Below are positions 1 through 64,000 of a stretch of DNA of 64,000 nucleotides, in pieces. The first letter of the stretch is position 1, and the number at the start of each line of letters is the position of its first letter. The notes under the pieces are model-generated. The model was not told where the DNA came from, made no database searches, and saw only the letters and a program-made list of their open reading frames with translations. A program made the translations under genes and the position numbers. The DNA is from Geoalkalibacter sp. (GTDB taxonomy: Bacteria > Desulfobacterota > Desulfuromonadia > Desulfuromonadales > Geoalkalibacteraceae), in NCBI RefSeq assembly GCF_030605225.1, contig NZ_JAUWAV010000002.1, forward strand, positions 71,365 through 135,364. Reading direction: 5' to 3'.

Positions 1-1
1 G

Positions 2-352
2 GAGGCGCTGCTGCATCGGCGCGTCAATCGTCCCTGGGGCGCCTACGAAGGCCTGGTGCAGGACGGCCGCTTCCAGGTCAAGCGCATCAGCGTCCATCCC
101 GGCGCAAGCCTCTCGCGCCAGTTGCATCATCACCGCGCCGAGCACTGGGTGGTGGTGCGCGGCACGGCCCGCGTCACCCGCGGCGCGGAGACCTTCATTC
201 TCTCGGAAAACGAATCGACCTATATCCCGTTGGGCATCGAGCATCGCCTGGAGAACCCCGGCAAGATCCCCCTGGAAATCATCGAGGTGCAAAGCGGCAG
301 CTATCTCGGCGAAGACGATATCGTGCGCTTCGAGGATCAGTATGGCCGCTAA
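2..352 (+). CDS. manC: Mannose-1-phosphate guanylyltransferase / mannose-6-phosphate isomerase, C-terminal part (partial)
   Basis: The reading frame is open from base 2, so the N-terminal nucleotidyltransferase part lies before the window. What remains is the linker ([11 protein letters not shown]) and the type II phosphomannose isomerase cupin: a His-rich metal site (HHHRAEHW), the [11 protein letters not shown] strand pair, and the [14 protein letters not shown] turn typical of this family. The enzyme makes GDP-mannose for capsule, LPS or exopolysaccharide in the cytoplasm. It is followed by phosphomannomutase, the preceding step of the same pathway, so the two probably form an operon. The ATG at 56 is only an internal methionine. 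Confidence 0.9.
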
Positions 353-372
353 GGGCCGCTTGCGCGGCCCTT

Positions 373-428
373 GACCAACGACCAATGACAAAGGACAAAG
401 GACAAAGGACAAAGGACAAAGGACAAAT
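373..428 (+). repeat. Eight tandem heptamers (GACCAAY / GACAAAG) running into the manB start
   Basis: Eight perfect-phase 7-bp units: GACCAAC, GACCAAT, five GACAAAG, then GACAAAT, whose last two bases begin the manB ATG. Because the array supplies AAAGGA at both 411-416 and 418-423, it also supplies the only Shine-Dalgarno-like sequences for manB. Related heptamers occur at about 19.3 kb and 42.1 kb. Confidence 0.85.
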
Positions 429-1779
429 GACAGCTTTAAAATGCTTCAAAGCCTACGACATTCGCGGGCGCCTGCCCGATGAGCTCAACGAGGACATTGC
501 CTACCGCATCGGCCGCGCCTACGCCCAGTTTCTCCAGCCGCAAAACGTCGTGGTGGGTCGCGATGTGCGCCTGTCCAGCGCGGCGCTGTGCGCGGCCCTG
601 GCGCGCGGGCTGACCGAGGGCGGCGCCGATGTGATCGACATCGGCCTGTGCGGCACCGAGGAGATCTACTTCGCCACCTTTTTCGCCAAGGTCGACGGCG
701 GCATCATGGTCACCGCCAGCCACAATCCCCTGGATTACAACGGCATGAAGCTGGTGCGCGCGGGCGCCAAGCCCATCAGCGGCGACACGGGCCTCAAGGA
801 CATCGCCGCCCTGGCCGCGACGGGCGTCTTTGCTCCGGCGGCGCGCCTGGGCGAAGTGCGCCGCGAGGATTTCAAGGTGCCCTACGTGCGTCATCTGCTC
901 GGCTACGTGGATCAGGCGCAGCTTCATCCCTTCAAGGTGGTGGTCAACGCCGGCAACGGCTGCGCCGGGCCGGTTCTCGATCTGCTCGAACGTCAGCTGC
1001 CCTTTCAGTTCGTCCGCGTCCATCACCAGCCCGACGGGCGTTTTCCCAACGGCATTCCCAATCCCCTGCTGCCGGAAAACCGCGCCGCCACCGCCGAGGC
1101 GGTGCGCAAGCACGGCGCCCGGGTGGGCCTGGCCTGGGACGGCGATTTCGACCGCTGCTTTTTCTTCGACGAGGGGGGCGAGTTCATCGAGGGCTACTAC
1201 ATCGTTGGTCTGCTCGCCGAGAACCTGCTGCGCAGCCATCCCGGCGCCAAGATCATTCACGACCCGCGTCTCACCTGGAACACGGTGGAAATGGTGGAGC
1301 AGGCCGGCGGCACCCCGGTGCTGAGCAAGACCGGCCATGCCTTCATCAAGGAGCGCATGCGCGCCGAGGACGCGGTGTACGGCGGCGAGATGAGCGCGCA
1401 CCATTACTTTCGCGACTTTGCCTACTGCGACAGCGGCATGATCCCCTGGCTGCTGGTGCTCGAACTCATGAGCCGCACGGGCAAGCCCCTCTCGGCCCTG
1501 GTCGGTGAGCGCCAAGCGCGCTTTCCGGCAAGCGGCGAGATCAACCGCACTCTCAAGGATCCCCTGGCGGCTCTGGCGGCGGTGGAAGCTCGGTATGCGC
1601 CTGGGGCCGAAAGCATGGATCGCACCGACGGATTGAGCATGGAATTTGCGCGCTGGCGCTTCAATCTGCGCCTGTCCAACACTGAGCCGGTGCTGCGCCT
1701 CAACGTGGAAAGCCGGGGGGATGTCGCGCTGATGAAGGAAAAGACGAAGGAACTTCTGGCGCTGGTGGATTCCTTTTAA
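427..1779 (+). CDS. manB: Phosphomannomutase/phosphoglucomutase
   Basis: A 450-residue alpha-D-phosphohexomutase that interconverts mannose-6-phosphate and mannose-1-phosphate (possibly glucose phosphates too), feeding the GDP-mannose enzyme just upstream. Visible motifs in order: the N-terminal FKAYDIRG signature, the active-site phosphoserine loop VTASHNP (Ser about 98), the metal-binding DGDFDR loop in the middle, the sugar-binding GEMSAHHYF loop, and the C-terminal phosphate-binding [12 protein letters not shown]. The ATG at 427 is preferred because FKAYDIRG normally sits within about ten residues of the start. The in-frame ATG at 385 would only translate the heptamer array into a Lys/Gln/Asp-rich tail. 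Confidence 0.92.
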
Positions 1780-1855
1780 ATAATCCGACGCCGCATGCGG
1801 ACTCTGGAGCGATCCTTGCTATATACTGGGGATAACCCGTCGGCAAGGATCGATC

Positions 1856-3751
1856 ATGACGATATTTCGACTTTTCTCCCGCGCTCCGGGGCTTTTGACT
1901 CTGGCGCTGATCTTTTTCCTATCGACCTCCGCCGGTTCTTTGGCGGCCGAGCTGGACCCGGGATTGGCGGCGCAAATGCAGGCCGCGGCTCCTGGTGAAA
2001 CCCTGCCCGTGATTTTGCTGCTCTCCCCCGCCGAGGAGGTGGTGCGGCTGGCGGAAAAACACGGTCGCAAGCAGCGCGGCGCCCTGGTGCGCGAACTCAA
2101 GGAACGGGCGCGCCGTACCGAGCAGCCCCTGGTCGCGCTGCTCCGGCAGCACGGCATCGTCGACATCACGTCTTTGTGGCTGGTCAACGGACTGGCTTTT
2201 TCCGCTTCTCCTGCCCTGCTTGACCAGTTGCGCGACCTGGAAGAGGTCGCCGCCCTGCATCTCGACGAGGCCGTTGCGCCCGTCGAGGTTGCGCCCAGCT
2301 TCGCCCATTTCGTGGCCGGCTGGAACGTCAACCGCGTGCAGGCGCCGGCGCTCTGGAATCTGGGCTATCGCGGCGCCGGGCGGGTGGTGGCGCTGCTTGA
2401 TTCGGGCGTCGACCTCAATCATCCGCAGCTGGGTCCGCGCTGGCGCGGCGGCGTCAACAGCTGGTTCGATCCTTTTGACAATACGACCCAGCCGAGCGAT
2501 TTCCGCGATCTGGGCGAGGCCGGGCAGAGCCTGGCCCACGGCACCGCCGTCGCCGGGGTGCTGGTGGCGGGCGCCAACCTGGGCGTGGCGCCCGAGGCCC
2601 AGTGGATCGCGGCGCGCATCTTCCATCCCACCCGCACGCCGCTGCAATCCCACATCCTCGCTGCCCTCGCCTGGGTGCTTGATCCCGACGGCAACCCCGC
2701 CACCGATGACGCCCCCGATGTGCTCAACGGCTCCTGGGGGCTCACCTCCCAGAACGTCTGCAACCAGGCCTATCGCCCGGCCATCCAGGCCCTCAAGGCG
2801 GCGGGCATCGCCGTGGTGTTTGCCGCGGGCAATTCGGGACCGGCCGCCGCGACCAGCGAAAGCCCCGCCAACTACCCGGAAAGTTTCGCGGTAGGCGCCA
2901 GCGACAGCCAGGATCTGGTGGCCTCATTCAGCGCGCGCGGCCCCTCCCCCTCGGCCTGCGGCCAAGGCCTCTATCCCGACGTGGTGGCGCCAGGCGTCGG
3001 CATCACCACCACCGATCTTGACGGCACCTTCGCGTCCGTGGCGGGCACCTCCTTTGCCGCGCCCCATGTGGCGGGGATCCTGGCGCTGCTTATGGAGGCG
3101 TTTCCGACGGCTCCGGTGGCGCACCTGGAGCAGGCCCTGCGCGTCTCGGCCGTCGATCTCGGCGTGCCCGGCCCCGACCAGAGCGCCGGTTACGGACTGG
3201 TCAACGCGGCCGCGGCCCATGCCTACCTCGCTTTCACTCCCCCGCCCCAGTTGCTCGGCCCGGCCGAGGGCGCGGCGGTCTTGGCGGAGGAGGTGGTGCT
3301 GCGCTGGCGGCAGCTGCCGGACAGCTTCGGCGTGCCGGTGGTCAATCGCGTGCTGATCTCGACGGATGCGGCTTTTTCGGCGCCGCTGGTGATTCTGGCC
3401 TGGGAGAAGGGCGGAACCGGCGGCGCGGTGCTGCTCGCTACCGGCGGCGGGGGATTGCTGGTCTGGCTGGGATGGCTGGGGGTGGGCGCGCGAAAATCGC
3501 GTCGCTGGCGCATGTTGGTGACGGCGCTGCTGGTGGCGCTGCTGCTGGCCTGCGGCGGCGGTGGCGGTGGCGGTGGCGGTGGCGGGGACACCTTCCCCGT
3601 CGGTAACGGGGGAACTCCCGTCGATCCTAACCTGCGCGAGTTGGTCCTGGCCGATCTGACTCCGGGCACCCTTTACTACTGGAAGGTGGTCGCGGAGAAC
3701 GCCCGCGGCGGCCTGAGCGAAAGCGCCGTGCGGACTTTCCGCGTGGAGTAG
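1856..3751 (+). CDS. Secreted subtilisin-like serine peptidase with an internal membrane/lipobox/poly-Gly insert
   Basis: A 631-residue S8 peptidase. A signal peptide (residues 1-30) and a propeptide-like region (about 50-140) are followed by the catalytic domain with Asp182 (LLDSGVDLNHP), His228 (AHGTAVAG), oxyanion Asn326 (AAGNSGP) and Ser399 (GTSFAAPHVAG). After residue 460 a fibronectin III-like domain begins but is interrupted at about 518-578 by a Gly-rich stretch, a hydrophobic segment, a basic cluster (RKSRRWRM), a second hydrophobic segment ending LLLAC (lipobox-like) and eleven glycines. The fold then resumes (LTPGTLYYWKVVAENARGG). It stands alone between manB and a convergent gene. 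The substrate is unknown. The internal sorting-signal-like insert is unusual. Confidence 0.85.
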   Translation: MTIFRLFSRAPGLLTLALIFFLSTSAGSLAAELDPGLAAQMQAAAPGETLPVILLLSPAEEVVRLAEKHGRKQRGALVRELKERARRTEQPLVALLRQHGIVDITSLWLVNGLAFSASPALLDQLRDLEEVAALHLDEAVAPVEVAPSFAHFVAGWNVNRVQAPALWNLGYRGAGRVVALLDSGVDLNHPQLGPRWRGGVNSWFDPFDNTTQPSDFRDLGEAGQSLAHGTAVAGVLVAGANLGVAPEAQWIAARIFHPTRTPLQSHILAALAWVLDPDGNPATDDAPDVLNGSWGLTSQNVCNQAYRPAIQALKAAGIAVVFAAGNSGPAAATSESPANYPESFAVGASDSQDLVASFSARGPSPSACGQGLYPDVVAPGVGITTTDLDGTFASVAGTSFAAPHVAGILALLMEAFPTAPVAHLEQALRVSAVDLGVPGPDQSAGYGLVNAAAAHAYLAFTPPPQLLGPAEGAAVLAEEVVLRWRQLPDSFGVPVVNRVLISTDAAFSAPLVILAWEKGGTGGAVLLATGGGGLLVWLGWLGVGARKSRRWRMLVTALLVALLLACGGGGGGGGGGGDTFPVGNGGTPVDPNLRELVLADLTPGTLYYWKVVAENARGGLSESAVRTFRVE

Positions 3752-3776
3752 GGGCGATTCACCAATCGCCCTCCAC
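3743..3776. terminator. Hairpin between convergent genes
   Basis: GGGCGATT and AATCGCCC pair across a CACC loop, with outer GTGGA/TCCAC flanks, exactly between a plus and a minus gene. No strong T-run follows, so use as a terminator is inferred from position. Confidence 0.45.
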
Positions 3777-3777
3777 C

Positions 3778-4764
3778 TTAGATCACCTGCAATCCCTCGG
3801 CCTGGCCGCGTTCCATGGGCCGCACCTCGAGGATTTTTTCCTCGCCTTCGTCTTCCCCGGCGCGGATTTCCACCTGGACCAACTCCAACTCCCGGCCCTT
3901 GCCGTAGCTGGCCACCAGCGCCGCGGCGCTGATCAGATCTTGCGCATCGGGCGCTCCGCTGACCAGGCCCAGGGGGCCGGTGACGCCGCGGGCGCGCACC
4001 AGCAACGAATCGGGACGGCGCAGGGCGCGGATGGCGGCGTTGTCTTCCTCGTTGCGTCCCAGGGTCAGCTTGGCCTGGGGCGAGAGGCGAAACTGGCGGC
4101 CGACCTTGAGCAGTTCCACATCGGCGAGGGTGCAGTCGGGCTGATGCGCGAAAAGATCGCGCAGGCGCCCGGTGAAGGATTTTTCCGTGAGCAGGCAGCC
4201 GCCGCCCGAGGCGGGATAGTCGATGAGGCCCCAGGCCGCGGCCAGTTCCTGCTGGCGGCGGCGCGAGCGGCCCTGGATGTCGAGCAGTTGGGCGCGATCG
4301 ACCAGGCCCTGCTCTTCCATGGGCGTGACGGGCAGCAGTTTGGCCGACATGGGCCGCAGAATGCGCTCGGGGTAGCCCGAATACTTGCCCACGGTCTTGA
4401 GGGCGGTGAGGTTCTGGCTCATGGGGCGCTGGCCGAGCACCTCGCCGGAAAAGAGAAAGTCAAACCCCTGCTCCTCCATGACGGCTCCGGCCAGGCGAAA
4501 CATCATGGCATGGCAGTCCACGCAGGGATTGAGATTCTTGCCGTAGCCGTAGCGCGGGTTCTTGACCATCTCCAGGTGCATGTCGCCGATCTCGCGCACG
4601 ATGAGGGGAATGTCCATGGCGCGCGCGGCTTTTTCGGCGCGGCCCGCGCCGAAAAAGGGCGTGACGAAGGCAATGCAGGTGACTTCGATGCCCTGGCGTT
4701 TCAGCGCCATGGCGGCGAGGCTGCTGTCCAAGCCGCCGGAGAGAAGTCCCAGTGCTTTACTCAT
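3778..4764 (-). CDS. PP-loop ATPase, ThiI/MnmA-like tRNA thiolation-type protein
   Basis: A 328-residue protein starting at the ATG at 4764, preceded by GGAGATCAA; the longer frame upstream lacks a ribosome site. It opens with the PP-loop ATP-pyrophosphatase signature LSGGLDSSLAAMAL. A CVDCHAMMF motif (two cysteines) follows at about 80, then SGGGCLLTEKSF with a third conserved cysteine. These features resemble tRNA sulfurtransferases that activate a base by adenylation and transfer sulfur through cysteines. In related genomes such proteins are annotated as tRNA 4-thiouridine synthase-like. The THUMP domain of true ThiI is absent, so the substrate is not assured. It is transcribed toward the preceding peptidase gene. 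Confidence 0.75.
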   Translation of the reverse strand: MSKALGLLSGGLDSSLAAMALKRQGIEVTCIAFVTPFFGAGRAEKAARAMDIPLIVREIGDMHLEMVKNPRYGYGKNLNPCVDCHAMMFRLAGAVMEEQGFDFLFSGEVLGQRPMSQNLTALKTVGKYSGYPERILRPMSAKLLPVTPMEEQGLVDRAQLLDIQGRSRRRQQELAAAWGLIDYPASGGGCLLTEKSFTGRLRDLFAHQPDCTLADVELLKVGRQFRLSPQAKLTLGRNEEDNAAIRALRRPDSLLVRARGVTGPLGLVSGAPDAQDLISAAALVASYGKGRELELVQVEIRAGEDEGEEKILEVRPMERGQAEGLQVI

Positions 4765-4931
4765 GTTTGATCTCCATATAAATTCTTTTTTTGCTGGTGT
4801 TTGCTTCGGGAACATAGCACAGAAGATTGCCCCAAACAAGGCGAATGGCTTGACAAAATCTTAAAATTGGCGGAAGCTAATTATCAAATTTTTTTCGGCA
4901 CCTCCCCCAACCCGATTTCCGGATTGAATCC

Positions 4932-6011
4932 ATGGCCAAAATCGATGCCTTGTTCAAACTGATGAAGCAGCAGGGCGCGAGCGACCTGCACATCTCCTCG
5001 GGCGCGCCGCCCATCTTGCGTCTGCACGGCGAGATGCAGCAGCTCAATTATCCGCCTTTGAACGGCGAGCAGGCCCGCGCTCTGCTGTTTGAAATTCTCA
5101 GCGCCGAGCAGCGCAAGCAGTTCGAGGACACCCGCGACCTCGATTTTGCCTACGCCCTGCCCGAGGTGGCGCGCTTTCGCGGCAACATCCTCGACACCCA
5201 TCGCGGCATCGCCGGGGTGTTTCGCATCATCCCGAGCAAGATTCTCTCCGCCGACGAGCTCAACCTGCCCGAGGGCATCCGCAAGCTCACCCGGCTGAAA
5301 AAAGGCCTGGTGCTGGTCACCGGCCCCACGGGCAGCGGCAAGTCGACGACCCTTGCGGCCATGATCGATCTGATCAACAGCACGCGCAAGGAACACATCC
5401 TCACCCTGGAAGATCCCCTGGAATTTATTCACGAAAACAAGCAGTCCCTCATCAACCAGCGCCAGGTGGGGCAGCACACCCAATCCTTCACCAATGCCCT
5501 GCGCGCCGCGCTGCGCGAGGATCCCGACGTGATCCTGGTGGGCGAGATGCGCGATCTGGAAACCATCTCCCTGGCCATGACGGCGGCGGAAACCGGCCAT
5601 CTGGTGTTCGGCACCCTGCACACCAACTCGGCGGCCAAGACCATCGACCGCATCATCGACGCCTTTCCCAAGGACGCCCAGGAGCAGGTGCGCACCATGC
5701 TCGGCGAAAGCCTCAAGGGGGTGGTCTGCCAGCAGTTGATGAAGACCGCCGACGGCAAGGGGCGGGTGGCGGCCCATGAAATTCTCATCGGCAACGCGGC
5801 GGTGAGCAACCTGATCCGCGAGGGCAAGACCTTCCAGATTCCCTCCATCATGCAGACCGCCAAGGGCGAGGGCATGCAGCTCATGGATCAGCGCATCATG
5901 GAATTGCTCAAGGAGAACCGGGTCACGCCCGAGGAGGCCTACCGCTGCGCCGTGGAGAAGCGATCCTTCGAGGCGCTGCTGCCGAAAAACGGCGCCGCGC
6001 CCGGGCGCTGA
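4932..6011 (+). CDS. pilT: Type IV pilus retraction ATPase PilT
   Basis: A 359-residue cytoplasmic hexameric ATPase that powers pilus retraction and twitching. The N-terminal PAS-like domain (about 1-100, GASDLHISSGAPPILRLHGE) precedes the RecA-like ATPase domain with Walker A GPTGSGKST (131-139), the Asp box (LEDPLEF), Walker B (VILVGEMRD) and the His box (ETGHLVFGTLHT). The C-terminal PilT signature is NAAVSNLIREGK, a variant of the usual AIRNLIRE. No pilB or pilC lies beside it. Desulfuromonadales usually carry several pilT paralogues, so this one need not be the main retraction motor. Confidence 0.93.
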   Translation: MAKIDALFKLMKQQGASDLHISSGAPPILRLHGEMQQLNYPPLNGEQARALLFEILSAEQRKQFEDTRDLDFAYALPEVARFRGNILDTHRGIAGVFRIIPSKILSADELNLPEGIRKLTRLKKGLVLVTGPTGSGKSTTLAAMIDLINSTRKEHILTLEDPLEFIHENKQSLINQRQVGQHTQSFTNALRAALREDPDVILVGEMRDLETISLAMTAAETGHLVFGTLHTNSAAKTIDRIIDAFPKDAQEQVRTMLGESLKGVVCQQLMKTADGKGRVAAHEILIGNAAVSNLIREGKTFQIPSIMQTAKGEGMQLMDQRIMELLKENRVTPEEAYRCAVEKRSFEALLPKNGAAPGR

Positions 6012-6100
6012 GCCGGGCGGGTTGCCGCCGCCGGGGCAGGGGTGGTATAAAGGCGTTTATCAGGCCAAGGCCTGCATCCCGTGTTTGCCAAGGATCTCCC

Positions 6101-7081
6101 GTGCGCGACAGCTTCGGCCGGACCATCAATTATCTGCGGCTCTCCATCACCGACCGCTGCAACCTGCGCTGCCGCTACTGCATGCCGGTGGAAGGGGTCG
6201 ACTCTCTCGGTCACGGACAGATCCTCTCCTATGAGGAGCTGTTGCGCGTCGCCGCCGCGGCCGCCGCCCTGGGGGTGCGCAAGATCCGCCTCACGGGCGG
6301 CGAACCCCTGGTGCGCAAGGGCCTGGTGGAGTTCGTCGCGCGCCTGGCGGCCCTGCCCGAGCATCCCGAGATCACCCTGACCACCAACGGCCTGCTGCTT
6401 GCCGAACACGCCGAGGATCTCAAGCGCGCCGGTCTGTCGCGGGTCAACGTCAGCCTCGACACCCTGCGCCCCGAGCGCTTCGAGGAATTGACGCGGCGCC
6501 CCGGATTCGAGCAGGTGCTGGCTGGGCTGGCGGCGGCCGAGCGGGTCGGGCTGGCGCCGCTGAAAATCAACATGGTGCCCATCGCCGGGGTCAATGCCGA
6601 CGAGGTCGCCGATTTCGCCCGCCTGACCCTGGAACACGCCTGGGAGGTGCGCTTCATCGAATTCATGCCGGTCAGCGGCAACCTCGACTATCCGCCGGAG
6701 AGCCGCTTTCCCGCCGACGACATCGTCGCCGCCTTTTCCGCCCTGGGGCCGGTGGAAGAACTGCCGCGCCATGACTCGGGCGCGGTCGCGCGTCTTTATC
6801 GCCTCGCCGGCGCCAAGGGCCGCATCGGCGTCATCCCGGCCGTCTCGCACCATTTCTGCCATGAATGCAATCGCCTGCGGGTGACGGCCGAGGGGCGCCT
6901 GCGTCCCTGTCTGTTTTCCGATCTGGAACTGGATCTGCGCGCCTTGCTGCGCGGAGGGGCGAGCGATGCGGAGGTGCGGGATTTTCTGCGCCAGGCGGTG
7001 AGCGCCAAGCCGGAGAAACATCACATCGGCGAGGAGGATTTCAAGCCCGGCTGCCGACCCATGCAGGGCATCGGCGGCTGA
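6101..7081 (+). CDS. moaA: GTP 3',8-cyclase MoaA
   Basis: A 326-residue radical SAM enzyme catalysing the first step of molybdenum cofactor synthesis, GTP to 3',8-cyclo-7,8-dihydro-GTP. The N-terminal cluster motif is C20-x3-C24-x2-C27 (TDRCNLRCRYCMPV). The second [4Fe-4S] site is seen near the C-terminus (FCHECNRLRVT ... LRPCLFS), and the protein ends in the essential GG dipeptide. The GTG start at 6101 follows AAGGATCTCC. Other mo-cofactor genes are not in the window. The product would serve molybdoenzymes such as nitrate reductase or formate dehydrogenase. Confidence 0.95.
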   Translation: MRDSFGRTINYLRLSITDRCNLRCRYCMPVEGVDSLGHGQILSYEELLRVAAAAAALGVRKIRLTGGEPLVRKGLVEFVARLAALPEHPEITLTTNGLLLAEHAEDLKRAGLSRVNVSLDTLRPERFEELTRRPGFEQVLAGLAAAERVGLAPLKINMVPIAGVNADEVADFARLTLEHAWEVRFIEFMPVSGNLDYPPESRFPADDIVAAFSALGPVEELPRHDSGAVARLYRLAGAKGRIGVIPAVSHHFCHECNRLRVTAEGRLRPCLFSDLELDLRALLRGGASDAEVRDFLRQAVSAKPEKHHIGEEDFKPGCRPMQGIGG

Positions 7082-7095
7082 GGGGCGCGCAACGC

Positions 7096-7121
7096 AAAAA
7101 GCCCGCGACCGCGGGCTTTTT
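7096..7121. terminator. Bidirectional rho-independent terminator
   Basis: A-run, then GCCCGC-GACC-GCGGGC, then a T-run. It lies between convergent moaA and tatA and works for both. Confidence 0.88.
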
Positions 7122-7141
7122 GCTGGAAAATCGTCGGGGGA

Positions 7142-7345
7142 TCAGCTTTGCTTATCGTCGGACTTGCCTTCGATCCGGTCGGCCTTGGCGGCCTTGTTTT
7201 CGTCATCGTCGCCCTTGATGCCTTCCTTGAAGTTGCGCAGCCCCTTGCCCAGGGCGCTGCCGACCTGGGGCAGCTTGCCCGCGCCGAAAATCACCAGAAC
7301 CAGCACCAGGATGATCAAAAGTTCCTGCGTACCCAATCCGAACAT
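7142..7345 (-). CDS. tatA: Twin-arginine translocase subunit TatA
   Basis: A 67-residue membrane protein that forms the pore-lining oligomer of the Tat pathway for folded proteins. It has the short N-terminus, one hydrophobic helix ([19 protein letters not shown]), the FG hinge, an amphipathic helix ([16 protein letters not shown]) and a charged acidic/basic tail. The start at 7345 is preceded by CAGGAGAAAACGGCC; the longer upstream frame lacks a ribosome site. No tatC is adjacent. Tat export fits an organism with periplasmic metalloenzymes. Confidence 0.93.
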
Positions 7346-7483
7346 GGCCGTTTTCTCCTGAGAAAAGAGTCGGATTGACAATACCATCGGCGGCTTGAAA
7401 AGTGCAATGTCTACTTTGTCGCGAATTTCGACAAGGGCCGCCTTCGGGTATACTGTAGCTTATTTTCCGTCACAGGAGGATTC

Positions 7484-9136
7484 ATGCCGCGCCCCACGCA
7501 ACTGCCCGCCTGGCAAGCCCTGGCCGAGCACCACGGCCAGGTGCGCAACCTGCACCTGCGAGAGCTCTTCGCCGCCGACCCGAGGCGCTTCGAGAAATTT
7601 TCCCTGCGCCTGGGCGATGATCTGCTCTTTGACTATGCCAAGAACCGCATCACCGAGCGCACCCTGGAACTGCTGGTTCGCCTGGCCGGGGAGGCGGGGC
7701 TGCGCGCCAAGATCGACGCCATGTTCAGCGGTGAGAAGATCAATCGCACCGAGGACCGCGCGGTGCTGCACGTGGCCCTGCGCAACCGTTCCAACCGGCC
7801 GATCCGCGTGGACGGCGTCGATGTCATGCCTGGCGTCAACGCGGTGCTGGAGAAGATGCGCCTCTTCAGCGAGGCGGTGCGCTCGGGCGCCTGGACAGGG
7901 TTCACCGGCGCGCCGATCCGCGCGGTGGTCAATATCGGCATCGGCGGTTCGGACCTTGGGCCCCTGATGGTCTGCGAGGCCCTCAAGCATTACGCCGATC
8001 CCCGCCTGGCGGTGCATTTCGTGTCCAACGTCGACGCCACCCATCTGGTGGAAACCCTCAAGGGACTCGATGCGCGAACCACCCTGTTCATCGTCGCCTC
8101 CAAGACCTTCACCACCCAGGAGACCCTCGCCAACGCCCTTTCGGCGCGGGCCTGGCTGCTCGCCGCTTTGGGCGACGAGCGCGCCGTGGCGCGGCATTTC
8201 GTGGCGCTCTCCACCAACACCGCCAAGGTGGTGGAATTCGGCATCGATCCGGCCAATATGTTCGAGTTCTGGGACTGGGTCGGCGGGCGCTATTCCCTGT
8301 GGTCGGCCATCGGCACCTCCATCGCCCTGGCGGTGGGCTTCGAGCGCTTCGTCGAATTGCTCGAAGGCGCCCATGCCGTGGACGAACATTTCCGCGACGC
8401 GCCCTTCGCGCGCAACATCCCGGTGCTCATGGGCCTGCTGGGCATTTGGTACACTGATTTTTTCGATGCCGAATCCCACGCCATCCTGCCCTACGAGCAG
8501 TATCTGCATCGCTTTCCCGCCTATTTTCAGCAGGGCGACATGGAGAGCAACGGCAAGGGCGTGACCCTCGACGGCGAGGAGGTCGATTACGCCACCGGCC
8601 CCATCATCTGGGGCGAGCCCGGCACCAACGGTCAGCACGCCTTCTTTCAGCTGATTCATCAGGGCACGCGCCTGGTGCCCTGCGATTTTCTCGCCGGGGC
8701 CCAAAGCCACAATCCCCTGGGCGAGCATCACCCCATCCTGCTGTCCAATTTCCTCGCCCAGACCGAGGCGCTGATGCGCGGCAAGACCGCCGAGGAGGTG
8801 CGCGCCGAACTCTCCGCCGAGGGCAAGAGCCCGACCGAGATCGCCGCCTTGCTGCCGCACAAGGTGTTTCCCGGCAACCGGCCGAGCAATTCCATGTTGT
8901 ACCGCAAGCTCACCCCCCGCATCCTGGGCATGCTCATCGCCCTCTACGAGCACAAGGTCTTTGTGCAGGGGGCCATCTGGCAGATCAATTCCTTCGACCA
9001 GTGGGGCGTGGAACTCGGCAAGCAGCTGGCCAAGGCGATCCTGCCCGAACTCAAGGGCGAGGCGGCGCCCGGGGCGCACGACAGCTCGACGCGCGGACTG
9101 CTCGATGCCTGTCGGCAATGGCGGTGCGATGGCTGA
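7484..9136 (+). CDS. pgi: Glucose-6-phosphate isomerase
   Basis: A 550-residue enzyme interconverting glucose-6-phosphate and fructose-6-phosphate. Both family signatures are visible: the first around [15 protein letters not shown], and the second at about 470-500 ([16 protein letters not shown]). GIGGSDLGP marks the phosphate-binding loop. The ATG at 7484 follows a strong AGGAGG. Its stop overlaps the start of the next gene by 8 bp, so pgi and the alarmone-synthetase-like gene are probably co-transcribed. Confidence 0.95.
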
Positions 9137-10403
9137 CAAGGCGCGGGCGGCCCCGGGCAAGCAGCGCCGCGTCCAGCCCGCCGGCGATTTGCCGCCGCGC
9201 GACCAATTGCAGGCCCAGTATCAGGGCCATTGCGCGCGCTGGGAAGAGGCGCTGCTCAACCTCCATCGACAGATTCGCGGCCTCTTGGAGGGCAACGGCT
9301 GCAACGCGACGCTCAAATACCGCGTCAAGCGCTTCGAGAACTACTACGAAAAGTTGCACCGCGCCGAGCGCCTGGAGGCCAACGGCGCCACGGCCGCCAT
9401 CTGCGATCTGCTCGGGCTGCGCATCATCTGTCCATTTCTCGAGGACATCGAGGCCGTCGAGCGGCTGCTGACGGCCAATTTTCCCGTCATCGAGGTCGAG
9501 CACAAAGGCGCCCAGCATTCCTTCCGCGAGTTCGGCTACGACTCGGTGCACCTGCTGGTGCGGCTTGATCCGCGTCAGGCGCGCATCAATCTGCCGGCCA
9601 CGCGCAACGTCTGCGAGATCCAGCTGCGCACCACTCTGCAGGACGCCTGGGCCGAGGTCGAGCATGAGCTGGTGTACAAATCGCCCAGCGCCCTGCCCAA
9701 GGAATCGGTCAAGCGCAAGCTCGCCGCGCTCAATGCGATTCTGACCCTCTCGGATCTCATGTTCCAGGAGATCCGAGATTTTCAGAAGGAGATCCGCAAG
9801 CGCGACGAACAGCGCCGCACCGCCCTGGGTGAGCTGCTGCACCTGCCCGGCATTCTGTGCCTGCCGCAGAGCGGCGGCGTTTTGGACGGCGAGCCCGCCT
9901 TGCCCCTGGCGACATCCGCCGGGGCGGCCGGCGGGCGGCTGGAAAAAGCCATGCTGGCCGCCCTTGATGCCCACAGCCGGGGCGAGTTGGACCTCGCCGA
10001 AAGTCTTTACGGACAGATTTTGGAGATGAAACTCGATCCCAAGATCCGCGCCCTGGTCTACAACCATCGGGGCATGGCGCGCTTCGTGGCGGGCAGGTAT
10101 CGCGAGGCCCTGCAGGATTTTTCCCAATCCCTGCGTTTCGCGGACGACAATGCCCGCGCCCTGGTCAATCGCGGCCTGTGCAATCGGCTGCTGGGGCGAC
10201 TGCCCCAATCCCTCAAGGATTTCGAGGACGCCCTGGCCCTGGCGCCCGCCAATCTGGATGGTTACTGGGGGCGCGCCCAGACCTGTTATGAAATGGGGCT
10301 GCTGGGCCGTGCCCTGGCCGACTGCGAAAAGGCTTTGAGTTTGCAGGCGGATTTTGCCCCGGCGCGCAACCTGGCCCAGGCCATTCGCCGCAATTTGCTC
10401 TGA
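9129..10403 (+). CDS. RelA/SpoT-type (p)ppGpp synthetase domain fused to tetratricopeptide repeats
   Basis: A 424-residue protein starting at the ATG at 9129 inside the end of pgi. Residues about 30-200 match the RelA/SpoT nucleotidyltransferase fold: [12 protein letters not shown] (substrate Lys/Arg), DLLGLRI (metal Asp93), GYDSVH (136-141, with the nucleotide-stacking Tyr) and [19 protein letters not shown] (163-181). There is no HD hydrolase, TGS or ACT domain, so it belongs with the small alarmone synthetases. Residues about 265-424 form at least four TPR-like helical pairs ([21 protein letters not shown] and similar). Stress signalling via (p)ppGpp, or toxic pyrophosphorylation as in toxSAS enzymes, are both possible. 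No obvious antitoxin gene is adjacent. Confidence 0.8.
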
Positions 10404-10428
10404 CGAGTGTCGAGAAGGAGAACCGAGG

Positions 10429-11484
10429 ATGATGGATCTGACCACCCGCTACATGGGGCTTTCCCTGCCAAATCCGCTGATCGTCGCCAGCAGCGGCCTG
10501 ACGGGAAGCGTCGAGGGCGTCAAGCGTTGCGCGGACGCCGGCGCCGGCGCCGTGGTGCTCAAATCCCTGTTCGAGGAACAGATCCTCGCGCAAACCCAGG
10601 CCCTCGGCGAGTACGCCGATTACGCAGGCCACGGCGAGGCGGCCGAATACCTTCACGGCTACGGCCGGGAGTTGGGGCCGCGTACCTATCTCAAGCTGGT
10701 GGAAGAGGCCAAGGGCGCGGTCGCGGTGCCCGTCATCGCCAGTCTCAACTGCAAGTCCGCCTCTTCCTGGGTGGATTACGCGCGCAAGCTCGAAGCCGCC
10801 GGCGCCGATGCCATCGAGCTCAACCTCGCGCTGATGCCCGTGGCCGAGGCGCAGCCCGCCGCAGCGGTGGAAGAGCTCTATCTGCGCATCGTCCGCGAAG
10901 TCAAGGCGCGGGTGAACATTCCCGTGGCGGTCAAGGTCGGCCCCTATTTTTCCGCCTTCGCCCATTTCGCCAGGAAGCTGTGCGGCGACGTCATGGAGGG
11001 CCCCGGTTTTTCCGTCGGCTGGTGCGGCCCCGGCCCCACGGAAAAAAACACCCGCTGGCGCGGCGCCGACGCCCTGGTGCTGTTCAATCGCTTCTATCAG
11101 CTCGACATCGATATCGAGCAGTTGAAGCTGGTGGCGGGCAACCCCTACAGCTCGCCCGCGGAAATCCACACCCCCCTGCGCTGGGTGTCGCTGCTGGCTG
11201 GCCGCATCGACGGCGATCTGGCGGCGACGACCGGCGTCCACGAGGGCCGCGATGTCATCAAGCAACTGCTCGCCGGGGCCCAGGTCGTGCAACTGTGCTC
11301 GACCCTTTACCTGCATGGGCTGGGGCGCATCGCGCAACTCCGCGAGGAGCTCTGCGCCTGGATGCAGGCCCAAGGCTTCACCAGCCTCGATGCGTTTCGC
11401 GGGCGGCTCAGCCAGGCGCAAAGCCCGAGTCCCGAGGATCACGAGCGCTTGCAGTACGTCAAGCTTTTCTCCGGGTTGGATTAG
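10429..11484 (+). CDS. Dihydroorotate dehydrogenase-like flavoprotein
   Basis: A 351-residue FMN-type TIM barrel related to class 1 dihydroorotate dehydrogenase (PyrD/PreA-like). The N-terminal TTRYMGLSLPNPLIVASSGLTG, IASLNCKSASSW, GADAIELNLA, PVAVKVGPYF and a C-terminal phosphate-binding TTGVHEGRDVIKQLLAGA are seen. True PyrD enzymes have a catalytic Cys/Ser loop that I cannot place here, so it may not make orotate. Relatives are annotated only as dihydroorotate dehydrogenase-like. It follows the alarmone-synthetase gene by 25 bp with a GAAGGAG ribosome site and is probably in the same operon. Confidence 0.78.
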   Translation: MMDLTTRYMGLSLPNPLIVASSGLTGSVEGVKRCADAGAGAVVLKSLFEEQILAQTQALGEYADYAGHGEAAEYLHGYGRELGPRTYLKLVEEAKGAVAVPVIASLNCKSASSWVDYARKLEAAGADAIELNLALMPVAEAQPAAAVEELYLRIVREVKARVNIPVAVKVGPYFSAFAHFARKLCGDVMEGPGFSVGWCGPGPTEKNTRWRGADALVLFNRFYQLDIDIEQLKLVAGNPYSSPAEIHTPLRWVSLLAGRIDGDLAATTGVHEGRDVIKQLLAGAQVVQLCSTLYLHGLGRIAQLREELCAWMQAQGFTSLDAFRGRLSQAQSPSPEDHERLQYVKLFSGLD

Positions 11485-11499
11485 CTTTTTCGGGGAGGC

Positions 11500-12270
11500 T
11501 CACAGATAGCTGCGCGCGCCGACGAAGGTGCGCTGATAGTAGCTGTTGGAGAGGTGTTCGACGCGCACGCTCTGACCGCTGCGCGGCGCGTGAATGAAGC
11601 GGCCGCCGCCGATATAGAGGCCCACGTGGGATACCTGGCCGCCGCCGCGCGTGGCGAAGAACACCAGATCGCCCTGCTGCAGGCGGCTGGGGTCCACGGG
11701 GCGCCCGACGTTGAACTGACTCGCCGAAACGCGCGGCAGATCCAGACCGTTGAGGCGGTAGCAGACCAGGGTCAGGCCGCTGCAATCAAAACCATCATCC
11801 GCCGAGGCGCCGCCCCAGCGATAGGGCACGCCGATGAACTGTTGCGCCGTGCGCACCAGCTCATCCCGCAGATCGCCCGCGCCGCCGCGGCGAATCCGCG
11901 CCAGGGCGTAATCTTGCGGCGCGACGATGAAAAACTCGCCGATCAGACCCTGCGCCTGCAACTGCTCGGCCTGGGCGCGTGCCGCTGAATGGCTGGCATG
12001 ATTGCCGAAGCGCACCTTGTAGAGCCCGGCATCAAGGAAATAAAACGCATCAATGCCGCGCTGATTGAGACTGCGCTCAAACCGCGCCGCATTGTCCAGG
12101 CTGGCGAAAGCACCGACCTGGACGGCATAACCCAGTTCGCGCAGGCTCGGTTGCGGCGCGGGCGCCGGAATCAGCAGGGCATCCAGCGAAGCGGGCTCGG
12201 GGGCGCGCGCCACGGAGCATCCGCTCAGCACCAGGGCGACCAGCAGGCACAGGACAACAACAGGCTTCAT
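11500..12270 (-). CDS. Lipoprotein with SPOR and NlpC/P60 peptidase domains
   Basis: A 256-residue protein starting at 12270. Signal peptide with lipobox LSGC (Cys18), so lipid-anchored. SPOR domain at about 45-115 (YAVQVGAFASLDNAARFERSL), which binds denuded glycan at the division site. NlpC/P60 endopeptidase at about 135-256 with the catalytic Cys in FDCSGL, His in QVSHVGLYIGGG and a third polar residue in FIHAPRSG. It probably cleaves peptidoglycan stem peptides during division or turnover. It is convergent with the preceding gene. Confidence 0.9.
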   Translation of the reverse strand: MKPVVVLCLLVALVLSGCSVARAPEPASLDALLIPAPAPQPSLRELGYAVQVGAFASLDNAARFERSLNQRGIDAFYFLDAGLYKVRFGNHASHSAARAQAEQLQAQGLIGEFFIVAPQDYALARIRRGGAGDLRDELVRTAQQFIGVPYRWGGASADDGFDCSGLTLVCYRLNGLDLPRVSASQFNVGRPVDPSRLQQGDLVFFATRGGGQVSHVGLYIGGGRFIHAPRSGQSVRVEHLSNSYYQRTFVGARSYL

Positions 12271-12414
12271 CAGGTCTCGCCGCGCGGTTTCGGATCCACA
12301 GGCCGTATTCAACGACCTCAAACAAACACCCCTACCTTAGCAAAGCCGCCCGTCTGAAGCAAATGCCTTGTTAGAATCTTGCAATATCACGCGGCCGCCA
12401 AGGGACGTCCGTCC

Positions 12415-12618
12415 TCAATGCGTGCAGCTTTCACAGACAAAGGCCGATTTTTCCCCCGACTCGGCCACCGCTTCGGTAAAGCGATCATGCAGCATGTCGC
12501 CGCGCTCGCCATAGGTTTTTTCGCGGCCCCGCGGGATGTCGTGAGGATCGCAGCTGATACACACGAAGGGGTTTTTTTCCTGCAATTCTTCCACGGCTTC
12601 CATCACCCGGTCTCTCAT
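12415..12618 (-). CDS. Small protein with two CxxC motifs
   Basis: A 67-residue protein, MRDRVMEAVEEL..., preceded by a good AAGGAGTTCGCC ribosome site. It contains two repeated FVC-x-SC motifs (FVCISC and FVCESC), one in each half, which could bind a metal ion or form disulfides. There is no signal peptide. I do not recognise a family. The duplicated EKxxFVCxSC pattern argues that it is a real gene. Confidence 0.6.
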   Translation of the reverse strand: MRDRVMEAVEELQEKNPFVCISCDPHDIPRGREKTYGERGDMLHDRFTEAVAESGEKSAFVCESCTH

Positions 12619-12803
12619 GGCGAACTCCTTTCGACTTGCATTTGTGACTCATTTTATCACCAATTGCCCGCCCTTTCCAGCGCCGGGTCAAGTGCCCCCT
12701 TGCGGAAAAGCCCCAGGGCGATCAAGTAATTGAAATATCTATTGGAAACCGGGTGCGGGACGACCCGTGCGGATTAAAATCGCATTTCAGTAGAGATTTT
12801 TTA

Positions 12804-12832
12804 TTGACAATCGCTAATCATTGGTCTAGTTA
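12804..12832 (+). promoter_or_regulatory. Candidate promoter/operator upstream of the haem-domain protein
   Basis: A perfect TTGACA at 12804-12809 lies in an AT-rich stretch about 75 bp before the gene at 12883. The likely -10 is poor. Overlapping it is an imperfect palindrome, GAC-AAT...ATT-GGTC (12806-12826), with loose similarity to a Fur box. The operator reading is speculative. Confidence 0.3.
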
Positions 12833-12882
12833 AAGATTTTATTCTTTTCTTTCATCACCATTTGACACTGTCGGGGGTGCCC

Positions 12883-13764
12883 ATGAAAAAAATGCGCTTT
12901 GTGTTTCTTTCCGCCGCTCTGGTCGCGACTTTGGCGGCGCTGCCCGCCCAGGCTCGGCCGACCCTGGTCGCGGCCAAGGTCGCCGCGGCCCCCGTGATCG
13001 ACGGCGCGGCCGCCGACGCCGCGTGGGCGTCGGCCGAGGAACTGCGGGTTCGCGACCAGGTCGCCGAGGTCGATATCTCGCTCAAGGCGGTGTACACCGC
13101 GGAGGAGATCTTCTTTCTGGTGTCCTACGCCGATCCCGAGGAAAATCGCCTGCACAAGCCCTGGGTGTGGAACAAGTCCCTGGAGAGCTATGTGCCCGGG
13201 CCGCAGCGTGAGGATTCCTTCACCTTCAAGTGGAACATGATGGATCGCCCCGTTGATCTGTCCAACTTTTCCGACGACAGCTATCGCGCCGACGTCTGGT
13301 ACTGGAAGGCCGGGCGCTCCGATCCCTCGGGTTACTCCGATGACCAGACGCACATTCTCTCCGATACGCCTGATCGCCGTGCCCAGGAGGTCACCAGCCG
13401 CAGCGGCCGCAAGCGCTACCTGGTGCGCCCGCCCGATGCCGGAGACGCGGCGTCGGAGCCGCGCCTGGTGCTCGATTACGAGGGCGAGGTGGTGGACCAG
13501 TTCACGCATCGCGCCCCCACCGGCAGCCGCGCCGACATCAAGGCCAAGGGCGTCTGGAAGGACGGCCGCTGGACCATCGAGTTCGCGCGCAAGCTCGACA
13601 CGGGGCACGACGACGATCTGCGCTTTGACCCCAAGGCCGGTCTCGACTATCTGTTCGGCGTCTCCATCTACGGGCTCTACGGCGAACCCCTCGATCCCTC
13701 CCAGCCGACCCGCTACGGCCAGGGGCGCATTTCCGAGCTGATTCACCTCAACTTCGCGCCCTAG
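12883..13764 (+). CDS. Secreted ethylbenzene-dehydrogenase-type haem-binding domain protein
   Basis: A 293-residue exported protein (signal peptide MKKMRFVFLSAALVATLAALPAQA). The remainder resembles the EB_dh domain, the gamma subunit of DMSO-reductase-family complexes that binds one haem b in the periplasm: KVAAAPVIDGAAADAAW at the start, VDISLKAVYTAEEIFFLVSYADPEE, EDSFTFKWNM, DVWYWKAGRSDP and the WTIEFARKLDTGHDDD strand. Methionine and lysine/histidine haem ligands are plausible but cannot be assigned by eye. It lacks molybdenum and iron-sulfur partner genes. Instead a chemoreceptor gene follows 40 bp later, suggesting a sensing or accessory redox role. Confidence 0.72.
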   Translation: MKKMRFVFLSAALVATLAALPAQARPTLVAAKVAAAPVIDGAAADAAWASAEELRVRDQVAEVDISLKAVYTAEEIFFLVSYADPEENRLHKPWVWNKSLESYVPGPQREDSFTFKWNMMDRPVDLSNFSDDSYRADVWYWKAGRSDPSGYSDDQTHILSDTPDRRAQEVTSRSGRKRYLVRPPDAGDAASEPRLVLDYEGEVVDQFTHRAPTGSRADIKAKGVWKDGRWTIEFARKLDTGHDDDLRFDPKAGLDYLFGVSIYGLYGEPLDPSQPTRYGQGRISELIHLNFAP

Positions 13765-13804
13765 GCGCGCGGCGGCCGGTATGGCGCGGCCGGGGATGAG
13801 AACC

Positions 13805-15943
13805 ATGACAGCGCGACGACTTTCGATCAAAACGGCGAGGATTCTTGGACTCGGGGCGATGGTGATCATCATCGCCCTGCTGAGCCTTCTGTCGGTGTAT
13901 CTCACCGATCGGCTCGACACCGAGCTGCGGCACGGCATGGCCTTTCGCGCCCGGGTGCAGGCCCTTGATGGGTTGCTGAACGAATTCATCGAGGCGCGCG
14001 GTCGCCTGACCCAGTTTGTCATCGAGGAAGAAACGGATGTTTCTCCTCTGGTCGGCCAGGTCAGGGCCTTGCAGACCAAGGCGGAAACCATGCTGGAAGG
14101 TTTTCCCGAGGGCGAGGATCGTGGGCTCGTGGAGGAATTTGTCGGGCAGATCCGGCAATATCGCGCGGCCATGGCCGCCTATGCCTACGAGCTCTCGTTG
14201 CGGCGCACCGGTGACGGCGCGCGCAGCTGGGAAAAGAATCTGATGGACATCGAGCGCAAGGCGCACGATCTGTCCCTTGAGCTCAAGAACCGCTTTCGCC
14301 AGAGCATGACCAAGCGCGACCAGGCCCTGGCCGAGTTGGCCCGGCAGGGACGTTTCTTCAGCCTGGCCTTCGGCGCGATGGGCCTGCTCTCTGCGCTTTT
14401 GGTGGCTCTGCTGCTGCAACGCGCCCTGAAAAAGCCGGTCCAGGATCTGGTGCGGGTCGCCGAGGCCGTCGCCGGCGGCGATCTGGCGCAGAACGTTCAG
14501 GGAGACGCGCGCGACGAACTGGGCACCCTGGCATCGGCCATCGCCGCCATGATGGGCAGCCTGCAGCGCATCGTGCGCCAGATCCAGAAAACCACCGGCG
14601 AAATGGAGGGCTCGGCGGCGCAGCTCAGCCGCCTGGCGACCGAGGTCTCCGGCGGGGCGTCGCGTCAGGAACAGGAGATTTTCAGCGCCAACGCCTCCGT
14701 CGCCCAACTCGACGCCATCGTGCACCAGATTTCCGACCAGGTGCAGCGCCTGACCGACAGCCTCAACCGCTCCTCGAGTTCCACGGAGCAGATCACCGCG
14801 GCCATTCGGGAAACCTCCTCCTTGTCGGATTCACTGGCCGTTGAGGTCGAGCAGATCACCAGCGCCCTGGTGGAAATGAACGCCAACGTGCAGGAGATCG
14901 TGATTTTTCTCGATTATCTCAGCGACGCCTCGCGCGAGATGAGCTCGTCTGCCGAGGAAATGGCCGAATCGAGCGGCCTGGTCGGCAGCAACGGCCGCGA
15001 GGCGACGCGCCTGGCGCGCGAAGTCAAGGAAGTGGCCGAGGCGCGCGGCCTGGACCTGCTGGCCGAAATGGAAAAAGTGACGGCGAAAAACAAGGAACTG
15101 GTCGAGGATTATCGCGACTTCATTGCCGGCCTTGATAAAAAATCCAGCGAAATCGGCCGCATCGTTCACGTCATCGGCGGCATCGCCGAGCAGACCAACC
15201 TGTTGTCGCTCAACGCATCCATCATCGCCGCCCAGGCGGGCGAGCACGGCCGCGGCTTCGCCGTGGTCGCCGACGAGGTGCGCAACCTCTCCTTCGCCAC
15301 CTCCAACAACCTTCGGGAGATCAGCGAGGCCATCGGCGGCGTGCAGAACGAGGTCGAGCAGGCGGTGCACAAGGTCGAGCGGCTGCTCGATGGGGCCGAT
15401 TCGAGCCTGGCCGCGACCAAAAGCGTGGGCGCTGTTCTCAAGGACATCGTCACCTACTCCAACCGCTCCCTGGAGATGGCCGGCAGCATCGAGGTCGCCG
15501 CCCAGGAGCAGATGCACCGCAGCCAGGAGATGAAGCGCAAGGCGACGACCAACGCCGAGCAGGTTTATAAAGCCAAGGATATGATCGGCGAGCAGAAAAA
15601 GGGCGCGGGGATGATTCTGATGTCCTCGGAGAACCTGCGCGACGTGGTCCTGGCCCTCAAGCGCAACACGCGCGAGCAGGCCGAGGGCAGCGCGGTCATT
15701 TCGCGCTCCATGATCGAACTGCACCATTTTTCCCAGGAGATCGGCGAGGCGATGGGCAGCGAACAGGCGCTGAGCCGGGCCCTGGTGGACTCCCTGGAAC
15801 AGATCAGCCAGGTGGCCAAAGCCAACATGGCGGCCACCGAGACCCTGGAGCGCGGGGTCGAGAGCCTGCGCGATCTGTCCGCGCGGCTGCAACCCGAGGT
15901 GCGGCATTTTCGTCTCGCCGAAGGTGTCGAGGAGCCGGGCTGA
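13805..15943 (+). CDS. Methyl-accepting chemotaxis protein with a non-canonical signalling tip
   Basis: About 712 residues. A first membrane helix (MVIIIALLSLLSVYL), a periplasmic four-helix-type domain (about 40-185), a second membrane helix (FSLAFGAMGLLSALLVALLLQ), a HAMP domain and a long cytoplasmic coiled coil. The hairpin tip reads IAEQTNLLSLNASIIAAQAGE followed by GRGFAVVADEVRNL. In standard receptors the tip has LNAAxEAARAGE. Here the Glu and Arg equivalent to E385 and R388 of E. coli Tsr are Ile474 and Gln477. The start at 13805 is favoured by an upstream GGGGATGAG; ATGs at 13781 and 13796 are alternatives. It probably forms an operon with the upstream haem-domain protein. Confidence 0.85.
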   Translation: MTARRLSIKTARILGLGAMVIIIALLSLLSVYLTDRLDTELRHGMAFRARVQALDGLLNEFIEARGRLTQFVIEEETDVSPLVGQVRALQTKAETMLEGFPEGEDRGLVEEFVGQIRQYRAAMAAYAYELSLRRTGDGARSWEKNLMDIERKAHDLSLELKNRFRQSMTKRDQALAELARQGRFFSLAFGAMGLLSALLVALLLQRALKKPVQDLVRVAEAVAGGDLAQNVQGDARDELGTLASAIAAMMGSLQRIVRQIQKTTGEMEGSAAQLSRLATEVSGGASRQEQEIFSANASVAQLDAIVHQISDQVQRLTDSLNRSSSSTEQITAAIRETSSLSDSLAVEVEQITSALVEMNANVQEIVIFLDYLSDASREMSSSAEEMAESSGLVGSNGREATRLAREVKEVAEARGLDLLAEMEKVTAKNKELVEDYRDFIAGLDKKSSEIGRIVHVIGGIAEQTNLLSLNASIIAAQAGEHGRGFAVVADEVRNLSFATSNNLREISEAIGGVQNEVEQAVHKVERLLDGADSSLAATKSVGAVLKDIVTYSNRSLEMAGSIEVAAQEQMHRSQEMKRKATTNAEQVYKAKDMIGEQKKGAGMILMSSENLRDVVLALKRNTREQAEGSAVISRSMIELHHFSQEIGEAMGSEQALSRALVDSLEQISQVAKANMAATETLERGVESLRDLSARLQPEVRHFRLAEGVEEPG

Positions 15944-16034
15944 GGGAAAATGCCATCAAGACATTTGCCGGCGGCCCAGACCGCTGGGCGAGGAAAAAAC
16001 GAAGGGGGACGCTGCCGCGTCCCCCTTCGCGCAT

Positions 16035-16469
16035 TCAGGCGCGCGGGCGGCGCTCGACCACGGCCACGGTGAGGCGCGACACGCAGATCAGCGCGCCCCC
16101 TTCGTCGTGGATGCGGATGTCCCAGACCTGGCTGCGCTTGCCCAGGTGCAGCGGGCGCGCCGTGCCGGTGACCCAGCCGCCGCGCACCGCGCGCAGGTGG
16201 TTGGCGTTGATTTCCTGGCCGACGCAGGCTTTTTTGTGGGAATCGACGCACAGATAGGCGGCGAAGCTGCCCAGGGTCTCGGCCAGGGCCACCGAGGCGC
16301 CGCCGTGCAGCAGCCCCGCCGGTTGGATGGTGCGGGTGTCGACAGGCATGCGTGCGCTCAGATGGGCGTCACCGATTTCGGTGAATTCCATGGCGAGATG
16401 GCCGCACATGTTGTCCTGGGTCTTGCGGTTGAGATCGGCGAGATTCGGCGTGCGAAACCAGATGGACAT
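16035..16469 (-). CDS. Hotdog-fold thioesterase (PaaI/MenI-like)
   Basis: A 144-residue single hotdog domain. The PaaI-type signature is clear: TIQPAGLLHGGASVALAETLGS, where the LHGG loop and the downstream Glu position the thioester carbonyl. The start at 16469 follows GGAGGTCCAC. It probably hydrolyses acyl-CoA thioesters such as 1,4-dihydroxy-2-naphthoyl-CoA or phenylacetyl-type CoAs. The substrate cannot be told from sequence. It is divergent from the small secreted protein gene at 16575. Confidence 0.85.
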   Translation of the reverse strand: MSIWFRTPNLADLNRKTQDNMCGHLAMEFTEIGDAHLSARMPVDTRTIQPAGLLHGGASVALAETLGSFAAYLCVDSHKKACVGQEINANHLRAVRGGWVTGTARPLHLGKRSQVWDIRIHDEGGALICVSRLTVAVVERRPRA

Positions 16470-16515
16470 GTGGACCTCCGGAACAGGATGACGGAAAAAA
16501 TCGGGATGGGCCAGG

Positions 16516-16544
16516 TGCAAATTTTTACGCAAAACCGCTATAAT
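16516..16544 (+). promoter_or_regulatory. Probable sigma-70 promoter
   Basis: A perfect TATAAT at 16539-16544, about 30 bp before the TTG start at 16575. The -35 (TGCAAA, 17-bp spacing) is weak. Its position excludes upstream ATGs as starts of the next gene. Confidence 0.5.
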
Positions 16545-16574
16545 GGCCACTCGTATTTTTCCAAGGAGCGCCTT

Positions 16575-17024
16575 TTGTCCCTTTTGCTTAGAATTTTCGG
16601 AATTTTTCTGCTCTGCTGGCTGCCCGTCGCGCCCCTTGCCGGGGCCGCGACGGACACGGCGGGCGAGGAGTTTCGCCTCGGCCACGAGCGGCACAAGCGC
16701 GGCAACATCCTCGATTTGCTTTTCGGCTCGGCGCCGCCCCTGCCCACGGAGCGCGGCAAGATCATCATCTACGCCTTCCATGACGCCAACGGCAACAACC
16801 AGCGCGATCCCGAGGAGCGCGAGCTGCACGAAAAAATCAGCTGCACCCTCGACGAGATCGCCTATCTTGTGCCCGCCTACATTCCCGGCCTCGATCTGAG
16901 CGCCGGCTACAGTCTGGACTGCGAGGGCGAGGAGTATCTGCCCCTGCTCATGGAGTCGCAGATCTTCATCGAGCGCCGCGGCCAGATCATCCGCATCGAT
17001 TTGCCCTGCCAGAAACTCAACTGA
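16575..17024 (+). CDS. Small secreted protein with an EF-hand-like loop
   Basis: A 149-residue protein with TTG start at 16575, six bases after AAGGAG and downstream of a TATAAT box. Signal peptide (LLLRIFGIFLLCWLPVAPLAGA). The mature part has YAFHDANGNNQRDPEERELHE-type sequence, in which Asp, Asn, Asn, Gln and Glu fall at positions 1, 3, 5, 7 and 12 of an EF-hand or SdrB-like calcium loop. Three cysteines follow (SCTLDE, LDCEGE, LPCQK). Similar loops occur in extracellular beta-sandwich repeats. I do not recognise a specific family. Probably an exported calcium-binding or surface protein. Confidence 0.65.
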   Translation: MSLLLRIFGIFLLCWLPVAPLAGAATDTAGEEFRLGHERHKRGNILDLLFGSAPPLPTERGKIIIYAFHDANGNNQRDPEERELHEKISCTLDEIAYLVPAYIPGLDLSAGYSLDCEGEEYLPLLMESQIFIERRGQIIRIDLPCQKLN

Positions 17025-17054
17025 GCGCCTGAAAAAACCTTTCTGAAAAAATTG

Positions 17055-17147
17055 TTTTCACCGCCGAGAGCGCTGAGAACGCTGAGAAAAATCGCAGTAT
17101 TTTTCCGGGATCCGCCACTGCGTTCTCTGCGTTCTCCGCGGTAAAAT
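17055..17147. repeat. Inverted pair of heptamer-repeat arms (GAGAACGC type)
   Basis: The left arm (17055-17088, TTTTCACCGCCGAGAGCGCTG onward) and the right arm (17118-17147) are reverse complements with few mismatches. Each arm is built of 7-bp units related to GAGAACGC/GAGAGCGC. A transcript would fold into a long stem with a roughly 30-nt loop. It lies between the small secreted gene and prkA. Confidence 0.75.
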
Positions 17148-17244
17148 TTGATCTGATCTTTCCCCTCTCCGCTAAAAATCCGAAACCTTGGTTTATAATG
17201 AAGAACGAGAGTAGCCCAACGTCCAGTCACGGGGAGGAAGACCA

Positions 17245-19305
17245 ATGGCCAACAGCAGCACTCCGACGCTCGCCCAGCATGTTGCCGCGGTCAAGCAGGG
17301 CAAACGCCGCTTCGAGAACGCCTTTCAGGGCGTGGCGCGCATGATCCTGGAAAACGAGATCGAGAAGGTCGTCGTCAACGCGCGCACCACCTATGATTTC
17401 AAAATTTTCCGCCAGGGACGCCGCCATCCGGTGGGTATGTACGACGAGATCAACAGCTTCGTCGCCTTCGTCAAGGACGCCGCCGAGGGCGGCTCGTCCA
17501 AGGAGATGGCCTTTGTGCTGGTGGGCGAGCCGGGCAACGGCAAGACCTTCTTCGTCGAGTATCTGTGCGGCAAGTACCGTGAATTCATCGCCCGCGAGGA
17601 AAACCGCAAGCATACCTTCCGCTTCACCGGCATGGAGCGGCTGGGCGGCTACGGCAAGATCGCGCTGATCGAGTCGCAGACCTACGAGGATCCCATGATC
17701 CTCGCCATGAATCTCTTCGATGATCCCTCCGAGAACCGCCGCTGGCTGGCCGAGAAGGGCAAGTTCAGCGACGCCGAGCTCGACGCCCTCTATGCCAACT
17801 ACCGGCCCCTGGGCGCCTGCACCAGCTACATCTGGAACGACATCCGCATCCATTGCGACGGCAAGATCGATGAGATGCTCAAGTTCGTTGAGATTTTGCC
17901 CGTGCCCTTGACGGAGAGTCTCGGCACCCTGACCGGCAAGTACGCCGCCAAGGACAAGATCACCTCGAGCGCCGTCGATCTGCTCGGCGAGGAATCCATC
18001 CAGCGCCTGCTGCACATCAGCGACACCCACAACCCCTATCGCTTCGATTTGCGGCGCGGCGCCCTGGCGCGGGTCGCGGGGGGCGGCATCCACTTTTCCG
18101 ATGAGATCTACAAGAACAAAAAAGACCTGGTGCAGGTCTATCTGGGCGTGATCCAAAACCGCATGATCGAGATGGACGGCTACCGCTGGCCCATCGACAC
18201 TTTGATCATCGCCACCAGCAACAACGCCGAATTCAACCGCTTTCTCGCCGAGAAGGAGGAGGCGCCCATCGTCGATCGCTGCCGCGTCTGCTACGTGAGC
18301 CACAACACCAATTACAAGATGCAGAAGCAATTGACCGCCTACGCCATCGGCAGCGAGACCAAGACGACCCTCACCAAGGAACAGCTGCACCAGGATCCCA
18401 ATCTCAACTACGCGGCTTCCGTGGCTTTTATCCTCTCGCGCCTGCCGCGCTCGGAAAAACTCACGCCCATCGAGACCATGAAGCTGGCCGCGGGCGAAGT
18501 GGCCGGCGAAAAGAGCATCAAGGCCCTGGCCGAGGTGATCGACGCCCTCAATCAGGAACCCGACATCACCCGGCGCTTCGGCCAGAAGGGCCTCGGCCAG
18601 CGCAACCTGGGGCGTGCCGTGCAGCTGCTCGGCGAGAGCTCGGAGACCAACGAGGGGCGCTGCATGTTCGCCTACGACATTTTCGGCGCGGTGGAAAAGA
18701 TCATCCTCGACTATGTCTCCGACGCCAACGATCGCGGCAAGTACCTCGAGGATCTCAAGATCGCCAAGGAACTCTACCGCGAGCGCATCATGACCGAGAT
18801 GTTCAACGCCTACATGGATGAGCCCCAGGCGATCCGCAAGGACGTGATGAACTACGTCAACATGATCATCGGCATCGATGCCGAAAATCTCGGCCCCGAC
18901 AAGATGTGGAAGTACAAGGATCCGCAGACCGGCCAGCTTCGCGCCCTCAAGATCGACGAGCGCTTCATCCGCAGCGTCGAGGAGCGCCTCGGCCTCAAGA
19001 CCGAGGAGCAGTGCGAGACGTTTCGCACCTCCATCCGCAAGATCTACGGGCAGAAGATCACCGTCGACCCCAACTACGACTTCATGGACAACCTGGAGCT
19101 GGTCAAGGCGGTGACGGACGTGCGCCTCAAGAGCGACATCGCCGGCGCGGGTTCCCTCATCGGTGCCCTGGCCAACCGCACCAACGAGGAAAACCAGAAG
19201 CTCTACGACCGCATGATCTCCACCATGCTCGACAAGCTGGGCTATTGCCGGACCTGCGCGCAGAAGACCATCGAGTATTTCTGCACCCAGGAGGATGAGG
19301 CTTAG
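17245..19305 (+). CDS. prkA: Serine protein kinase PrkA (YeaG family)
   Basis: A 686-residue AAA+ protein with the PrkA fold. Residues about 20-390 are the AAA domain with Walker A GEPGNGKT (94-101) and a Walker B-like HFSDEIYKN. The C-terminal part carries the kinase-like PrkA domain. E. coli YeaG phosphorylates proteins during starvation and works with YeaH. A TATAAT box at 17194-17199 lies about 45 bp before the ATG. The following yeaH and spoVR homologues match the usual gene order, and here a second PrkA-like gene is added downstream. Confidence 0.92.
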   Translation: MANSSTPTLAQHVAAVKQGKRRFENAFQGVARMILENEIEKVVVNARTTYDFKIFRQGRRHPVGMYDEINSFVAFVKDAAEGGSSKEMAFVLVGEPGNGKTFFVEYLCGKYREFIAREENRKHTFRFTGMERLGGYGKIALIESQTYEDPMILAMNLFDDPSENRRWLAEKGKFSDAELDALYANYRPLGACTSYIWNDIRIHCDGKIDEMLKFVEILPVPLTESLGTLTGKYAAKDKITSSAVDLLGEESIQRLLHISDTHNPYRFDLRRGALARVAGGGIHFSDEIYKNKKDLVQVYLGVIQNRMIEMDGYRWPIDTLIIATSNNAEFNRFLAEKEEAPIVDRCRVCYVSHNTNYKMQKQLTAYAIGSETKTTLTKEQLHQDPNLNYAASVAFILSRLPRSEKLTPIETMKLAAGEVAGEKSIKALAEVIDALNQEPDITRRFGQKGLGQRNLGRAVQLLGESSETNEGRCMFAYDIFGAVEKIILDYVSDANDRGKYLEDLKIAKELYRERIMTEMFNAYMDEPQAIRKDVMNYVNMIIGIDAENLGPDKMWKYKDPQTGQLRALKIDERFIRSVEERLGLKTEEQCETFRTSIRKIYGQKITVDPNYDFMDNLELVKAVTDVRLKSDIAGAGSLIGALANRTNEENQKLYDRMISTMLDKLGYCRTCAQKTIEYFCTQEDEA

Positions 19306-19314
19306 GGGCGGTCC

Positions 19315-19335
19315 TTGGTCATTGGTCATTGGTTG
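19315..19335 (-). repeat. Three heptamers (TTGGTCA on the plus strand)
   Basis: TTGGTCA, TTGGTCA, TTGGTTG between prkA and yeaH. The complement reads GACCAAT-type units, the same family as those before manB and between the transketolase genes. The array ends 10 bp before the yeaH ATG. Confidence 0.7.
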
Positions 19336-19345
19336 AAGGCGAGCG

Positions 19346-20602
19346 ATGAAGAAGAAAGTGCCGACTGTCGAGGAAATCAAGGTGCTGTCCCGGGGAGACT
19401 TCGACCTGCTGCTCAACATGGGTGAGCCTAAAGCGGGCTATACCGCCAATGTGCGCTCCCTCGACGAATTGCTCGAGCGTGACCGGCGCCGCGAAGCGGA
19501 CGGCTTCCCGCGCAAGATTCGCGTCGGACGGATGATCAAGCCGGGCAAGGGCGACGCCAAGGTCGTGGTGGTGCCGACCACCGTCGAGGAAAAGCTCATT
19601 CACGATCCCCATTTTCGTCCGCCGGAGGAGGGCGACGAGAGCCTGGGCGGCACCGGTGAAGGCGAAGAAGGCGAGGTGATCGGCGAATCGCCGGTGCGCG
19701 AAAGCGGCGAGGCCGGTGAAGGCGGGGCGGGGCAGGGCGAGGGTGGCTCCCACGAAGTGGAGTCGAGCGCCTATGATCTGGGGCGCATCCTCACCGAGAA
19801 ATTCGCGCTGCCCAATTTGCAGGACAAGGGCAAGAAGCGCTGGCTGACCCGCTACAGCTACGAGCTCACCGACCGCCATCGCGGCTTTGGCCAATTGCTC
19901 GACAAGAAGGCGACCCTGCGCCGCGTCCTCGAAACCAACCTGAGTCTGGGGCGGGTGAGCGATCCCAAAAGCCTTGATCCCAGCGAGCTTTTGATCGCGC
20001 CCGAGGATCGTGTTTATCGCATTCTCTCGCGCGAAAAGGATTACGAATCCCAGGCCCTGGTGTTTTTTCTGCGCGACTACTCAGGCTCCATGGCGGGCAA
20101 GGCCACGGAGGTGGTCTGCACCCAGCACGTGCTCATCTACAGCTGGCTCATGTATCAGTACGAGCGTCAGGTGGAGACACGCTTCATCCTGCATGACACC
20201 GAGGCCAAGGAGGTCAAGGATTTCCACACCTACTACAACTCGCGGGTGGCGGGCGGGACCAAGGTGGCCGCGGCCTATCGCCTGGTCAACGAGATGGTGG
20301 AAAAGGAGAGTCTGGCCAAGGACTACAACATCTACGTGTTCCACGGCACCGACGGCGACGACTGGGACACGGACGGGCGCGAGGTGCTGCCCGAGATCGA
20401 GAAGGTGCTGACCTACGCCAGCCGCGTCGGGGTGACCGTGGCCGAGCACGCCTACGGCTCGAGCGGCAACACGGAGGTCGAGCGCTACCTGAAGAAATCC
20501 GGGCTGCTGGAGAAACAACCCGAGCTGCTGCGCCTCGACGTGATGGGCGAGGACGCCGGGGAGCCGCGCATCATCGACGGCATCAAGAAGCTGATTTCGT
20601 AA
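19346..20602 (+). CDS. yeaH: DUF444 / YeaH (YhbH) VWA-domain protein
   Basis: A 418-residue cytoplasmic protein. The N-terminal third contains a long Gly/Glu-rich linker (about 95-135, GEGEEGEVIGES and GEGGAGQGEGG). The C-terminal VWA-like domain has a MIDAS motif DYSGSMAGK near residue 244 and a HGTDGDDWDTDG acidic loop. In enterobacteria YeaG and YeaH interact and act together in nitrogen starvation and stress. In Bacillus the homologue YhbH is linked to sporulation. It begins 40 bp after prkA and is followed by spoVR. Confidence 0.9.
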   Translation: MKKKVPTVEEIKVLSRGDFDLLLNMGEPKAGYTANVRSLDELLERDRRREADGFPRKIRVGRMIKPGKGDAKVVVVPTTVEEKLIHDPHFRPPEEGDESLGGTGEGEEGEVIGESPVRESGEAGEGGAGQGEGGSHEVESSAYDLGRILTEKFALPNLQDKGKKRWLTRYSYELTDRHRGFGQLLDKKATLRRVLETNLSLGRVSDPKSLDPSELLIAPEDRVYRILSREKDYESQALVFFLRDYSGSMAGKATEVVCTQHVLIYSWLMYQYERQVETRFILHDTEAKEVKDFHTYYNSRVAGGTKVAAAYRLVNEMVEKESLAKDYNIYVFHGTDGDDWDTDGREVLPEIEKVLTYASRVGVTVAEHAYGSSGNTEVERYLKKSGLLEKQPELLRLDVMGEDAGEPRIIDGIKKLIS

Positions 20603-20608
20603 GAATTT

Positions 20609-20712
20609 CTCCCTCCCCCCTGTCGGGGGAGGGCCGGGGAGAGGGGGGCGGGCTGGTTGCCGCCTGCCTATCACCCTCCCCCCGACCCCCTCCCATCAAG
20701 GGAGGGGGGCAT
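20609..20712. repeat. GC-rich REP-like palindromic element
   Basis: Two hairpins: CCCTCCCCC...GGGGGAGGG (20611-20633) and CCCCCTCC-CATCAA-GGAGGGGG (20686-20708). They can also pair with each other. It fills the yeaH-spoVR gap. Similar G/C-run palindromes are common intergenic repeats in proteobacteria. Confidence 0.7.
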
Positions 20713-20738
20713 TCGCTTGAAGGGCGACGGACGCGGAC

Positions 20739-22400
20739 ATGGAACTCATCAATCAGCACACCAAGGCGATCATGGAAGGGTGCAAGGAGCGCGCGCGGGC
20801 GGCGGGGCTGCGCTTCGAGGACGAGACCCTGGAGTACATCGTCACCAACCGCGACCTGCTCGAACTCACGCCCAAGCTGATGATTCCCACCCTCTACGAC
20901 TATTGGGTGCACGACGTCGAGGTGCTCAAGGAAAAGGGCCGCTACGAGCTCTATCCCGGCAATCCCTACGAAACGGTAATCAACACCCGGCCGGCCATCA
21001 GCTTCTACAACGACAACAACCCCGACTGGCTCAACGTGATGATCTTCTATCACGTGCTGGCGCACATCGATTTCTTCCAGAACAACATCTTCTTTCGCCA
21101 CACCTGGGACTTCGATCTCACCGGCCAGGCGCTTTCCGACAAGCGGCTCATCGCGCGGCTGCGCGCGCGCCATGGGCGCTGGGTGGATTACGTCATTGAG
21201 TTCGCCCGTGGCATCGACAACCTGGTCGGCTATTTCGAGGAGCTGGCGCGCTATGACCGGCCCGCCGCGACCCCGGCGGGGCGGCGTTTCGATTATTATT
21301 TCGACGTCTTTCTGCAGGAGGTGAAGAAGGTGCGCGCCTCGGAGTACATCCGCGAGGTGGAGCGCTACAACGCCTGCTGCAAGGATCAGGGCGAGTTGGG
21401 CATCGAGAGCTTCTTCGCCGAGGTGGGGGTGAAATACCCCGAGTTCGAGGCGCTGTTCGAGAAAAGCCTGGGGCAAAAGGGCCCGCAGAAGACCGATCTG
21501 CTTCAGTACCTGATGGAGCATTCGGAGTTTCTCAAGCGCGAGGACAACCGCTGGATGCTCTCGGTGCTTCAGGTGGTGCGCAACACCTCGGTGTATTTTC
21601 AGCCGCAGATCCGCACCAAGATCCTCAACGAAGGCTGGGCCAGCTACTGGCACGAGCGGCTGTTTCTCGAGGATGACCGCATCCGGGGCCACGAGGTCGA
21701 TTTCGCGCGGGTCCATGCCGGCGTCACCTCCCTGCCCAAGGTGGGCCTCAACCCTTACGCCCTGGGCATGCGGCTGTTCGAATACATCGAGGAGATGGCC
21801 GATAAGGGCCGCTACAGCTTTGCCTACCAGAAGCTCGAGGGCGTGGAGGAGCGCCGCCGGTTCGATGCCAAGACCGGCCAGGGGCGCGAGAGGATTTTCG
21901 CGGTGCGCGCCAACGAGAGCGATTTTTCCTTCATCAGCCGCTACATCGATCAGGATTTTCTCGACCGCCACAAGCTCTTCGTCGCCGGCAAGCGCCTCAA
22001 CCGCGCGCGCATGAGCTGGCAGTACTACATCAAGAGCCGCAAGGCCGCCGACTACCGAAGGATGCTCGTCGACGACCTCTATCACCCGCCGAGCATCCGC
22101 GTGGCGCGCGACCGGGGCGAGGACGGCAGTCTTTATCTGGTGCACAAGTTCGAGGGCAAGCCTCTGCTGCGCGACTACATCGCCGGCACCCTGCTCGGCA
22201 TCGAGTATCTCTGGGGACGGCCGGTGCAGCTCGAAACCAGCGAGCCCGTGCCCGCCGCCGCGGCTTCGTCCAACGCGACCCTGGCCGGGGCTTTCTCGAC
22301 GGTTTCCGCCGAGCGCGAGGGCGAACCGGCGGCGATCCACTGGCGGCGGGTGCTCTACACCATGAAGAACCGGGAACTTTCCAAGGTTCCCCTTGCCTGA
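20739..22400 (+). CDS. spoVR: SpoVR family protein
   Basis: A 553-residue protein of the SpoVR/YcgB family. It shows the characteristic acidic, aromatic-rich blocks: TLYDYWVHDVEVLKEKGRYELYPG, NNPDWLNVMIFYHVLAHIDFFQNN, ILNEGWASYWHERL and GLNPYALGMRLFEYIEEMADKG. In Bacillus SpoVR affects spore cortex. In Gram-negatives the biochemical role is unknown, but it is nearly always beside prkA and DUF444 genes, as here. The last gene of the cluster starts 11 bp downstream, so translation may be coupled. Confidence 0.92.
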   Translation: MELINQHTKAIMEGCKERARAAGLRFEDETLEYIVTNRDLLELTPKLMIPTLYDYWVHDVEVLKEKGRYELYPGNPYETVINTRPAISFYNDNNPDWLNVMIFYHVLAHIDFFQNNIFFRHTWDFDLTGQALSDKRLIARLRARHGRWVDYVIEFARGIDNLVGYFEELARYDRPAATPAGRRFDYYFDVFLQEVKKVRASEYIREVERYNACCKDQGELGIESFFAEVGVKYPEFEALFEKSLGQKGPQKTDLLQYLMEHSEFLKREDNRWMLSVLQVVRNTSVYFQPQIRTKILNEGWASYWHERLFLEDDRIRGHEVDFARVHAGVTSLPKVGLNPYALGMRLFEYIEEMADKGRYSFAYQKLEGVEERRRFDAKTGQGRERIFAVRANESDFSFISRYIDQDFLDRHKLFVAGKRLNRARMSWQYYIKSRKAADYRRMLVDDLYHPPSIRVARDRGEDGSLYLVHKFEGKPLLRDYIAGTLLGIEYLWGRPVQLETSEPVPAAAASSNATLAGAFSTVSAEREGEPAAIHWRRVLYTMKNRELSKVPLA

Positions 22401-22411
22401 GCGGATGCAGC

Positions 22412-24697
22412 ATGAACGCCATCGACAAAGCCTTGCAGCGCATCAATCTCGCCGTCAATCACTGGGGTCAGGGCGAACTGGTGTCCTTCGCCGAATTTCT
22501 CCAGCGGGTCATTCAGGCGCCGCAGCGCAGCGTGCGCAACGTTTTTCAGCAGTTTCACGACATGATCCGCAGCTATCTGAGCGAGGGTTACGACGAGTAC
22601 CCCGACGATCCCGAATCCATCCATTTTCGCTCCTACGACACCAGGCGGCTCTTTGCCGAGAACACCGACAATCCCTTTTTCGCCGATCGGCTTTTCGCCA
22701 ATCGCCTCATCAATCTGGTCGACGCCCTCAAGCGCGGCGCCCAGCAGAACAAGATCTACATCTTCGAGGGGCCCCACGGCTGCGGCAAGAGCACCTTTCT
22801 CAACAACCTGCTGATGAAATTCGAGAAATACGCCAACACCGAGGAGGGGGCCACCTGGGAAACCGTGTGGCGCCTGGACCGGCGGGTGCTGGGTTCCTTC
22901 AGCCAGCAGGAGACCCACCTGTTCATCGACAAGCTCTCGCTGCTCCTCGACGAGTATGAATTCGGCCAGAAGGAGGGCGGCGAGTTCAAGACGGCCCTGG
23001 CCGCGGTGGAAAACCACATCGAGGTGCCCTGTCCGAGCCACGACCATCCCCTGCTGATGATTCCCAAGGAAGGGCGGCGCCCCTTTCTCGACGAACTCTT
23101 CGCCGAGGACGAGGAGGCGCGTCGCCGCTTCGACGAAAAGGAATACGACTGGGTCTTTCGCGCCGCGCCCTGCACCATCTGCGAATCGCTCTATCAGGCG
23201 CTGCTCGGCAAGCTGCGCGACCCGGCCCAGGTCTATTCCATGGTCTATGCGCGGCCCATCGCCTTCAACCGGCGGGTGGGCGAGGGGGTGAGCGTCTTTA
23301 ACCCCGGCGACAAGCCCCTCAAGCAGACCTCCCTCACCAACGAGATGCTTCAGGGGCGGCTCAACGCCCTGCTGCGCGACAGCAACCAGGTGCGCTACGT
23401 CTATTCGCGCTTCGCCCGCACCAACAACGGCATCTACGCCCTCATGGACGTCAAGGGCTACAATGTCGAGCGGCTCATCGAACTGCACAACATCATCAGC
23501 GAGGGCGTGCACAAGGTCGAGGATCTGGAAGAAAACGTCAGCTCCCTGTTTCTCGCCCTGATGAATCCCGAGGACAAGGAGAACATCAAGGATTTTCATT
23601 CCTTTTCCGATCGCATCGAATACATCAAGGTGCCCTACGTCCTCGACATCAACACCGAGGTGGAGATCTATCGCAACACCTTCGGCCGCCAGATCGACGA
23701 GAATTTCCTGCCGCGGGTGCTGCACAACTTTTCCCGCGCCATCATTTCCTCGCGCATGAACATCCGCAGCGAGGCCATGCTCGAATGGATCGGCGATCCC
23801 GACAAGTACAAGACCTACTGCGACCCCAACCTGCAACTGCTCAAAATGGAGATCTACACCGGGCATATCCCCAAGTGGCTCTCCGAGGAGGACCGCAAGC
23901 GCCTCAACGCCAAGCGTCGCCGGCGCATCATCGCCGAGTCGGAAACCGAAGGCACGCGCGGCTTCTCGGGGCGCGACGCGCTCAAAATCTTCAACGATTT
24001 CTATTCGACCTACGGCAAGCAGGGCAAGCTGGTGACCATGGCCAACCTGCACAAGTATTTCCGCACCCACAAGGAACTGGTGGAGGCCCTGCCCCACGGC
24101 TTTCTCGATTCCCTGGTGCAGATGTATGACTACACCGTGCTGCAGGAGGTCAAGGAATCGCTCTACTACTACAACGAGGAGCAGATCGGCCGCGACATCA
24201 TGAACTATCTGTTCGCCGTCAACTTCGAGCCCGGCACCAGCGCGGTCTGCAACTACACCGGGGCGCGCCTGGAGATCAGCGAGGAGTTCTTCGAGGGCAT
24301 CGAGCGCAAACTGCTCGGCGGCGGCGCCGATCTCGCCCAGCGCCTGCGCTTTCGGCGCGCCGCGCAGAAGGAGTACACCACCACCCTGACCCGCGAGATA
24401 ATGGCCGAGGGCAAGGGCATCGGCGACACCGCCCTGTTTCACGAGCTGTTCGAGCGCTACGTTTATCACCTCAAGGAAAAGGTGCTCGATCCCTTCCTCG
24501 AAAACGAAAACTTCCGCCGCGCCATCAAGGATTTCGGCGGCGAGGGCTTTCGCACCTACGACAAGAAGATCCGCGCCGACGTCTCCTTTCTCATCAACAA
24601 CCTGGTGCGCAAGTACAAGTACACCCCCAACGGCGCCCGGGAAGTGTGCATGTACGTCATCGACAACGATATCGCACGGAAGTTCAGCGGCCGCTGA
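22412..24697 (+). CDS. Second, divergent PrkA-like AAA+ protein
   Basis: A 761-residue protein related to PrkA but clearly different from the first gene of the cluster. Walker A is GPHGCGKST (120-128), inside KIYIFEGPHGCGKSTFLNNLL. The middle holds an insertion with CTICESLYQALLGKLRDP. The C-terminal part resembles the PrkA kinase region (DGDP-like IGDPDKYKTY, GFSGRDALKIFNDFYSTYGK). It has a long N-terminal extension (residues 1-70). It closes an apparent four-gene operon and is followed at once by a strong terminator, which suggests the cluster acts as a unit. Confidence 0.85.
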   Translation: MNAIDKALQRINLAVNHWGQGELVSFAEFLQRVIQAPQRSVRNVFQQFHDMIRSYLSEGYDEYPDDPESIHFRSYDTRRLFAENTDNPFFADRLFANRLINLVDALKRGAQQNKIYIFEGPHGCGKSTFLNNLLMKFEKYANTEEGATWETVWRLDRRVLGSFSQQETHLFIDKLSLLLDEYEFGQKEGGEFKTALAAVENHIEVPCPSHDHPLLMIPKEGRRPFLDELFAEDEEARRRFDEKEYDWVFRAAPCTICESLYQALLGKLRDPAQVYSMVYARPIAFNRRVGEGVSVFNPGDKPLKQTSLTNEMLQGRLNALLRDSNQVRYVYSRFARTNNGIYALMDVKGYNVERLIELHNIISEGVHKVEDLEENVSSLFLALMNPEDKENIKDFHSFSDRIEYIKVPYVLDINTEVEIYRNTFGRQIDENFLPRVLHNFSRAIISSRMNIRSEAMLEWIGDPDKYKTYCDPNLQLLKMEIYTGHIPKWLSEEDRKRLNAKRRRRIIAESETEGTRGFSGRDALKIFNDFYSTYGKQGKLVTMANLHKYFRTHKELVEALPHGFLDSLVQMYDYTVLQEVKESLYYYNEEQIGRDIMNYLFAVNFEPGTSAVCNYTGARLEISEEFFEGIERKLLGGGADLAQRLRFRRAAQKEYTTTLTREIMAEGKGIGDTALFHELFERYVYHLKEKVLDPFLENENFRRAIKDFGGEGFRTYDKKIRADVSFLINNLVRKYKYTPNGAREVCMYVIDNDIARKFSGR

Positions 24698-24698
24698 A

Positions 24699-24736
24699 AC
24701 GCAAAACGCCCACCGGAGACGGTGGGCGTTTTGCGT
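24699..24736. terminator. Strong hairpin terminator
   Basis: A 17-bp perfect stem (ACGCAAAACGCCCACCG and its complement) with a GAGA loop, lying between the convergent prkA-like and nrdG genes. It probably serves both. Confidence 0.9.
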
Positions 24737-24758
24737 ATTGGCAGGTGTTTGCGCGCCC

Positions 24759-25457
24759 TTAATCGAGTCCGCGCAGCTTGACTTCGCGCACCTGGTCGCG
24801 GGCGAGGGCGGCAAAGCCGTGCAGAACGGCCGGCGGGTGGGGCGCGATGTCGCGCAGGGAGAGATCGAGGGCGTGAGCGGGAACGAACTGCTGCAGCACC
24901 CACAGGCGGCCGCCCCGCAAGAGGGCGCCGAGGGCGCGGATATCGCTTTCCTCGACGAAGCCGGGCACGCAGGTGGTGCGAAATTCATGAGCGATGGCCG
25001 CTTCCTTGAGCAGCGCCACACTGCGCGGCAGCAGCTCAAGATCCACCGGGGCGCGGTGCAACTCCCCGTAGCGCCGGGGCGCGGTCTTGACGTCGAGGGC
25101 CACGTAGTCGAGCAGTCCCTCGTTGATCAGCCCTTCAAGCACCTCGGGCGCCAGGCCGTTGGTGTCGAGTTTGACCAGCAGGCCGAGAGCCTTGACCTCG
25201 CGCAAAAAGGCGGGCAGCTCCGCATCGAGAGTCGGTTCGCCGCCGGAAATCACCACGCCGTCGATGAAGGTGCGCCGCTCCTCGAGTTCGCGCAGCAGCA
25301 CCCGCGGCGGATAGTCGGGGTGGTCCTGGGGGGTGAGGACCAGGGAGGGGTTGTGGCAGAAGGGGCAGGTGAGGTTGCACCCGCCGGTGAAGATCAGGGA
25401 CGCGATCCGCCCGGGGAAATCGAGCAGACTGGTGCCCTGGAAGCCCTTGATGCCCAT
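24759..25457 (-). CDS. nrdG: Anaerobic ribonucleotide reductase activase NrdG
   Basis: A 232-residue radical SAM enzyme that installs the glycyl radical on class III RNR. It has the cluster motif C27-x3-C31-x2-C34 (TGGCNLTCPFCHNP), the SAM-binding VVISGGEPTLD and a compact barrel. It lies three bases after the glycyl-radical peptide gene and downstream of nrdD, in one minus-strand operon. The length is typical of the longer NrdG2/PflA-like activases. Confidence 0.92.
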   Translation of the reverse strand: MGIKGFQGTSLLDFPGRIASLIFTGGCNLTCPFCHNPSLVLTPQDHPDYPPRVLLRELEERRTFIDGVVISGGEPTLDAELPAFLREVKALGLLVKLDTNGLAPEVLEGLINEGLLDYVALDVKTAPRRYGELHRAPVDLELLPRSVALLKEAAIAHEFRTTCVPGFVEESDIRALGALLRGGRLWVLQQFVPAHALDLSLRDIAPHPPAVLHGFAALARDQVREVKLRGLD

Positions 25458-25460
25458 GGA

Positions 25461-25607
25461 TCAGCCTTTGGCGTTGGCCTGCTCGACGAGATATTCGCGG
25501 CGGTCGCGGAATTCTTCCTTCTTGCCCTTGTTCCACTGCTGCACGGGGCGAAAGAATCCGCACACGCGGGAATAAACTTCAACCTTGGCGTCGCACTTGG
25601 GTTTCAT
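25461..25607 (-). CDS. Separate glycyl-radical C-terminal peptide of class III ribonucleotide reductase
   Basis: A 48-residue protein found by reading the gap between nrdD and nrdG: MKPKCDAKVEVYSRVCGFF..., followed by RPVQQWNKGKKEEFRDRREY. SRVCGFF matches the class III RNR glycyl-radical motif (RVxGY), which is normally at the C-terminus of NrdD itself. An AGGAGAAGAG ribosome site lies directly upstream. The nrdD gene ends without such a motif, so the radical glycine appears to be supplied in trans. Split arrangements of this kind occur in some anaerobes, as I recall. Confidence 0.82.
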   Translation of the reverse strand: MKPKCDAKVEVYSRVCGFFRPVQQWNKGKKEEFRDRREYLVEQANAKG

Positions 25608-25630
25608 GGTCTCTTCTCCTCGGGTTGATG

Positions 25631-28615
25631 TCAGGCCGCCTGGCCCTGGGCATGGTGCGGGCAGGCGAAGTGCTCGCCGGCGATGTAGCCGTGCTCGGGG
25701 CAGATGGTGAAGGTCGGCGTGATGGTGAAATAGGGCAGATGGAAATTCTCCGCGATGCGCCGCGCCAGCAGCCGCGCGCTCTGCCAGTCCTCGAGGCGCT
25801 CGCCGAGAAAGCCGTGGAATACGGTGCCGCCGGTGTAGCGGGTCTGCAATTGATCTTGGTGGCGCAGAGCCTGGAAGATGTCGTCGGTGCTGCCCACGGG
25901 CAGCTGCGTGCTGTTGGTGTAGTAGGGCTGCTCGTGGCCGGCGGCGATCAGCTCGGGATAGCGCTCGCGGTCGGCGCGGGCCAGGCGAAAGCTCGTGCCC
26001 TCGCCGGGGGTGGCCTCCAGATTGTAGAGATGGCCGGTTTCTTCCTGATAGGCTTCGAGCTTGGCGCGCATGAATTCGAGGGTGTCCTTCGCCAGGGCGA
26101 GGCCGCCCGGCGTGGTGATGTCGCGGCCGATGAGGTTGAGGCAGGCCTCGTTCATGCCGATCAGACCGATGGTGGAGAAGTGGTTGTCCCAGAAATTTCC
26201 CGAGCGCTCCTTGATGCCCTGGAGATAAAAGCGGCTGTAGGGATAAAGGCCGTGCTCGGTGAAGCGCTCAAGCTGCTTGCGCTTGATCTCCAGCGAATCG
26301 CGGGCGATGTCCATGAGCTCGGCGATGCGCGCGAAAAAGGCCTCCTTGGAGTCGGCCAGATAGGCGGCGCGCGGCAGGTTGAGAGTGACCACGCCGATGG
26401 AGCCGGTCAGGGGATTGCTGCCGAACAGCCCGCCGCCGCGCCGGCGCAGTTCGCGGTTGTCGAGGCGCAGGCGGCAGTTGTGGGTGACCAGGCCATTGGC
26501 CAGCTGAAAAAGGCGCTCCGCGGAATCAACGGCGACACAGAACACCAGGTCTTTGAAATCGTCCATCTTGCGGATGGCGCGGACCGGAAACCAGTAGTAG
26601 CCGTCCTCAAGGAAAAAATGTTCGCCGTAGGAAGAACGCGAATGAAACTTCAGGGTGTAAACCGGATTTTCTCCCAGGCGGTTGTCCCGTTCATCTCCGT
26701 TGCGGTCAATCAGGTAGGCTTTGCCGAGCATGCCGCAGATGGCGGCGAAATCTTCCCGGATGCTCGGGTTGACCGTGTAGATGCGGCCGCGGTTGCCGCC
26801 ATCCGTCGCGTACCATCCGGCAAGAAGTCCTTCAAGAAACTTGCTCCCCAGCTGAAAAGCCCAGGCCGTCAATCGCTTCTCATGGGCCGAGCGCCCGCTG
26901 ACGAATTGCGCCATCCAGGCTTCGGCCGATCCATTGCTGCCGCGCACCAGGTGAAAAACGACACCACGGGTTTCTTGGCTGGAAGAGACCTTGAAGCCCA
27001 GGCTTTCAAAGAAGGATCTCAGCCGTCGGGCGACTTTTTCCTCCTTTTCACCTGAATTCAAGGAGTAGACCAGGCTGCCTTTTCCGTCATGGCTGCCGTC
27101 CCCCAGGAAGGCGCCGACCGCGAAACCGGCCTCCTGATTGTCCAGCGTTTCCGCAAGGGGGGTGGCGTTGAAGGGCAGGTAAAATCCTTCCTCGATGCGG
27201 TCGGCGGTCAGAATCTCCACAGGGCGGCCTTTTCCCCGCTTGACCGGTTGTTCGTGCCGCAAATCCATGGTCACGGCTTCGCCGTTGCCGAGGGCGAATT
27301 CAAGGCAGCCCACCGATGGCGTGGCGACCGGCCGCGCCGCGACCCAGGTGCCGTTATGGAGGACTTCATAGGCCGTGCCTTTTTGCTCGTGGGTATAGTA
27401 AACATCTTTGATGGTGCGCAAATGGATCCCCCGGCCCGCGCGAACAACAATCTTGGTGTCGGGGTGAAGGGGGCACATGGAGCGCGCATCCTCGGGGCTC
27501 ATGTCCGAGTTGATGAAGTTGCTGAAATAGGGGATGCCGTATTTGGCGGTCATCTCCCAGATGGGCTGAAAGCGCGGGCTGTCCCAGTCGAGCTCGCGGG
27601 TCAGGTTGTAGGTGGGGATGGGAAAGGAGAAGATGCGCCCCGAGGCATCGCCCGCCATCATCACCTCGCAGAAGGCGCGGTTGAAGAGATCCATCTCCTC
27701 CTGAAATTCGCCGTAGCAGGCCTCCATCAGTTGCCCACCGATGATCACCGCCTCGGGGGCCAGGGTCGAGGGCGGGGTCATGTCGAGGGTGATGTTGGTG
27801 AAGGGCGTCTGGAAGCCGACGCGGGTCGGCACGTTCATGTTGAAGATGAACTCCTGCATGGCCTGCTTGACCTCGGCGTAGCCCAGGCCGTCGAAGCGGA
27901 TGAAGGGGGCGAGCAGGGTGTCGAAATTGGCGAAGGCCTGGGCGCCGGCGGCTTCGCCCTGCAGGGTGTAGAAAAAGTTCACCACCTGGCCCAGGGCCGT
28001 GCGGAAATGCTTGGGCGGGCCGCTCTGCACCTTGCCGTAGGCGCCGGTGAAGCCCTTGAGCAGCACCTCCTTGAGATCCCAGCCGCAGCAGTAGACCGAG
28101 AGCATGCCCAGATCGTGCAGATGATAGTCGGCGTCGCGATGGGGCGCGGCGATGTACTCGGGATAAATTTTGTTGAGCCAGTAGTTGCTGGTGATGTTGC
28201 TGGCGATGTGGTTGTTGAGGCCCTGCAGGGAGTAGCCCATGTTGGCGTTCTCGTTGACCCGCCAGTCCTCCTGGGCGAGGTAGGAATCGATGCTTTCGAT
28301 GGCCTCGCGCATGAACTCGCGGGTGCTGCGCAGGCTCTCGTGCTGCTTGCGGTAGAGGATGTAGGCCTTGGCCACCTTGGCGTGGCCGTTTTCGATGAGG
28401 ATCTTTTCCACCAGATCCTGCACGTTCTCCACCGTGGGGATGCGCTCGTCCTTGTAAATCACTTCGAGGATGCCCACCACCTGACGGGCGATCCCCGCGG
28501 CGCGCTCCATGTCGCTGCCGCCCACGGCGCGCACCGCCTTCTGGATGGCTTGGGTGATTTTGCCTTCCTCGAAGGACACCAGGCGGCCGTCGCGCTTGCG
28601 AATGAATGTGAGCAT
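25631..28615 (-). CDS. nrdD: Anaerobic ribonucleoside-triphosphate reductase NrdD, intein-containing precursor
   Basis: A 994-residue precursor starting at 28615 (GAGGGAGAGTCAAG upstream). Residues 1-90 form an ATP cone (FIRKRDGRLVSFEEGKITQAI), the allosteric site. The reductase barrel is interrupted after Cys381 by a 332-residue intein (382-713); the ligated product would be about 662 residues and would read RSMCCRLRLDNRELRRRGGG. The Cys after the intein corresponds to the thiyl-radical cysteine. The C-terminus has the zinc-site half TICPEHGYIAG and CPHH. The glycyl-radical motif is missing and lies in the next small gene. Reduces NTPs to dNTPs without oxygen. Confidence 0.93.
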   Translation of the reverse strand: MLTFIRKRDGRLVSFEEGKITQAIQKAVRAVGGSDMERAAGIARQVVGILEVIYKDERIPTVENVQDLVEKILIENGHAKVAKAYILYRKQHESLRSTREFMREAIESIDSYLAQEDWRVNENANMGYSLQGLNNHIASNITSNYWLNKIYPEYIAAPHRDADYHLHDLGMLSVYCCGWDLKEVLLKGFTGAYGKVQSGPPKHFRTALGQVVNFFYTLQGEAAGAQAFANFDTLLAPFIRFDGLGYAEVKQAMQEFIFNMNVPTRVGFQTPFTNITLDMTPPSTLAPEAVIIGGQLMEACYGEFQEEMDLFNRAFCEVMMAGDASGRIFSFPIPTYNLTRELDWDSPRFQPIWEMTAKYGIPYFSNFINSDMSPEDARSMCPLHPDTKIVVRAGRGIHLRTIKDVYYTHEQKGTAYEVLHNGTWVAARPVATPSVGCLEFALGNGEAVTMDLRHEQPVKRGKGRPVEILTADRIEEGFYLPFNATPLAETLDNQEAGFAVGAFLGDGSHDGKGSLVYSLNSGEKEEKVARRLRSFFESLGFKVSSSQETRGVVFHLVRGSNGSAEAWMAQFVSGRSAHEKRLTAWAFQLGSKFLEGLLAGWYATDGGNRGRIYTVNPSIREDFAAICGMLGKAYLIDRNGDERDNRLGENPVYTLKFHSRSSYGEHFFLEDGYYWFPVRAIRKMDDFKDLVFCVAVDSAERLFQLANGLVTHNCRLRLDNRELRRRGGGLFGSNPLTGSIGVVTLNLPRAAYLADSKEAFFARIAELMDIARDSLEIKRKQLERFTEHGLYPYSRFYLQGIKERSGNFWDNHFSTIGLIGMNEACLNLIGRDITTPGGLALAKDTLEFMRAKLEAYQEETGHLYNLEATPGEGTSFRLARADRERYPELIAAGHEQPYYTNSTQLPVGSTDDIFQALRHQDQLQTRYTGGTVFHGFLGERLEDWQSARLLARRIAENFHLPYFTITPTFTICPEHGYIAGEHFACPHHAQGQAA
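26477..27472 (-). other. Intein with LAGLIDADG endonuclease domain, probably class 3 (starts with Pro)
   Basis: Codons 382-713 of nrdD, 332 residues. N-terminal block PLHPDTKIVV, C-terminal block F/G LVFCVAVDS...LFQLANGLVTHN, then +1 Cys. Placing the junctions at SMC/PLHP and THN/CRLR restores the host sequence SMCCRLRLD. The intein then begins with Pro rather than Cys or Ser, while block F position 4 is Cys (canonical Asp) and the residue before the penultimate His is Thr. These are class 3 intein marks. The third mark, a Trp in block B, is not evident (RHEQPV). Endonuclease motifs AGFAVGAFLGDGS and LAGWYATDGGN keep their acidic residues, so homing may still be active. Confidence 0.85.
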
Positions 28616-28750
28616 CTTGACTCTCCCTCGTCGGACTTGCGGCGGCGCGCTTCGCTCGCGGCACCGTCTGGACAACGGGGAGAATTTAGCACACGTCATA
28701 CCTGAGTCAAGGCAAAAATCCCAAGATGTAGATTAGGAAAAACCTCCATG

Positions 28751-28766
28751 CCACCAGATATTGTGT
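28751..28766 (-). promoter_or_regulatory. NrdR-box-like operator
   Basis: On the minus strand ACACAATATCTGGTGG matches the NrdR consensus ACACWATATATWGTGT at about 13 of 16 positions. It is 136 bp before the nrdD start. A clear second box at the usual 31-bp spacing is not seen. Confidence 0.55.
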
Positions 28767-28783
28767 CCCGGCGGTGGACAGGC

Positions 28784-28792
28784 TGTGGATAA
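28784..28792. promoter_or_regulatory. Perfect DnaA-box nonamer
   Basis: TGTGGATAA, the complement of TTATCCACA, in the nrdD-nikR intergenic region. DnaA controls nrd genes in some bacteria. A single 9-mer can also occur by chance. Confidence 0.45.
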
Positions 28793-28906
28793 CCTCTGGG
28801 CGGCCGTTGGGGTTGTTCCGATTTCGTCATGGATTATCGCGCCTTGACCGCCCTGGCCGGCCGTGCTAGATAAAATCCACCGCACATCCCCATCCGGAGG
28901 CCCGCC

Positions 28907-29326
28907 ATGTCTGAAACCATCCGCTTCGGCATTTCCATCGACGATCGTCTGTTGCAGCGCTTCGATGCGCTTATCGCCGACAAGGGCTACAGCAACCGTT
29001 CCGAGGCCATCCGCGATCTCATCCGCAACGCCCTGGTCGAACAGCAATGGGCGGATGCGGACCAGGAAACCGTGGGCACCGTGACCCTGGTCTACGATCA
29101 TCACACCCGCGATCTCGCCGACAAACTCACCGAGCAGCAGCATAGCCATCACGACGCCATCATCTCCGCCCTGCATGTGCATCTCGATGCCCATCACTGT
29201 CTGGAGGTGGTGGTGGTCAAGGGCAAATCCCGCGAGGTGCGGCGCCTGGCCGATGAGCTCATCGGCACCAAGGGCGTCAAGCACGGCAAGCTGGTGACGA
29301 CCACCACCGGCCGGGATTTGGTGTAA
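28907..29326 (+). CDS. nikR: Nickel-responsive transcriptional regulator NikR
   Basis: A 139-residue ribbon-helix-helix repressor. The N-terminal DNA-binding domain ([20 protein letters not shown] ... [15 protein letters not shown]) is followed by the ACT-like nickel domain. The square-planar nickel ligands seen in E. coli NikR are all present here as His79, His90, His92 and Cys98 ([13 protein letters not shown]). A GGAGG ribosome site precedes the ATG. Nickel transport or hydrogenase targets are outside the window. A terminator follows. Confidence 0.95.
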
Positions 29327-29344
29327 GTCGAAATCTTCGTCATG

Positions 29345-29384
29345 AACGCAAAAAAGCCGCCCGAAAGAGCGGCTTTTTTGCGTT
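29345..29384. terminator. Bidirectional terminator
   Basis: AACGCAAAAAAGCCGC, an 8-nt loop, then the exact complement including a T-run. Lies between convergent nikR and the subtilase gene. Confidence 0.9.
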
Positions 29385-29396
29385 GGATCCTTGAAT

Positions 29397-30629
29397 TCAT
29401 CGGCCCGGTTTGATGAGGCCGGCCTTGGTGGGTTTTTTGTCTTTTTTGTCCTTTTTGTCGCGTCCGGGCGCGGTGCCGCCAAGGCCCAGGGCGGCCGCCG
29501 CGTCGACCCGCCCATAGCCGAAATACAGGTCGTGTCCGTTGCTGCCCAGATCGACGGCGCTCTGGCGCAGGCGCAGGCGCACCTCGTCGTTGATGCGGCC
29601 GTTGCCGTTGGCGTCCTGGATGCCGGCGGCCATGAGCAGCGCCGCGACGCCCGCGACATGGGGCGCGGCCTGGGAGGTGCCGTCGAGACTGCGGTACTGG
29701 TTGCCGCGCGCCGCCGAAACGATGCTCCTGCCGGGCGCGGCGAGTTCGACCCGCCCGTCGATGGCGGAAAAAGCCGCGAACTGATCGCTCGCGTCGGTGG
29801 CGTTGACGGCGATGACCGACTCGTAGGCGGCGGGGAATTGGACCGTGCCGCCGCCGGTGTTGCCCGCCGCGGCCACCAGCAGGATGCCTGCCGCGTAGGC
29901 GCGGTCGCAGGCGTCGCGGATCGCGGGCGAATCGAGATCAAAGGCGAGGCTCAGGTTGATGATGTGCATCTGGTTGGCGATGGCCCAGTCGATGCCCTGC
30001 AGCAGCCACGCCAGGGACCCAAACCCCGCGCCGTCCAGCACCTTGACGCCGTAGATGCGCGCCCGCGGCGCGACGCCCACCACGCCCTGACCGTTGAGTT
30101 CGGCGGCGATGATGCCGGCGGCGTGGGTGCCGTGGCTGTTGGTGTTGTCGTCCATGGGATCGGCGTCGTCGAAGACGAAGTCATAGCCGCCGGCATAGCG
30201 CAGCATCAGATCCGGATGGGTATAGTCGATGCCCGTGTCGAGCACGGCGACGCGCACCTCCTGCCCGAATTTCCCCGCCTCATGGGCGATGCGCCCGCCG
30301 ATTTTGGTCACGCCCCAACTGGTGTCGTACTCAGCGCCGAACATCGGGGCGATGGCCTGAAACCGCACATTTTCCTGAACATAAGCCACCCCCGGGTCCT
30401 CGCGCAGGGCGTTCGCCTCGGCCTCGTCGAGGACGACGCTGATCACCGGCAGGCGACGCATGGATTTCTTGAGCTTGCGTTTCTGCTCCAGGGAGGCGGC
30501 TTTTTCCGCGGCAAGCCCGGCATCGTGAAAGCCGACCAGGTATTCCCGGGCGGGGGCGGCCGCGCTTGTTTCGGCCCCGGACAGCAAGAAAAGGGTCAGG
30601 GCGGCAAGGATCAGCGAAAGGCTTTTCAT
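29397..30629 (-). CDS. Secreted subtilisin-like protease, candidate OzpA (OmcZ-processing protease)
   Basis: A 410-residue S8 peptidase starting at 30629. Signal peptide (1-24), I9-type propeptide (about 28-92), then the catalytic domain with Asp131 (VLDTGIDYTHPD), His167 (NSHGTHAAG), Asn257 (AAAGNTGG) and Ser319 (DGTSQAAPHVAG). A calcium-type loop DANGNGRINDE lies at 339-349. The tail is Lys/Asp-rich (DKKDKKDKK) and ends KPGR. It follows the octahaem cytochrome gene on the same strand. In Geobacter sulfurreducens the subtilase OzpA, encoded just after omcZ, cleaves OmcZ to its filament-forming short form. The order here is the same, though a terminator hairpin separates the two genes. Confidence 0.85.
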   Translation of the reverse strand: MKSLSLILAALTLFLLSGAETSAAAPAREYLVGFHDAGLAAEKAASLEQKRKLKKSMRRLPVISVVLDEAEANALREDPGVAYVQENVRFQAIAPMFGAEYDTSWGVTKIGGRIAHEAGKFGQEVRVAVLDTGIDYTHPDLMLRYAGGYDFVFDDADPMDDNTNSHGTHAAGIIAAELNGQGVVGVAPRARIYGVKVLDGAGFGSLAWLLQGIDWAIANQMHIINLSLAFDLDSPAIRDACDRAYAAGILLVAAAGNTGGGTVQFPAAYESVIAVNATDASDQFAAFSAIDGRVELAAPGRSIVSAARGNQYRSLDGTSQAAPHVAGVAALLMAAGIQDANGNGRINDEVRLRLRQSAVDLGSNGHDLYFGYGRVDAAAALGLGGTAPGRDKKDKKDKKPTKAGLIKPGR

Positions 30630-30684
30630 GGTCGAATCGGAACTCCCGCGAAGAGTTGGTGCTCCTGAGGCCGTGCATTGCATG

Positions 30685-30714
30685 AAAAACGGGGGGACGC
30701 CGGAACGTCCCCCC
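30685..30714 (-). terminator. Terminator after the octahaem cytochrome
   Basis: On the minus strand GGGGGGACG-TTCCGG-CGTCCCCCC is followed by GTTTTTC. Partial read-through would lower protease expression relative to the cytochrome. Confidence 0.75.
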
Positions 30715-30762
30715 TGTGGTCGAGATCACATGATCAAATCAGACGAAGGTGAAGCTTGGGGC

Positions 30763-32406
30763 TTAGCGCCCTTTTTTCACTTCGTTCTTTTTCGGCGGCG
30801 CGGGCGCGGGTGCGGGCGGGGTCTTGTCCTTGCCGCCCTTGCCGCCCTTGACGGGTTCCTCGACAACCGGGGGCGCCACGGCGCCGGTCAGCTGCGCCGA
30901 GACCACGTAGGTGGAGAGGACCTCGACGGTCTGGCCGGCCTTGGCGCCGGCGGCCTTCACCACGATCTGGCCGTCATTCCAGGTGATCACGTCGGCCGGA
31001 GCGTTGCCGACGTTGACGCCGAGACCCTGGGCCTGGGGCGGCTGCATGCCGAAGCCCTTGCCCTGGATAACGATGCTGCCGTCGGCCTTGAGGTCGGCGG
31101 AGGCGATGGCGACAGCCGGCTTGACCACGAGGCTTTCGGGGTTGGACAGTTTGTCGAGTTTCTTCGCCACCACGGTGTAGTTGCCGACGGGCAGGTTGGC
31201 GGGAACGGCCACCTTGATGCTGTTGGGGGTGACGTTCAGGGGCGCCAGCTCAACGCTGTTGCCGGCGGCGTCGCTCAGCACCACCACCGAGCTGTACTCC
31301 ACGGCGGGGATGCCGGCCATGGGCGAGTAGCTGTTGACGAAGTTGATGCCGACCAGTTCGACGATGGTCTCCTCGCCGGCGATGACGACGTTCTTGGTCA
31401 TGCCGTCGATCTGCGGGGTGACGGGGCCGGCCATGGGCGCGACGGACTGCGTCTTGGTGAAGCCGTGGCAGCCGAAGCAGTCCTGATTGTTGCCGATGTG
31501 GCCGAACCAGGGCTGCATCTGGCCGGGCTGGACGGTGGTACCGGGCGCGGCGTACTGGATGTTGTGCAGCGAGGGAATTCCGTGGCAGTTCTGGCACACG
31601 CGGATCTGCTGGGCCGTGGCAATGCTCACGGAAGGCACGCCGCCCGCGCCGGTGGTGTGGCACCAGGCGCACTTGGCCGGGTCGCTGGCCAGGGTGGTGC
31701 TGTGATGGGTGTCGGCCGGGCTGTAGACCAGAATGCCGCTCGCCGGATCAACGGCGGGCGTCTGGCCGGGCCAGGGGTTGTTCGGCGCATGGGACGAGGC
31801 ATGGCAATAGTAGCAGGAGCCTTCCCCGTTGGGGCCGGCGTTGGTCTTGCGGCTCGCCCAGGGGGTGATCTGGCTGGGCGCGTAGGTCGGCAGCCACTTG
31901 GGCACGGTACCGCTGACGCCGGGGCGGGTCTCACGGTTCGCCGGCAGCAGGCCGTTGTCCACAAAGGAGCCGTGGCAGCTCACGCAGTCGCCGGTGACCG
32001 CCTGCTGGGTGGTGTGGTGCGGGGAGCCGCCGGTGTGGCAGAAGTTGCAGTCGCGGAAGGTCCGGAACTGAAAGACGCCGTTGACCAGTTGCAGTTGGTG
32101 GCAGCTGGTGCACTGGTAGGTTTCGCCGGGATTGCCGAAGGGCGCGGAATTGATGGCCCCGATGGTGTCGCCGACGCGGTTGTGATGGCGATCGGGCAGG
32201 TAGGTTGTATTCACCGGCACGTTCGCGGGCGGGTTGGAGCCGTGGCAGACGCGGCAGTCGGCTTCGGTCACGGCGTTGAACACCGTGTCGGGAATGCCGA
32301 GAAGCTGGTTGACGGGGGGCGCCGGAACGGCGGCGTGGGCGGTGGCGACCAGGCCCAGACCCAGCAGGGCGGCGCAGGCCAGAAATTTGATCGTGCGTTT
32401 TTGCAT
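30763..32406 (-). CDS. omcZ: Octahaem c-type cytochrome with C-terminal IPT/TIG-like domains, OmcZ family
   Basis: A 547-residue exported cytochrome. Signal peptide to about residue 26, then VPAPPVNQLLGIPDTVFNAVTEADC. Eight CxxCH haem motifs at Cys 51, 99, 120, 141, 198, 246, 271 and 310, all in the first 315 residues. Free histidines such as HH74-75, HH130-131 and HH234-235 could be distal ligands. Residues about 330-505 are two beta-sandwich IPT/TIG-like domains, and the tail is Lys/Pro/Gly-rich (KGGKGGKDK ... KKGR). Known OmcZ is octahaem, is cut to a short haem-bearing form and polymerises into conductive filaments. The flanking isomerase and subtilase genes match that locus. Expression appears controlled by the riboswitch at 32.6-32.7 kb. 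Confidence 0.88.
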   Translation of the reverse strand: MQKRTIKFLACAALLGLGLVATAHAAVPAPPVNQLLGIPDTVFNAVTEADCRVCHGSNPPANVPVNTTYLPDRHHNRVGDTIGAINSAPFGNPGETYQCTSCHQLQLVNGVFQFRTFRDCNFCHTGGSPHHTTQQAVTGDCVSCHGSFVDNGLLPANRETRPGVSGTVPKWLPTYAPSQITPWASRKTNAGPNGEGSCYYCHASSHAPNNPWPGQTPAVDPASGILVYSPADTHHSTTLASDPAKCAWCHTTGAGGVPSVSIATAQQIRVCQNCHGIPSLHNIQYAAPGTTVQPGQMQPWFGHIGNNQDCFGCHGFTKTQSVAPMAGPVTPQIDGMTKNVVIAGEETIVELVGINFVNSYSPMAGIPAVEYSSVVVLSDAAGNSVELAPLNVTPNSIKVAVPANLPVGNYTVVAKKLDKLSNPESLVVKPAVAIASADLKADGSIVIQGKGFGMQPPQAQGLGVNVGNAPADVITWNDGQIVVKAAGAKAGQTVEVLSTYVVSAQLTGAVAPPVVEEPVKGGKGGKDKTPPAPAPAPPKKNEVKKGR

Positions 32407-32615
32407 ACCCTTTACTCCCTTTAGTCCTTGGTGAAAGCTTTGTTGAAAACAACGATAAGAAAAAATTACAACCGAACGTCAATCAATGGCATGGCAGAAC
32501 TCGGGACACGTCCCGACATCCAAATGGCGACCTCGTGCGTTGCTCACCCCCTTTCACTGAATTTGCCCTGTACTGCTTGATCCTTCCTGCGGCATGGGAA
32601 TCGAATACATGCAAC

Positions 32616-32653
32616 AAAAAACCGGATTGCCCTGCATCGCTCTGGGGCAACCC
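32616..32653 (-). terminator. Riboswitch expression-platform terminator
   Basis: GGGTTGCCC pairs with GGGCAATCC, one mismatch, across a 12-nt loop, followed by six T. Its first strand is shared with the aptamer, making the two folds mutually exclusive. Confidence 0.8.
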
Positions 32654-32739
32654 GGCTGTCTGCTTGAGACCCGTGGCTTTCCGTCCCCACCTCGCGATGG
32701 GTTTGGCTTTATGTGGTTTTGCGCGTGCGCGGGCAAAAC
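32616..32739 (-). promoter_or_regulatory. GEMM-I riboswitch (cyclic di-GMP or 3',3'-cGAMP) upstream of the octahaem cytochrome
   Basis: Read on the minus strand. A 5' hairpin GTTTTGC/GCAAAAC is followed by the aptamer (about 32716-32645): CCAAACC, the P2 stem CCCATC-GCGA-GGTGGG with a GNRA tetraloop, GGACGGAAAGCC, the P3 stem GTCT-CAAGC-AGAC, then AGCCGGGTTGCC. This closely follows the Geobacter GEMM-I layout. The nucleotide aligned with Vc2 position 20, which distinguishes ligands, is G (complement of 32707), predicting c-di-GMP rather than cGAMP. The last aptamer strand, GGGTTGCCC, is also the first half of a terminator, so ligand binding should switch expression on. Confidence 0.85.
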
Positions 32740-32745
32740 AGCACA

Positions 32746-32775
32746 AGTATCCTTCGTCTTGCAGCCAATTGTCAA
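32746..32775 (-). promoter_or_regulatory. Sigma-70 promoter for the riboswitch-cytochrome transcript
   Basis: Minus strand TTGACA (32775-32770), an 18-bp spacer, and GATACT (32751-32746). The predicted start near 32739 would place the riboswitch at the very 5' end of the mRNA. Confidence 0.65.
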
Positions 32776-32809
32776 GCGGCCTGCGGGACGCCGAAAAGAA
32801 GGCGTGTTC

Positions 32810-33847
32810 TCAGCGCTCGCCGCGCTCGAGGATGGAGGGGCGCGCTTCGCCGGGGCTTTCCGGCAGCAGAATTTCAATCCGTGCCTGGGCGCGCAGCGCG
32901 GCGATTTCCTGAGCGAGCCGTTCCTCGCGAAGCTGCTTCTGTAAAAAGCGATGGAGAAAGTCTCGCATTTGCTCGTAGCTCGGCACTCCGCCCTCATGCC
33001 GATCCTGGACCTCGAGCACGTGGAAGCCGAAGGGGGTCTGCACGATGGGGCTGATCTCTCCCGGCGGCAGGCTGAAAGCGAGCTGGTCGAAGGCCTGCGG
33101 CATATAGCCGGGTTCGATGCGCCCCAGTTCGCCGTCGTGGGCGGCGCTGGCGCAATCGGACAGCTCCCTGGCCACCTGCGCGAAGTCCTCGCCGGCCAGC
33201 AACCGCCGGCGCGCTTCCTCGGCGCGTCCCCGCGCGGTCTTGAGTTCCTCGGCGTCGGCCTCCGGGGCGACTTCGACCAGCACGTGCCGCACCTCCGCCG
33301 AGGGCCCTCCCGCGAAGCTGTGCTTGCCCTGCTCGTAAAGTTCGCGGATCCGCTCCTCGGGAACCTCGGGCTCGCCCAGCTTGCGGTGCAGGTAGTAGGC
33401 ATCCACGTACACCTGGCGCTCGGCGGCGCTGCGCATCTGCTCCTCGCTCAGGGCGACGCGGCCGCGCTCGCCCCGTTCGCGGTACTGCCGGACGTAGAAT
33501 GCGATCTTGTTCTCCAGATCGGGCACGTCGAGCTGTCGGCCGGCCTGGTGGAGCAATTCCACGTCGATGATCTGATCGAGAGCCCGGCGCCGCAGATGAT
33601 CGAGTTGTTTCTCGCCGCTGCGTTGCCCGGTGACGCCGCGGCCGCCCCGTATCTGGCTCTCCACCAGCGAATCGAGCTGATCCAGGTAGATGGGCTCGCC
33701 GTTGACCCGCGCCGCCAGGGCGCGCTCCCCCTCCGCGGCATAAATCCCGGTCGCGGTCAGGGCCAGCAGAAGCATGGTCAGATAAACTGTCAAAGAACCG
33801 ATGCCCAGAAGGCCGCGTTTGGTTGGCGTTGCTGAAGTCATCCTCAT
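32810..33847 (-). CDS. Periplasmic parvulin-type peptidyl-prolyl isomerase (SurA/PpiC-like)
   Basis: About 345 residues from the ATG at 33847 (33841 is an alternative). A membrane segment or signal (LTVYLTMLLLALTATGIYA) is followed by a SurA-type N-terminal helical domain (AARVNGEPIYLDQLDSLVESQ ...) and a PpiC rotamase domain at about 190-290, with RHVLVEV, GELGRIEPGYMPQAFDQLAFSLPPGEIS and TPFGFHVLEV. It probably helps fold exported proteins. In Geobacter, PpiC-type isomerases lie directly upstream of omcZ and other outer-surface cytochromes, as here. It has its own transcript, because a separate promoter follows for the cytochrome. Confidence 0.9.
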   Translation of the reverse strand: MRMTSATPTKRGLLGIGSLTVYLTMLLLALTATGIYAAEGERALAARVNGEPIYLDQLDSLVESQIRGGRGVTGQRSGEKQLDHLRRRALDQIIDVELLHQAGRQLDVPDLENKIAFYVRQYRERGERGRVALSEEQMRSAAERQVYVDAYYLHRKLGEPEVPEERIRELYEQGKHSFAGGPSAEVRHVLVEVAPEADAEELKTARGRAEEARRRLLAGEDFAQVARELSDCASAAHDGELGRIEPGYMPQAFDQLAFSLPPGEISPIVQTPFGFHVLEVQDRHEGGVPSYEQMRDFLHRFLQKQLREERLAQEIAALRAQARIEILLPESPGEARPSILERGER

Positions 33848-34238
33848 TTTTTTCGGCGTTGCCTTTTCGGGTAAAGGGACCCCTTGGGGTCTTGCGTTTT
33901 GGACTATGAATTTAATGTGCCAGGCGGAAACTCGCAAGCGGGGTGCCCTCGGCTTGCCCTGTTTGAATGCGGATTTTGTCGAGAGACATTAATGACGCTC
34001 GTTCGGATGCCGAAAGTCGCATGTCAATAAAAAAAGAGTAAATTTAACGGGTTTCTTCCTGCGAGCCGCCTTTTTTTATGCGGGAAGTCTTTGGAAAAAC
34101 GGCCAGAAAATAATTTTTTCTCGCTAATGTTATTTTTTTTCAATCGACTCGCGGCCCCTTGGGCTGGCGTTTGATTTTTTTGGACCTGTCGCCAAAAGGC
34201 GAAATCGGTGACGGCAAATGGCGCCCTCCCCGGTCGCC
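33848..34238. other. 391-bp AT-rich intergenic region upstream of the isomerase gene
   Basis: Markedly more AT-rich than its neighbours, with several A and T runs. On the minus strand there is a TTGACA at 34027-34022 without a convincing -10, a TCGCCTTTTGGCGA hairpin near 34.2 kb that could end the upstream cytochrome transcript, and a short palindrome, GGGACCCCTTGGGGTC, nearer the gene. I found no second GEMM aptamer and no ORF I can support. Confidence 0.5.
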
Positions 34239-34502
34239 TCAATCCCGCTTCAGCTTGTGGCAGAACAGGCAGCGGTATTTGGGGGGATGGCCCTCGGGCA
34301 GGGGCATCATATCCTGGTTGTGACAATCCTCGCAGAAGCGTTCCGCGGCTTTCTTGCCCTCGTCGCGCGCCATGTCGTAATAGACGCGGTGGGTGTCGTC
34401 GTAGGGCACGGGATGGGTGGTTTCCGGCGGCGCCTGGAGCAGAAAGACGACGATGGTCACGCCGATGGCGATGAGCAGAAGGTCGCGTTTGTTGAGTTTC
34501 AT
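34239..34502 (-). CDS. Small membrane-anchored dihaem c-type cytochrome
   Basis: An 87-residue protein starting at 34502. An N-terminal membrane anchor (RDLLLIAIGVTIVVFLLQ) is followed by a periplasmic tail with two haem motifs, CEDCH and CLFCH, plus HNQDMMPLPEGHPPKYR between them. The layout resembles small NapC/NrfH-like or cytochrome c family electron carriers fixed to the inner membrane. It lies upstream of the octahaem cytochrome locus on the same strand, and could pass electrons from the quinone pool outward. That link is inferred only from position. Confidence 0.82.
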   Translation of the reverse strand: MKLNKRDLLLIAIGVTIVVFLLQAPPETTHPVPYDDTHRVYYDMARDEGKKAAERFCEDCHNQDMMPLPEGHPPKYRCLFCHKLKRD

Positions 34503-34548
34503 GGGGAGGTCCTTTCCGTGGGCCGGCGGATGCCGGGCGTGCATGCGT

Positions 34549-35325
34549 TCAGGCGCCGGCGGCGGCATGCCGGGCGCAGCCGATGGCGCCGTTGTGCTGG
34601 GGGTGCTCGGGAACCAGCAGCCGCGCGCCCGTGGCCTGTTCAAGCATTCGACAAAAGGCCTGGTTGCGCGCCACGCCGCCGGTGACCAGCAGCATGTCCT
34701 GGGGAAAGCGGCGCAGCATGGGCAGTACCCGCTTGACCAGAGTGGCGTTGATGCCGGCGCACAGGTGCGGCAGGGGGTGGCCCTCGACGATTTTGCCGAT
34801 CAGTTCGCTTTCGCCGAAAATGCCGCAGGTTGCGTCGAGGGACACGGGATTATCGGCGTAGCGGGCCAGTTCGTCAAGGCTGATGTCGAGTACCTGGGCC
34901 ATGTTCTCGAGATAGCGCCCCGAGCTGGCGGCGCATTTGTCGTTCATCAGAAAATCTTGAAGGATGCCCCCTTCGACGCGGGCCACCTTGGTGTCCTGGC
35001 CGCCGAGGTCGATGAGGGTGAAGGTGTCGCAGCCCGTCTGGAAGCGTGCCCCGAGCACGTGAGCCTGGATTTCGGGGATCACGCGCGCGCCCTCGAGGTT
35101 GATGGTGTTGCGTCCATAGCCGGTGACGACCATGGCGGAGGGCTGCTCGCCGCCGGAAAAAAGCTCCAGGGCGGCAAAATCAATGGTGAGCCGTCCCTCG
35201 TGCATGCCGCCGTAGCGCTTGTAGAAGGGGATGGTGTCGAAATCGCGCAGCCACAGCAATTGCCAATCGCGCAGGGCGGCGAGCTTGACCTTGCGGCTGC
35301 CGAGGTCGATGCCGAGGGTCAGCAT
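34549..35325 (-). CDS. 2-hydroxyacyl-CoA dehydratase-type activase (BadF/BcrA ATPase family)
   Basis: A 258-residue ASKHA-fold ATPase starting at 35325. It shows GIDLGSRKVKLAAL at the N-terminus, the second phosphate loop LIDLGGQDTKVARV, and the bridging [4Fe-4S] cysteines in MNDKCAASSGRYLE (Cys131) and ATCGIFGESE (Cys167). TGGVARNQ is the adenosine motif. The homodimer injects a low-potential electron, driven by ATP, into its partner protein. Its start overlaps the preceding partner gene by 7 bp. Confidence 0.9.
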   Translation of the reverse strand: MLTLGIDLGSRKVKLAALRDWQLLWLRDFDTIPFYKRYGGMHEGRLTIDFAALELFSGGEQPSAMVVTGYGRNTINLEGARVIPEIQAHVLGARFQTGCDTFTLIDLGGQDTKVARVEGGILQDFLMNDKCAASSGRYLENMAQVLDISLDELARYADNPVSLDATCGIFGESELIGKIVEGHPLPHLCAGINATLVKRVLPMLRRFPQDMLLVTGGVARNQAFCRMLEQATGARLLVPEHPQHNGAIGCARHAAAGA

Positions 35326-36302
35326 GGTTTGCGGGCCTTGAGCATTTCGAGAAAGCCTTCGATGCGGATGCGGCTGCGTGCGTCGAGGGGGCCGGGGCGA
35401 TCGCCTTCGAGGGTGAGAATGGGCACCTTGAGGCGTTTGCGCACGATGAGGTCCTCGATCTGGCGAAAGCAGAAGGATTGCACATAATGAATCACCCCGT
35501 CCACCCGGCGCAGGGCGATCTGTTCCTCGATGTCGTCGAGGCGGGAGAAGACATCGTAGGGATAGGTGTAGCGGCGGTACTGCTCTACGAGGTCGGCGGT
35601 GGCGTAGGGCATGGAAAACTGGCGCTGGGTCTCGTTGAACACCACCCGCGCGCCCATCTCTTCGAGGCTCGGGTAGAGATTGGTGATGATGGGCGGCACG
35701 CCGATGTAGGCCAGGCGCAGGCTTTCGCTGAAGGGCGCGCGGGTTTGCGCCGCGCGGAGGAATTCGTCGATCTCCCGTTCGAAGGCCGCCGGATCGCCCT
35801 TCATGTCCGAGGTGCAGACCTGGAAGAGGTGGTTGTCCTCGCCGCTCACCCGGTTTTCGTCCCAAGTCAGGCGATCGATTTCGTGGACCTTGGCGCGCAC
35901 CCGCTCAAGTTGGGCGCGGGCCTCGGCGACCTGGGCGGCGCTGACGCCGAAGTGGTCGCTCAGCTTGCGGATTTCCAGGGCCAGGGTCTCGCGGGAGCGG
36001 TCGTAGGGATAGGCGAAGGGAATGGTTTTGACTCCCTGCAGGCACAGCACCTCCATCAGCGCCTGGGTGTTGGAGCAGTCGCCTTCGGTGACGGCGATCA
36101 CCTCGCCGATGCCGTGCCGCAGCACGGTGCCGTACAGACCTTTGATCCAGCCGCAGATGTTGCGGGGGAAACCGGCGATTTCGGCCTCCTCGATGAGTCC
36201 TTGCGGATCGGGGTCGGTGATGAAGAGATTGTTCAGGTCGGCGGGCGGACGCCCGGCGGCGATGAGGATCTCAAGGGGAATCGTCGTGGTGAATCCAACC
36301 AT
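35319..36302 (-). CDS. 2-hydroxyacyl-CoA dehydratase D-component-like protein, possible double-cubane cluster protein
   Basis: A 327-residue single-subunit member of the HgdB/BcrC/YjiM family. Candidate cluster cysteines are Cys50 (FPRNICGWIKG), Cys76 (TEGDCSNTQ), Cys87 and the Cys in VQSFCFRQIEDLI. True dehydratases have two different subunits. Here there is only one, next to an activase, which is the arrangement of the double-cubane [8Fe-9S] cluster proteins (DCCP and its reductase) that reduce small molecules such as acetylene or hydrazine in vitro. The physiological substrate is unknown. Confidence 0.8.
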   Translation of the reverse strand: MVGFTTTIPLEILIAAGRPPADLNNLFITDPDPQGLIEEAEIAGFPRNICGWIKGLYGTVLRHGIGEVIAVTEGDCSNTQALMEVLCLQGVKTIPFAYPYDRSRETLALEIRKLSDHFGVSAAQVAEARAQLERVRAKVHEIDRLTWDENRVSGEDNHLFQVCTSDMKGDPAAFEREIDEFLRAAQTRAPFSESLRLAYIGVPPIITNLYPSLEEMGARVVFNETQRQFSMPYATADLVEQYRRYTYPYDVFSRLDDIEEQIALRRVDGVIHYVQSFCFRQIEDLIVRKRLKVPILTLEGDRPGPLDARSRIRIEGFLEMLKARKPC

Positions 36303-36354
36303 GGAGGTTTATCCGCCGCGGGGGCGCAAGTGGGGTTGAGGGTTCGCGAGTCCG

Positions 36355-36687
36355 CTAGTCGGAGCGGATGAACATCAGGTACAGGACGATGCCCACCAGC
36401 ACTACGCCGCCGCCGACAAAGACCAGCAGCGCTTCGTTGGAGCCGCCCTCCAGGGAGGTGCCGCGCGCCAGGGTGTAGGAGGTCAGCCAGGCAAAGCCCA
36501 CCGCGCCGAGGATGCCGGCCAGCACCATGCGCCAACGCAGGAGAAAGGCGACCAGGGCCAGCGCGCCCGCGCAGCCGAGGAACCAGGGGTTGGCGATGAG
36601 TTCGCCGAGGTTCCATTCGCGCAGGGTGTTGAGCAGGCGCTCGGTCTGCAGATAGCGAAACAACTCGGCGATGCGGGACCAGTCCAT
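36355..36687 (-). CDS. Small integral membrane protein
   Basis: A 110-residue protein with an amphipathic N-terminus (MDWSRIAELFRYLQTERLLNTL) and about three membrane helices (FLGCAGALALVAFLLRW, MVLAGILGAVGFAWLTSY and ALLVFVGGGVVLVGIVLYLMF). The start is preceded by AGGATCGCC. It is upstream of, and codirectional with, the dehydratase-like pair by 52 bp. Not recognised; could be an accessory to that operon. Confidence 0.7.
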   Translation of the reverse strand: MDWSRIAELFRYLQTERLLNTLREWNLGELIANPWFLGCAGALALVAFLLRWRMVLAGILGAVGFAWLTSYTLARGTSLEGGSNEALLVFVGGGVVLVGIVLYLMFIRSD

Positions 36688-36841
36688 GGCGATCCTGTCG
36701 AGGCGAGGAAACGAAACCCAACTATAGCAGTTTTCCTTGGGCGGAGAAAGTCAAAACCGCCATTTCCCTTGACTTTGCCGGGACGCTTTTCTACCATGCT
36801 CAGTCGGCTTTTGTTGCCGGAGATCGGCGATTTTTCAGGGT

Positions 36842-37660
36842 TTGAGGACGGATCAGGGTTTGGTTTCCGAACGAGCGATCGGCGTTTTTGATTCCGGGGT
36901 GGGCGGTTTGACGGTGCTCAAGGAGCTCTGTCGCCAGCTGCCGGGCGAGGAATTGATCTATCTGGGCGATACCGCCCGCGTGCCCTACGGCACGAAAAGC
37001 CCCGCCACGGTGAGCCGCTATGCCCAGGAGGCGGCGGCCTTTTTGACCGCGCTGGGCGTCAAGGCCCTGGTGGTTGCGTGCAATACCGCCTCGGCGGTGG
37101 CCTTGCCGCAACTCGAGGAGCGCTTCGGCGTGCCCGTCTTCGGCGTGATCCAGCCCGGCGCGGCCCGCGCCGTCCAGTTGACCCGCGGCGGGCGGGTGGG
37201 CGTGATCGGGACCGAGGGGACCATCAAGAGCAGCGCCTATACTCGTGCCATCCACGCCCTGAATCCGCGCATCGAGGTGCGCACCACCGCCTGTCCACTC
37301 TTTGTGCCCCTGGCCGAGGAAGGCTGGGCCGAGCATCCCATCGCGCGTCAGGTCACGCAGGAATATCTGGCGGGGCTCAGGGACGACGACATTGATGCCC
37401 TGGTGCTCGGCTGCACTCATTATCCCCTGCTCAAAACCATTCTCGCCGAATTTTTCGGTGCCGGGGTCGCCCTGGTCGATTCGGCCGAGGAAACCGCGGC
37501 CGCCGTTGCCCGCGTGCTGGCCGAGCGCGATCTGCTGCGCCGCTCGGTGCCGGGGCCGCATCGCTTTTTCGTGACCGACGTGCCCGAGCGTTTCGAGCGG
37601 GTCGGCGGCGCTTTCTGGGGCGAGCCCCTGGTGGGCGTCAAACAAGTGGAGATCGGCTGA
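36842..37660 (+). CDS. murI: Glutamate racemase
   Basis: About 272 residues; converts L- to D-glutamate for peptidoglycan. The N-terminal GVFDSGVGGLTVLKEL, both catalytic cysteines in VVACNTASA and LGCTHYPLL, and the LIYLGDTARVPYG motif are present. The start is uncertain: TTG at 36842 gives eleven residues before AIGVFDSG, and TTG at 36860 is also possible. The stop overlaps the next gene by one base, giving an operon murI-gerMN-metH. Confidence 0.92.
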   Translation: MRTDQGLVSERAIGVFDSGVGGLTVLKELCRQLPGEELIYLGDTARVPYGTKSPATVSRYAQEAAAFLTALGVKALVVACNTASAVALPQLEERFGVPVFGVIQPGAARAVQLTRGGRVGVIGTEGTIKSSAYTRAIHALNPRIEVRTTACPLFVPLAEEGWAEHPIARQVTQEYLAGLRDDDIDALVLGCTHYPLLKTILAEFFGAGVALVDSAEETAAAVARVLAERDLLRRSVPGPHRFFVTDVPERFERVGGAFWGEPLVGVKQVEIG

Positions 37661-38295
37661 TGTCGCGCACCAATCAAAGGCAGGCCCGCAAGGCCGAACG
37701 CAGACTGACCTGGCTGCTGGGCTTGCTGGGACTGCTGGCGGTGATCGCCGTGGCGGCTTTCTGGGCCGGCAAGTCCCGCTGGTTCGCGCCCGCCCCGCCC
37801 GTGCGGGTGGAGGCCCCGGCGCCGGCGCCGGCGATGCGCGAGGTGGTGCTGTATTTCGCCGATTTGCGCGGCGAATACCTGGTGGCCGAGCATCGCGAAA
37901 TGGCCGACTGTCCCGTCGACGAGGCGTGCGTGCGTGCCCTGGTGGAGGCCCTCATCCAGGGGCCGCGCACCGACCTGGTGCCGGTGTTGCCGCCCCAGAC
38001 CCAGGTGCTGGGGGTGGCTTTCGAAGGGGAAACGGTGACCTTGGATCTGAGCCGCGAACTGGTGGCGCGCCATCCGGGAGGCAGCATCTCCGAACTGCTG
38101 AGCGTCTACGGGCTGGCCAATACCCTGGCGGCCAACTTTCCGCAACTGCGCCAGGTCCGCATTCTGGTGGGCGGCCAGGTGGTCGAGTCCCTCAAGGGCC
38201 ATGTGGATCTGCGCGCGCCCATCCCGGCCGATTTTCGTTACGGACGCCCGCCCCTGCGGGCCGGCGGCCGCGCAACCGAGGGAGAACGGCAATGA
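37660..38295 (+). CDS. Membrane-anchored GerMN-domain protein
   Basis: A 211-residue protein. One N-terminal membrane helix (LTWLLGLLGLLAVIAVAAFWAG), a Pro/Ala-rich linker, then a GerMN domain (about 65-185): VVLYFADLRGEYLVAEHREM, ALIQGPRTDLVPVLPPQTQVLGVAFEGETVTLDLSRE, and ISELLSVYGLANTLAANFPQLRQVRILVGGQ. Such domains probably bind cell-wall or other ligands. In Gram-negatives the function is unknown. Its ATGA junctions with murI and metH suggest translational coupling. Confidence 0.87.
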   Translation: MSRTNQRQARKAERRLTWLLGLLGLLAVIAVAAFWAGKSRWFAPAPPVRVEAPAPAPAMREVVLYFADLRGEYLVAEHREMADCPVDEACVRALVEALIQGPRTDLVPVLPPQTQVLGVAFEGETVTLDLSRELVARHPGGSISELLSVYGLANTLAANFPQLRQVRILVGGQVVESLKGHVDLRAPIPADFRYGRPPLRAGGRATEGERQ

Positions 38296-40688
38296 ATGCT
38301 TTTCGTCGGGCGCTCGCCGAGCGCGTCCTGGTACTCGACGGCGCCATGGGCACTTTGCTGCAGGAGCGCGGCCTGGCTCCGGGCGGCTGTCCCGAGGACA
38401 TGAATCTGCGCGCTCCCGAGGTGGTGGCCGGGATCCACCGCGAATACGCCGCCGCCGGGGCCGACATCATCGTCACCAACACCTTTGGCGGCAACCGCCT
38501 CAAGCTGGGCCATTACGGGCTGGAAAAACGGGTGCGCGAGATCAATGGGCGCGCCGTGGAGTTGGCGCGCGCCGCCGCGGGCCAAGGCTTTGTCGCCCTG
38601 TCCATCGGGCCGACGGGGCGCTTTCTCGAACCGGTGGGCGATGCCGGCTTTGATGAGATGGTGGAGGTATTCGGCGAGCAGGTGGCGGCCGCGGCCGACG
38701 CCGGGGCCGATCTCATCAGCTGCGAGACCTTCCTTGATATTCGCGAACTGCGCGCCGCGGTGGTGGCCTGTCGCGAATTCTCCCAACTGCCCATCATCGC
38801 CCAGATGACCTTCGACGACGGAGGCCGCACGGTGCTCGGCACGCCGCCCGAGGCGGCCGCCGTGACCCTCGACGGCCTGGGCGTCGATGTGGTCGGCACC
38901 AATTGCGGCCTGGGCCCGGACGGTATCTTCGCTCTCCTTGAAAAAATGCGCGCCGTCACCAGTCTGCCGCTGATTTCCCAGGCCAACGCCGGTCTGCCGC
39001 AATTGATCGACGGCCAGACGATTTTTCCCGGCACCCCTGAGGATATGACCGCCTTTCACGAGCGCATGATCGCTCTCGGCGTGCGTATCATCGGCGGCTG
39101 CTGCGGCACCACCCCCGCCCACATCCGCGCCATTCGCTCTGCCTTGGAAGGCCGCGACCCGTCCTGGTCGCCGCCGCCGCGCCGGCTGTTTCTCTCCAGT
39201 CGCGGCGCGGTGGTGCCCCTGGGCTCGGGCGCGCCCTGCGCCATCATCGGCGAGCGCATCAATCCCACGGGCAAGAAGGCCTATTCGGCCGAACTGCGCG
39301 AGGGCAAGACGGCTTACATCCGGCGCGAAGCTCAGGAGCAGGTGGCGGCGGGAGCGGCGCTGCTCGACGTCAACTGCGGCGCTCCCGGGGTGGATGAGCC
39401 GGCCGCCCTGGAGCGGGCGGTGTTTGCCGTGTCGGGGGTGACCAGCGCGCCCCTGGTTCTCGATTCCTCCGATCCCCAGGCCCTGGAGCGCGGTCTCAAG
39501 GCGGCCGACGGCAAGGTGCTGATCAACTCGGTGTCGGGCGAGGACAAGAGCCTGCGCGCCGTTTTGCCCCTGGCGCGCAAGTATGGGGCGGCGGTCATCG
39601 GCCTGGCCCTGGACGCCGAGGGCATTCCCGCCACGGCCGAGGGCCGCGTCGCGGTGGCGCGCAACATCCTCGCCGCCGCCCGGCAGACCGGTCTGCCCGA
39701 TGAGGATGTGGTCATCGACGGGCTGGTGCTGACCGTGTCCGCCGAGCAGAAGGCGGCGCCCGAGACCCTGCGCACCCTGCGACAGGTCAAGGCGGAACTG
39801 GGCCTGGCCACGGTGCTCGGCGTGAGCAACATCTCCTACGGGCTGCCCAGTCGGCCCATCCTGTCCTCGACCTTTTTCGCCATGGCCCTGGAGGCGGGGC
39901 TTGCCGCGGCCATCGTCAACCCCAAGGAAGAGCGCATGATGGACGCCTTTCGCGCCGCCCTGGTGCTGCTCGGCCAGGATGAGCGTGCCGAGGCCTTTGT
40001 CGCGCATTATGCCAGGGCCTGCGTGCCGCCGTCGCTGCCCGTCGCCCAGGGCGCCGAGTTGGGGATTCGCGAGCGGTTGGCGACGGCGATCATCGAGGGC
40101 GACCGCGAGGGCGTCGCGGCGCTGGTCGAGGAGGCCTTCGCCCAGGGCCTGCAAGCCATGGCCATCAGCAACGAAGGCCTGCTGCCCGGTCTCGAGGAGG
40201 TCGGTCGACGGTTCGGCGCCAAGCAGATCTTTCTGCCCCAGGTCATGCTCTCCGCCGAGACCATGCACGCCGCCTTCGCCGTCATCAAGGAGCGCATGCA
40301 GGGCGAGACCGGTCCCACCCTGGGCCGCATCCTCATGGCCACGGTCGAGGGCGACATCCACGACATCGGAAAGAACATCGTCTGCACCCTGCTGGAAAAT
40401 CACGGTTTCGAGGTCATCGATCTGGGCAAGAACGTGCCCGCCGAGCGCATCATCCGCGTGGCGCGGGAGCGTCAGGTCGACGCGGTGGGGCTCTCGGCCC
40501 TCATGACCACCACCCTGGCGCAGATGGAGCACTGCATCAAACGCTTACGCGAGGAGGGCGTGAAGGCCTTTACCCTGGTAGGCGGCGCGGTGGTCACGGA
40601 GGATTACGCCGCCAGTATCGGCGCCGATCTCTACGGCGGCGACGCCATGGCGGCGGTGGAGAAAATAAAGAGGCTTCTTATTAAGTAA
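38292..40688 (+). CDS. metH: Cobalamin-dependent methionine synthase lacking the reactivation domain
   Basis: A 798-residue MetH. Homocysteine-binding barrel at about 1-290 with zinc ligands in TNCGLGPDG and GGCCGTTP; pterin (methyl-tetrahydrofolate) barrel at about 310-560 (IGERINPTGKKAYS, LLDVNCGAPGVDE, VLDSSDPQALERGL); cobalamin cap and Rossmann domains at about 590-798 with the DxHxxG motif in EGDIHDIGKNIV. The C-terminal SAM-dependent reactivation domain of the roughly 1,200-residue E. coli enzyme is absent. An anaerobe may need it less, or it may be encoded elsewhere. The start overlaps the upstream gene by 4 bp. Confidence 0.93.
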   Translation: MNAFRRALAERVLVLDGAMGTLLQERGLAPGGCPEDMNLRAPEVVAGIHREYAAAGADIIVTNTFGGNRLKLGHYGLEKRVREINGRAVELARAAAGQGFVALSIGPTGRFLEPVGDAGFDEMVEVFGEQVAAAADAGADLISCETFLDIRELRAAVVACREFSQLPIIAQMTFDDGGRTVLGTPPEAAAVTLDGLGVDVVGTNCGLGPDGIFALLEKMRAVTSLPLISQANAGLPQLIDGQTIFPGTPEDMTAFHERMIALGVRIIGGCCGTTPAHIRAIRSALEGRDPSWSPPPRRLFLSSRGAVVPLGSGAPCAIIGERINPTGKKAYSAELREGKTAYIRREAQEQVAAGAALLDVNCGAPGVDEPAALERAVFAVSGVTSAPLVLDSSDPQALERGLKAADGKVLINSVSGEDKSLRAVLPLARKYGAAVIGLALDAEGIPATAEGRVAVARNILAAARQTGLPDEDVVIDGLVLTVSAEQKAAPETLRTLRQVKAELGLATVLGVSNISYGLPSRPILSSTFFAMALEAGLAAAIVNPKEERMMDAFRAALVLLGQDERAEAFVAHYARACVPPSLPVAQGAELGIRERLATAIIEGDREGVAALVEEAFAQGLQAMAISNEGLLPGLEEVGRRFGAKQIFLPQVMLSAETMHAAFAVIKERMQGETGPTLGRILMATVEGDIHDIGKNIVCTLLENHGFEVIDLGKNVPAERIIRVARERQVDAVGLSALMTTTLAQMEHCIKRLREEGVKAFTLVGGAVVTEDYAASIGADLYGGDAMAAVEKIKRLLIK

Positions 40689-40778
40689 CGTTGGTTAAAT
40701 GGCGGAAAGGCTCTTGCGCCATTTCGCGGAACATGCTATCAAAAAGCTAGTTTTCCGTTGAATTTCAAGAGAGATGGC

Positions 40779-41213
40779 ATGGTCGTCGGTTTCAATCACA
40801 ATGTTCGCCACCAGGGCGAACTCTATCATGTCCAGACCGAGGACGGCGGCCTGAAGAACCCCCACATTCTCACCCTTCTCTATCGCGGCGGGACCATCGT
40901 CACCAGCCGCAAGACGTCCTACGCCGATATCACCAAGGCCGAGCAACTGGAAAAAATCGTCGAAGACCTAATGAAGGAGCAGCATAAGGAGATGCTGCGC
41001 CGCCTCAAGGAAGGGGCCTTCGATGAACTGATCGCACAACGCTTCGCGCCCTCCGCCCCTCCGGCTCCGTCCGTTGCCGCCGCGCCTGTCGCGGCTCCCG
41101 CGCCGCCGCTGCCGCCACAGCGGGACGCATCGCCCGCACCCCGGCAGAGCGTGAAAAAGGAACCAAGTCTCGATGATCTGATCCTGTCGTACCTGACCGG
41201 CGAAGATCCTTGA
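40779..41213 (+). CDS. Conserved hypothetical protein with Pro/Ala-rich tail
   Basis: A 144-residue cytoplasmic protein; the ATG at 40779 is preferred over the upstream TTG at 40758 because conservation I recall in related bacteria begins at MVVGFNHNV. The N-terminal half (VRHQGELYHVQTEDGGLKNP ... GGTIVTSRKTSYADI) is followed by a helical KIVEDLMKEQHKEMLRRLKEG segment, an Ala/Pro-rich linker and a short acidic C-terminal peptide (LDDLILSYLTGEDP). Found in delta-proteobacterial relatives; function unknown. It lies between metH and the transketolase genes. Confidence 0.75.
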   Translation: MVVGFNHNVRHQGELYHVQTEDGGLKNPHILTLLYRGGTIVTSRKTSYADITKAEQLEKIVEDLMKEQHKEMLRRLKEGAFDELIAQRFAPSAPPAPSVAAAPVAAPAPPLPPQRDASPAPRQSVKKEPSLDDLILSYLTGEDP

Positions 41214-41265
41214 ATTTCTCGGCCGTTTGCCGCGGTCGGCGCCATACAAAGGAGATGCTCCCCCC

Positions 41266-42093
41266 ATGCTCGATGAATTGCAGGTGCAGGAACTCACGGA
41301 CAAGGCCCGCCAGCTGCGGGTCGACGTGCTCAAGATGCTCAACGCGGCCCGCTCCGGGCACACCGGCGGCAGCCTTTCGGCCCTCGATGCCCTGACGGTG
41401 CTGTTTTTCCATCAGATGCGCCATGATCCGAGCAACCCCCGCTGGGCGGATCGCGACCATTTCGTTCTCTCCAAGGGCCATGCCGCTCCGGCTCTCTACG
41501 CCTGCCTGGCCCATGCCGGATATTTCCCCCTGGATGATCTCAAAACGCTGCGGCGCCTCGGCAGCCACCTGCAGGGTCACCCCGACATGCGCAAGACGCC
41601 CGGCGTCGAGGTTTGCACCGGCTCCCTCGGTCAGGGGCTGTCCCAGGCGGTGGGTCTGGCCCTGGCCGCGCGCCTGCAGGGTCGCGCCAGCCGCACCTAC
41701 TGCCTGCTCGGCGACGGCGAAGTGCAGGAGGGACAGATCTGGGAAGCCGCCATGGCGGCGGCGCACTACGGGGTCGACAACCTCTGCGCGCTGCTTGACT
41801 GGAACGGTCTGCAGATCGACGGCGAGGTGGACAAGGTGATGCGCGTGACGCCCCTGGGACCCAAATTTTTGGCCTTCGGTTGGCATGTGCTGGAAGTCGA
41901 CGGCCACGATCTCAACGCCATCGCCCGCGCCCTGGCTGACGCCGCGACCTGCGTCGGCAAGCCGACTCTCATCATCGCGCGCACCGTCAAGGGCAAGGGC
42001 GTGCCCTTCTTCGAGCACAAGGCCAGCTATCACGGCGTGCCGCCCAGCGATGACGAACTCAGCCGCGCCCTGGAGCACCTGGGCCACTCCTGA
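41266..42093 (+). CDS. Transketolase, N-terminal (thiamine-diphosphate-binding) subunit
   Basis: A 275-residue half-transketolase. The ThDP/Mg motif GDGEVQEGQIWEA with the later Asn (LDWNGLQ), SGHTGGSLSALD and the HPD motif (GHPDMRKTPGVEV) are present. It pairs with the next gene to transfer two-carbon units in the non-oxidative pentose phosphate pathway. The split arrangement is common in anaerobes and archaea. RBS AAAGGAG at 41248-41254. Confidence 0.92.
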   Translation: MLDELQVQELTDKARQLRVDVLKMLNAARSGHTGGSLSALDALTVLFFHQMRHDPSNPRWADRDHFVLSKGHAAPALYACLAHAGYFPLDDLKTLRRLGSHLQGHPDMRKTPGVEVCTGSLGQGLSQAVGLALAARLQGRASRTYCLLGDGEVQEGQIWEAAMAAAHYGVDNLCALLDWNGLQIDGEVDKVMRVTPLGPKFLAFGWHVLEVDGHDLNAIARALADAATCVGKPTLIIARTVKGKGVPFFEHKASYHGVPPSDDELSRALEHLGHS

Positions 42094-42097
42094 AATC

Positions 42098-42188
42098 TGT
42101 CATTGGTCCCTGGTCATTTGTCCCTTGCAAAGGCATGCTGCTTCGAGGGCAAATGACAAAAGGCAAATGACAAATGATAAATGACAAG
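42098..42188. repeat. Inverted heptamer-repeat arms between the transketolase subunits
   Basis: Left arm heptamers TGTCATT, GGTCCCT, GGTCATT, TGTCCCT, TGCAAAG (42098-42132). The right arm (42147-42187) reads as near-complementary units such as GGGCAAATGACAAAAGGC. RNA could form a long imperfect hairpin whose end lies just before the ribosome site of the second subunit. Confidence 0.75.
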
Positions 42189-42197
42189 GATTCTATA

Positions 42198-43136
42198 ATG
42201 ATCGCAACTCGTGACGCCTACGGCCAAACCCTGGTGGAGCTTGGCCGCGAAAATCCCGCCATCGTCGTGCTGGATGCCGATCTCTCCGGCTCGACGAAAA
42301 CCTCCCTGTTCGCCAAGGAGTTTCCCCAGCGCTTTTTCAATGCCGGCATCGCCGAGGCCAACATGCTTGGCATGGCGGCCGGCCTGGCCGCCGGCGGCCA
42401 GATTCCCTTCGTGTCGACCTTCGCGGTGTTTGCCGCGGGACGCGCCTTCGAGCAGATTCGCCAATCCCTGGCCTATCCGCGCCTCAACGTCAAGGTGGTG
42501 GCCACCCACGGCGGCATCACCGTCGGCGAGGACGGCGGCTCGCATCAGTCCGTGGAGGATCTCGCCATCATGCGTGCGTTGCCCAACATGGTGGTGCTTT
42601 GCCCCGCCGACGGGCCGGAAACCGTCGCGGCGGTGCGCGCCGCGGTTGCCTACGAGGGACCGGTGTACATGCGCCTGGGCCGCTCCAAGGTGCCGACGGT
42701 GTTCCCCGAGAACTCGCCTTTTGTCATCGGCAAGGGCTCCTGCCTGCGTGCCGGGACGGATCTCGCCTTCGTCACGACGGGTCTCATGACCGCGCAGGCG
42801 CTGGCGGCCGCCGAGATTCTCGCCGCGGGCGGCATTGACGCGCGGGTCATCCACCTGGGCACGATCAAGCCCCTCGATGTCGATTTGGTCCTGCGCGCCG
42901 CGCGCGAAACCGGCGCCCTGGTCACCGCCGAGGAACACTCGGTGATCGGCGGGTTGGGCGGCGCGGTGTGCGAGACGGTGTCCGAGAGCCATCCGGTGCC
43001 GGTGGAACGCGTCGGGCTGCGCGATGTCTTCGGGCAGTCGGGCACCGCCGAGGAACTGCTGGCCTATTACGGATTGACCACCGCCGAACTGGTCGAGGCG
43101 GCGCAGCGGGTCCTGCGGAAAAAGCAACCTCGCTGA
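42198..43136 (+). CDS. Transketolase, C-terminal (pyrimidine-binding/TkC) subunit
   Basis: A 312-residue partner of the preceding gene. It has the pyrimidine-binding domain with the catalytic Glu in FFNAGIAEANMLGMAAGLA and THGGITVGEDGGSHQSVEDLA, and the C-terminal domain (VIHLGTIKPLD, VTAEEHSVIGGLGGAV). The ATG at 42198 follows AAGGA. The gap of 104 bp from the first subunit is filled by heptamer repeats that could affect relative expression. Confidence 0.92.
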   Translation: MIATRDAYGQTLVELGRENPAIVVLDADLSGSTKTSLFAKEFPQRFFNAGIAEANMLGMAAGLAAGGQIPFVSTFAVFAAGRAFEQIRQSLAYPRLNVKVVATHGGITVGEDGGSHQSVEDLAIMRALPNMVVLCPADGPETVAAVRAAVAYEGPVYMRLGRSKVPTVFPENSPFVIGKGSCLRAGTDLAFVTTGLMTAQALAAAEILAAGGIDARVIHLGTIKPLDVDLVLRAARETGALVTAEEHSVIGGLGGAVCETVSESHPVPVERVGLRDVFGQSGTAEELLAYYGLTTAELVEAAQRVLRKKQPR

Positions 43137-43159
43137 GGCGGGAAAGGACACCCGAGCCC

Positions 43160-44668
43160 TTGAAGCCCGCTGCCGCCAGCCTGGTCACCAAGGTGATCCT
43201 GTTCAACATGGTCCTGCTCGTGATCGGCATCGGCAGCTTTACCCTGTTTCATCTGCACCGCGAGCGCCAGCACCTCCTCGATGTGACCCGCCAGCATGCC
43301 GCGGTGCTGCTCTCCACCGTCGAGCGCTCCATCGCCAATGCCATGTGCACGGGCAACACGCAGGAGGTGCAGACGATTTTGGAACTGGTGGGCGGCAGCC
43401 CCCACCTGCTGCGGGTCAGGCTTTTTCATCCCGATGGACGGGTGCAGCGTTCCTCGCACCCCGAGGAGGTTGGCCAGGCGGTCGCCGCCGAGGACCTGAA
43501 CCTGTTTCGCGGCGGCCGCAAGGAAGCCCTGTTCGCCGAGGGCGAGGACGAGTGGATCAGCATTCTTCTCCCGATCCATTCGGCGCCGGCTTGCATTGCC
43601 TGCCACGATGCCGCGGAGAAGGTCCTCGGGGTTCTGAACCTGCATGTATCCATGGCCGAAACCCGTGATCAGCTGCGCGCCACCACCGCGCTTTTTTCGG
43701 TGTCGACCCTGGTTATGCTGGTGGTTTTGGCGGGAGGGATCAGCTGGGTTCTGCTGCGCTTCGTGCAACGGCCCCTTCGCGATCTCACCGGGCAGATGGC
43801 GCGGGTCGAACAGGGAGATCTGAAGGCGCGCGCTCGACCTTTTTACAATGACGAGGTCGGGCGATTGGCGCACGGCTTCAATGCCATGGTCGATAAGCTG
43901 GAGCGAGCACGGCAGGACCTGCAGGACTACCATTTTCATCAGATGGAGCGCGCCGACCGTCTGGCCTCCATCGGCGAGATGGCCACGGGCGTCGCCCATG
44001 AGATCAAGAATCCCCTGGCCGGGATCAGCGCCGCCATCTCCGTGCTCGCCGAGAGCTTCGACGGCAACGACGAGCGCAAGGCCATCGTCGGCGAGGTGCT
44101 GGTGCAGATCGCGCGGCTCAACAAGACGGCGACGGATCTGCTGCACTTCGGCCGGCCCGCGCCTCCCGAGCCGAGCTACGTCGATATCAACGACCTGATC
44201 GGGCGCACCCTGTTCTTCGCCGCCCAGCACCCAGAGGCCGGCAAGGTGCGCCGCGAGCTATGCCTGGCGAAAAACCTGCCGCCGGTGCATGTCGATGAAA
44301 AGCAGATTCAGCAGGTGCTGTTCAATGTCGTCATCAACGCCATGCAGGCGATGACCGAGGGCGGCATCCTGCGCGTCAGCACCGAATCGGTCGAGCAGGA
44401 AGGCGGGGAATGGATTCTCGTCAAGATCGCCGATAGCGGTCCGGGCATCCCCGCCGAGCAGCAGGAGCAGATTTTCACCCCGTTTTTCACCACCAAAACC
44501 CAGGGGACGGGCCTGGGGCTGTCCATCTGCCGCCGTCTGCTGGAGCAGCACAAGGGACGCATTTTATTGGACAGCCGACCCGGGCAGGGCACCACCTTCA
44601 CCATCGCATTGCCGGCGGCGGCGATGGGAGGCGACGACAAGGGAGAGGACATCCGTGGGCAGGCATAA
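43160..44668 (+). CDS. Sensor histidine kinase with a c-type haem motif in its periplasmic domain
   Basis: A 502-residue kinase with TTG start at 43160 after GGAAAGGA. Membrane helix 12-33, a periplasmic domain 34-172 that contains one CxxCH (CIACH, 145-149), a second helix (175-200), HAMP (200-250), then HisKA with phospho-acceptor His280 (GVAHEIKNPLAG) and HATPase (N box NVVINAMQAM, G1 DSGPGIP, GTGLGLSICRRLL). The haem motif suggests redox or gas sensing. The response regulator starts inside its end, so the two are co-translated. Confidence 0.9.
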   Translation: MKPAAASLVTKVILFNMVLLVIGIGSFTLFHLHRERQHLLDVTRQHAAVLLSTVERSIANAMCTGNTQEVQTILELVGGSPHLLRVRLFHPDGRVQRSSHPEEVGQAVAAEDLNLFRGGRKEALFAEGEDEWISILLPIHSAPACIACHDAAEKVLGVLNLHVSMAETRDQLRATTALFSVSTLVMLVVLAGGISWVLLRFVQRPLRDLTGQMARVEQGDLKARARPFYNDEVGRLAHGFNAMVDKLERARQDLQDYHFHQMERADRLASIGEMATGVAHEIKNPLAGISAAISVLAESFDGNDERKAIVGEVLVQIARLNKTATDLLHFGRPAPPEPSYVDINDLIGRTLFFAAQHPEAGKVRRELCLAKNLPPVHVDEKQIQQVLFNVVINAMQAMTEGGILRVSTESVEQEGGEWILVKIADSGPGIPAEQQEQIFTPFFTTKTQGTGLGLSICRRLLEQHKGRILLDSRPGQGTTFTIALPAAAMGGDDKGEDIRGQA

Positions 44669-46025
44669 AATTCTGGTCGTTGACGACGAGCATCTGATCC
44701 GCTGGTCGTTGGAGCAAAATCTCAGCAAGCAGGGCTACGATGTCCTGACCGCCGGCTCGGGGGAGGACGCCCTGCGCCTGATCCGCGACGAGACGCCCGA
44801 TCTGGTGCTGCTCGACATCCAACTGCCCGGCATCAACGGCCTGGAAGTGCTGGAAAAAGCCAAGGAGAGCAACGAGGATCTGATCGTCATCATGATCACC
44901 GCCCTCGGTGTTCTGGAAACGGCGGTCAAGGCCATGCGCATGGGCGCCTACGATTACATCGGCAAGCCCTTCAATCTCGATGAGCTGGCCATAACCATCA
45001 AAAAGGCCCTGGAGACCGGGGAACTGCGCCGCGAGGTCGCGCATCTGCGCTCCGAGCAGTCGCGGCGCTTCGGCGCCGGCAACCTCATCGGCGACAGCCG
45101 GCACATGCAGAATCTTCTCAGCATGATCCGCAAGGTCGCCCAGAGCGATGCGAGCACGGTGCTGATCCAGGGCGAGAGCGGCACCGGCAAGGAACTGGTC
45201 GCCAAGGCGATTCACTTTGAAAGCGCGCGCGCCGACAAGCCCTTCATGGCCATCAACTGCGCGGCGGTGCCCGAGACCCTGCTGGAGAGCGAACTGCTCG
45301 GCCATGAACGGGGCGCCTTCACCGACGCCAAGGTGCAGAAAAAGGGCTTGTTCGAACTGGCCGACGGCGGCACCATCTTTCTCGACGAAATCGGCGACAT
45401 GGCCATGGGCATGCAGGCCAAGCTGCTGCGCGTGCTCGAGGAGCGCTCCTTTCGCCGGGTCGGCGGCTCCAAGGACATCAGCGTCGATGTTCGCATCATC
45501 TCGGCGACCAACCGGGATCTGCTCGCGGCCATCGCCGACAAATCCTTCCGCAACGACCTCTACTACCGCCTGCAGGTCATCCCCCTGTTTCTGCCGTCCC
45601 TGCGCGAGCGCAAGGAGGATATCCTGCCCCTGACCTACCACTTCATCAATCATTTCAACCGCGAGTTCGGCAAGAACGTCAAGGGCATCTCCAAGATGGC
45701 CGAGAAGTTTCTTCTCGAATACAGCTGGCCGGGCAACATCCGCGAGTTGCGCAACGTGATCGAGCGCGCCATCATCCTCGAAAACGACGAAACCCTGCTG
45801 CTGGAGCATCTGCCCCAGGAGATCGTCGGCAAGGCGGCGGTGGTGAGCAGCGGACCGCTGAGCTTCCAGATTCCCCCCGAGGGCATCGACATCGAGGAGG
45901 TTGAGCGTGAGCTGATCCGTCAGTCCCTGGAGCTGACCGACGGCAACCAGTCCAAGGCGGCGAAAAAGCTCAACCTCGGCATCGACGCCTTTCGCTATCG
46001 CATGAAGAAATTCGGTTTTCTCTGA
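44655..46025 (+). CDS. NtrC-family sigma-54-dependent response regulator
   Basis: A 456-residue regulator with GTG start overlapping the kinase gene by 14 bp. Receiver domain with phospho-acceptor Asp54 (LVLLDIQLPG). AAA+ domain with Walker A GESGTGKE, the sigma-54 contact loop GAFTDA (a variant of GAFTGA), Walker B GGTIFLDEIGDM and the arginine-finger SLRERKEDILPL. C-terminal Fis-type helix-turn-helix (QSKAAKKLNLGIDAFRYRMKK). A sigma-54 promoter lies 72 bp downstream of its stop, making the secreted-protein/cytochrome operon its probable target. Confidence 0.93.
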   Translation: MGRHKILVVDDEHLIRWSLEQNLSKQGYDVLTAGSGEDALRLIRDETPDLVLLDIQLPGINGLEVLEKAKESNEDLIVIMITALGVLETAVKAMRMGAYDYIGKPFNLDELAITIKKALETGELRREVAHLRSEQSRRFGAGNLIGDSRHMQNLLSMIRKVAQSDASTVLIQGESGTGKELVAKAIHFESARADKPFMAINCAAVPETLLESELLGHERGAFTDAKVQKKGLFELADGGTIFLDEIGDMAMGMQAKLLRVLEERSFRRVGGSKDISVDVRIISATNRDLLAAIADKSFRNDLYYRLQVIPLFLPSLRERKEDILPLTYHFINHFNREFGKNVKGISKMAEKFLLEYSWPGNIRELRNVIERAIILENDETLLLEHLPQEIVGKAAVVSSGPLSFQIPPEGIDIEEVERELIRQSLELTDGNQSKAAKKLNLGIDAFRYRMKKFGFL

Positions 46026-46096
46026 TTTCCCGGCCGCCGCGGCTCAGTCCTCGGCGGCCGAGCCTTTTCTCCATCCCTTGCCGCGCATTTCCGTAA

Positions 46097-46113
46097 TTGG
46101 TACCTCCCTTGCA
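46097..46113 (+). promoter_or_regulatory. Sigma-54 (RpoN) -24/-12 promoter
   Basis: TTGGTACCTCCCTTGCA matches YTGGCACGNNNNTTGCW closely: GG and GC are separated by exactly 10 bp and only two consensus positions differ. The predicted start is near 46125, about 70 bp before the ATG at 46194. Confidence 0.78.
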
Positions 46114-46193
46114 TGGTCCTTAGTGTGGGCTCATAAGGTTTGCTCAATGTCTGCCCGGCGTTCCCGCACCGGCGCGCATTCAGGAGGACTCCC

Positions 46194-49121
46194 ATGCAAG
46201 GAGCCAAACAAGCAGGCTGGATCTTGCTCGCCATTTCGCTGATGGTTGGTGTGATATGGCAGGGCACGGCGGCGGCCAACGCCACGGCGCCCGTCTTCAA
46301 ATCCCTGGGCCGCCTCAGCGAGGGCCTGGCCGTGCCGACCGATCTCGCCATGGACGGCCGGGGCATTCTTTATGTGGCCGAGCCGCGCTCCAAGACCATC
46401 GCGCGATTCGATAAATACGGCCGCAGCCTGCCGGCCTTGGGTCCCCTGTCCCTGGCGGCGAGTTGCGTCGCGGTCAACTCCGAGGGCTCGATTGTCTACG
46501 CGGGCGGCGGTAACGCGGTGCTGCGCATCGACGCGGCAAGCGGCGAGGTGCTCGGGCATGTCGGCAGCGGTCCCGGTGAGTTCGGCCAGGCCTACAATCT
46601 GGCGGTGGACTCCCAGGGTTATCTGTATGTGGCCGACGGCCAGGCCATGACCATCAGTGTCTACACGCCGGGGGGCGGCCTGCATTTTCGCTTCGGCTCT
46701 CCCGGCACGGGGGCCGCCCAGTTCGCCAACTTGGCCGCCCTGGCGCTGAACTGGAGCGGTGATGAGATTTACGTGGCCGACAATTTCGCCCAGGGCACCA
46801 CGGTCGTGCCCAAGATCCGCGTATTCAACAAATCGGGATCGCTGGTGCGGAATCTCTTGATCACCAACGGCTTCGGCAGCACCCCCATGTCCCATTTCGC
46901 CGGCATGGCTTTCGATGACAAGGGACGCGGCTATTTTCTGGATTCCCTGCGCAACGAAATCCGTGTCCTGCGTCTGCCCACCACCTATCTTTCCATGTAC
47001 AAGCAGGTCGGTTACGGGGCGGGCCAACTCGTGGGGCCGTCCAAGGCGGTGTACGACGCCGAGCACAAACGCCTGTTCGTGCTCTGCCCCGACGGGCGCA
47101 TCGAAATTCTCGGCATCGACGGCGGCGCCAACCCCGTGCGAGTCAACCAGGTTCCGACGGTGCCGGCGGCGCTGTCGCCCATCGGCGGCAGCGAAGTCGC
47201 CACCCTGTCGCCGACCCTGGAGTTTCGCAATGCCCAGGATCCCGACGGCGATGCCCTCACCTATGATCTGCAGGTGTTGCGCGGGCAAGATCTGGTGAGC
47301 GATCTGGCGCGGATCGGCGAAGGCGCGCAAACCACCCGGGTCAACCTGCCCGCGGCCCTTGAGGAAAACGCCGGCTATCAGTGGCGGGTGCGCGCCTTTG
47401 ACGGCGAAAGCCACAGCGACTGGAGCAGCGCCGAAACCTTTTATGTCAATGCCGAGGAAGAGCCCCCCGGAGTACCCGGCATCCTGAGTCCCGCCGCGGG
47501 TGAGATGCTGGAGGGCGACGGCCTGTTGTCCTGGACCGAGGTGAGTGATCCCGATCCCTTTGACCAGGTTCATTATTGGCTGGAAATTTCCGCGGAGCCA
47601 AGCTTCGATGCCCCCTTGATCAGCACGGCGCTCATCGAAACCGAGGCGCGCCTTGATGCGTTGCCCGGCTATGAGGCCTTGGAGCAGGGCCGCACTTATT
47701 TGTGGCGGGTGAGCGGGGTCGACAACCACGGCCTGGCCTCGGCCCCCAGCGAGACGGGGGCTTTTGTTTATGGCGCGACGATCTTGCAGGTCGACAGCAA
47801 TCCGCCCGGCGCGCGGGTCTATCTGGGCGGCAATCATGCCTATCCGGGGCGCTTGATCGGGCGGACGCCGCTTGTGCTGAGGGATTTTCCCGTGGGCAAC
47901 TATGCCCTGGTGGTCGCCCAGGACGGTTTTGAGCCCCAGGTCGGTTCCCTGGTGGTGGAGGTCGGCCGCGCCACGGCGCATTACGCCGAGCTCAAGCCCC
48001 ACTACATCCCCGAAAATTTCGTTATGAAATCCCTGGGCCTGGTGTTGCCTCAGGGTGGCGGTGCCCCCTTCCTGGTCGATGTCGACGGTGACGGTCGCCT
48101 TGATCTGCTGGCGGGCGACCAGAGCGGCCGCGTGCTGCTCTATCGCGGGCTGGGCGCGGCGGGTGAACCCCTCGCCTTTGCTCCCGCGTGGGCCCTGGCG
48201 CTGCCGCTGGTGCCCGGGGCGGCGCCTTTCGTGGTCGACTGGAACAACGACGACCGAATGGATCTGCTCATCGGCGGCCTCGACGGCAGCGTGCGCCTGT
48301 TTCTCAACCAGGGCGCGCCCGGTGAGCCGAGTTTCATCGACAGCGGTTATCTGGAGACGCCCGGCGGCCCGATCAACCTGGGTGGTCCGGCGGTCCCCTT
48401 CGTCGCCGATCTGGACGGCAACGGCAGTAAGGATCTGCTGGTCGGCGCGGCCGACGGCCGGGTGCTGGCCTATCTCAACCAGGGCGGCGACGCTGCGCCG
48501 CAGTTGGGCGTCGGGCAGCCCTATTTCACCCTGGCCGGAGCGCGCAGTCCGTTTCTCGTTGATCTGACCGGCGATGGCCGCCGGGAGCTGTTGGTGGCGC
48601 ACGACGGGGAGGTGCTCGCCCTTGTGCGCGGCGCCGACGGCTGGCAACCGAGCGGGCTTGTGCTGAGCGGGCCGGATGGGCCGCGCAAGGGCCTGGCCCT
48701 GGGGCTGGCCAAGCAGGAGGAGCGCGCTGCGGAGAAGGGCAATAAGAAGGACAAGCAGGCGAAAAAGGCCGGGGCTTCGATGCCCGACATCCATCGCTTT
48801 TTCCCCATCGATCTGGACGCGCGCGGCGGCAAGGACATCCTGTTCGTCGACGAAAACGGTGATCTGCGCCTGCTGGAATCCCAGGGCAAGGCGCTGGCGC
48901 CCGCCTTCTGGAGCACCCTCGCGAACGTCGTGCACGGGTTGAGCGCTCAGATCGACGACCAACAGCGCGCCAAGGCCGCCCTTCTGGACGGCGCTCTGCG
49001 AGCCGCCAATCTCGCCCAGGCACGCCGCCTCGCCGAGGAACTCACCGACGACCTCGCCGCCCAGCCCGATCTGGCCTTTATCCTGGGAGAAATGCACGCG
49101 CTGTTGTTGCGGGTGGAATAG
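46194..49121 (+). CDS. Large secreted NHL / fibronectin III / PEGA / FG-GAP repeat protein
   Basis: A 975-residue exported protein. Signal peptide (1-28). NHL-type propeller at about 35-330 (VPTDLAMDGRGILYVAEPRS, YNLAVDSQGYLYVADG). Two fibronectin III-like modules at about 340-545 (YQWRVRAFDGESHSDWSSAETF). A PEGA domain at about 548-620 (VDSNPPGARVYLGG, RDFPVGNYALVVAQDGFEP). FG-GAP blades at about 630-800 with calcium loops (VDVDGDGRLDLL, VADLDGNGSKDLL). A Lys-rich segment (KGNKKDKQAKK) and a helical C-terminus. AGGAGG precedes the ATG. Probably a surface adhesin or scaffold. It is the first gene after the sigma-54 promoter and precedes the tetrahaem cytochrome. Confidence 0.85.
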   Translation: MQGAKQAGWILLAISLMVGVIWQGTAAANATAPVFKSLGRLSEGLAVPTDLAMDGRGILYVAEPRSKTIARFDKYGRSLPALGPLSLAASCVAVNSEGSIVYAGGGNAVLRIDAASGEVLGHVGSGPGEFGQAYNLAVDSQGYLYVADGQAMTISVYTPGGGLHFRFGSPGTGAAQFANLAALALNWSGDEIYVADNFAQGTTVVPKIRVFNKSGSLVRNLLITNGFGSTPMSHFAGMAFDDKGRGYFLDSLRNEIRVLRLPTTYLSMYKQVGYGAGQLVGPSKAVYDAEHKRLFVLCPDGRIEILGIDGGANPVRVNQVPTVPAALSPIGGSEVATLSPTLEFRNAQDPDGDALTYDLQVLRGQDLVSDLARIGEGAQTTRVNLPAALEENAGYQWRVRAFDGESHSDWSSAETFYVNAEEEPPGVPGILSPAAGEMLEGDGLLSWTEVSDPDPFDQVHYWLEISAEPSFDAPLISTALIETEARLDALPGYEALEQGRTYLWRVSGVDNHGLASAPSETGAFVYGATILQVDSNPPGARVYLGGNHAYPGRLIGRTPLVLRDFPVGNYALVVAQDGFEPQVGSLVVEVGRATAHYAELKPHYIPENFVMKSLGLVLPQGGGAPFLVDVDGDGRLDLLAGDQSGRVLLYRGLGAAGEPLAFAPAWALALPLVPGAAPFVVDWNNDDRMDLLIGGLDGSVRLFLNQGAPGEPSFIDSGYLETPGGPINLGGPAVPFVADLDGNGSKDLLVGAADGRVLAYLNQGGDAAPQLGVGQPYFTLAGARSPFLVDLTGDGRRELLVAHDGEVLALVRGADGWQPSGLVLSGPDGPRKGLALGLAKQEERAAEKGNKKDKQAKKAGASMPDIHRFFPIDLDARGGKDILFVDENGDLRLLESQGKALAPAFWSTLANVVHGLSAQIDDQQRAKAALLDGALRAANLAQARRLAEELTDDLAAQPDLAFILGEMHALLLRVE

Positions 49122-49218
49122 AATTTGAATGTTGCGGGATGAGACGTTTTTTTGTGCCGGGATTTTGACCACCCGCGGGTTATGAGGGCCAGGCCCTCCT
49201 GAGGAGACATTCCGAACG

Positions 49219-49998
49219 ATGTTGCGACTGGTTTCCCTCGTCATGGCGCTGGTGTTTTGCGGATGCTGGGCGGCATCCGCCGCCATGGGGCCGCAGAAGG
49301 TCAAGAATACGGTGCATAACCTTTCGACCAGTGGCGAATGGATGTATATTTCCGACAATGAGGACGAGATCTGCATCTTCTGCCACACCCCCCATGGTGG
49401 TTCCCTTAATGGCCCCCTGTGGAATCGCGCGCTCCCGGGCGCCCTTGAGTTTACCCATTACACCACCGCCACCCTCGATAGTGTGACTGACGGGGCGAGC
49501 CGCGCCCTCAGCGATGAATCCCTGCTGTGCATGAGCTGCCATGACGGCGCCATGGCCGTCAACCATGTGCTCAATCCAAGCAACCGCACCCATGTGCAGC
49601 CGACCATGAACTTCGGCCAGACGGACGTTTCCATCGTTCCGATTTTCGGCATCGGCGGACGCATCGGCGATGTCGTCGACGCTATCAACATGCCGATGGG
49701 GGAAACGCGCAATCTCACCGATGATCATCCGATTTCCTTCAGCTATGACGCGGTGCGCGCGGCCTACCAGGGCGCGGGGCGCGGCAATCAGCTGCATGCG
49801 CCCGCGGATGCCGTGGCCGCCGGAGTGAGGCTCTATGCCCCCGGCAACCGCGTCGAGTGCGGCTCCTGCCATGACCCCCACGTCAACTATGATTCCACCA
49901 TTCCAATGGGTGATCCGACCGCCAACGAGAATTATCGCCCCTTCCTCATCACTCCCAACATCGGCAGCGCCCTGTGCCTGGCCTGTCACAACAAATAA
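49219..49998 (+). CDS. Tetrahaem c-type cytochrome, OmcE-like
   Basis: A 259-residue exported protein with signal peptide 1-22. Four CxxCH motifs at Cys 52 (EICIFCHTPHG), 104 (LLCMSCHDG), 214 (VECGSCHDPH) and 253 (ALCLACHNK). Additional histidines (H33, H58, H80, H170 in DDHPIS, H193, H221) can supply distal ligands. The spacing, the HDPH and DDHPIS blocks and the mature size of about 25 kDa fit the family of Geobacter OmcE, a tetrahaem cytochrome that polymerises into extracellular filaments. OmcE identity is from memory of family features, not an alignment. It sits between two secreted structural proteins in a sigma-54-controlled group. Confidence 0.8.
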   Translation: MLRLVSLVMALVFCGCWAASAAMGPQKVKNTVHNLSTSGEWMYISDNEDEICIFCHTPHGGSLNGPLWNRALPGALEFTHYTTATLDSVTDGASRALSDESLLCMSCHDGAMAVNHVLNPSNRTHVQPTMNFGQTDVSIVPIFGIGGRIGDVVDAINMPMGETRNLTDDHPISFSYDAVRAAYQGAGRGNQLHAPADAVAAGVRLYAPGNRVECGSCHDPHVNYDSTIPMGDPTANENYRPFLITPNIGSALCLACHNK

Positions 49999-50076
49999 AT
50001 TCCGCAATCCGTTGACAGGTGCCCTGAGGCTGGAGGATAAAGGACGTAACTTTGACTCCAGCCGGCGAGGTCCGTC

Positions 50077-50901
50077 GTGAAAACCCTTCTTATTTCCCTT
50101 CTCGTTGTTGCCTTCTGTTCATCCCCTTTGAGCGCCGAGCCCCCCGAATTGGGCAAGGTCAGCGGTCGCCTCCAGCACGAGGGCACCGACAGCTATCAGG
50201 GCGTGGCCTCCTTGTGGGATCTTTCCTTGGGCAAGGTGCCCGATCCGCGCCGCTACATCGTCATCCCCAGCGCCACGGCGGTGCTTGAGGCCGACGGCCG
50301 CTTCGAACTGCGCGCGCCGCCTGGAACCTATTACGTCGGCGCCGTGCTGCGCACTACTCCCGGTCCGCCCGTGGGTCCGCCGCGCCCGGGCGATCTGGTG
50401 TTCATGAGTCCCGATGCCGAAGGGGGCCATCTCAAAGTCGAGGTGCGCTCCGGGGAAACCACCGATGTCGGGGTGCGCTCCGGGGGTTGGGTCTACGAGG
50501 GTTTTGCCGGGGAAACGGAGCTGGCCGTCGAAGGGACGATCCGTGATCTGGCGGGCGAGCCGGTGGCCGGTCTGCTGGTGTTTGCCTTCGCCGACCCGGG
50601 CATGTCGCAGCAGCCCGTCGGGGTGTCGGAGCGCACCGATGCCCAGGGTCGCTACCTGCTGCGTCTGGGCCGCGCCCAGACGGTGTACCTGCGGGCGCGG
50701 GAATCCTACGGCGGCGGCCCCCTGGCCGGCGGAGGCTATGTCGGCGTCTACGGCGGCGCCGAGCCGCAAGCGCTGGAAGTGCCGGACAAGGGGCGGGTGT
50801 CGGGCATCGACATCGAGGTTCTCAAGCTGCCTCCCGCGGGCACCGATGAGCGTCGCTCCATGCGGCCGGAACAGCCGCCGGAGGGGATGGGCAAGGAATA
50901 A
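50077..50901 (+). CDS. Secreted protein with carboxypeptidase-regulatory-like beta domains
   Basis: A 274-residue protein with GTG start at 50077 after GGCGAGG. Signal peptide (MKTLLISLLVVAFCSSPLSA). Two Ig/transthyretin-like beta modules: VSGRLQHEGTDSYQGVASLWD ... ADGRFELRAPPGTYYVGAVLR, and VEGTIRDLAGEPVAGLLVFAF ... TDAQGRYLLRLGRAQTVYLRARE. The tail is Pro/Glu/Met-rich. Such domains mediate surface attachment. It is the third gene after the sigma-54 promoter, so probably belongs to the same extracellular system. Confidence 0.78.
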   Translation: MKTLLISLLVVAFCSSPLSAEPPELGKVSGRLQHEGTDSYQGVASLWDLSLGKVPDPRRYIVIPSATAVLEADGRFELRAPPGTYYVGAVLRTTPGPPVGPPRPGDLVFMSPDAEGGHLKVEVRSGETTDVGVRSGGWVYEGFAGETELAVEGTIRDLAGEPVAGLLVFAFADPGMSQQPVGVSERTDAQGRYLLRLGRAQTVYLRARESYGGGPLAGGGYVGVYGGAEPQALEVPDKGRVSGIDIEVLKLPPAGTDERRSMRPEQPPEGMGKE

Positions 50902-50993
50902 CAAAGAGTTTGTTGAGGCACCGTCTTACAGATCCATGATGCAATGCCGGAAAAGAACTAAATTCTCCCGGGCGCACATTTCGAGCCGGTCGA

Positions 50994-51322
50994 TCAGGGT
51001 TTTTTCATCTCTTCAAGGGCTTTTTTCAAGGGCGGCAGTTCGTTTTCAATCACCAGCCAGACGAGCTTGAGATCCAGGCCGAGATAGCCGTGGACCAGGA
51101 TATTGCGAAAGCCCGACATTGCCCGCCAGTCGATTTCCGGGCGATTTTTTTTGCATTCGTCGCTGAGCCGTTGGCTCGATTCCGCCAGGGTTTGCAGATT
51201 TCTCACCACCGCGTCCCGCGCCAGTTCTGAGTCGAAAAAATCGTTTCGTCCGCCGGGCAGATATGGGAAATGCATTCGAGCATGTACTCGATGAGGGCCG
51301 CGTCCCTTTCGTTGCCTTTCAT
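50994..51322 (-). pseudogene. HEPN-domain toxin (HepT-like), frameshifted
   Basis: The expected start ATG at 51322 overlaps the antitoxin stop as ATGA and reads MKGNERDAALIEYMLECISHIC, typical of HepT. The continuation GGRNDFFDSELARDAVVRNL ... WRAMSGFRNILVHGYLGLDLKLVW, containing the catalytic R-x4-H (RNILVH), lies in another frame. The shift occurs between about 51250 and 51265, and one inserted base would restore a single HEPN domain. So the toxin is either inactivated or a sequencing error is present. With an active RNase toxin lost, the antitoxin would be a relic. Confidence 0.72.
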
Positions 51323-51603
51323 AGATCCACCGCCTGTTCAAGCACCTTCTCGCGGATCCGGGGATGCAGCGCCGCGGGCGTGACCACGTCGACCCTTCGA
51401 CCGAGCCGTTCCTGAAGGTCCATCAGTAGCCCGCCCAGGGCCAGAGCCGAACGCCCTTCCTCAAGATCGACGAGCAGATCGATGTCGCTTTGCGGCCCTC
51501 CCTCGTCTCGGGCCAGCGAGCCGAAGAGACCTACCCGCACGGCACCCCGCTCGGCCGCCAGTTTTTTGATCGCTTCCCGATGTTGTTCGATAAACGGGTC
51601 CAT
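51319..51603 (-). CDS. mntA: MNT-type nucleotidyltransferase antitoxin
   Basis: A 94-residue minimal nucleotidyltransferase. The catalytic signature GS-x10-DxD is intact (GSLARDEGGPQSDIDLLVDL). In HEPN-MNT systems this protein neutralises its toxin by adding AMP to a tyrosine near the RNase site. It is encoded upstream of, and overlaps, the frameshifted HEPN gene by 4 bp, the classic order. ATG at 51603 with a GGAGAAAAAC ribosome site. Confidence 0.88.
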   Translation of the reverse strand: MDPFIEQHREAIKKLAAERGAVRVGLFGSLARDEGGPQSDIDLLVDLEEGRSALALGGLLMDLQERLGRRVDVVTPAALHPRIREKVLEQAVDL

Positions 51604-51701
51604 GTTTTTCTCCTTTGCGGTGCACGTATACTACCGAGGCGCTTTTGTCCCGGCAACGCAATTCTGGTCGGCGTACACGCAGGGTTCAGCAAAGAGGGAG
51701 G

Positions 51702-51869
51702 TCAGTTTTCGGGGGGATGGTCACACGACCGGTTCAACTCCTCAAAGAGAGCGATCTGCTCGGCCATGGACAACTTTTTTTTGCACCCGGTACGCAGGCA
51801 CAGGCGACAGCGGTCGTCCGAACACCACTGGCACATCTTGCAGTCGGGGCAGGGGTGTTTTTTGTCCAT
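51702..51869 (-). CDS. Small cysteine-rich protein
   Basis: A 55-residue protein read directly from the sequence: MDKKHPCPDCKMCQWC..., with eight cysteines arranged as C-x2-C-x2-C-x2-C and C-x2-C-x4-C, followed by a helix (LSMAEQIALFEELNRSC). GAGGTGCTGCC lies upstream. The spacing suggests a zinc-ribbon or iron-sulfur site. I do not recognise a named family. It is 20 bp downstream of the MATE-like gene on the same strand and may be its operon partner. Confidence 0.65.
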   Translation of the reverse strand: MDKKHPCPDCKMCQWCSDDRCRLCLRTGCKKKLSMAEQIALFEELNRSCDHPPEN

Positions 51870-51889
51870 GGCAGCACCTCACTGCAAGT

Positions 51890-53200
51890 TTAGCCCCTCG
51901 GCGGTGTCTCGGCAAACAAGGCGGCGGCGCGGGGCTGGCGGTTGCGGTGGCGGTGCATGTAGACAAGTTCGAAAAATTCCGCCGAGACGATGAGGAAGAT
52001 GGCGACCGCCACGCCCGGCACGGGCAGGGGCACGAGCAGCAGCGCCCCCCAGCAGAACAGCAGGTAACAAAGCTTGTAGAGAGTGGCGCGGCCCAGAAAA
52101 CCGGTCTGGTGGTTTTGGGTGAACAGGCCGCGCAGCAGGTTCGCGGCGCCGTGGAAGATGGGATAGAGGGCGCAGCAGGCCAGGGGCAGGGCGATATAGG
52201 CGCGCATCTCGGCGTCCAGACCCATGACGGTGCCGAGAATGGGGCCATTGAGGGGGTAAGCGGTGAGAATCAGCAGGGCGGCCAGGGAGCCGGACACCCG
52301 GCGGTGAAAACGCAGCAGCGCCGGATAATCCGCGGCGTTGCGCACCAGGGTCTGATAGGCCTGTTGCAGATTGCGCAGGGGGCCCGCGAGCAAAAACAGA
52401 AAGCCGCGGATGACGCCGAAGGCGGCCAGGGCCAGGGCGCCGTCGGGCAGGCGGCTGATGATGGCGTTGATCAGCAGCGGAATGGTGTATTGCAGGCTCG
52501 AAGCGAGAGCCAGCGGCAGGGAGAAGCGAAAGATTTCGCCGAGACTGTGCTCCCTGACACCCTGATAATCGACGCGGCAGCGCCGCGCGAACCAAGCCGC
52601 GAAGAGCGTCTCCACGGCAATGCAGCCCAGCAGCGCCAGTGCCGCCAAGCGGGCGCCCGACAACCAGGGCGCCCCCAGGGCGAGAAAGGCGAGCAGCGCG
52701 CCGATGCGGATGCCGGTGGCGATGGACACCAGCCCGGTGCGCCGCGCCTGGATGGTCAATCCCTGCAGCAGGCCGCGCGCTCCGGTGAGAAAGGGCAGGG
52801 GCACGAGAATCGCCAGCACCGCCTGGACTTCAACGGCGACCTGTTCCTCGACGCCGAGAAAGCGATAGAGCACGAAATCCCCGACGGGCGTCCAGGCGAG
52901 CAGCGCCAGCAGCACGGCGACGTAGACGGCGGTGAGCAGAACAAAAGCCCAGGTGGCGTAGAGGCTTTTGCGCCCGCGTACCATGGCGATGGTGATGGCC
53001 TGGTTCTGGTAGGAGGGCGCGGCGACGAACATGTGCAGCACCATGGCCACGGAAAAAGCGGCCAGGGAGGTTATGGGGTCTTGCTGGCGCGCCAGGGCGG
53101 CGTTGATGAAGGAATGGGAGACGCTCATGAACTGCACGTTGAGCATGAGCGGAAAGAAAAACCAGGAGATTTCGCGCAGGGTCAGCGGCTTCTCGGTCAC
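51890..53200 (-). CDS. MATE-like multidrug/oligosaccharide-lipid transporter family protein
   Basis: A 436-residue integral membrane protein with about 12 hydrophobic segments in two homologous halves. Features include FPLMLNVQFMSVSHSFINAALARQ near the N-terminus and IFRFSLPLALASSLQYTIPLLINAIIS at the start of the second half, as in MATE/MVF-type flippases and ANK-like proteins. The GTG start overlaps the stop of gph by 4 bp, giving translational coupling. The substrate cannot be predicted. Confidence 0.78.
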   Translation of the reverse strand: MTEKPLTLREISWFFFPLMLNVQFMSVSHSFINAALARQQDPITSLAAFSVAMVLHMFVAAPSYQNQAITIAMVRGRKSLYATWAFVLLTAVYVAVLLALLAWTPVGDFVLYRFLGVEEQVAVEVQAVLAILVPLPFLTGARGLLQGLTIQARRTGLVSIATGIRIGALLAFLALGAPWLSGARLAALALLGCIAVETLFAAWFARRCRVDYQGVREHSLGEIFRFSLPLALASSLQYTIPLLINAIISRLPDGALALAAFGVIRGFLFLLAGPLRNLQQAYQTLVRNAADYPALLRFHRRVSGSLAALLILTAYPLNGPILGTVMGLDAEMRAYIALPLACCALYPIFHGAANLLRGLFTQNHQTGFLGRATLYKLCYLLFCWGALLLVPLPVPGVAVAIFLIVSAEFFELVYMHRHRNRQPRAAALFAETPPRG

Positions 53201-53835
53201 GCGCCGGCCCCGGGAAACAGACGCAGCAGATCCGCCGGTCGTTCGGCGTGAAAATCCGGCGCCAGGCCGTCGTCGTGCCCCAGGCCCCAGGCGCAGAAGC
53301 AGATCGCCGTACCGGCGGCGCGTCCCGCGTAGAGATCGGTATGGTGGTCGCCGATCATCACCGCCTGTTCGGGGACGGCGCCGAGCCGGCGCAGCGCTTC
53401 AAGCAGGGGCGCGGGATCGGGCTTCTTGGTCGCGCAGCTGTCGCCGCCGACCAGCACCGCGAAGTGATGGGTGAGCCCCAGTCCGTCAAGCAACTCGCGG
53501 CTCAGGCGCCAGGGTTTGTTGGTGACCACCGCCAGTTTTGCCGGTGGGTGGCGCTGCAAAAAATCGACAATGCCCGGATAGGGGCGAGTCTGGTCGAGAA
53601 GGTGGTGCTCATAAAGGCTCAGAAAGCGCTCCAGATGGGCGTCGCTGAAAGCGCCGGGCGGCAGGGCCCGGCTGACCAGCAGGCGCGCCCCGTCGCCGAC
53701 GTACTCCCGCACTTGCGCCAGGGTGAGGTCGGGCAGGGAGAGCTCGCGGCGCAGGGCGTTGACGGCGGTGCCCAGATCGGCGACGGAATCGACCAGGGTG
53801 CCGTCGAGGTCTAGGAGAAAGGTGTCCGGTGTCAT
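53197..53835 (-). CDS. gph: Phosphoglycolate phosphatase (HAD family)
   Basis: A 212-residue HAD hydrolase. Motif I DLDGTLVDS with nucleophile Asp, a small helical cap (VREYVGDGARLLVSRAL), motif II (VVTNKP), motif III Lys (ATKKPDPAPLLEAL) and motif IV (MIGDHHTDLYAGRAAG). The cap is typical of Gph, which removes 2-phosphoglycolate formed from DNA-repair ends. Other small phosphate esters are possible. Confidence 0.85.
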   Translation of the reverse strand: MTPDTFLLDLDGTLVDSVADLGTAVNALRRELSLPDLTLAQVREYVGDGARLLVSRALPPGAFSDAHLERFLSLYEHHLLDQTRPYPGIVDFLQRHPPAKLAVVTNKPWRLSRELLDGLGLTHHFAVLVGGDSCATKKPDPAPLLEALRRLGAVPEQAVMIGDHHTDLYAGRAAGTAICFCAWGLGHDDGLAPDFHAERPADLLRLFPGAGA

Positions 53836-53843
53836 GGAAGAAG

Positions 53844-55226
53844 TCAGAATAGCCCTGCAAGCCAGGTGAAGAGCCCCGTCTCGCGCATTTTGTAGAACAG
53901 CACGACCGCGATGGCCGCCGGGGAAACAAAGCGGATCAGAAAATGCCAGAGGGGATAGACCCAGCCCGAGCCGCCCGCCACCAGTTCCTCCTTTTCCTCG
54001 CTGCCGCTCCAGAACCAGCCGACGTAGATGGAAATCAGCAGGCCGCTGAGGGGCAGCAGGTAATTGGACGCCAGCAGATCGGCGGAATCGAAAAAGCTGC
54101 GCTCACCGATCAGCGTCCACTCGGCCAGGGAGTTGTAGGACAGGGCCGTGGGCAGGCCGACGACAAAGGCCAGCCCGGCGAGAAAGCTGGTGGAGCGCTT
54201 GCGGCCCCAGCCGCGCTCGTCGATGAGATAGGCGACCTGCGCCTCCAGCAGGGAAATGGCGCTGGTCAGGGCGGCGAAGGAGAGCAGCAGGAAAAACAGG
54301 ATGGCGAGCACGTAGCCGCCGGGCAACTGGGAGAACACCACGGGAATGGTCTTGAAAATCAGCCCCGGGCCTGCCCCGGGCTCCATGCCCACGGAAAAGA
54401 CGATGGGAAAGATGGCCAGGCCCGCCATGACCGCGATGAGGGTATCGAGCCCGACGATGCGCAGGCTCGAGCCGAGCAGATCCTCGTTGCGCCTGAGGTA
54501 GGAGCCGTAGGTGATCATGGCCGCCATGCCCAGGGACAGGGTGAAGAAGGCGTGGCCCATGGCTTCGAGCACCGCGCCGGGGGTGAGCTTGTGGAAATCG
54601 GGGCGGAACATGAAGGTGATGCCCTCCCAGGCGCCGGGGCTGAGCATGCCGTTCATGAACAGCAGCACCAGCAGGGCGAAGAGCACCGGCATGAGGATCT
54701 TGCTCCAGCGCTCGATGCCTTTTTGCACCCCGCCGATGACGATGCCCAGACACAGCAGGATGAAGACCAGATGCCAGAGGATCTGCCGCGGCCCGTCGGC
54801 GATCAGGCCGTCGAAGAGCCCTTCAATTTCTCCGGCGGGCAAGCCGCTGAAGCCGCCGCGCAGGGCGCGCAGCACGTAATCCAGCGTCCAGCCGGCCACC
54901 ACGGAATAGTAGGAGAGAATCAGAAAGGCGGCGCCGACACTGATCCAGCCCGCTGCCGTCCAGGGCGAGCGTTTGCCTTGCAGCTGAATGAAGGCGCCCA
55001 CGGCGTCGCGGCGGGTGTGGCGACCGATCATGAACTCGGCCATCATGATGGGCAGGCCGATGAGCAGGATGCACACCAGATAGACCAGAACGAAGGCGCC
55101 GCCGCCGTTCTGGCCGACGACGTAGGGGAATTTCCAGATATTACCAAGACCGACGGCGCTGCCGGCGGCGGCGAGAATGAAGCCGAGGCGAGAGGCCCAC
55201 AGGGAGCGCGGTTCAGGCTGGGTCAT
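53844..55226 (-). CDS. Neurotransmitter:sodium symporter (NSS) family transporter
   Basis: A 460-residue membrane protein of the LeuT/SNF fold with about 12 helices. The TM1 signature is intact: LGFILAAAGSAVGLGNIWKFPYVVGQNGGGAFVLVYL. YYSVVAGWTLDYVL (TM3), SLGMAAMITYGSYL (TM6) and FAALTSAISLLEAQVAYL (TM8) carry sodium and substrate residues. It probably imports amino acids with sodium. It is 8 bp upstream of gph on the same strand. Confidence 0.92.
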   Translation of the reverse strand: MTQPEPRSLWASRLGFILAAAGSAVGLGNIWKFPYVVGQNGGGAFVLVYLVCILLIGLPIMMAEFMIGRHTRRDAVGAFIQLQGKRSPWTAAGWISVGAAFLILSYYSVVAGWTLDYVLRALRGGFSGLPAGEIEGLFDGLIADGPRQILWHLVFILLCLGIVIGGVQKGIERWSKILMPVLFALLVLLFMNGMLSPGAWEGITFMFRPDFHKLTPGAVLEAMGHAFFTLSLGMAAMITYGSYLRRNEDLLGSSLRIVGLDTLIAVMAGLAIFPIVFSVGMEPGAGPGLIFKTIPVVFSQLPGGYVLAILFFLLLSFAALTSAISLLEAQVAYLIDERGWGRKRSTSFLAGLAFVVGLPTALSYNSLAEWTLIGERSFFDSADLLASNYLLPLSGLLISIYVGWFWSGSEEKEELVAGGSGWVYPLWHFLIRFVSPAAIAVVLFYKMRETGLFTWLAGLF

Positions 55227-55265
55227 GAAGAAACCTCGCGGTGGGCGGCGCGCGAAACCGGTTCG

Positions 55266-55952
55266 TCAGCCGCGTTCGCCAAAAATTGCCGTGCCGATGC
55301 GCACCAGGGTGGCGCCCTCCTCGACGGCCACGGCGAAATCATGGCTCATGCCCATGGAGAGTTCGTCCATGGCCACGCCAGGAAGGCCCAGGGCCGAGAT
55401 GGCGGCGGCCAGTGCGCGCAAGCGGCGAAAAAAAGGCCGAACCTCCTCGGCATCAGCGAAAAAGGGCGGCAGGCACATCAGCCCCCGCACCCGCAGATGG
55501 GGCAGGGCGGCCAGGGCGCGCACCAGTTCGGTGGCCTGGTTCTCCGCCACGCCCGATTTGCTGTCTTCCTCGCCGAGGTTGACCTGCACCAGGACCTCGA
55601 CGCTTCGGCCGAGGCGCCCCCATTGACGGTCGATTTCCTCGGCGAGGGACAGCCGATCGACGCTGTGGATCATGGCGATGCGGCCGCGCAGGTATTTGAC
55701 CTTGTTGCTTTGCAGATGACCGATGAAATGCCAGTCCACCGGATTGCGCACGGCGTCGGCCTTGTCGAGGAATTCCTGCACGTAGCTCTCGCCGAACAGC
55801 CGCTGTCCGGCGGCGAAGGCTTCATCGATGAGAGAGGCGGGCTTGGTCTTGGATACGGCGACCAGGCGAACCGCCCGTGGGTCGCGTTCAACGCGGCGGC
55901 AGGCGGCGGCGATTTCGGCGCGAATGCTGGAGAGATTGGCGGCAAGGGTCAT
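55266..55952 (-). CDS. yggS: YggS/PROSC family PLP-binding protein
   Basis: A 228-residue alanine-racemase-fold protein. The PLP lysine lies in RLVAVSKTKPASLIDEAF, with FGESYVQEFLDK, WHFIGHLQSNKVKYL and a C-terminal phosphate cup (DELSMGMSHDFAVAVEEGATLVRIGTAIFG). It maintains pyridoxal phosphate homeostasis and has no known catalytic activity. It is 39 bp upstream of the NSS gene, on the same strand. Confidence 0.93.
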   Translation of the reverse strand: MTLAANLSSIRAEIAAACRRVERDPRAVRLVAVSKTKPASLIDEAFAAGQRLFGESYVQEFLDKADAVRNPVDWHFIGHLQSNKVKYLRGRIAMIHSVDRLSLAEEIDRQWGRLGRSVEVLVQVNLGEEDSKSGVAENQATELVRALAALPHLRVRGLMCLPPFFADAEEVRPFFRRLRALAAAISALGLPGVAMDELSMGMSHDFAVAVEEGATLVRIGTAIFGERG

Positions 55953-55986
55953 GGCGCGGCCGGATAGGCGGAATTCAGGGGGATGC

Positions 55987-56619
55987 TCAGGATGCGGGAA
56001 GGATCGCCCCCTGCGCGAGGAGCGCGTCGATCACTTCGCTCAGGGGCAGTCCCACCACGCTGGTGTAGCTGCCTTCGATGGCGCGCACCATGTAGGCGCC
56101 CAGCCCCTGAATGGCGTAGGAACCGGCCTTGTCGCGCGGTTCACCGCTGGCAATGTACCCCGCGATCTCCGCCTCTGTCAACTCTCGGAAAAGCACCCGG
56201 GTGAGCACCGCGCCGCTCAGGGTGCGCCCGCTGTGGCGGTCGTGCAAGGCAAATCCCGAATGGACTTCGTGTCGGCGTCCCGACAGGGCGCGCAGCATGA
56301 CGGCGGCTTCCCGGTCGTCGGCGGGTTTGCCGAGGAGCAGACCGTCCTGCACGACGATGGTGTCGCTGCCGAGAAACCAGCGCTCGCCGGGCTCGGCACG
56401 CGCGGCGACATCCAGTGCCTTGGCCTCGCTCAGGCGGATCACGTGGGGGCGCGGCTCCTCGCCGGCCAGAGGCGTTTCCTCGACCCCGCTGGGTTGGATG
56501 CGAAAGCGCAGGCCGAGGCCGGCCAGCAGATCGCGGCGGCGGGGCGAGGCCGAGGCGAGTACCAGGCCTTGCGCGGCGTTGCGGAAAAGTTGAGGGTGGT
56601 GCGGTGTCAAGGGAGACAT
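55987..56619 (-). CDS. maf: Maf-like nucleoside triphosphate pyrophosphatase
   Basis: A 210-residue Maf/YceF protein. N-terminal LVLASASPRRRDLLAGLGL, the metal-binding ETP and SEAKA motifs, and the SDTIVVQDGLLLGKP block with the catalytic Asp. A later GSYAIQGLGAYMVRAIEGSYTSVVGLPLSEV block matches the dTTP/UTP-type (YhdE-like) subgroup. It hydrolyses modified or non-canonical nucleotides and is linked to septum control. 34 bp before yggS. Confidence 0.93.
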   Translation of the reverse strand: MSPLTPHHPQLFRNAAQGLVLASASPRRRDLLAGLGLRFRIQPSGVEETPLAGEEPRPHVIRLSEAKALDVAARAEPGERWFLGSDTIVVQDGLLLGKPADDREAAVMLRALSGRRHEVHSGFALHDRHSGRTLSGAVLTRVLFRELTEAEIAGYIASGEPRDKAGSYAIQGLGAYMVRAIEGSYTSVVGLPLSEVIDALLAQGAILPAS

Positions 56620-56664
56620 CCTCTCGGGGCGCTTTCGGGAGAAGAGAAGGAGCCTGGTCCGGTC

Positions 56665-58719
56665 TCAGGCCGTGGTTGCCTGGTCCGCGCGGTAATTGAG
56701 CTCATAGAGGATGGTGCGGTTGCGTCCTTCGCTCTTGGCTCGGTAGAGCGCCATGTCGGCGGCGTTGATCAGGGTGCGCGGCGTGTTGCCGTCGGTGGGA
56801 AAGGACGCGATGCCCATGCTCGCGGTGAGCTTTCCCAGGGGCAGATCCTTCTCCCGGGGAAAGATCTCCTTCTCGATGGCATGGCGGATGCGCTCGGCCA
56901 CCAGCAGCGATTCCTTTTTGGAGGTGGCAGGCAGCAGGATGCAGAATTCCTCGCCGCCGAAGCGGGTGACGATATCCATTTCCCGCGCCGAATGGCGCAG
57001 CAGGCGCGCGGTGCGCTTGAGGGCCTTGTCGCCGCCCAGATGCCCGCACAGATCGTTGTAGTGCTTGAAATTGTCCAGATCGAGCATGATCAGGGTCAGG
57101 GACAGCTCCTGGCGCAGGCTGCGGCTGATCTCCTCTTCCAGGCGCCGCTCCAGGAAGCGTCGGTTGTAGAGCCCGGTCAGGGGATCGGTAACGGAGAGCT
57201 CCTCCAGGGCGGCGGCCCGCTCCAGGGATTCGGTGCGCTCGATGAGCGCCGAGAAGTGCGGCGCGAAGGAGGTCAGCAGGCGCAGATCGGTCTCGTCGAA
57301 AGTGGCCTGGTTTTCCTTGTCGGAGAGATTGAGCACCGCGAAGATCTCGCCGCGCACCTTGAGGGGCACGCTGATGAAGGATTTGGTGCGAAAGCGCGGC
57401 CGATTGGCGCTGCGCACCCGTTCGTCCTTCTCGATGTCGTTGACCAGCAGGGGATGACCGCTGCTCACCACCCGCCCGGCGATGCCGCTGCCCACCCGCA
57501 CTTTCATGTTGCGCGCCAGCTCGGGATTCATGCCCTTGCCGGCTTCGATATAGAGGTGTTCGCCGTCCTCGTCGAGAATCATCAGCGAGCCCTTGGAGGC
57601 GCGCAGCATCCCGGCGGAGAGATCGAGAATGCGGGTGAACAGGGCCTCGCGGTGATCCACCAGGGACAAGTCGCTGATCATCTGAATGATCTGCTCGGAA
57701 ATGGTGGCTTCCAGGGCCTGCTCGCGTTCCTTCTCCAGGCGCAGCATGCGCTGCGCGGCCCGTCCGGCCAGCAGTTCGACGAGCAGCAGATCGCGCGGCG
57801 CCAACTCGGCGTCAAACAGGGCGAGGGTTCCGAGGAACTGACCCTCGGCGCTCAACGGCTGACAGGAGACCCGCTCGCCCTTGACGCCGGGCAGTCGCTG
57901 CAGGGCGTCCTCGTCCTCGAGGACGTAGCGGCGCGCCGCCGCCGGGCGCAGCAGCAGGGCGAGCTGTTCATCGCTCAAAGCGACCGGCTCCGGCAGCCAC
58001 TGTCCCAGACAGCGCAGCATGGGGCGGCGTTCGGCGCCCGTGGGCAGGATCACCGCGGCACGGGAGAGATCAAACAGCACGGCCAGGGTTTCGCCGACCA
58101 GTTGCAGCACCTCGGCGGAGGAGTTCAGGCGGTCGAGCTCGGGCATCAGGCCGATGATGGCGTTGAGGCGCAGCATGGTGCGCTCGAAGGCCAGGGCGTA
58201 AAGGCTGCCGTTTTGCAGGGCGGGAAGAATCTCCGCCGTTTTTTCCGCGACGGCGCGCAGTTCGTCCTCGGAGGAAGTGGGCAGTTTGGTCAATTCCTCG
58301 ATGAGGGTCGGGCCGTTGAGGTTTTTCTCCCGGGCCAGCAATTCAATGGAGGATTGATTGAGCTGAGCGTCGCGCACGCCGCCACCGAGCAGGCAGCAGC
58401 TTTGGGAGCGGCTGAGCTTGAAGGGCACGACGAAATTGAGCAGGCCGGTCTTGCAGCGAAACACCGTCGGCTCGTTGCGGTTGATGGCCTGGGCAAGCAC
58501 GTTTTCGTGGCCGGTGCGGCAGATCTCGTCGCACAGCAGCGAATGGCCGCCGGGGCCGAGCACGGGAAAGAGCGCGAGAGAATGGCACAGCAGGCCGCGG
58601 CTTTCGCAATACAGGGCGAGGGCGTAGGGCGCAAGGAACGGATAGGTCTGGAGCGCTTCCAGCATTTCCGCGGGATTGAGCGTGGTCAGGTTGTCCAAGG
58701 CGCTGCCTCTGTTGCCCAT
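56665..58719 (-). CDS. Diguanylate cyclase with PocR, two GAF-like domains and GGDEF
   Basis: A 684-residue soluble protein. Residues about 20-170 resemble a PocR sensor (ALYCESRGLLCHSLALFPVLG, FRCKTGLLNFVVPFKLSRSQSCCLLGGG) with several cysteines. Two GAF-type domains follow at about 210-340 and 355-505 (GSGIAGRVVSSGHPLLVNDIEKD). The GGDEF domain (about 515-670) has active site GGEEF, an intact I-site RxxD (REMD) five residues upstream, and the guanine-binding Asn and Asp in NDLCGHLGGDKAL. Retaining Asp rather than Ser at the latter site argues for c-di-GMP synthesis rather than Hypr cGAMP synthesis. Likely ligand-regulated, possibly by redox or a small molecule. Confidence 0.9.
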   Translation of the reverse strand: MGNRGSALDNLTTLNPAEMLEALQTYPFLAPYALALYCESRGLLCHSLALFPVLGPGGHSLLCDEICRTGHENVLAQAINRNEPTVFRCKTGLLNFVVPFKLSRSQSCCLLGGGVRDAQLNQSSIELLAREKNLNGPTLIEELTKLPTSSEDELRAVAEKTAEILPALQNGSLYALAFERTMLRLNAIIGLMPELDRLNSSAEVLQLVGETLAVLFDLSRAAVILPTGAERRPMLRCLGQWLPEPVALSDEQLALLLRPAAARRYVLEDEDALQRLPGVKGERVSCQPLSAEGQFLGTLALFDAELAPRDLLLVELLAGRAAQRMLRLEKEREQALEATISEQIIQMISDLSLVDHREALFTRILDLSAGMLRASKGSLMILDEDGEHLYIEAGKGMNPELARNMKVRVGSGIAGRVVSSGHPLLVNDIEKDERVRSANRPRFRTKSFISVPLKVRGEIFAVLNLSDKENQATFDETDLRLLTSFAPHFSALIERTESLERAAALEELSVTDPLTGLYNRRFLERRLEEEISRSLRQELSLTLIMLDLDNFKHYNDLCGHLGGDKALKRTARLLRHSAREMDIVTRFGGEEFCILLPATSKKESLLVAERIRHAIEKEIFPREKDLPLGKLTASMGIASFPTDGNTPRTLINAADMALYRAKSEGRNRTILYELNYRADQATTA

Positions 58720-59257
58720 TCGATCAATCCGTTCGCGGGGAAGGGTACTGTGGGAGATTGTACTTTTTTTGCAAAAACCACTCCCTTAATCGGACGCGGT
58801 GAAAAATCCTCCTGCCCCGGATCCGGCCAGAACCTCGCCCGGACGTGAATGACCCGTTTTCCTGGTCGGTTGCGCTACGGCCGACAGGGATCTGGTGTCG
58901 GGGGCCATGGAAAGGAGGGGAGGGTGTCGAGTGCGCGAAAACCCATCTTAGGTAACACCGAAATAGGCCAAAAACAACATAAAATTGATTTTTTATAAAT
59001 GCTTTATTAGCCCCTTGGCGGGCCGCCGGACGTTTGGCCCCCAAGGCGGCCGCCCGGTGCGGCGCGGACCGGCCTAAAGGAACGCAAGCAACCGGGGAAA
59101 GAGTTCATGAAAATAATGTTTGATTTTGCGCAAGGACAGAAAAAACCTGTGGCGGGCAGGAGCGGCGGGCGGCTGAGGCGCGCGGGCCGCGCCCTGCTTT
59201 TTCGCTATATGGAGGGGTCATTTCGCGCAACGCGCAACCAATGGCCGCAAACGGCGC
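58720..59257. other. 538-bp intergenic region with GC-rich dyads
   Basis: The AT-rich core at 58930-59010 could hold the promoter of the diguanylate cyclase, giving a leader of about 200 nt. At 59013-59060 is a dense cluster of GC dyads (CCTTGG with CCAAGG; GGCCGCC with GGCGGCC) able to fold into a strong hairpin. No known riboswitch pattern is recognised. A plus-strand ORF starting at 59107 has a possible ribosome site but runs antisense into trmFO, and I do not call it. Confidence 0.5.
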
Positions 59258-60577
59258 TCAGGCGCGGATCCTGGCCTGCGGCCACCAGGCCGCAAGATCC
59301 TCCAGGGCGCGCTGGGCCATGGCCAGGCGTCGCTCGGTGCGTCCGCGCCGGCGCTGTTCCAGGGGAGGAAACAGCCCGTAATGGATGTTGGTCGGCTGAA
59401 AATCCACGGGGTCGCTTTCGCTCAGGTGGCCGAGCAGGGCGCCTAGGGCCGTGGTCGGCGGCGGCAGGTGCGCGGCCTGACCCAGGCCGAGGGCGGCGGC
59501 GCAGAGCCCGGCGAGAAAGCCGCTTGCGGCTGATTCCACATAACCTTCCACGCCGGTGATCTGCCCGGCGAAAAAAATGCGGGGATCGTTTTGGAGCTGC
59601 TGGGTGCGGGTCAGGCAGCGCGGCGCGTTGATGAAGGTGTTGCGGTGCATGCTGCCGAGCCGGGCGAAACGGGCGTTTTCCAGGCCGGGGATGGTGCGCA
59701 GGATGCGGCGCTGTTCGGGATAGGTGAGCTTGGTCTGAAAGCCCACCAGGTTGTAGAGGCTGGCGTGGCGATCATCCTGGCGCAACTGCACCACGGCGAA
59801 GGGTTCGCGGCCGGTGCGCGGGTCAGGCAGGCCCACCGGCTTCATGGGGCCGAAGGCCAGGGTCAGTTCGCCCCGCGCCGCCATTGCCTCGATGGGCATG
59901 CAGCCCTCGAAATGAATCAATTTTTCAAAATCGCGCGTCGGCACCTTGTCCGCCGCGCGCAAGGCGGCGACAAAGGCGTGGTACTGCTCTTCGTCGAGGG
60001 GGCAGTTGAGGTAGTCGTCGCCGCCCTTGCCGTAGCGCGAAGCGCGCCAGGCCTTGGCGTAATCGATGGAATCGGCCTCGACGATGGGGGCGATGGCATC
60101 GTAGAAATACAGATGCTCGGCCCCCGTGAGGTCGGCGATGCCCTCGGAGAGGGCGGGTGAGGCCAGGGGGCCCGCGGCGATGATGACGAGGCCCTCCTCG
60201 GGCAGGGCGCTCACCTCCTCGCGGACCAGGCGGATGCACGGATGGTTCTCGATGCGCGCGCTGATGTAGGCGGAAAATTCCTCGCGATCCACCGCCAGGG
60301 CGCCGCCGGCGGGTACCGCCGTGGCATCGGCGGCTTCCATGAACAGCGAGCCGCAGCGCCGCAGTTCCTCCTTGAGCAGGCCCACGGCGTTGGTCAGGGC
60401 CGCGCCGCGCAGACTGTTGGAGCAGACCAGTTCCGCGAGGCCCGGGCTGTGGTGGGCCGGCGAGAAACGCCGCGGCTTCATTTCGTAAAGCCGTACCCTA
60501 AGGCCGCGCGCGGCGCACTGCCAGGCCGCCTCGCACCCGGCGAGGCCGCCGCCGATGATGCTGAGCTCGGGGGTCAT
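59258..60577 (-). CDS. trmFO: tRNA (uracil-54-C5)-methyltransferase TrmFO
   Basis: A 439-residue FAD- and folate-dependent enzyme making ribothymidine at tRNA position 54. FAD motif [16 protein letters not shown] at the N-terminus; the catalytic Cys region in [11 protein letters not shown] and [12 protein letters not shown]; and the C-terminal FAD-binding [17 protein letters not shown]. It begins one base after topA ends, continuing the conserved dprA-smg-topA-trmFO order found in delta-proteobacteria and Firmicutes. Confidence 0.95.
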
Positions 60578-60578
60578 C

Positions 60579-62894
<2,316 letters not shown>

Positions 62895-62942
62895 GGCGTC
62901 CTCGGGGTCCGATGGGTCGGGGCGCCGACCTGGACCGAAACG

Positions 62943-62970
62943 AAAAAGGCTGCCAGGATTTCCTGCAGCC
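62943..62970 (-). terminator. Terminator after smg
   Basis: Minus strand GGCTGCAGG-AAAT-CCTGGCAGCC followed by five T, between smg and topA. One unpaired base in the stem. Confidence 0.65.
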
Positions 62971-62978
62971 CGCGGATG

Positions 62979-63449
62979 TCAGTGATAAAGAGCCGACCAG
63001 TCGTCGTCGAGAATGCAGTCGACTTCCTTGCGCCATTGATGCTGAGCACGGGAAAACAGGGACAGGACGGCGATGTGCTTGATCTCGCCGAGTCCGACCT
63101 CCTCCTCGGCGTCGTGCATGGCGCGCTCGATGATCTCTTCCTCCAGCTGGTTGTCGAGAATGCCGAGGGTGCGCAATCGCACCAGAAAGCCGCGCGCCTC
63201 GCGGGAGAGGACGAGGTTTTCGCGGGGGGTGAAAATGCGCTGGCTCGATGTTCCCAGGCAGGGCAGGGCGGGCGCGGCGGTTTCCAGCGTCTGGTTTTCC
63301 ATCCAGGAAAAGGCCTCGTCGATTTCGTCGATGCCGTAGCCGATGTCGAGCAGTTCCTGAACGACCTGGTCCTCGCTGTCCAGCAGATCGTTCTGTTCCA
63401 TGATGAACTGGGTGATGATGCTGACGATGGCCAGAACCCGGTCTCTCAA
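62979..63449 (-). CDS. smg: Smg/DUF494 family protein
   Basis: A 156-residue, mostly helical acidic protein. The TTG start at 63449 is chosen because AGGAGG lies seven bases upstream and the protein then begins MRDRVLAIVSIITQFI. N-terminal acidic helix (DLLDSEDQVVQELLDIGYGIDEIDEAFSWME) and C-terminal helix (GILDNQLEEEIIERAM) match the Smg family, encoded beside dprA and topA in many bacteria. Function not established. Confidence 0.87.
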   Translation of the reverse strand: MRDRVLAIVSIITQFIMEQNDLLDSEDQVVQELLDIGYGIDEIDEAFSWMENQTLETAAPALPCLGTSSQRIFTPRENLVLSREARGFLVRLRTLGILDNQLEEEIIERAMHDAEEEVGLGEIKHIAVLSLFSRAQHQWRKEVDCILDDDWSALYH

Positions 63450-63480
63450 AAAGCCTCCTGTCGCGACGGCCGCCCTTGAT

Positions 63481-64000
63481 TCAAGGAAAGTCCCGGCGCT
63501 CATAGTGCATGCCGGGCAACTGCCGGATGATTCCCTGGAGTTCCAAGTGCAGTAAAATAGCGGAAACCTCAGGGGGAGTCAACCCACTTTTCCGGACGAT
63601 TTCATCGATATGCAAGGCAGTTGCGCTTAACGGGCCGAGAACCCGCAGGGCCTCGGCGGACAGCGTCGGAGCGGGGCGCGGCGGCGGGACGACGCTGGGT
63701 TCGGGCCGATCGGCTCCCAGCAGATCCATGAGGTCGCGCGCCTCGGTGACGAGATGGGCGCCGTCCTTGAGCAGACCGTTGGAGCCGTGCCACTGAGGGC
63801 CGAAGGGGGATCCGGGCAGGGCGAACACTTCGCGGCCCTGCTCCAGGGCGAACTCGGCGGTGATGAGCGAGCCGCTGCCCGCGGCCGCCTCGGCGACCAG
63901 CACGCCCCGCGCCAGGCCGCTGATGATGCGATTGCGTCCGGGAAAATTGCCAGGGAGAGGCGGGGTGCCCGGCGCGTATTCGGAAATCAGGGTGCCGTTC
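63481..64000 (-). CDS. dprA: DNA processing protein DprA, C-terminal part (partial)
   Basis: The frame is open to the window edge, so the N-terminal part is missing. Visible is the end of the Rossmann-like DNA-binding domain: TLISEYAPGTPP, NFPGRNRIISGLARGVLVAEAA, SGSLITAEFALEQGREVFALPG and GSNGLLKDGAHLV. A winged-helix DML1-like domain closes the protein (LHIDEIVRKSGLTPPEVSAILLHLELQGII). DprA binds incoming single-stranded DNA and loads RecA during natural transformation. Confidence 0.93.
   Translation of the reverse strand, partial: NGTLISEYAPGTPPLPGNFPGRNRIISGLARGVLVAEAAAGSGSLITAEFALEQGREVFALPGSPFGPQWHGSNGLLKDGAHLVTEARDLMDLLGADRPEPSVVPPPRPAPTLSAEALRVLGPLSATALHIDEIVRKSGLTPPEVSAILLHLELQGIIRQLPGMHYERRDFP

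What the first reader, a model, noticed from the sequence alone, without database searches (positions are those of the whole stretch)
32616..32775. Promoter plus GEMM-I riboswitch with a mutually exclusive terminator in front of the octahaem cytochrome
A TTGACA/GATACT promoter is followed directly by a full GEMM-I aptamer, including the GCGA tetraloop stem and GGACGGAAAGCC core. Its last strand also forms the 5' half of a terminator with six T. This predicts an ON switch: cyclic dinucleotide blocks termination and allows cytochrome expression, independently of the isomerase gene upstream.
Basis: partly seen in the sequence, partly recalled or inferred. Interest (0 to 1): 0.85.

Follow-up and report, generated by a model that had tools for sequence, protein, structure and literature searches.

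The report
Riboswitch controlling a nanowire cytochrome operon
In front of a gene for a protein-wire cytochrome (an OmcZ relative) in a Geoalkalibacter bacterium sits an RNA switch that probably senses the biofilm signal c-di-GMP and then lets the gene be transcribed, which would tie the making of electrical nanowires directly to that signal.

Summary
On the minus strand there is a TTGACA-N18-GATACT promoter, a complete GEMM-I (c-di-GMP-I) aptamer (32716-32642; 71.2 bits, E 7e-15), and an 11-bp terminator with six U whose 5' strand is the aptamer's own 3' strand. Folding of growing transcripts shows aptamer P3 giving way to the terminator as the hairpin completes. The chance of so good a terminator is about 1 in 1000, and it is conserved in relatives. 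This is the ON-switch layout of the studied Geobacter pilM and pgcA riboswitches.

New here: the "octahaem cytochrome" is an orthologue of OmcZ, the nanowire cytochrome, and the next gene is the OzpA-like maturation protease. The same riboswitch precedes omcZ in all four genomes of the genus searched (Geoalkalibacter) and in others of its order (11 of 23 OmcZ homologues), but in none of 15 in the Geobacter-side clade. G. sulfurreducens omcZ is reported to lack one. The ligand-reading base is G20, predicting c-di-GMP rather than cGAMP; one relative has A20. All ten genomes checked also encode a GacA-type cGAMP synthase, so the ligand must be measured. A known kind of riboswitch on a new target.

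The parts
32746..32775 (-). Promoter: -35 TTGACA (32775-32770), 18 nt, -10 GATACT (32751-32746); start site about 32739 inferred
   Evidence: 10/12 match, only site in region; same TTGACA-17/18-GATACT before the aptamer in G001, G002, G003
32717..32739 (-). 5' hairpin GUUUUGC..GCAAAAC before the aptamer; not conserved in relatives
   Evidence: Predicted fold; absent from the G001-G003 leaders
32642..32716 (-). GEMM-I (c-di-GMP-I) riboswitch aptamer; by alignment to Vc2 numbering G20 = 32707, A47 = 32680, C92 = 32647
   Evidence: RF03167 71.2 bits E 7.1e-15; RF01051 64.8 bits; covariation in P2 and P1
32645..32656 (-). Switching strand GCCGGGUUGCCC: 3' half of aptamer P3/P1 and 5' half of the terminator
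   Evidence: 9 of 12 bases paired in both folds
32616..32632 (-). Terminator 3' strand GGGCAAUCCGG and U6 tract
   Evidence: 97% of cells paired over 12 homologous copies; 1/1000 shuffles as good
32544..32554 (-). Shine-Dalgarno-like AAAGGGGGTGA in the leader, 147 nt before the omcZ start, no start codon behind it
   Evidence: Conserved in 21 of 32 omcZ-type leaders, with or without riboswitch
30763..32406 (-). OmcZ orthologue: secreted octahaem cytochrome with C-terminal IPT/TIG domain, 547 aa, 8 CXXCH
   Evidence: PDB 8d9m E 6.4e-60, 7lq5 E 3.5e-31; Pfam c3/c7/TIG; 8 CXXCH
29397..30683 (-). S8 subtilase, OzpA-like, about 80 bp downstream of omcZ, probably co-transcribed
   Evidence: PF00082 E 8e-57; homologue follows omcZ in most relatives, including the Geobacter side
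32810..33937 (-). Upstream PpiC-type peptidyl-prolyl isomerase gene (start codon uncertain)
   Evidence: PF00639 E 3.6e-24; homologue upstream of omcZ in G001, G002, G003, G005, G105

Best explanation
A GEMM-I riboswitch that works as a transcriptional ON switch for an omcZ-ozpA operon. RNA polymerase starts at about 32739 and makes the aptamer first. Without ligand, the aptamer's 3' strand pairs with the downstream GGGCAAUCCGG, and the resulting hairpin with U6 stops transcription at about 32616. When a cyclic dinucleotide, most likely c-di-GMP, binds at G20/A47/C92 it holds P1/P3 together, the terminator cannot form, and polymerase continues into omcZ and its maturation protease. High c-di-GMP (surface life, biofilm) would thus directly raise nanowire cytochrome production. 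Shown by computation: promoter, aptamer, terminator, their overlap, their conservation, and the identity of the downstream gene. Inferred: ligand, direction of response, operon structure, physiology.
For: Covariance-model hits. Growing-transcript folding: P3 probability 0.84-0.90 until about nt 116, then the terminator rises to 0.99 and P3 falls to 0.01; unconstrained fold -46.5 against -39.9 kcal/mol with the aptamer enforced, a gap that ligand binding could plausibly bridge. Across 12 homologous copies the terminator pairs in 97.2% of cells (26.6-51.0% when the strands are slid), with double-sided changes. Terminators at or near 0 of 1000 shuffles in most relatives. Same architecture before omcZ in all four genomes of the genus plus G005, G105, G027, G028 and G123. 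The same mutually exclusive ON mechanism is experimentally described for G. metallireducens pilM (PMC9262584) and stated for pgcA (PMC6456294). Changing A20 to G in the Gmet_0970 GEMM-Ib riboswitch changes selectivity from cGAMP to c-di-GMP (PMC6456294); here the base is G.
Against: No binding, termination or expression data. The genome encodes a GacA-type Hypr GGDEF, so cGAMP is probably also present, and the G. sulfurreducens omcST riboswitch is reported sensitive to both ligands (PMC6456294). Reports on c-di-GMP and omcZ in G. sulfurreducens, where omcZ has no known riboswitch, disagree: omcZ falls in the esnD deletion, which lowers c-di-GMP, but low c-di-GMP is also cited as raising it.
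Confidence: 0.78

Rival explanations
1. Same ON switch, but the physiological ligand is cGAMP, or both c-di-GMP and cGAMP, made by the GacA-type enzyme.
For: GacA orthologues with the Hypr serine in all ten genomes checked; the G123 omcZ leader has A20, the cGAMP-type base; the G. sulfurreducens omcST riboswitch is described as sensitive to both.
Against: G20 in every other omcZ-associated aptamer; A20G alone makes a GEMM-Ib aptamer c-di-GMP selective (PMC6456294).
Confidence: 0.17
2. It belongs to the c-di-GMP-I-GGC variant (RF03167, the best-scoring model) and senses a different, unknown ligand.
For: RF03167 outscores RF01051 (71.2 against 64.8 bits).
Against: At the position equivalent to Vc2 A47 the RF03167 consensus has G while this RNA has A (alignment); G20/A47/C92 is the ordinary c-di-GMP set. 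That the name GGC refers to these three bases is my inference.
Confidence: 0.04
3. The hairpin is a fixed attenuator, or the switch acts in the OFF direction or on translation.
For: Cyclic-dinucleotide riboswitches of both directions with very similar aptamers exist (Cd1 OFF, pilM ON; PMC9262584).
Against: The terminator re-uses the aptamer strand, so ligand must oppose it; the overlap is conserved in relatives; the terminator ends about 210 nt before the omcZ start, far from its ribosome binding site.
Confidence: 0.04

Closest known systems
GEMM-Ib cGAMP riboswitch before pilM of Geobacter metallireducens (PMC9262584)
   Same: ON switch; aptamer and terminator mutually exclusive, terminator built from the aptamer's own strand; decision about 100 nt into the transcript
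   Different: pilM senses cGAMP; this one has G20, predicted c-di-GMP; target is omcZ instead of pilus genes
GSU1761 (pgcA) GEMM-Ib riboswitch of Geobacter sulfurreducens (PMC6456294)
   Same: Riboswitch with antitermination in front of an extracellular multihaem cytochrome
   Different: pgcA aptamer prefers cGAMP about 1200-fold; PgcA is not OmcZ
Canonical c-di-GMP-I riboswitch Vc2 (RF01051)
   Same: G20, A47, C92 ligand contacts; P2 GNRA tetraloop, P3 (Vc2 details from own knowledge)
   Different: C-C/G-G instead of G-C/G-C at positions 21-22/45-46; sequence features that score better with RF03167
omcZ-ozpA operon of G. sulfurreducens (GSU2076-GSU2075; PMC9473688)
   Same: Octahaem cytochrome with C-terminal Ig-like domains and a subtilisin-like protease gene beside it
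   Different: G. sulfurreducens omcZ is stated to lack a known riboswitch (PMC6456294); the Geobacter-side homologues tested here lack one too

Membership tests
GEMM-I / c-di-GMP-I riboswitch (clan CL00126) | Covariance-model match over the whole aptamer above the curated cut-off | tested here: met
   RF03167 71.2 bits (cut-off 59), full length; RF01051 64.8 bits (cut-off 35)
GEMM-I / c-di-GMP-I riboswitch (clan CL00126) | Conserved ligand contacts G20 (or A20), A47, C92 | tested here: met
   G at 32707, A at 32680, C at 32647, by alignment; Vc2 numbering from own knowledge
GEMM-I / c-di-GMP-I riboswitch (clan CL00126) | Binds a cyclic dinucleotide | not testable with these tools
   Needs in-line probing or ITC
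GEMM-Ib (cGAMP-selective subclass) | A at position 20 | tested here: not met
   G at position 20; A20 only in the G123 omcZ leader and in another GEMM of this genome, L002
c-di-GMP-I-GGC variant (RF03167) | G at the position equivalent to A47 (inferred from the model consensus) | tested here: not met
   A in the window (alignment)
Transcriptional ON riboswitch (antitermination) | Terminator whose 5' strand is part of the aptamer | tested here: met
   9 of 12 bases shared; folding switch; conserved
Transcriptional ON riboswitch (antitermination) | Ligand raises read-through | not testable with these tools
   Needs a single-round transcription assay
OmcZ nanowire cytochrome | Sequence homology over haem and Ig-like regions, 8 haems, ozpA-like neighbour | tested here: met
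   8d9m E 6.4e-60 over residues 10-487; 8 CXXCH; S8 protease downstream
OmcZ nanowire cytochrome | Polymerises into filaments | not testable with these tools
   Needs cryo-EM

The most novel reading that the evidence does not exclude
In bacteria of this order outside Geobacter, the OmcZ nanowire operon is wired directly to c-di-GMP by a riboswitch with a Geobacter-like backbone but the c-di-GMP base G20. At least one lineage (G123) has A20, so the same kind of omcZ switch may have changed its second messenger by a single base.
Probability: 0.5. Interest if true: 0.62.

Novelty: new member of a known kind. Interest (0 to 1): 0.5.

Why it matters
OmcZ filaments are conductive bacterial nanowires needed for thick current-producing biofilms. 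How second messengers reach omcZ in G. sulfurreducens is unresolved: the operon responds to loss of both a cGAMP enzyme and a c-di-GMP enzyme but has no known riboswitch (PMC6456294). A direct riboswitch on the orthologous operon in Geoalkalibacter gives a short, testable path from c-di-GMP to nanowire production, and a natural control part for electroactive biofilms.

Tried and rejected
Presence or absence of a cGAMP synthase as a pointer to the ligand: uninformative, since all ten genomes with an omcZ riboswitch encode a GacA-type enzyme with the Hypr serine. Filing it as c-di-GMP-I-GGC from the best Rfam score: rejected, because that consensus has G at position 47 and the window has A. A single origin and simple inheritance of the omcZ-riboswitch pair: not supported, the tree needs about 8 changes, so repeated loss or gain. 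The 5' hairpin and the 32516-32501 palindrome as parts of the switch: neither is conserved in the genus. The primary PNAS 2015 paper on Geobacter GEMM-I is not held, so its list of sites could not be checked for an omcZ entry; the held papers combining OmcZ, riboswitch and c-di-GMP that I looked into do not describe one. No structure prediction was run: the PDB sequence match was sufficient.

Full report
WHAT IS THERE. All elements are on the minus strand. Reading 5' to 3': TTGACA (32775-32770), 18 nt, GATACT (32751-32746), a short 5' hairpin, then the aptamer 32716-32642, the terminator 3' strand 32632-32622 and six T (32621-32616). The promoter is the only sigma-70-like site in 1.8 kb (0.4 expected) and recurs at the same place in three sister genomes.

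CHANCE. Given the aptamer's 3' end, 1 of 1000 dinucleotide shuffles of the 60 bases downstream provides as good a hairpin plus T run; most relatives give 0-3 of 1000, while the other three GEMM-I sites of the same genome have no such terminator. On an alignment of 12 omcZ-associated copies the terminator helix pairs in 97.2% of cells, against 26.6-51.0% when slid, with changes on both sides at two pairs. The weaker cases are G105 (85/1000) and the two G124 leaders (434/1000 and 31/1000); the two G124 leaders were left out of that alignment.

MECHANISM. Of the 12 bases in the terminator's 5' strand, 9 are paired in the aptamer. Folding transcripts of increasing length from the inferred start, P3 has probability 0.84-0.90 until nt 116; from nt 118 the terminator has 0.84, then 0.99, and P3 falls to 0.01. 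Enforcing the aptamer costs 6.6 kcal/mol against the free fold, a gap that ligand binding could plausibly bridge (inference). This is the layout experimentally worked out for the G. metallireducens pilM switch, where aptamer and terminator are mutually exclusive and ligand turns the gene on (PMC9262584), and described for pgcA (PMC6456294).

LIGAND. By the Rfam alignment the junction bases are G20, A47 and C92 (Vc2 numbering from own knowledge). Changing A20 to G in the Gmet_0970 GEMM-Ib switch turned a cGAMP-selective aptamer c-di-GMP-selective (PMC6456294). G20 is present in every omcZ-associated aptamer examined except that of G123, which has A20. The genome has 28 GGDEF domains, one of which (L058, beside a hisS-like gene) carries serine where diguanylate cyclases have aspartate, together with a GGDEF motif, the Hypr signature of PMC6456294. 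All ten genomes with the arrangement have this enzyme, so genome content does not decide between ligands; c-di-GMP rests on G20 alone.

THE TARGET. The downstream protein has 8 CXXCH motifs, cytochrome c3/c7 and IPT/TIG matches, and is homologous over its haem and Ig-like regions to PDB 8d9m (E 6.4e-60) and 7lq5. I recognise these as full-length and mature OmcZ from own knowledge; the table calls them only 'Cytochrome c'. The next gene, about 80 bp on, is an S8 subtilase; its homologue follows omcZ in most relatives. G. sulfurreducens has the same pair, omcZ GSU2076 and ozpA GSU2075, the protease that matures OmcZ (PMC9473688). The G. ferrihydriticus genome is reported to hold an OmcZ homologue (PMC12016550). 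The sister genome G003 has contigs of the same lengths, with the same gene pieces, as a named Geoalkalibacter MAG, so the genus is Geoalkalibacter. The window is G000:C2:71365-135364.

DISTRIBUTION. All four genomes of the genus have it on the omcZ copy next to the isomerase gene, and not on the other omcZ paralogues found. G027 has two and G028 three in tandem, each with its own terminator. The leader of G. sulfurreducens omcZ is stated to lack a known riboswitch although the operon responds to both gacA and esnD deletion (PMC6456294).

VERDICT. It is a member of a known riboswitch class, using a known mode of action. What is new is the target, the OmcZ nanowire operon, with a conserved G20. 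Independence from the isomerase gene is plausible (own promoter) but unproven.

Noticed in passing
window 32554-32544 (-); also L012, L013, L016, L019, L020, L021, L073, L075, L077 and others: A strong Shine-Dalgarno-like AAGG(A/G)GGTGA lies 60-175 nt upstream of omcZ starts (9 or 10 of 10 bases in 21 of 32 homologues, riboswitch or not), mostly with no start codon behind it; possibly a ribosome-bound mRNA stabiliser or the remnant of a leader ORF.
   Followed up: partly
L067, L070, L073 (Geobacter-side omcZ leaders): There the same SD-like site precedes a conserved 20-aa ORF, MKKR(A/T)Y(V/I)KPRV(I/V)GSANVHPC, in front of omcZ; a leader peptide or small peptide gene of unknown role.
   Followed up: partly
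L058 682-2004 (+), G000:C24: GacA-type receiver plus Hypr GGDEF protein next to a hisS-like gene, so this species probably also makes cGAMP.
   Followed up: yes
L001, L002, L004 (G000:C30, C53, C33): The genome's other three GEMM-I sites precede a large adhesin-like protein (L001) and two secreted S8-subtilase-like proteins (L002, L004); L002 has A20, the cGAMP-type base. None has a terminator directly behind it.
   Followed up: partly
window 32516-32501 (-): Perfect palindrome TCGGGACGTGTCCCGA in the omcZ leader, found only in this genome; a similar inverted repeat in G003 (CCGGATTTTTCCGG).
   Followed up: partly
L019, L020 (G027, G028): Two and three GEMM-I units in tandem before omcZ, each with its own overlapping terminator, which would make a steeper (AND-like) response.
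   Followed up: partly
window 25631-28699 (-): Anaerobic ribonucleotide reductase NrdD interrupted by what looks like an intein (a long insert, the NRDD match falls in two stretches); a NikR-like regulator gene lies beside it at 28907-29326 (+).
   Followed up: no
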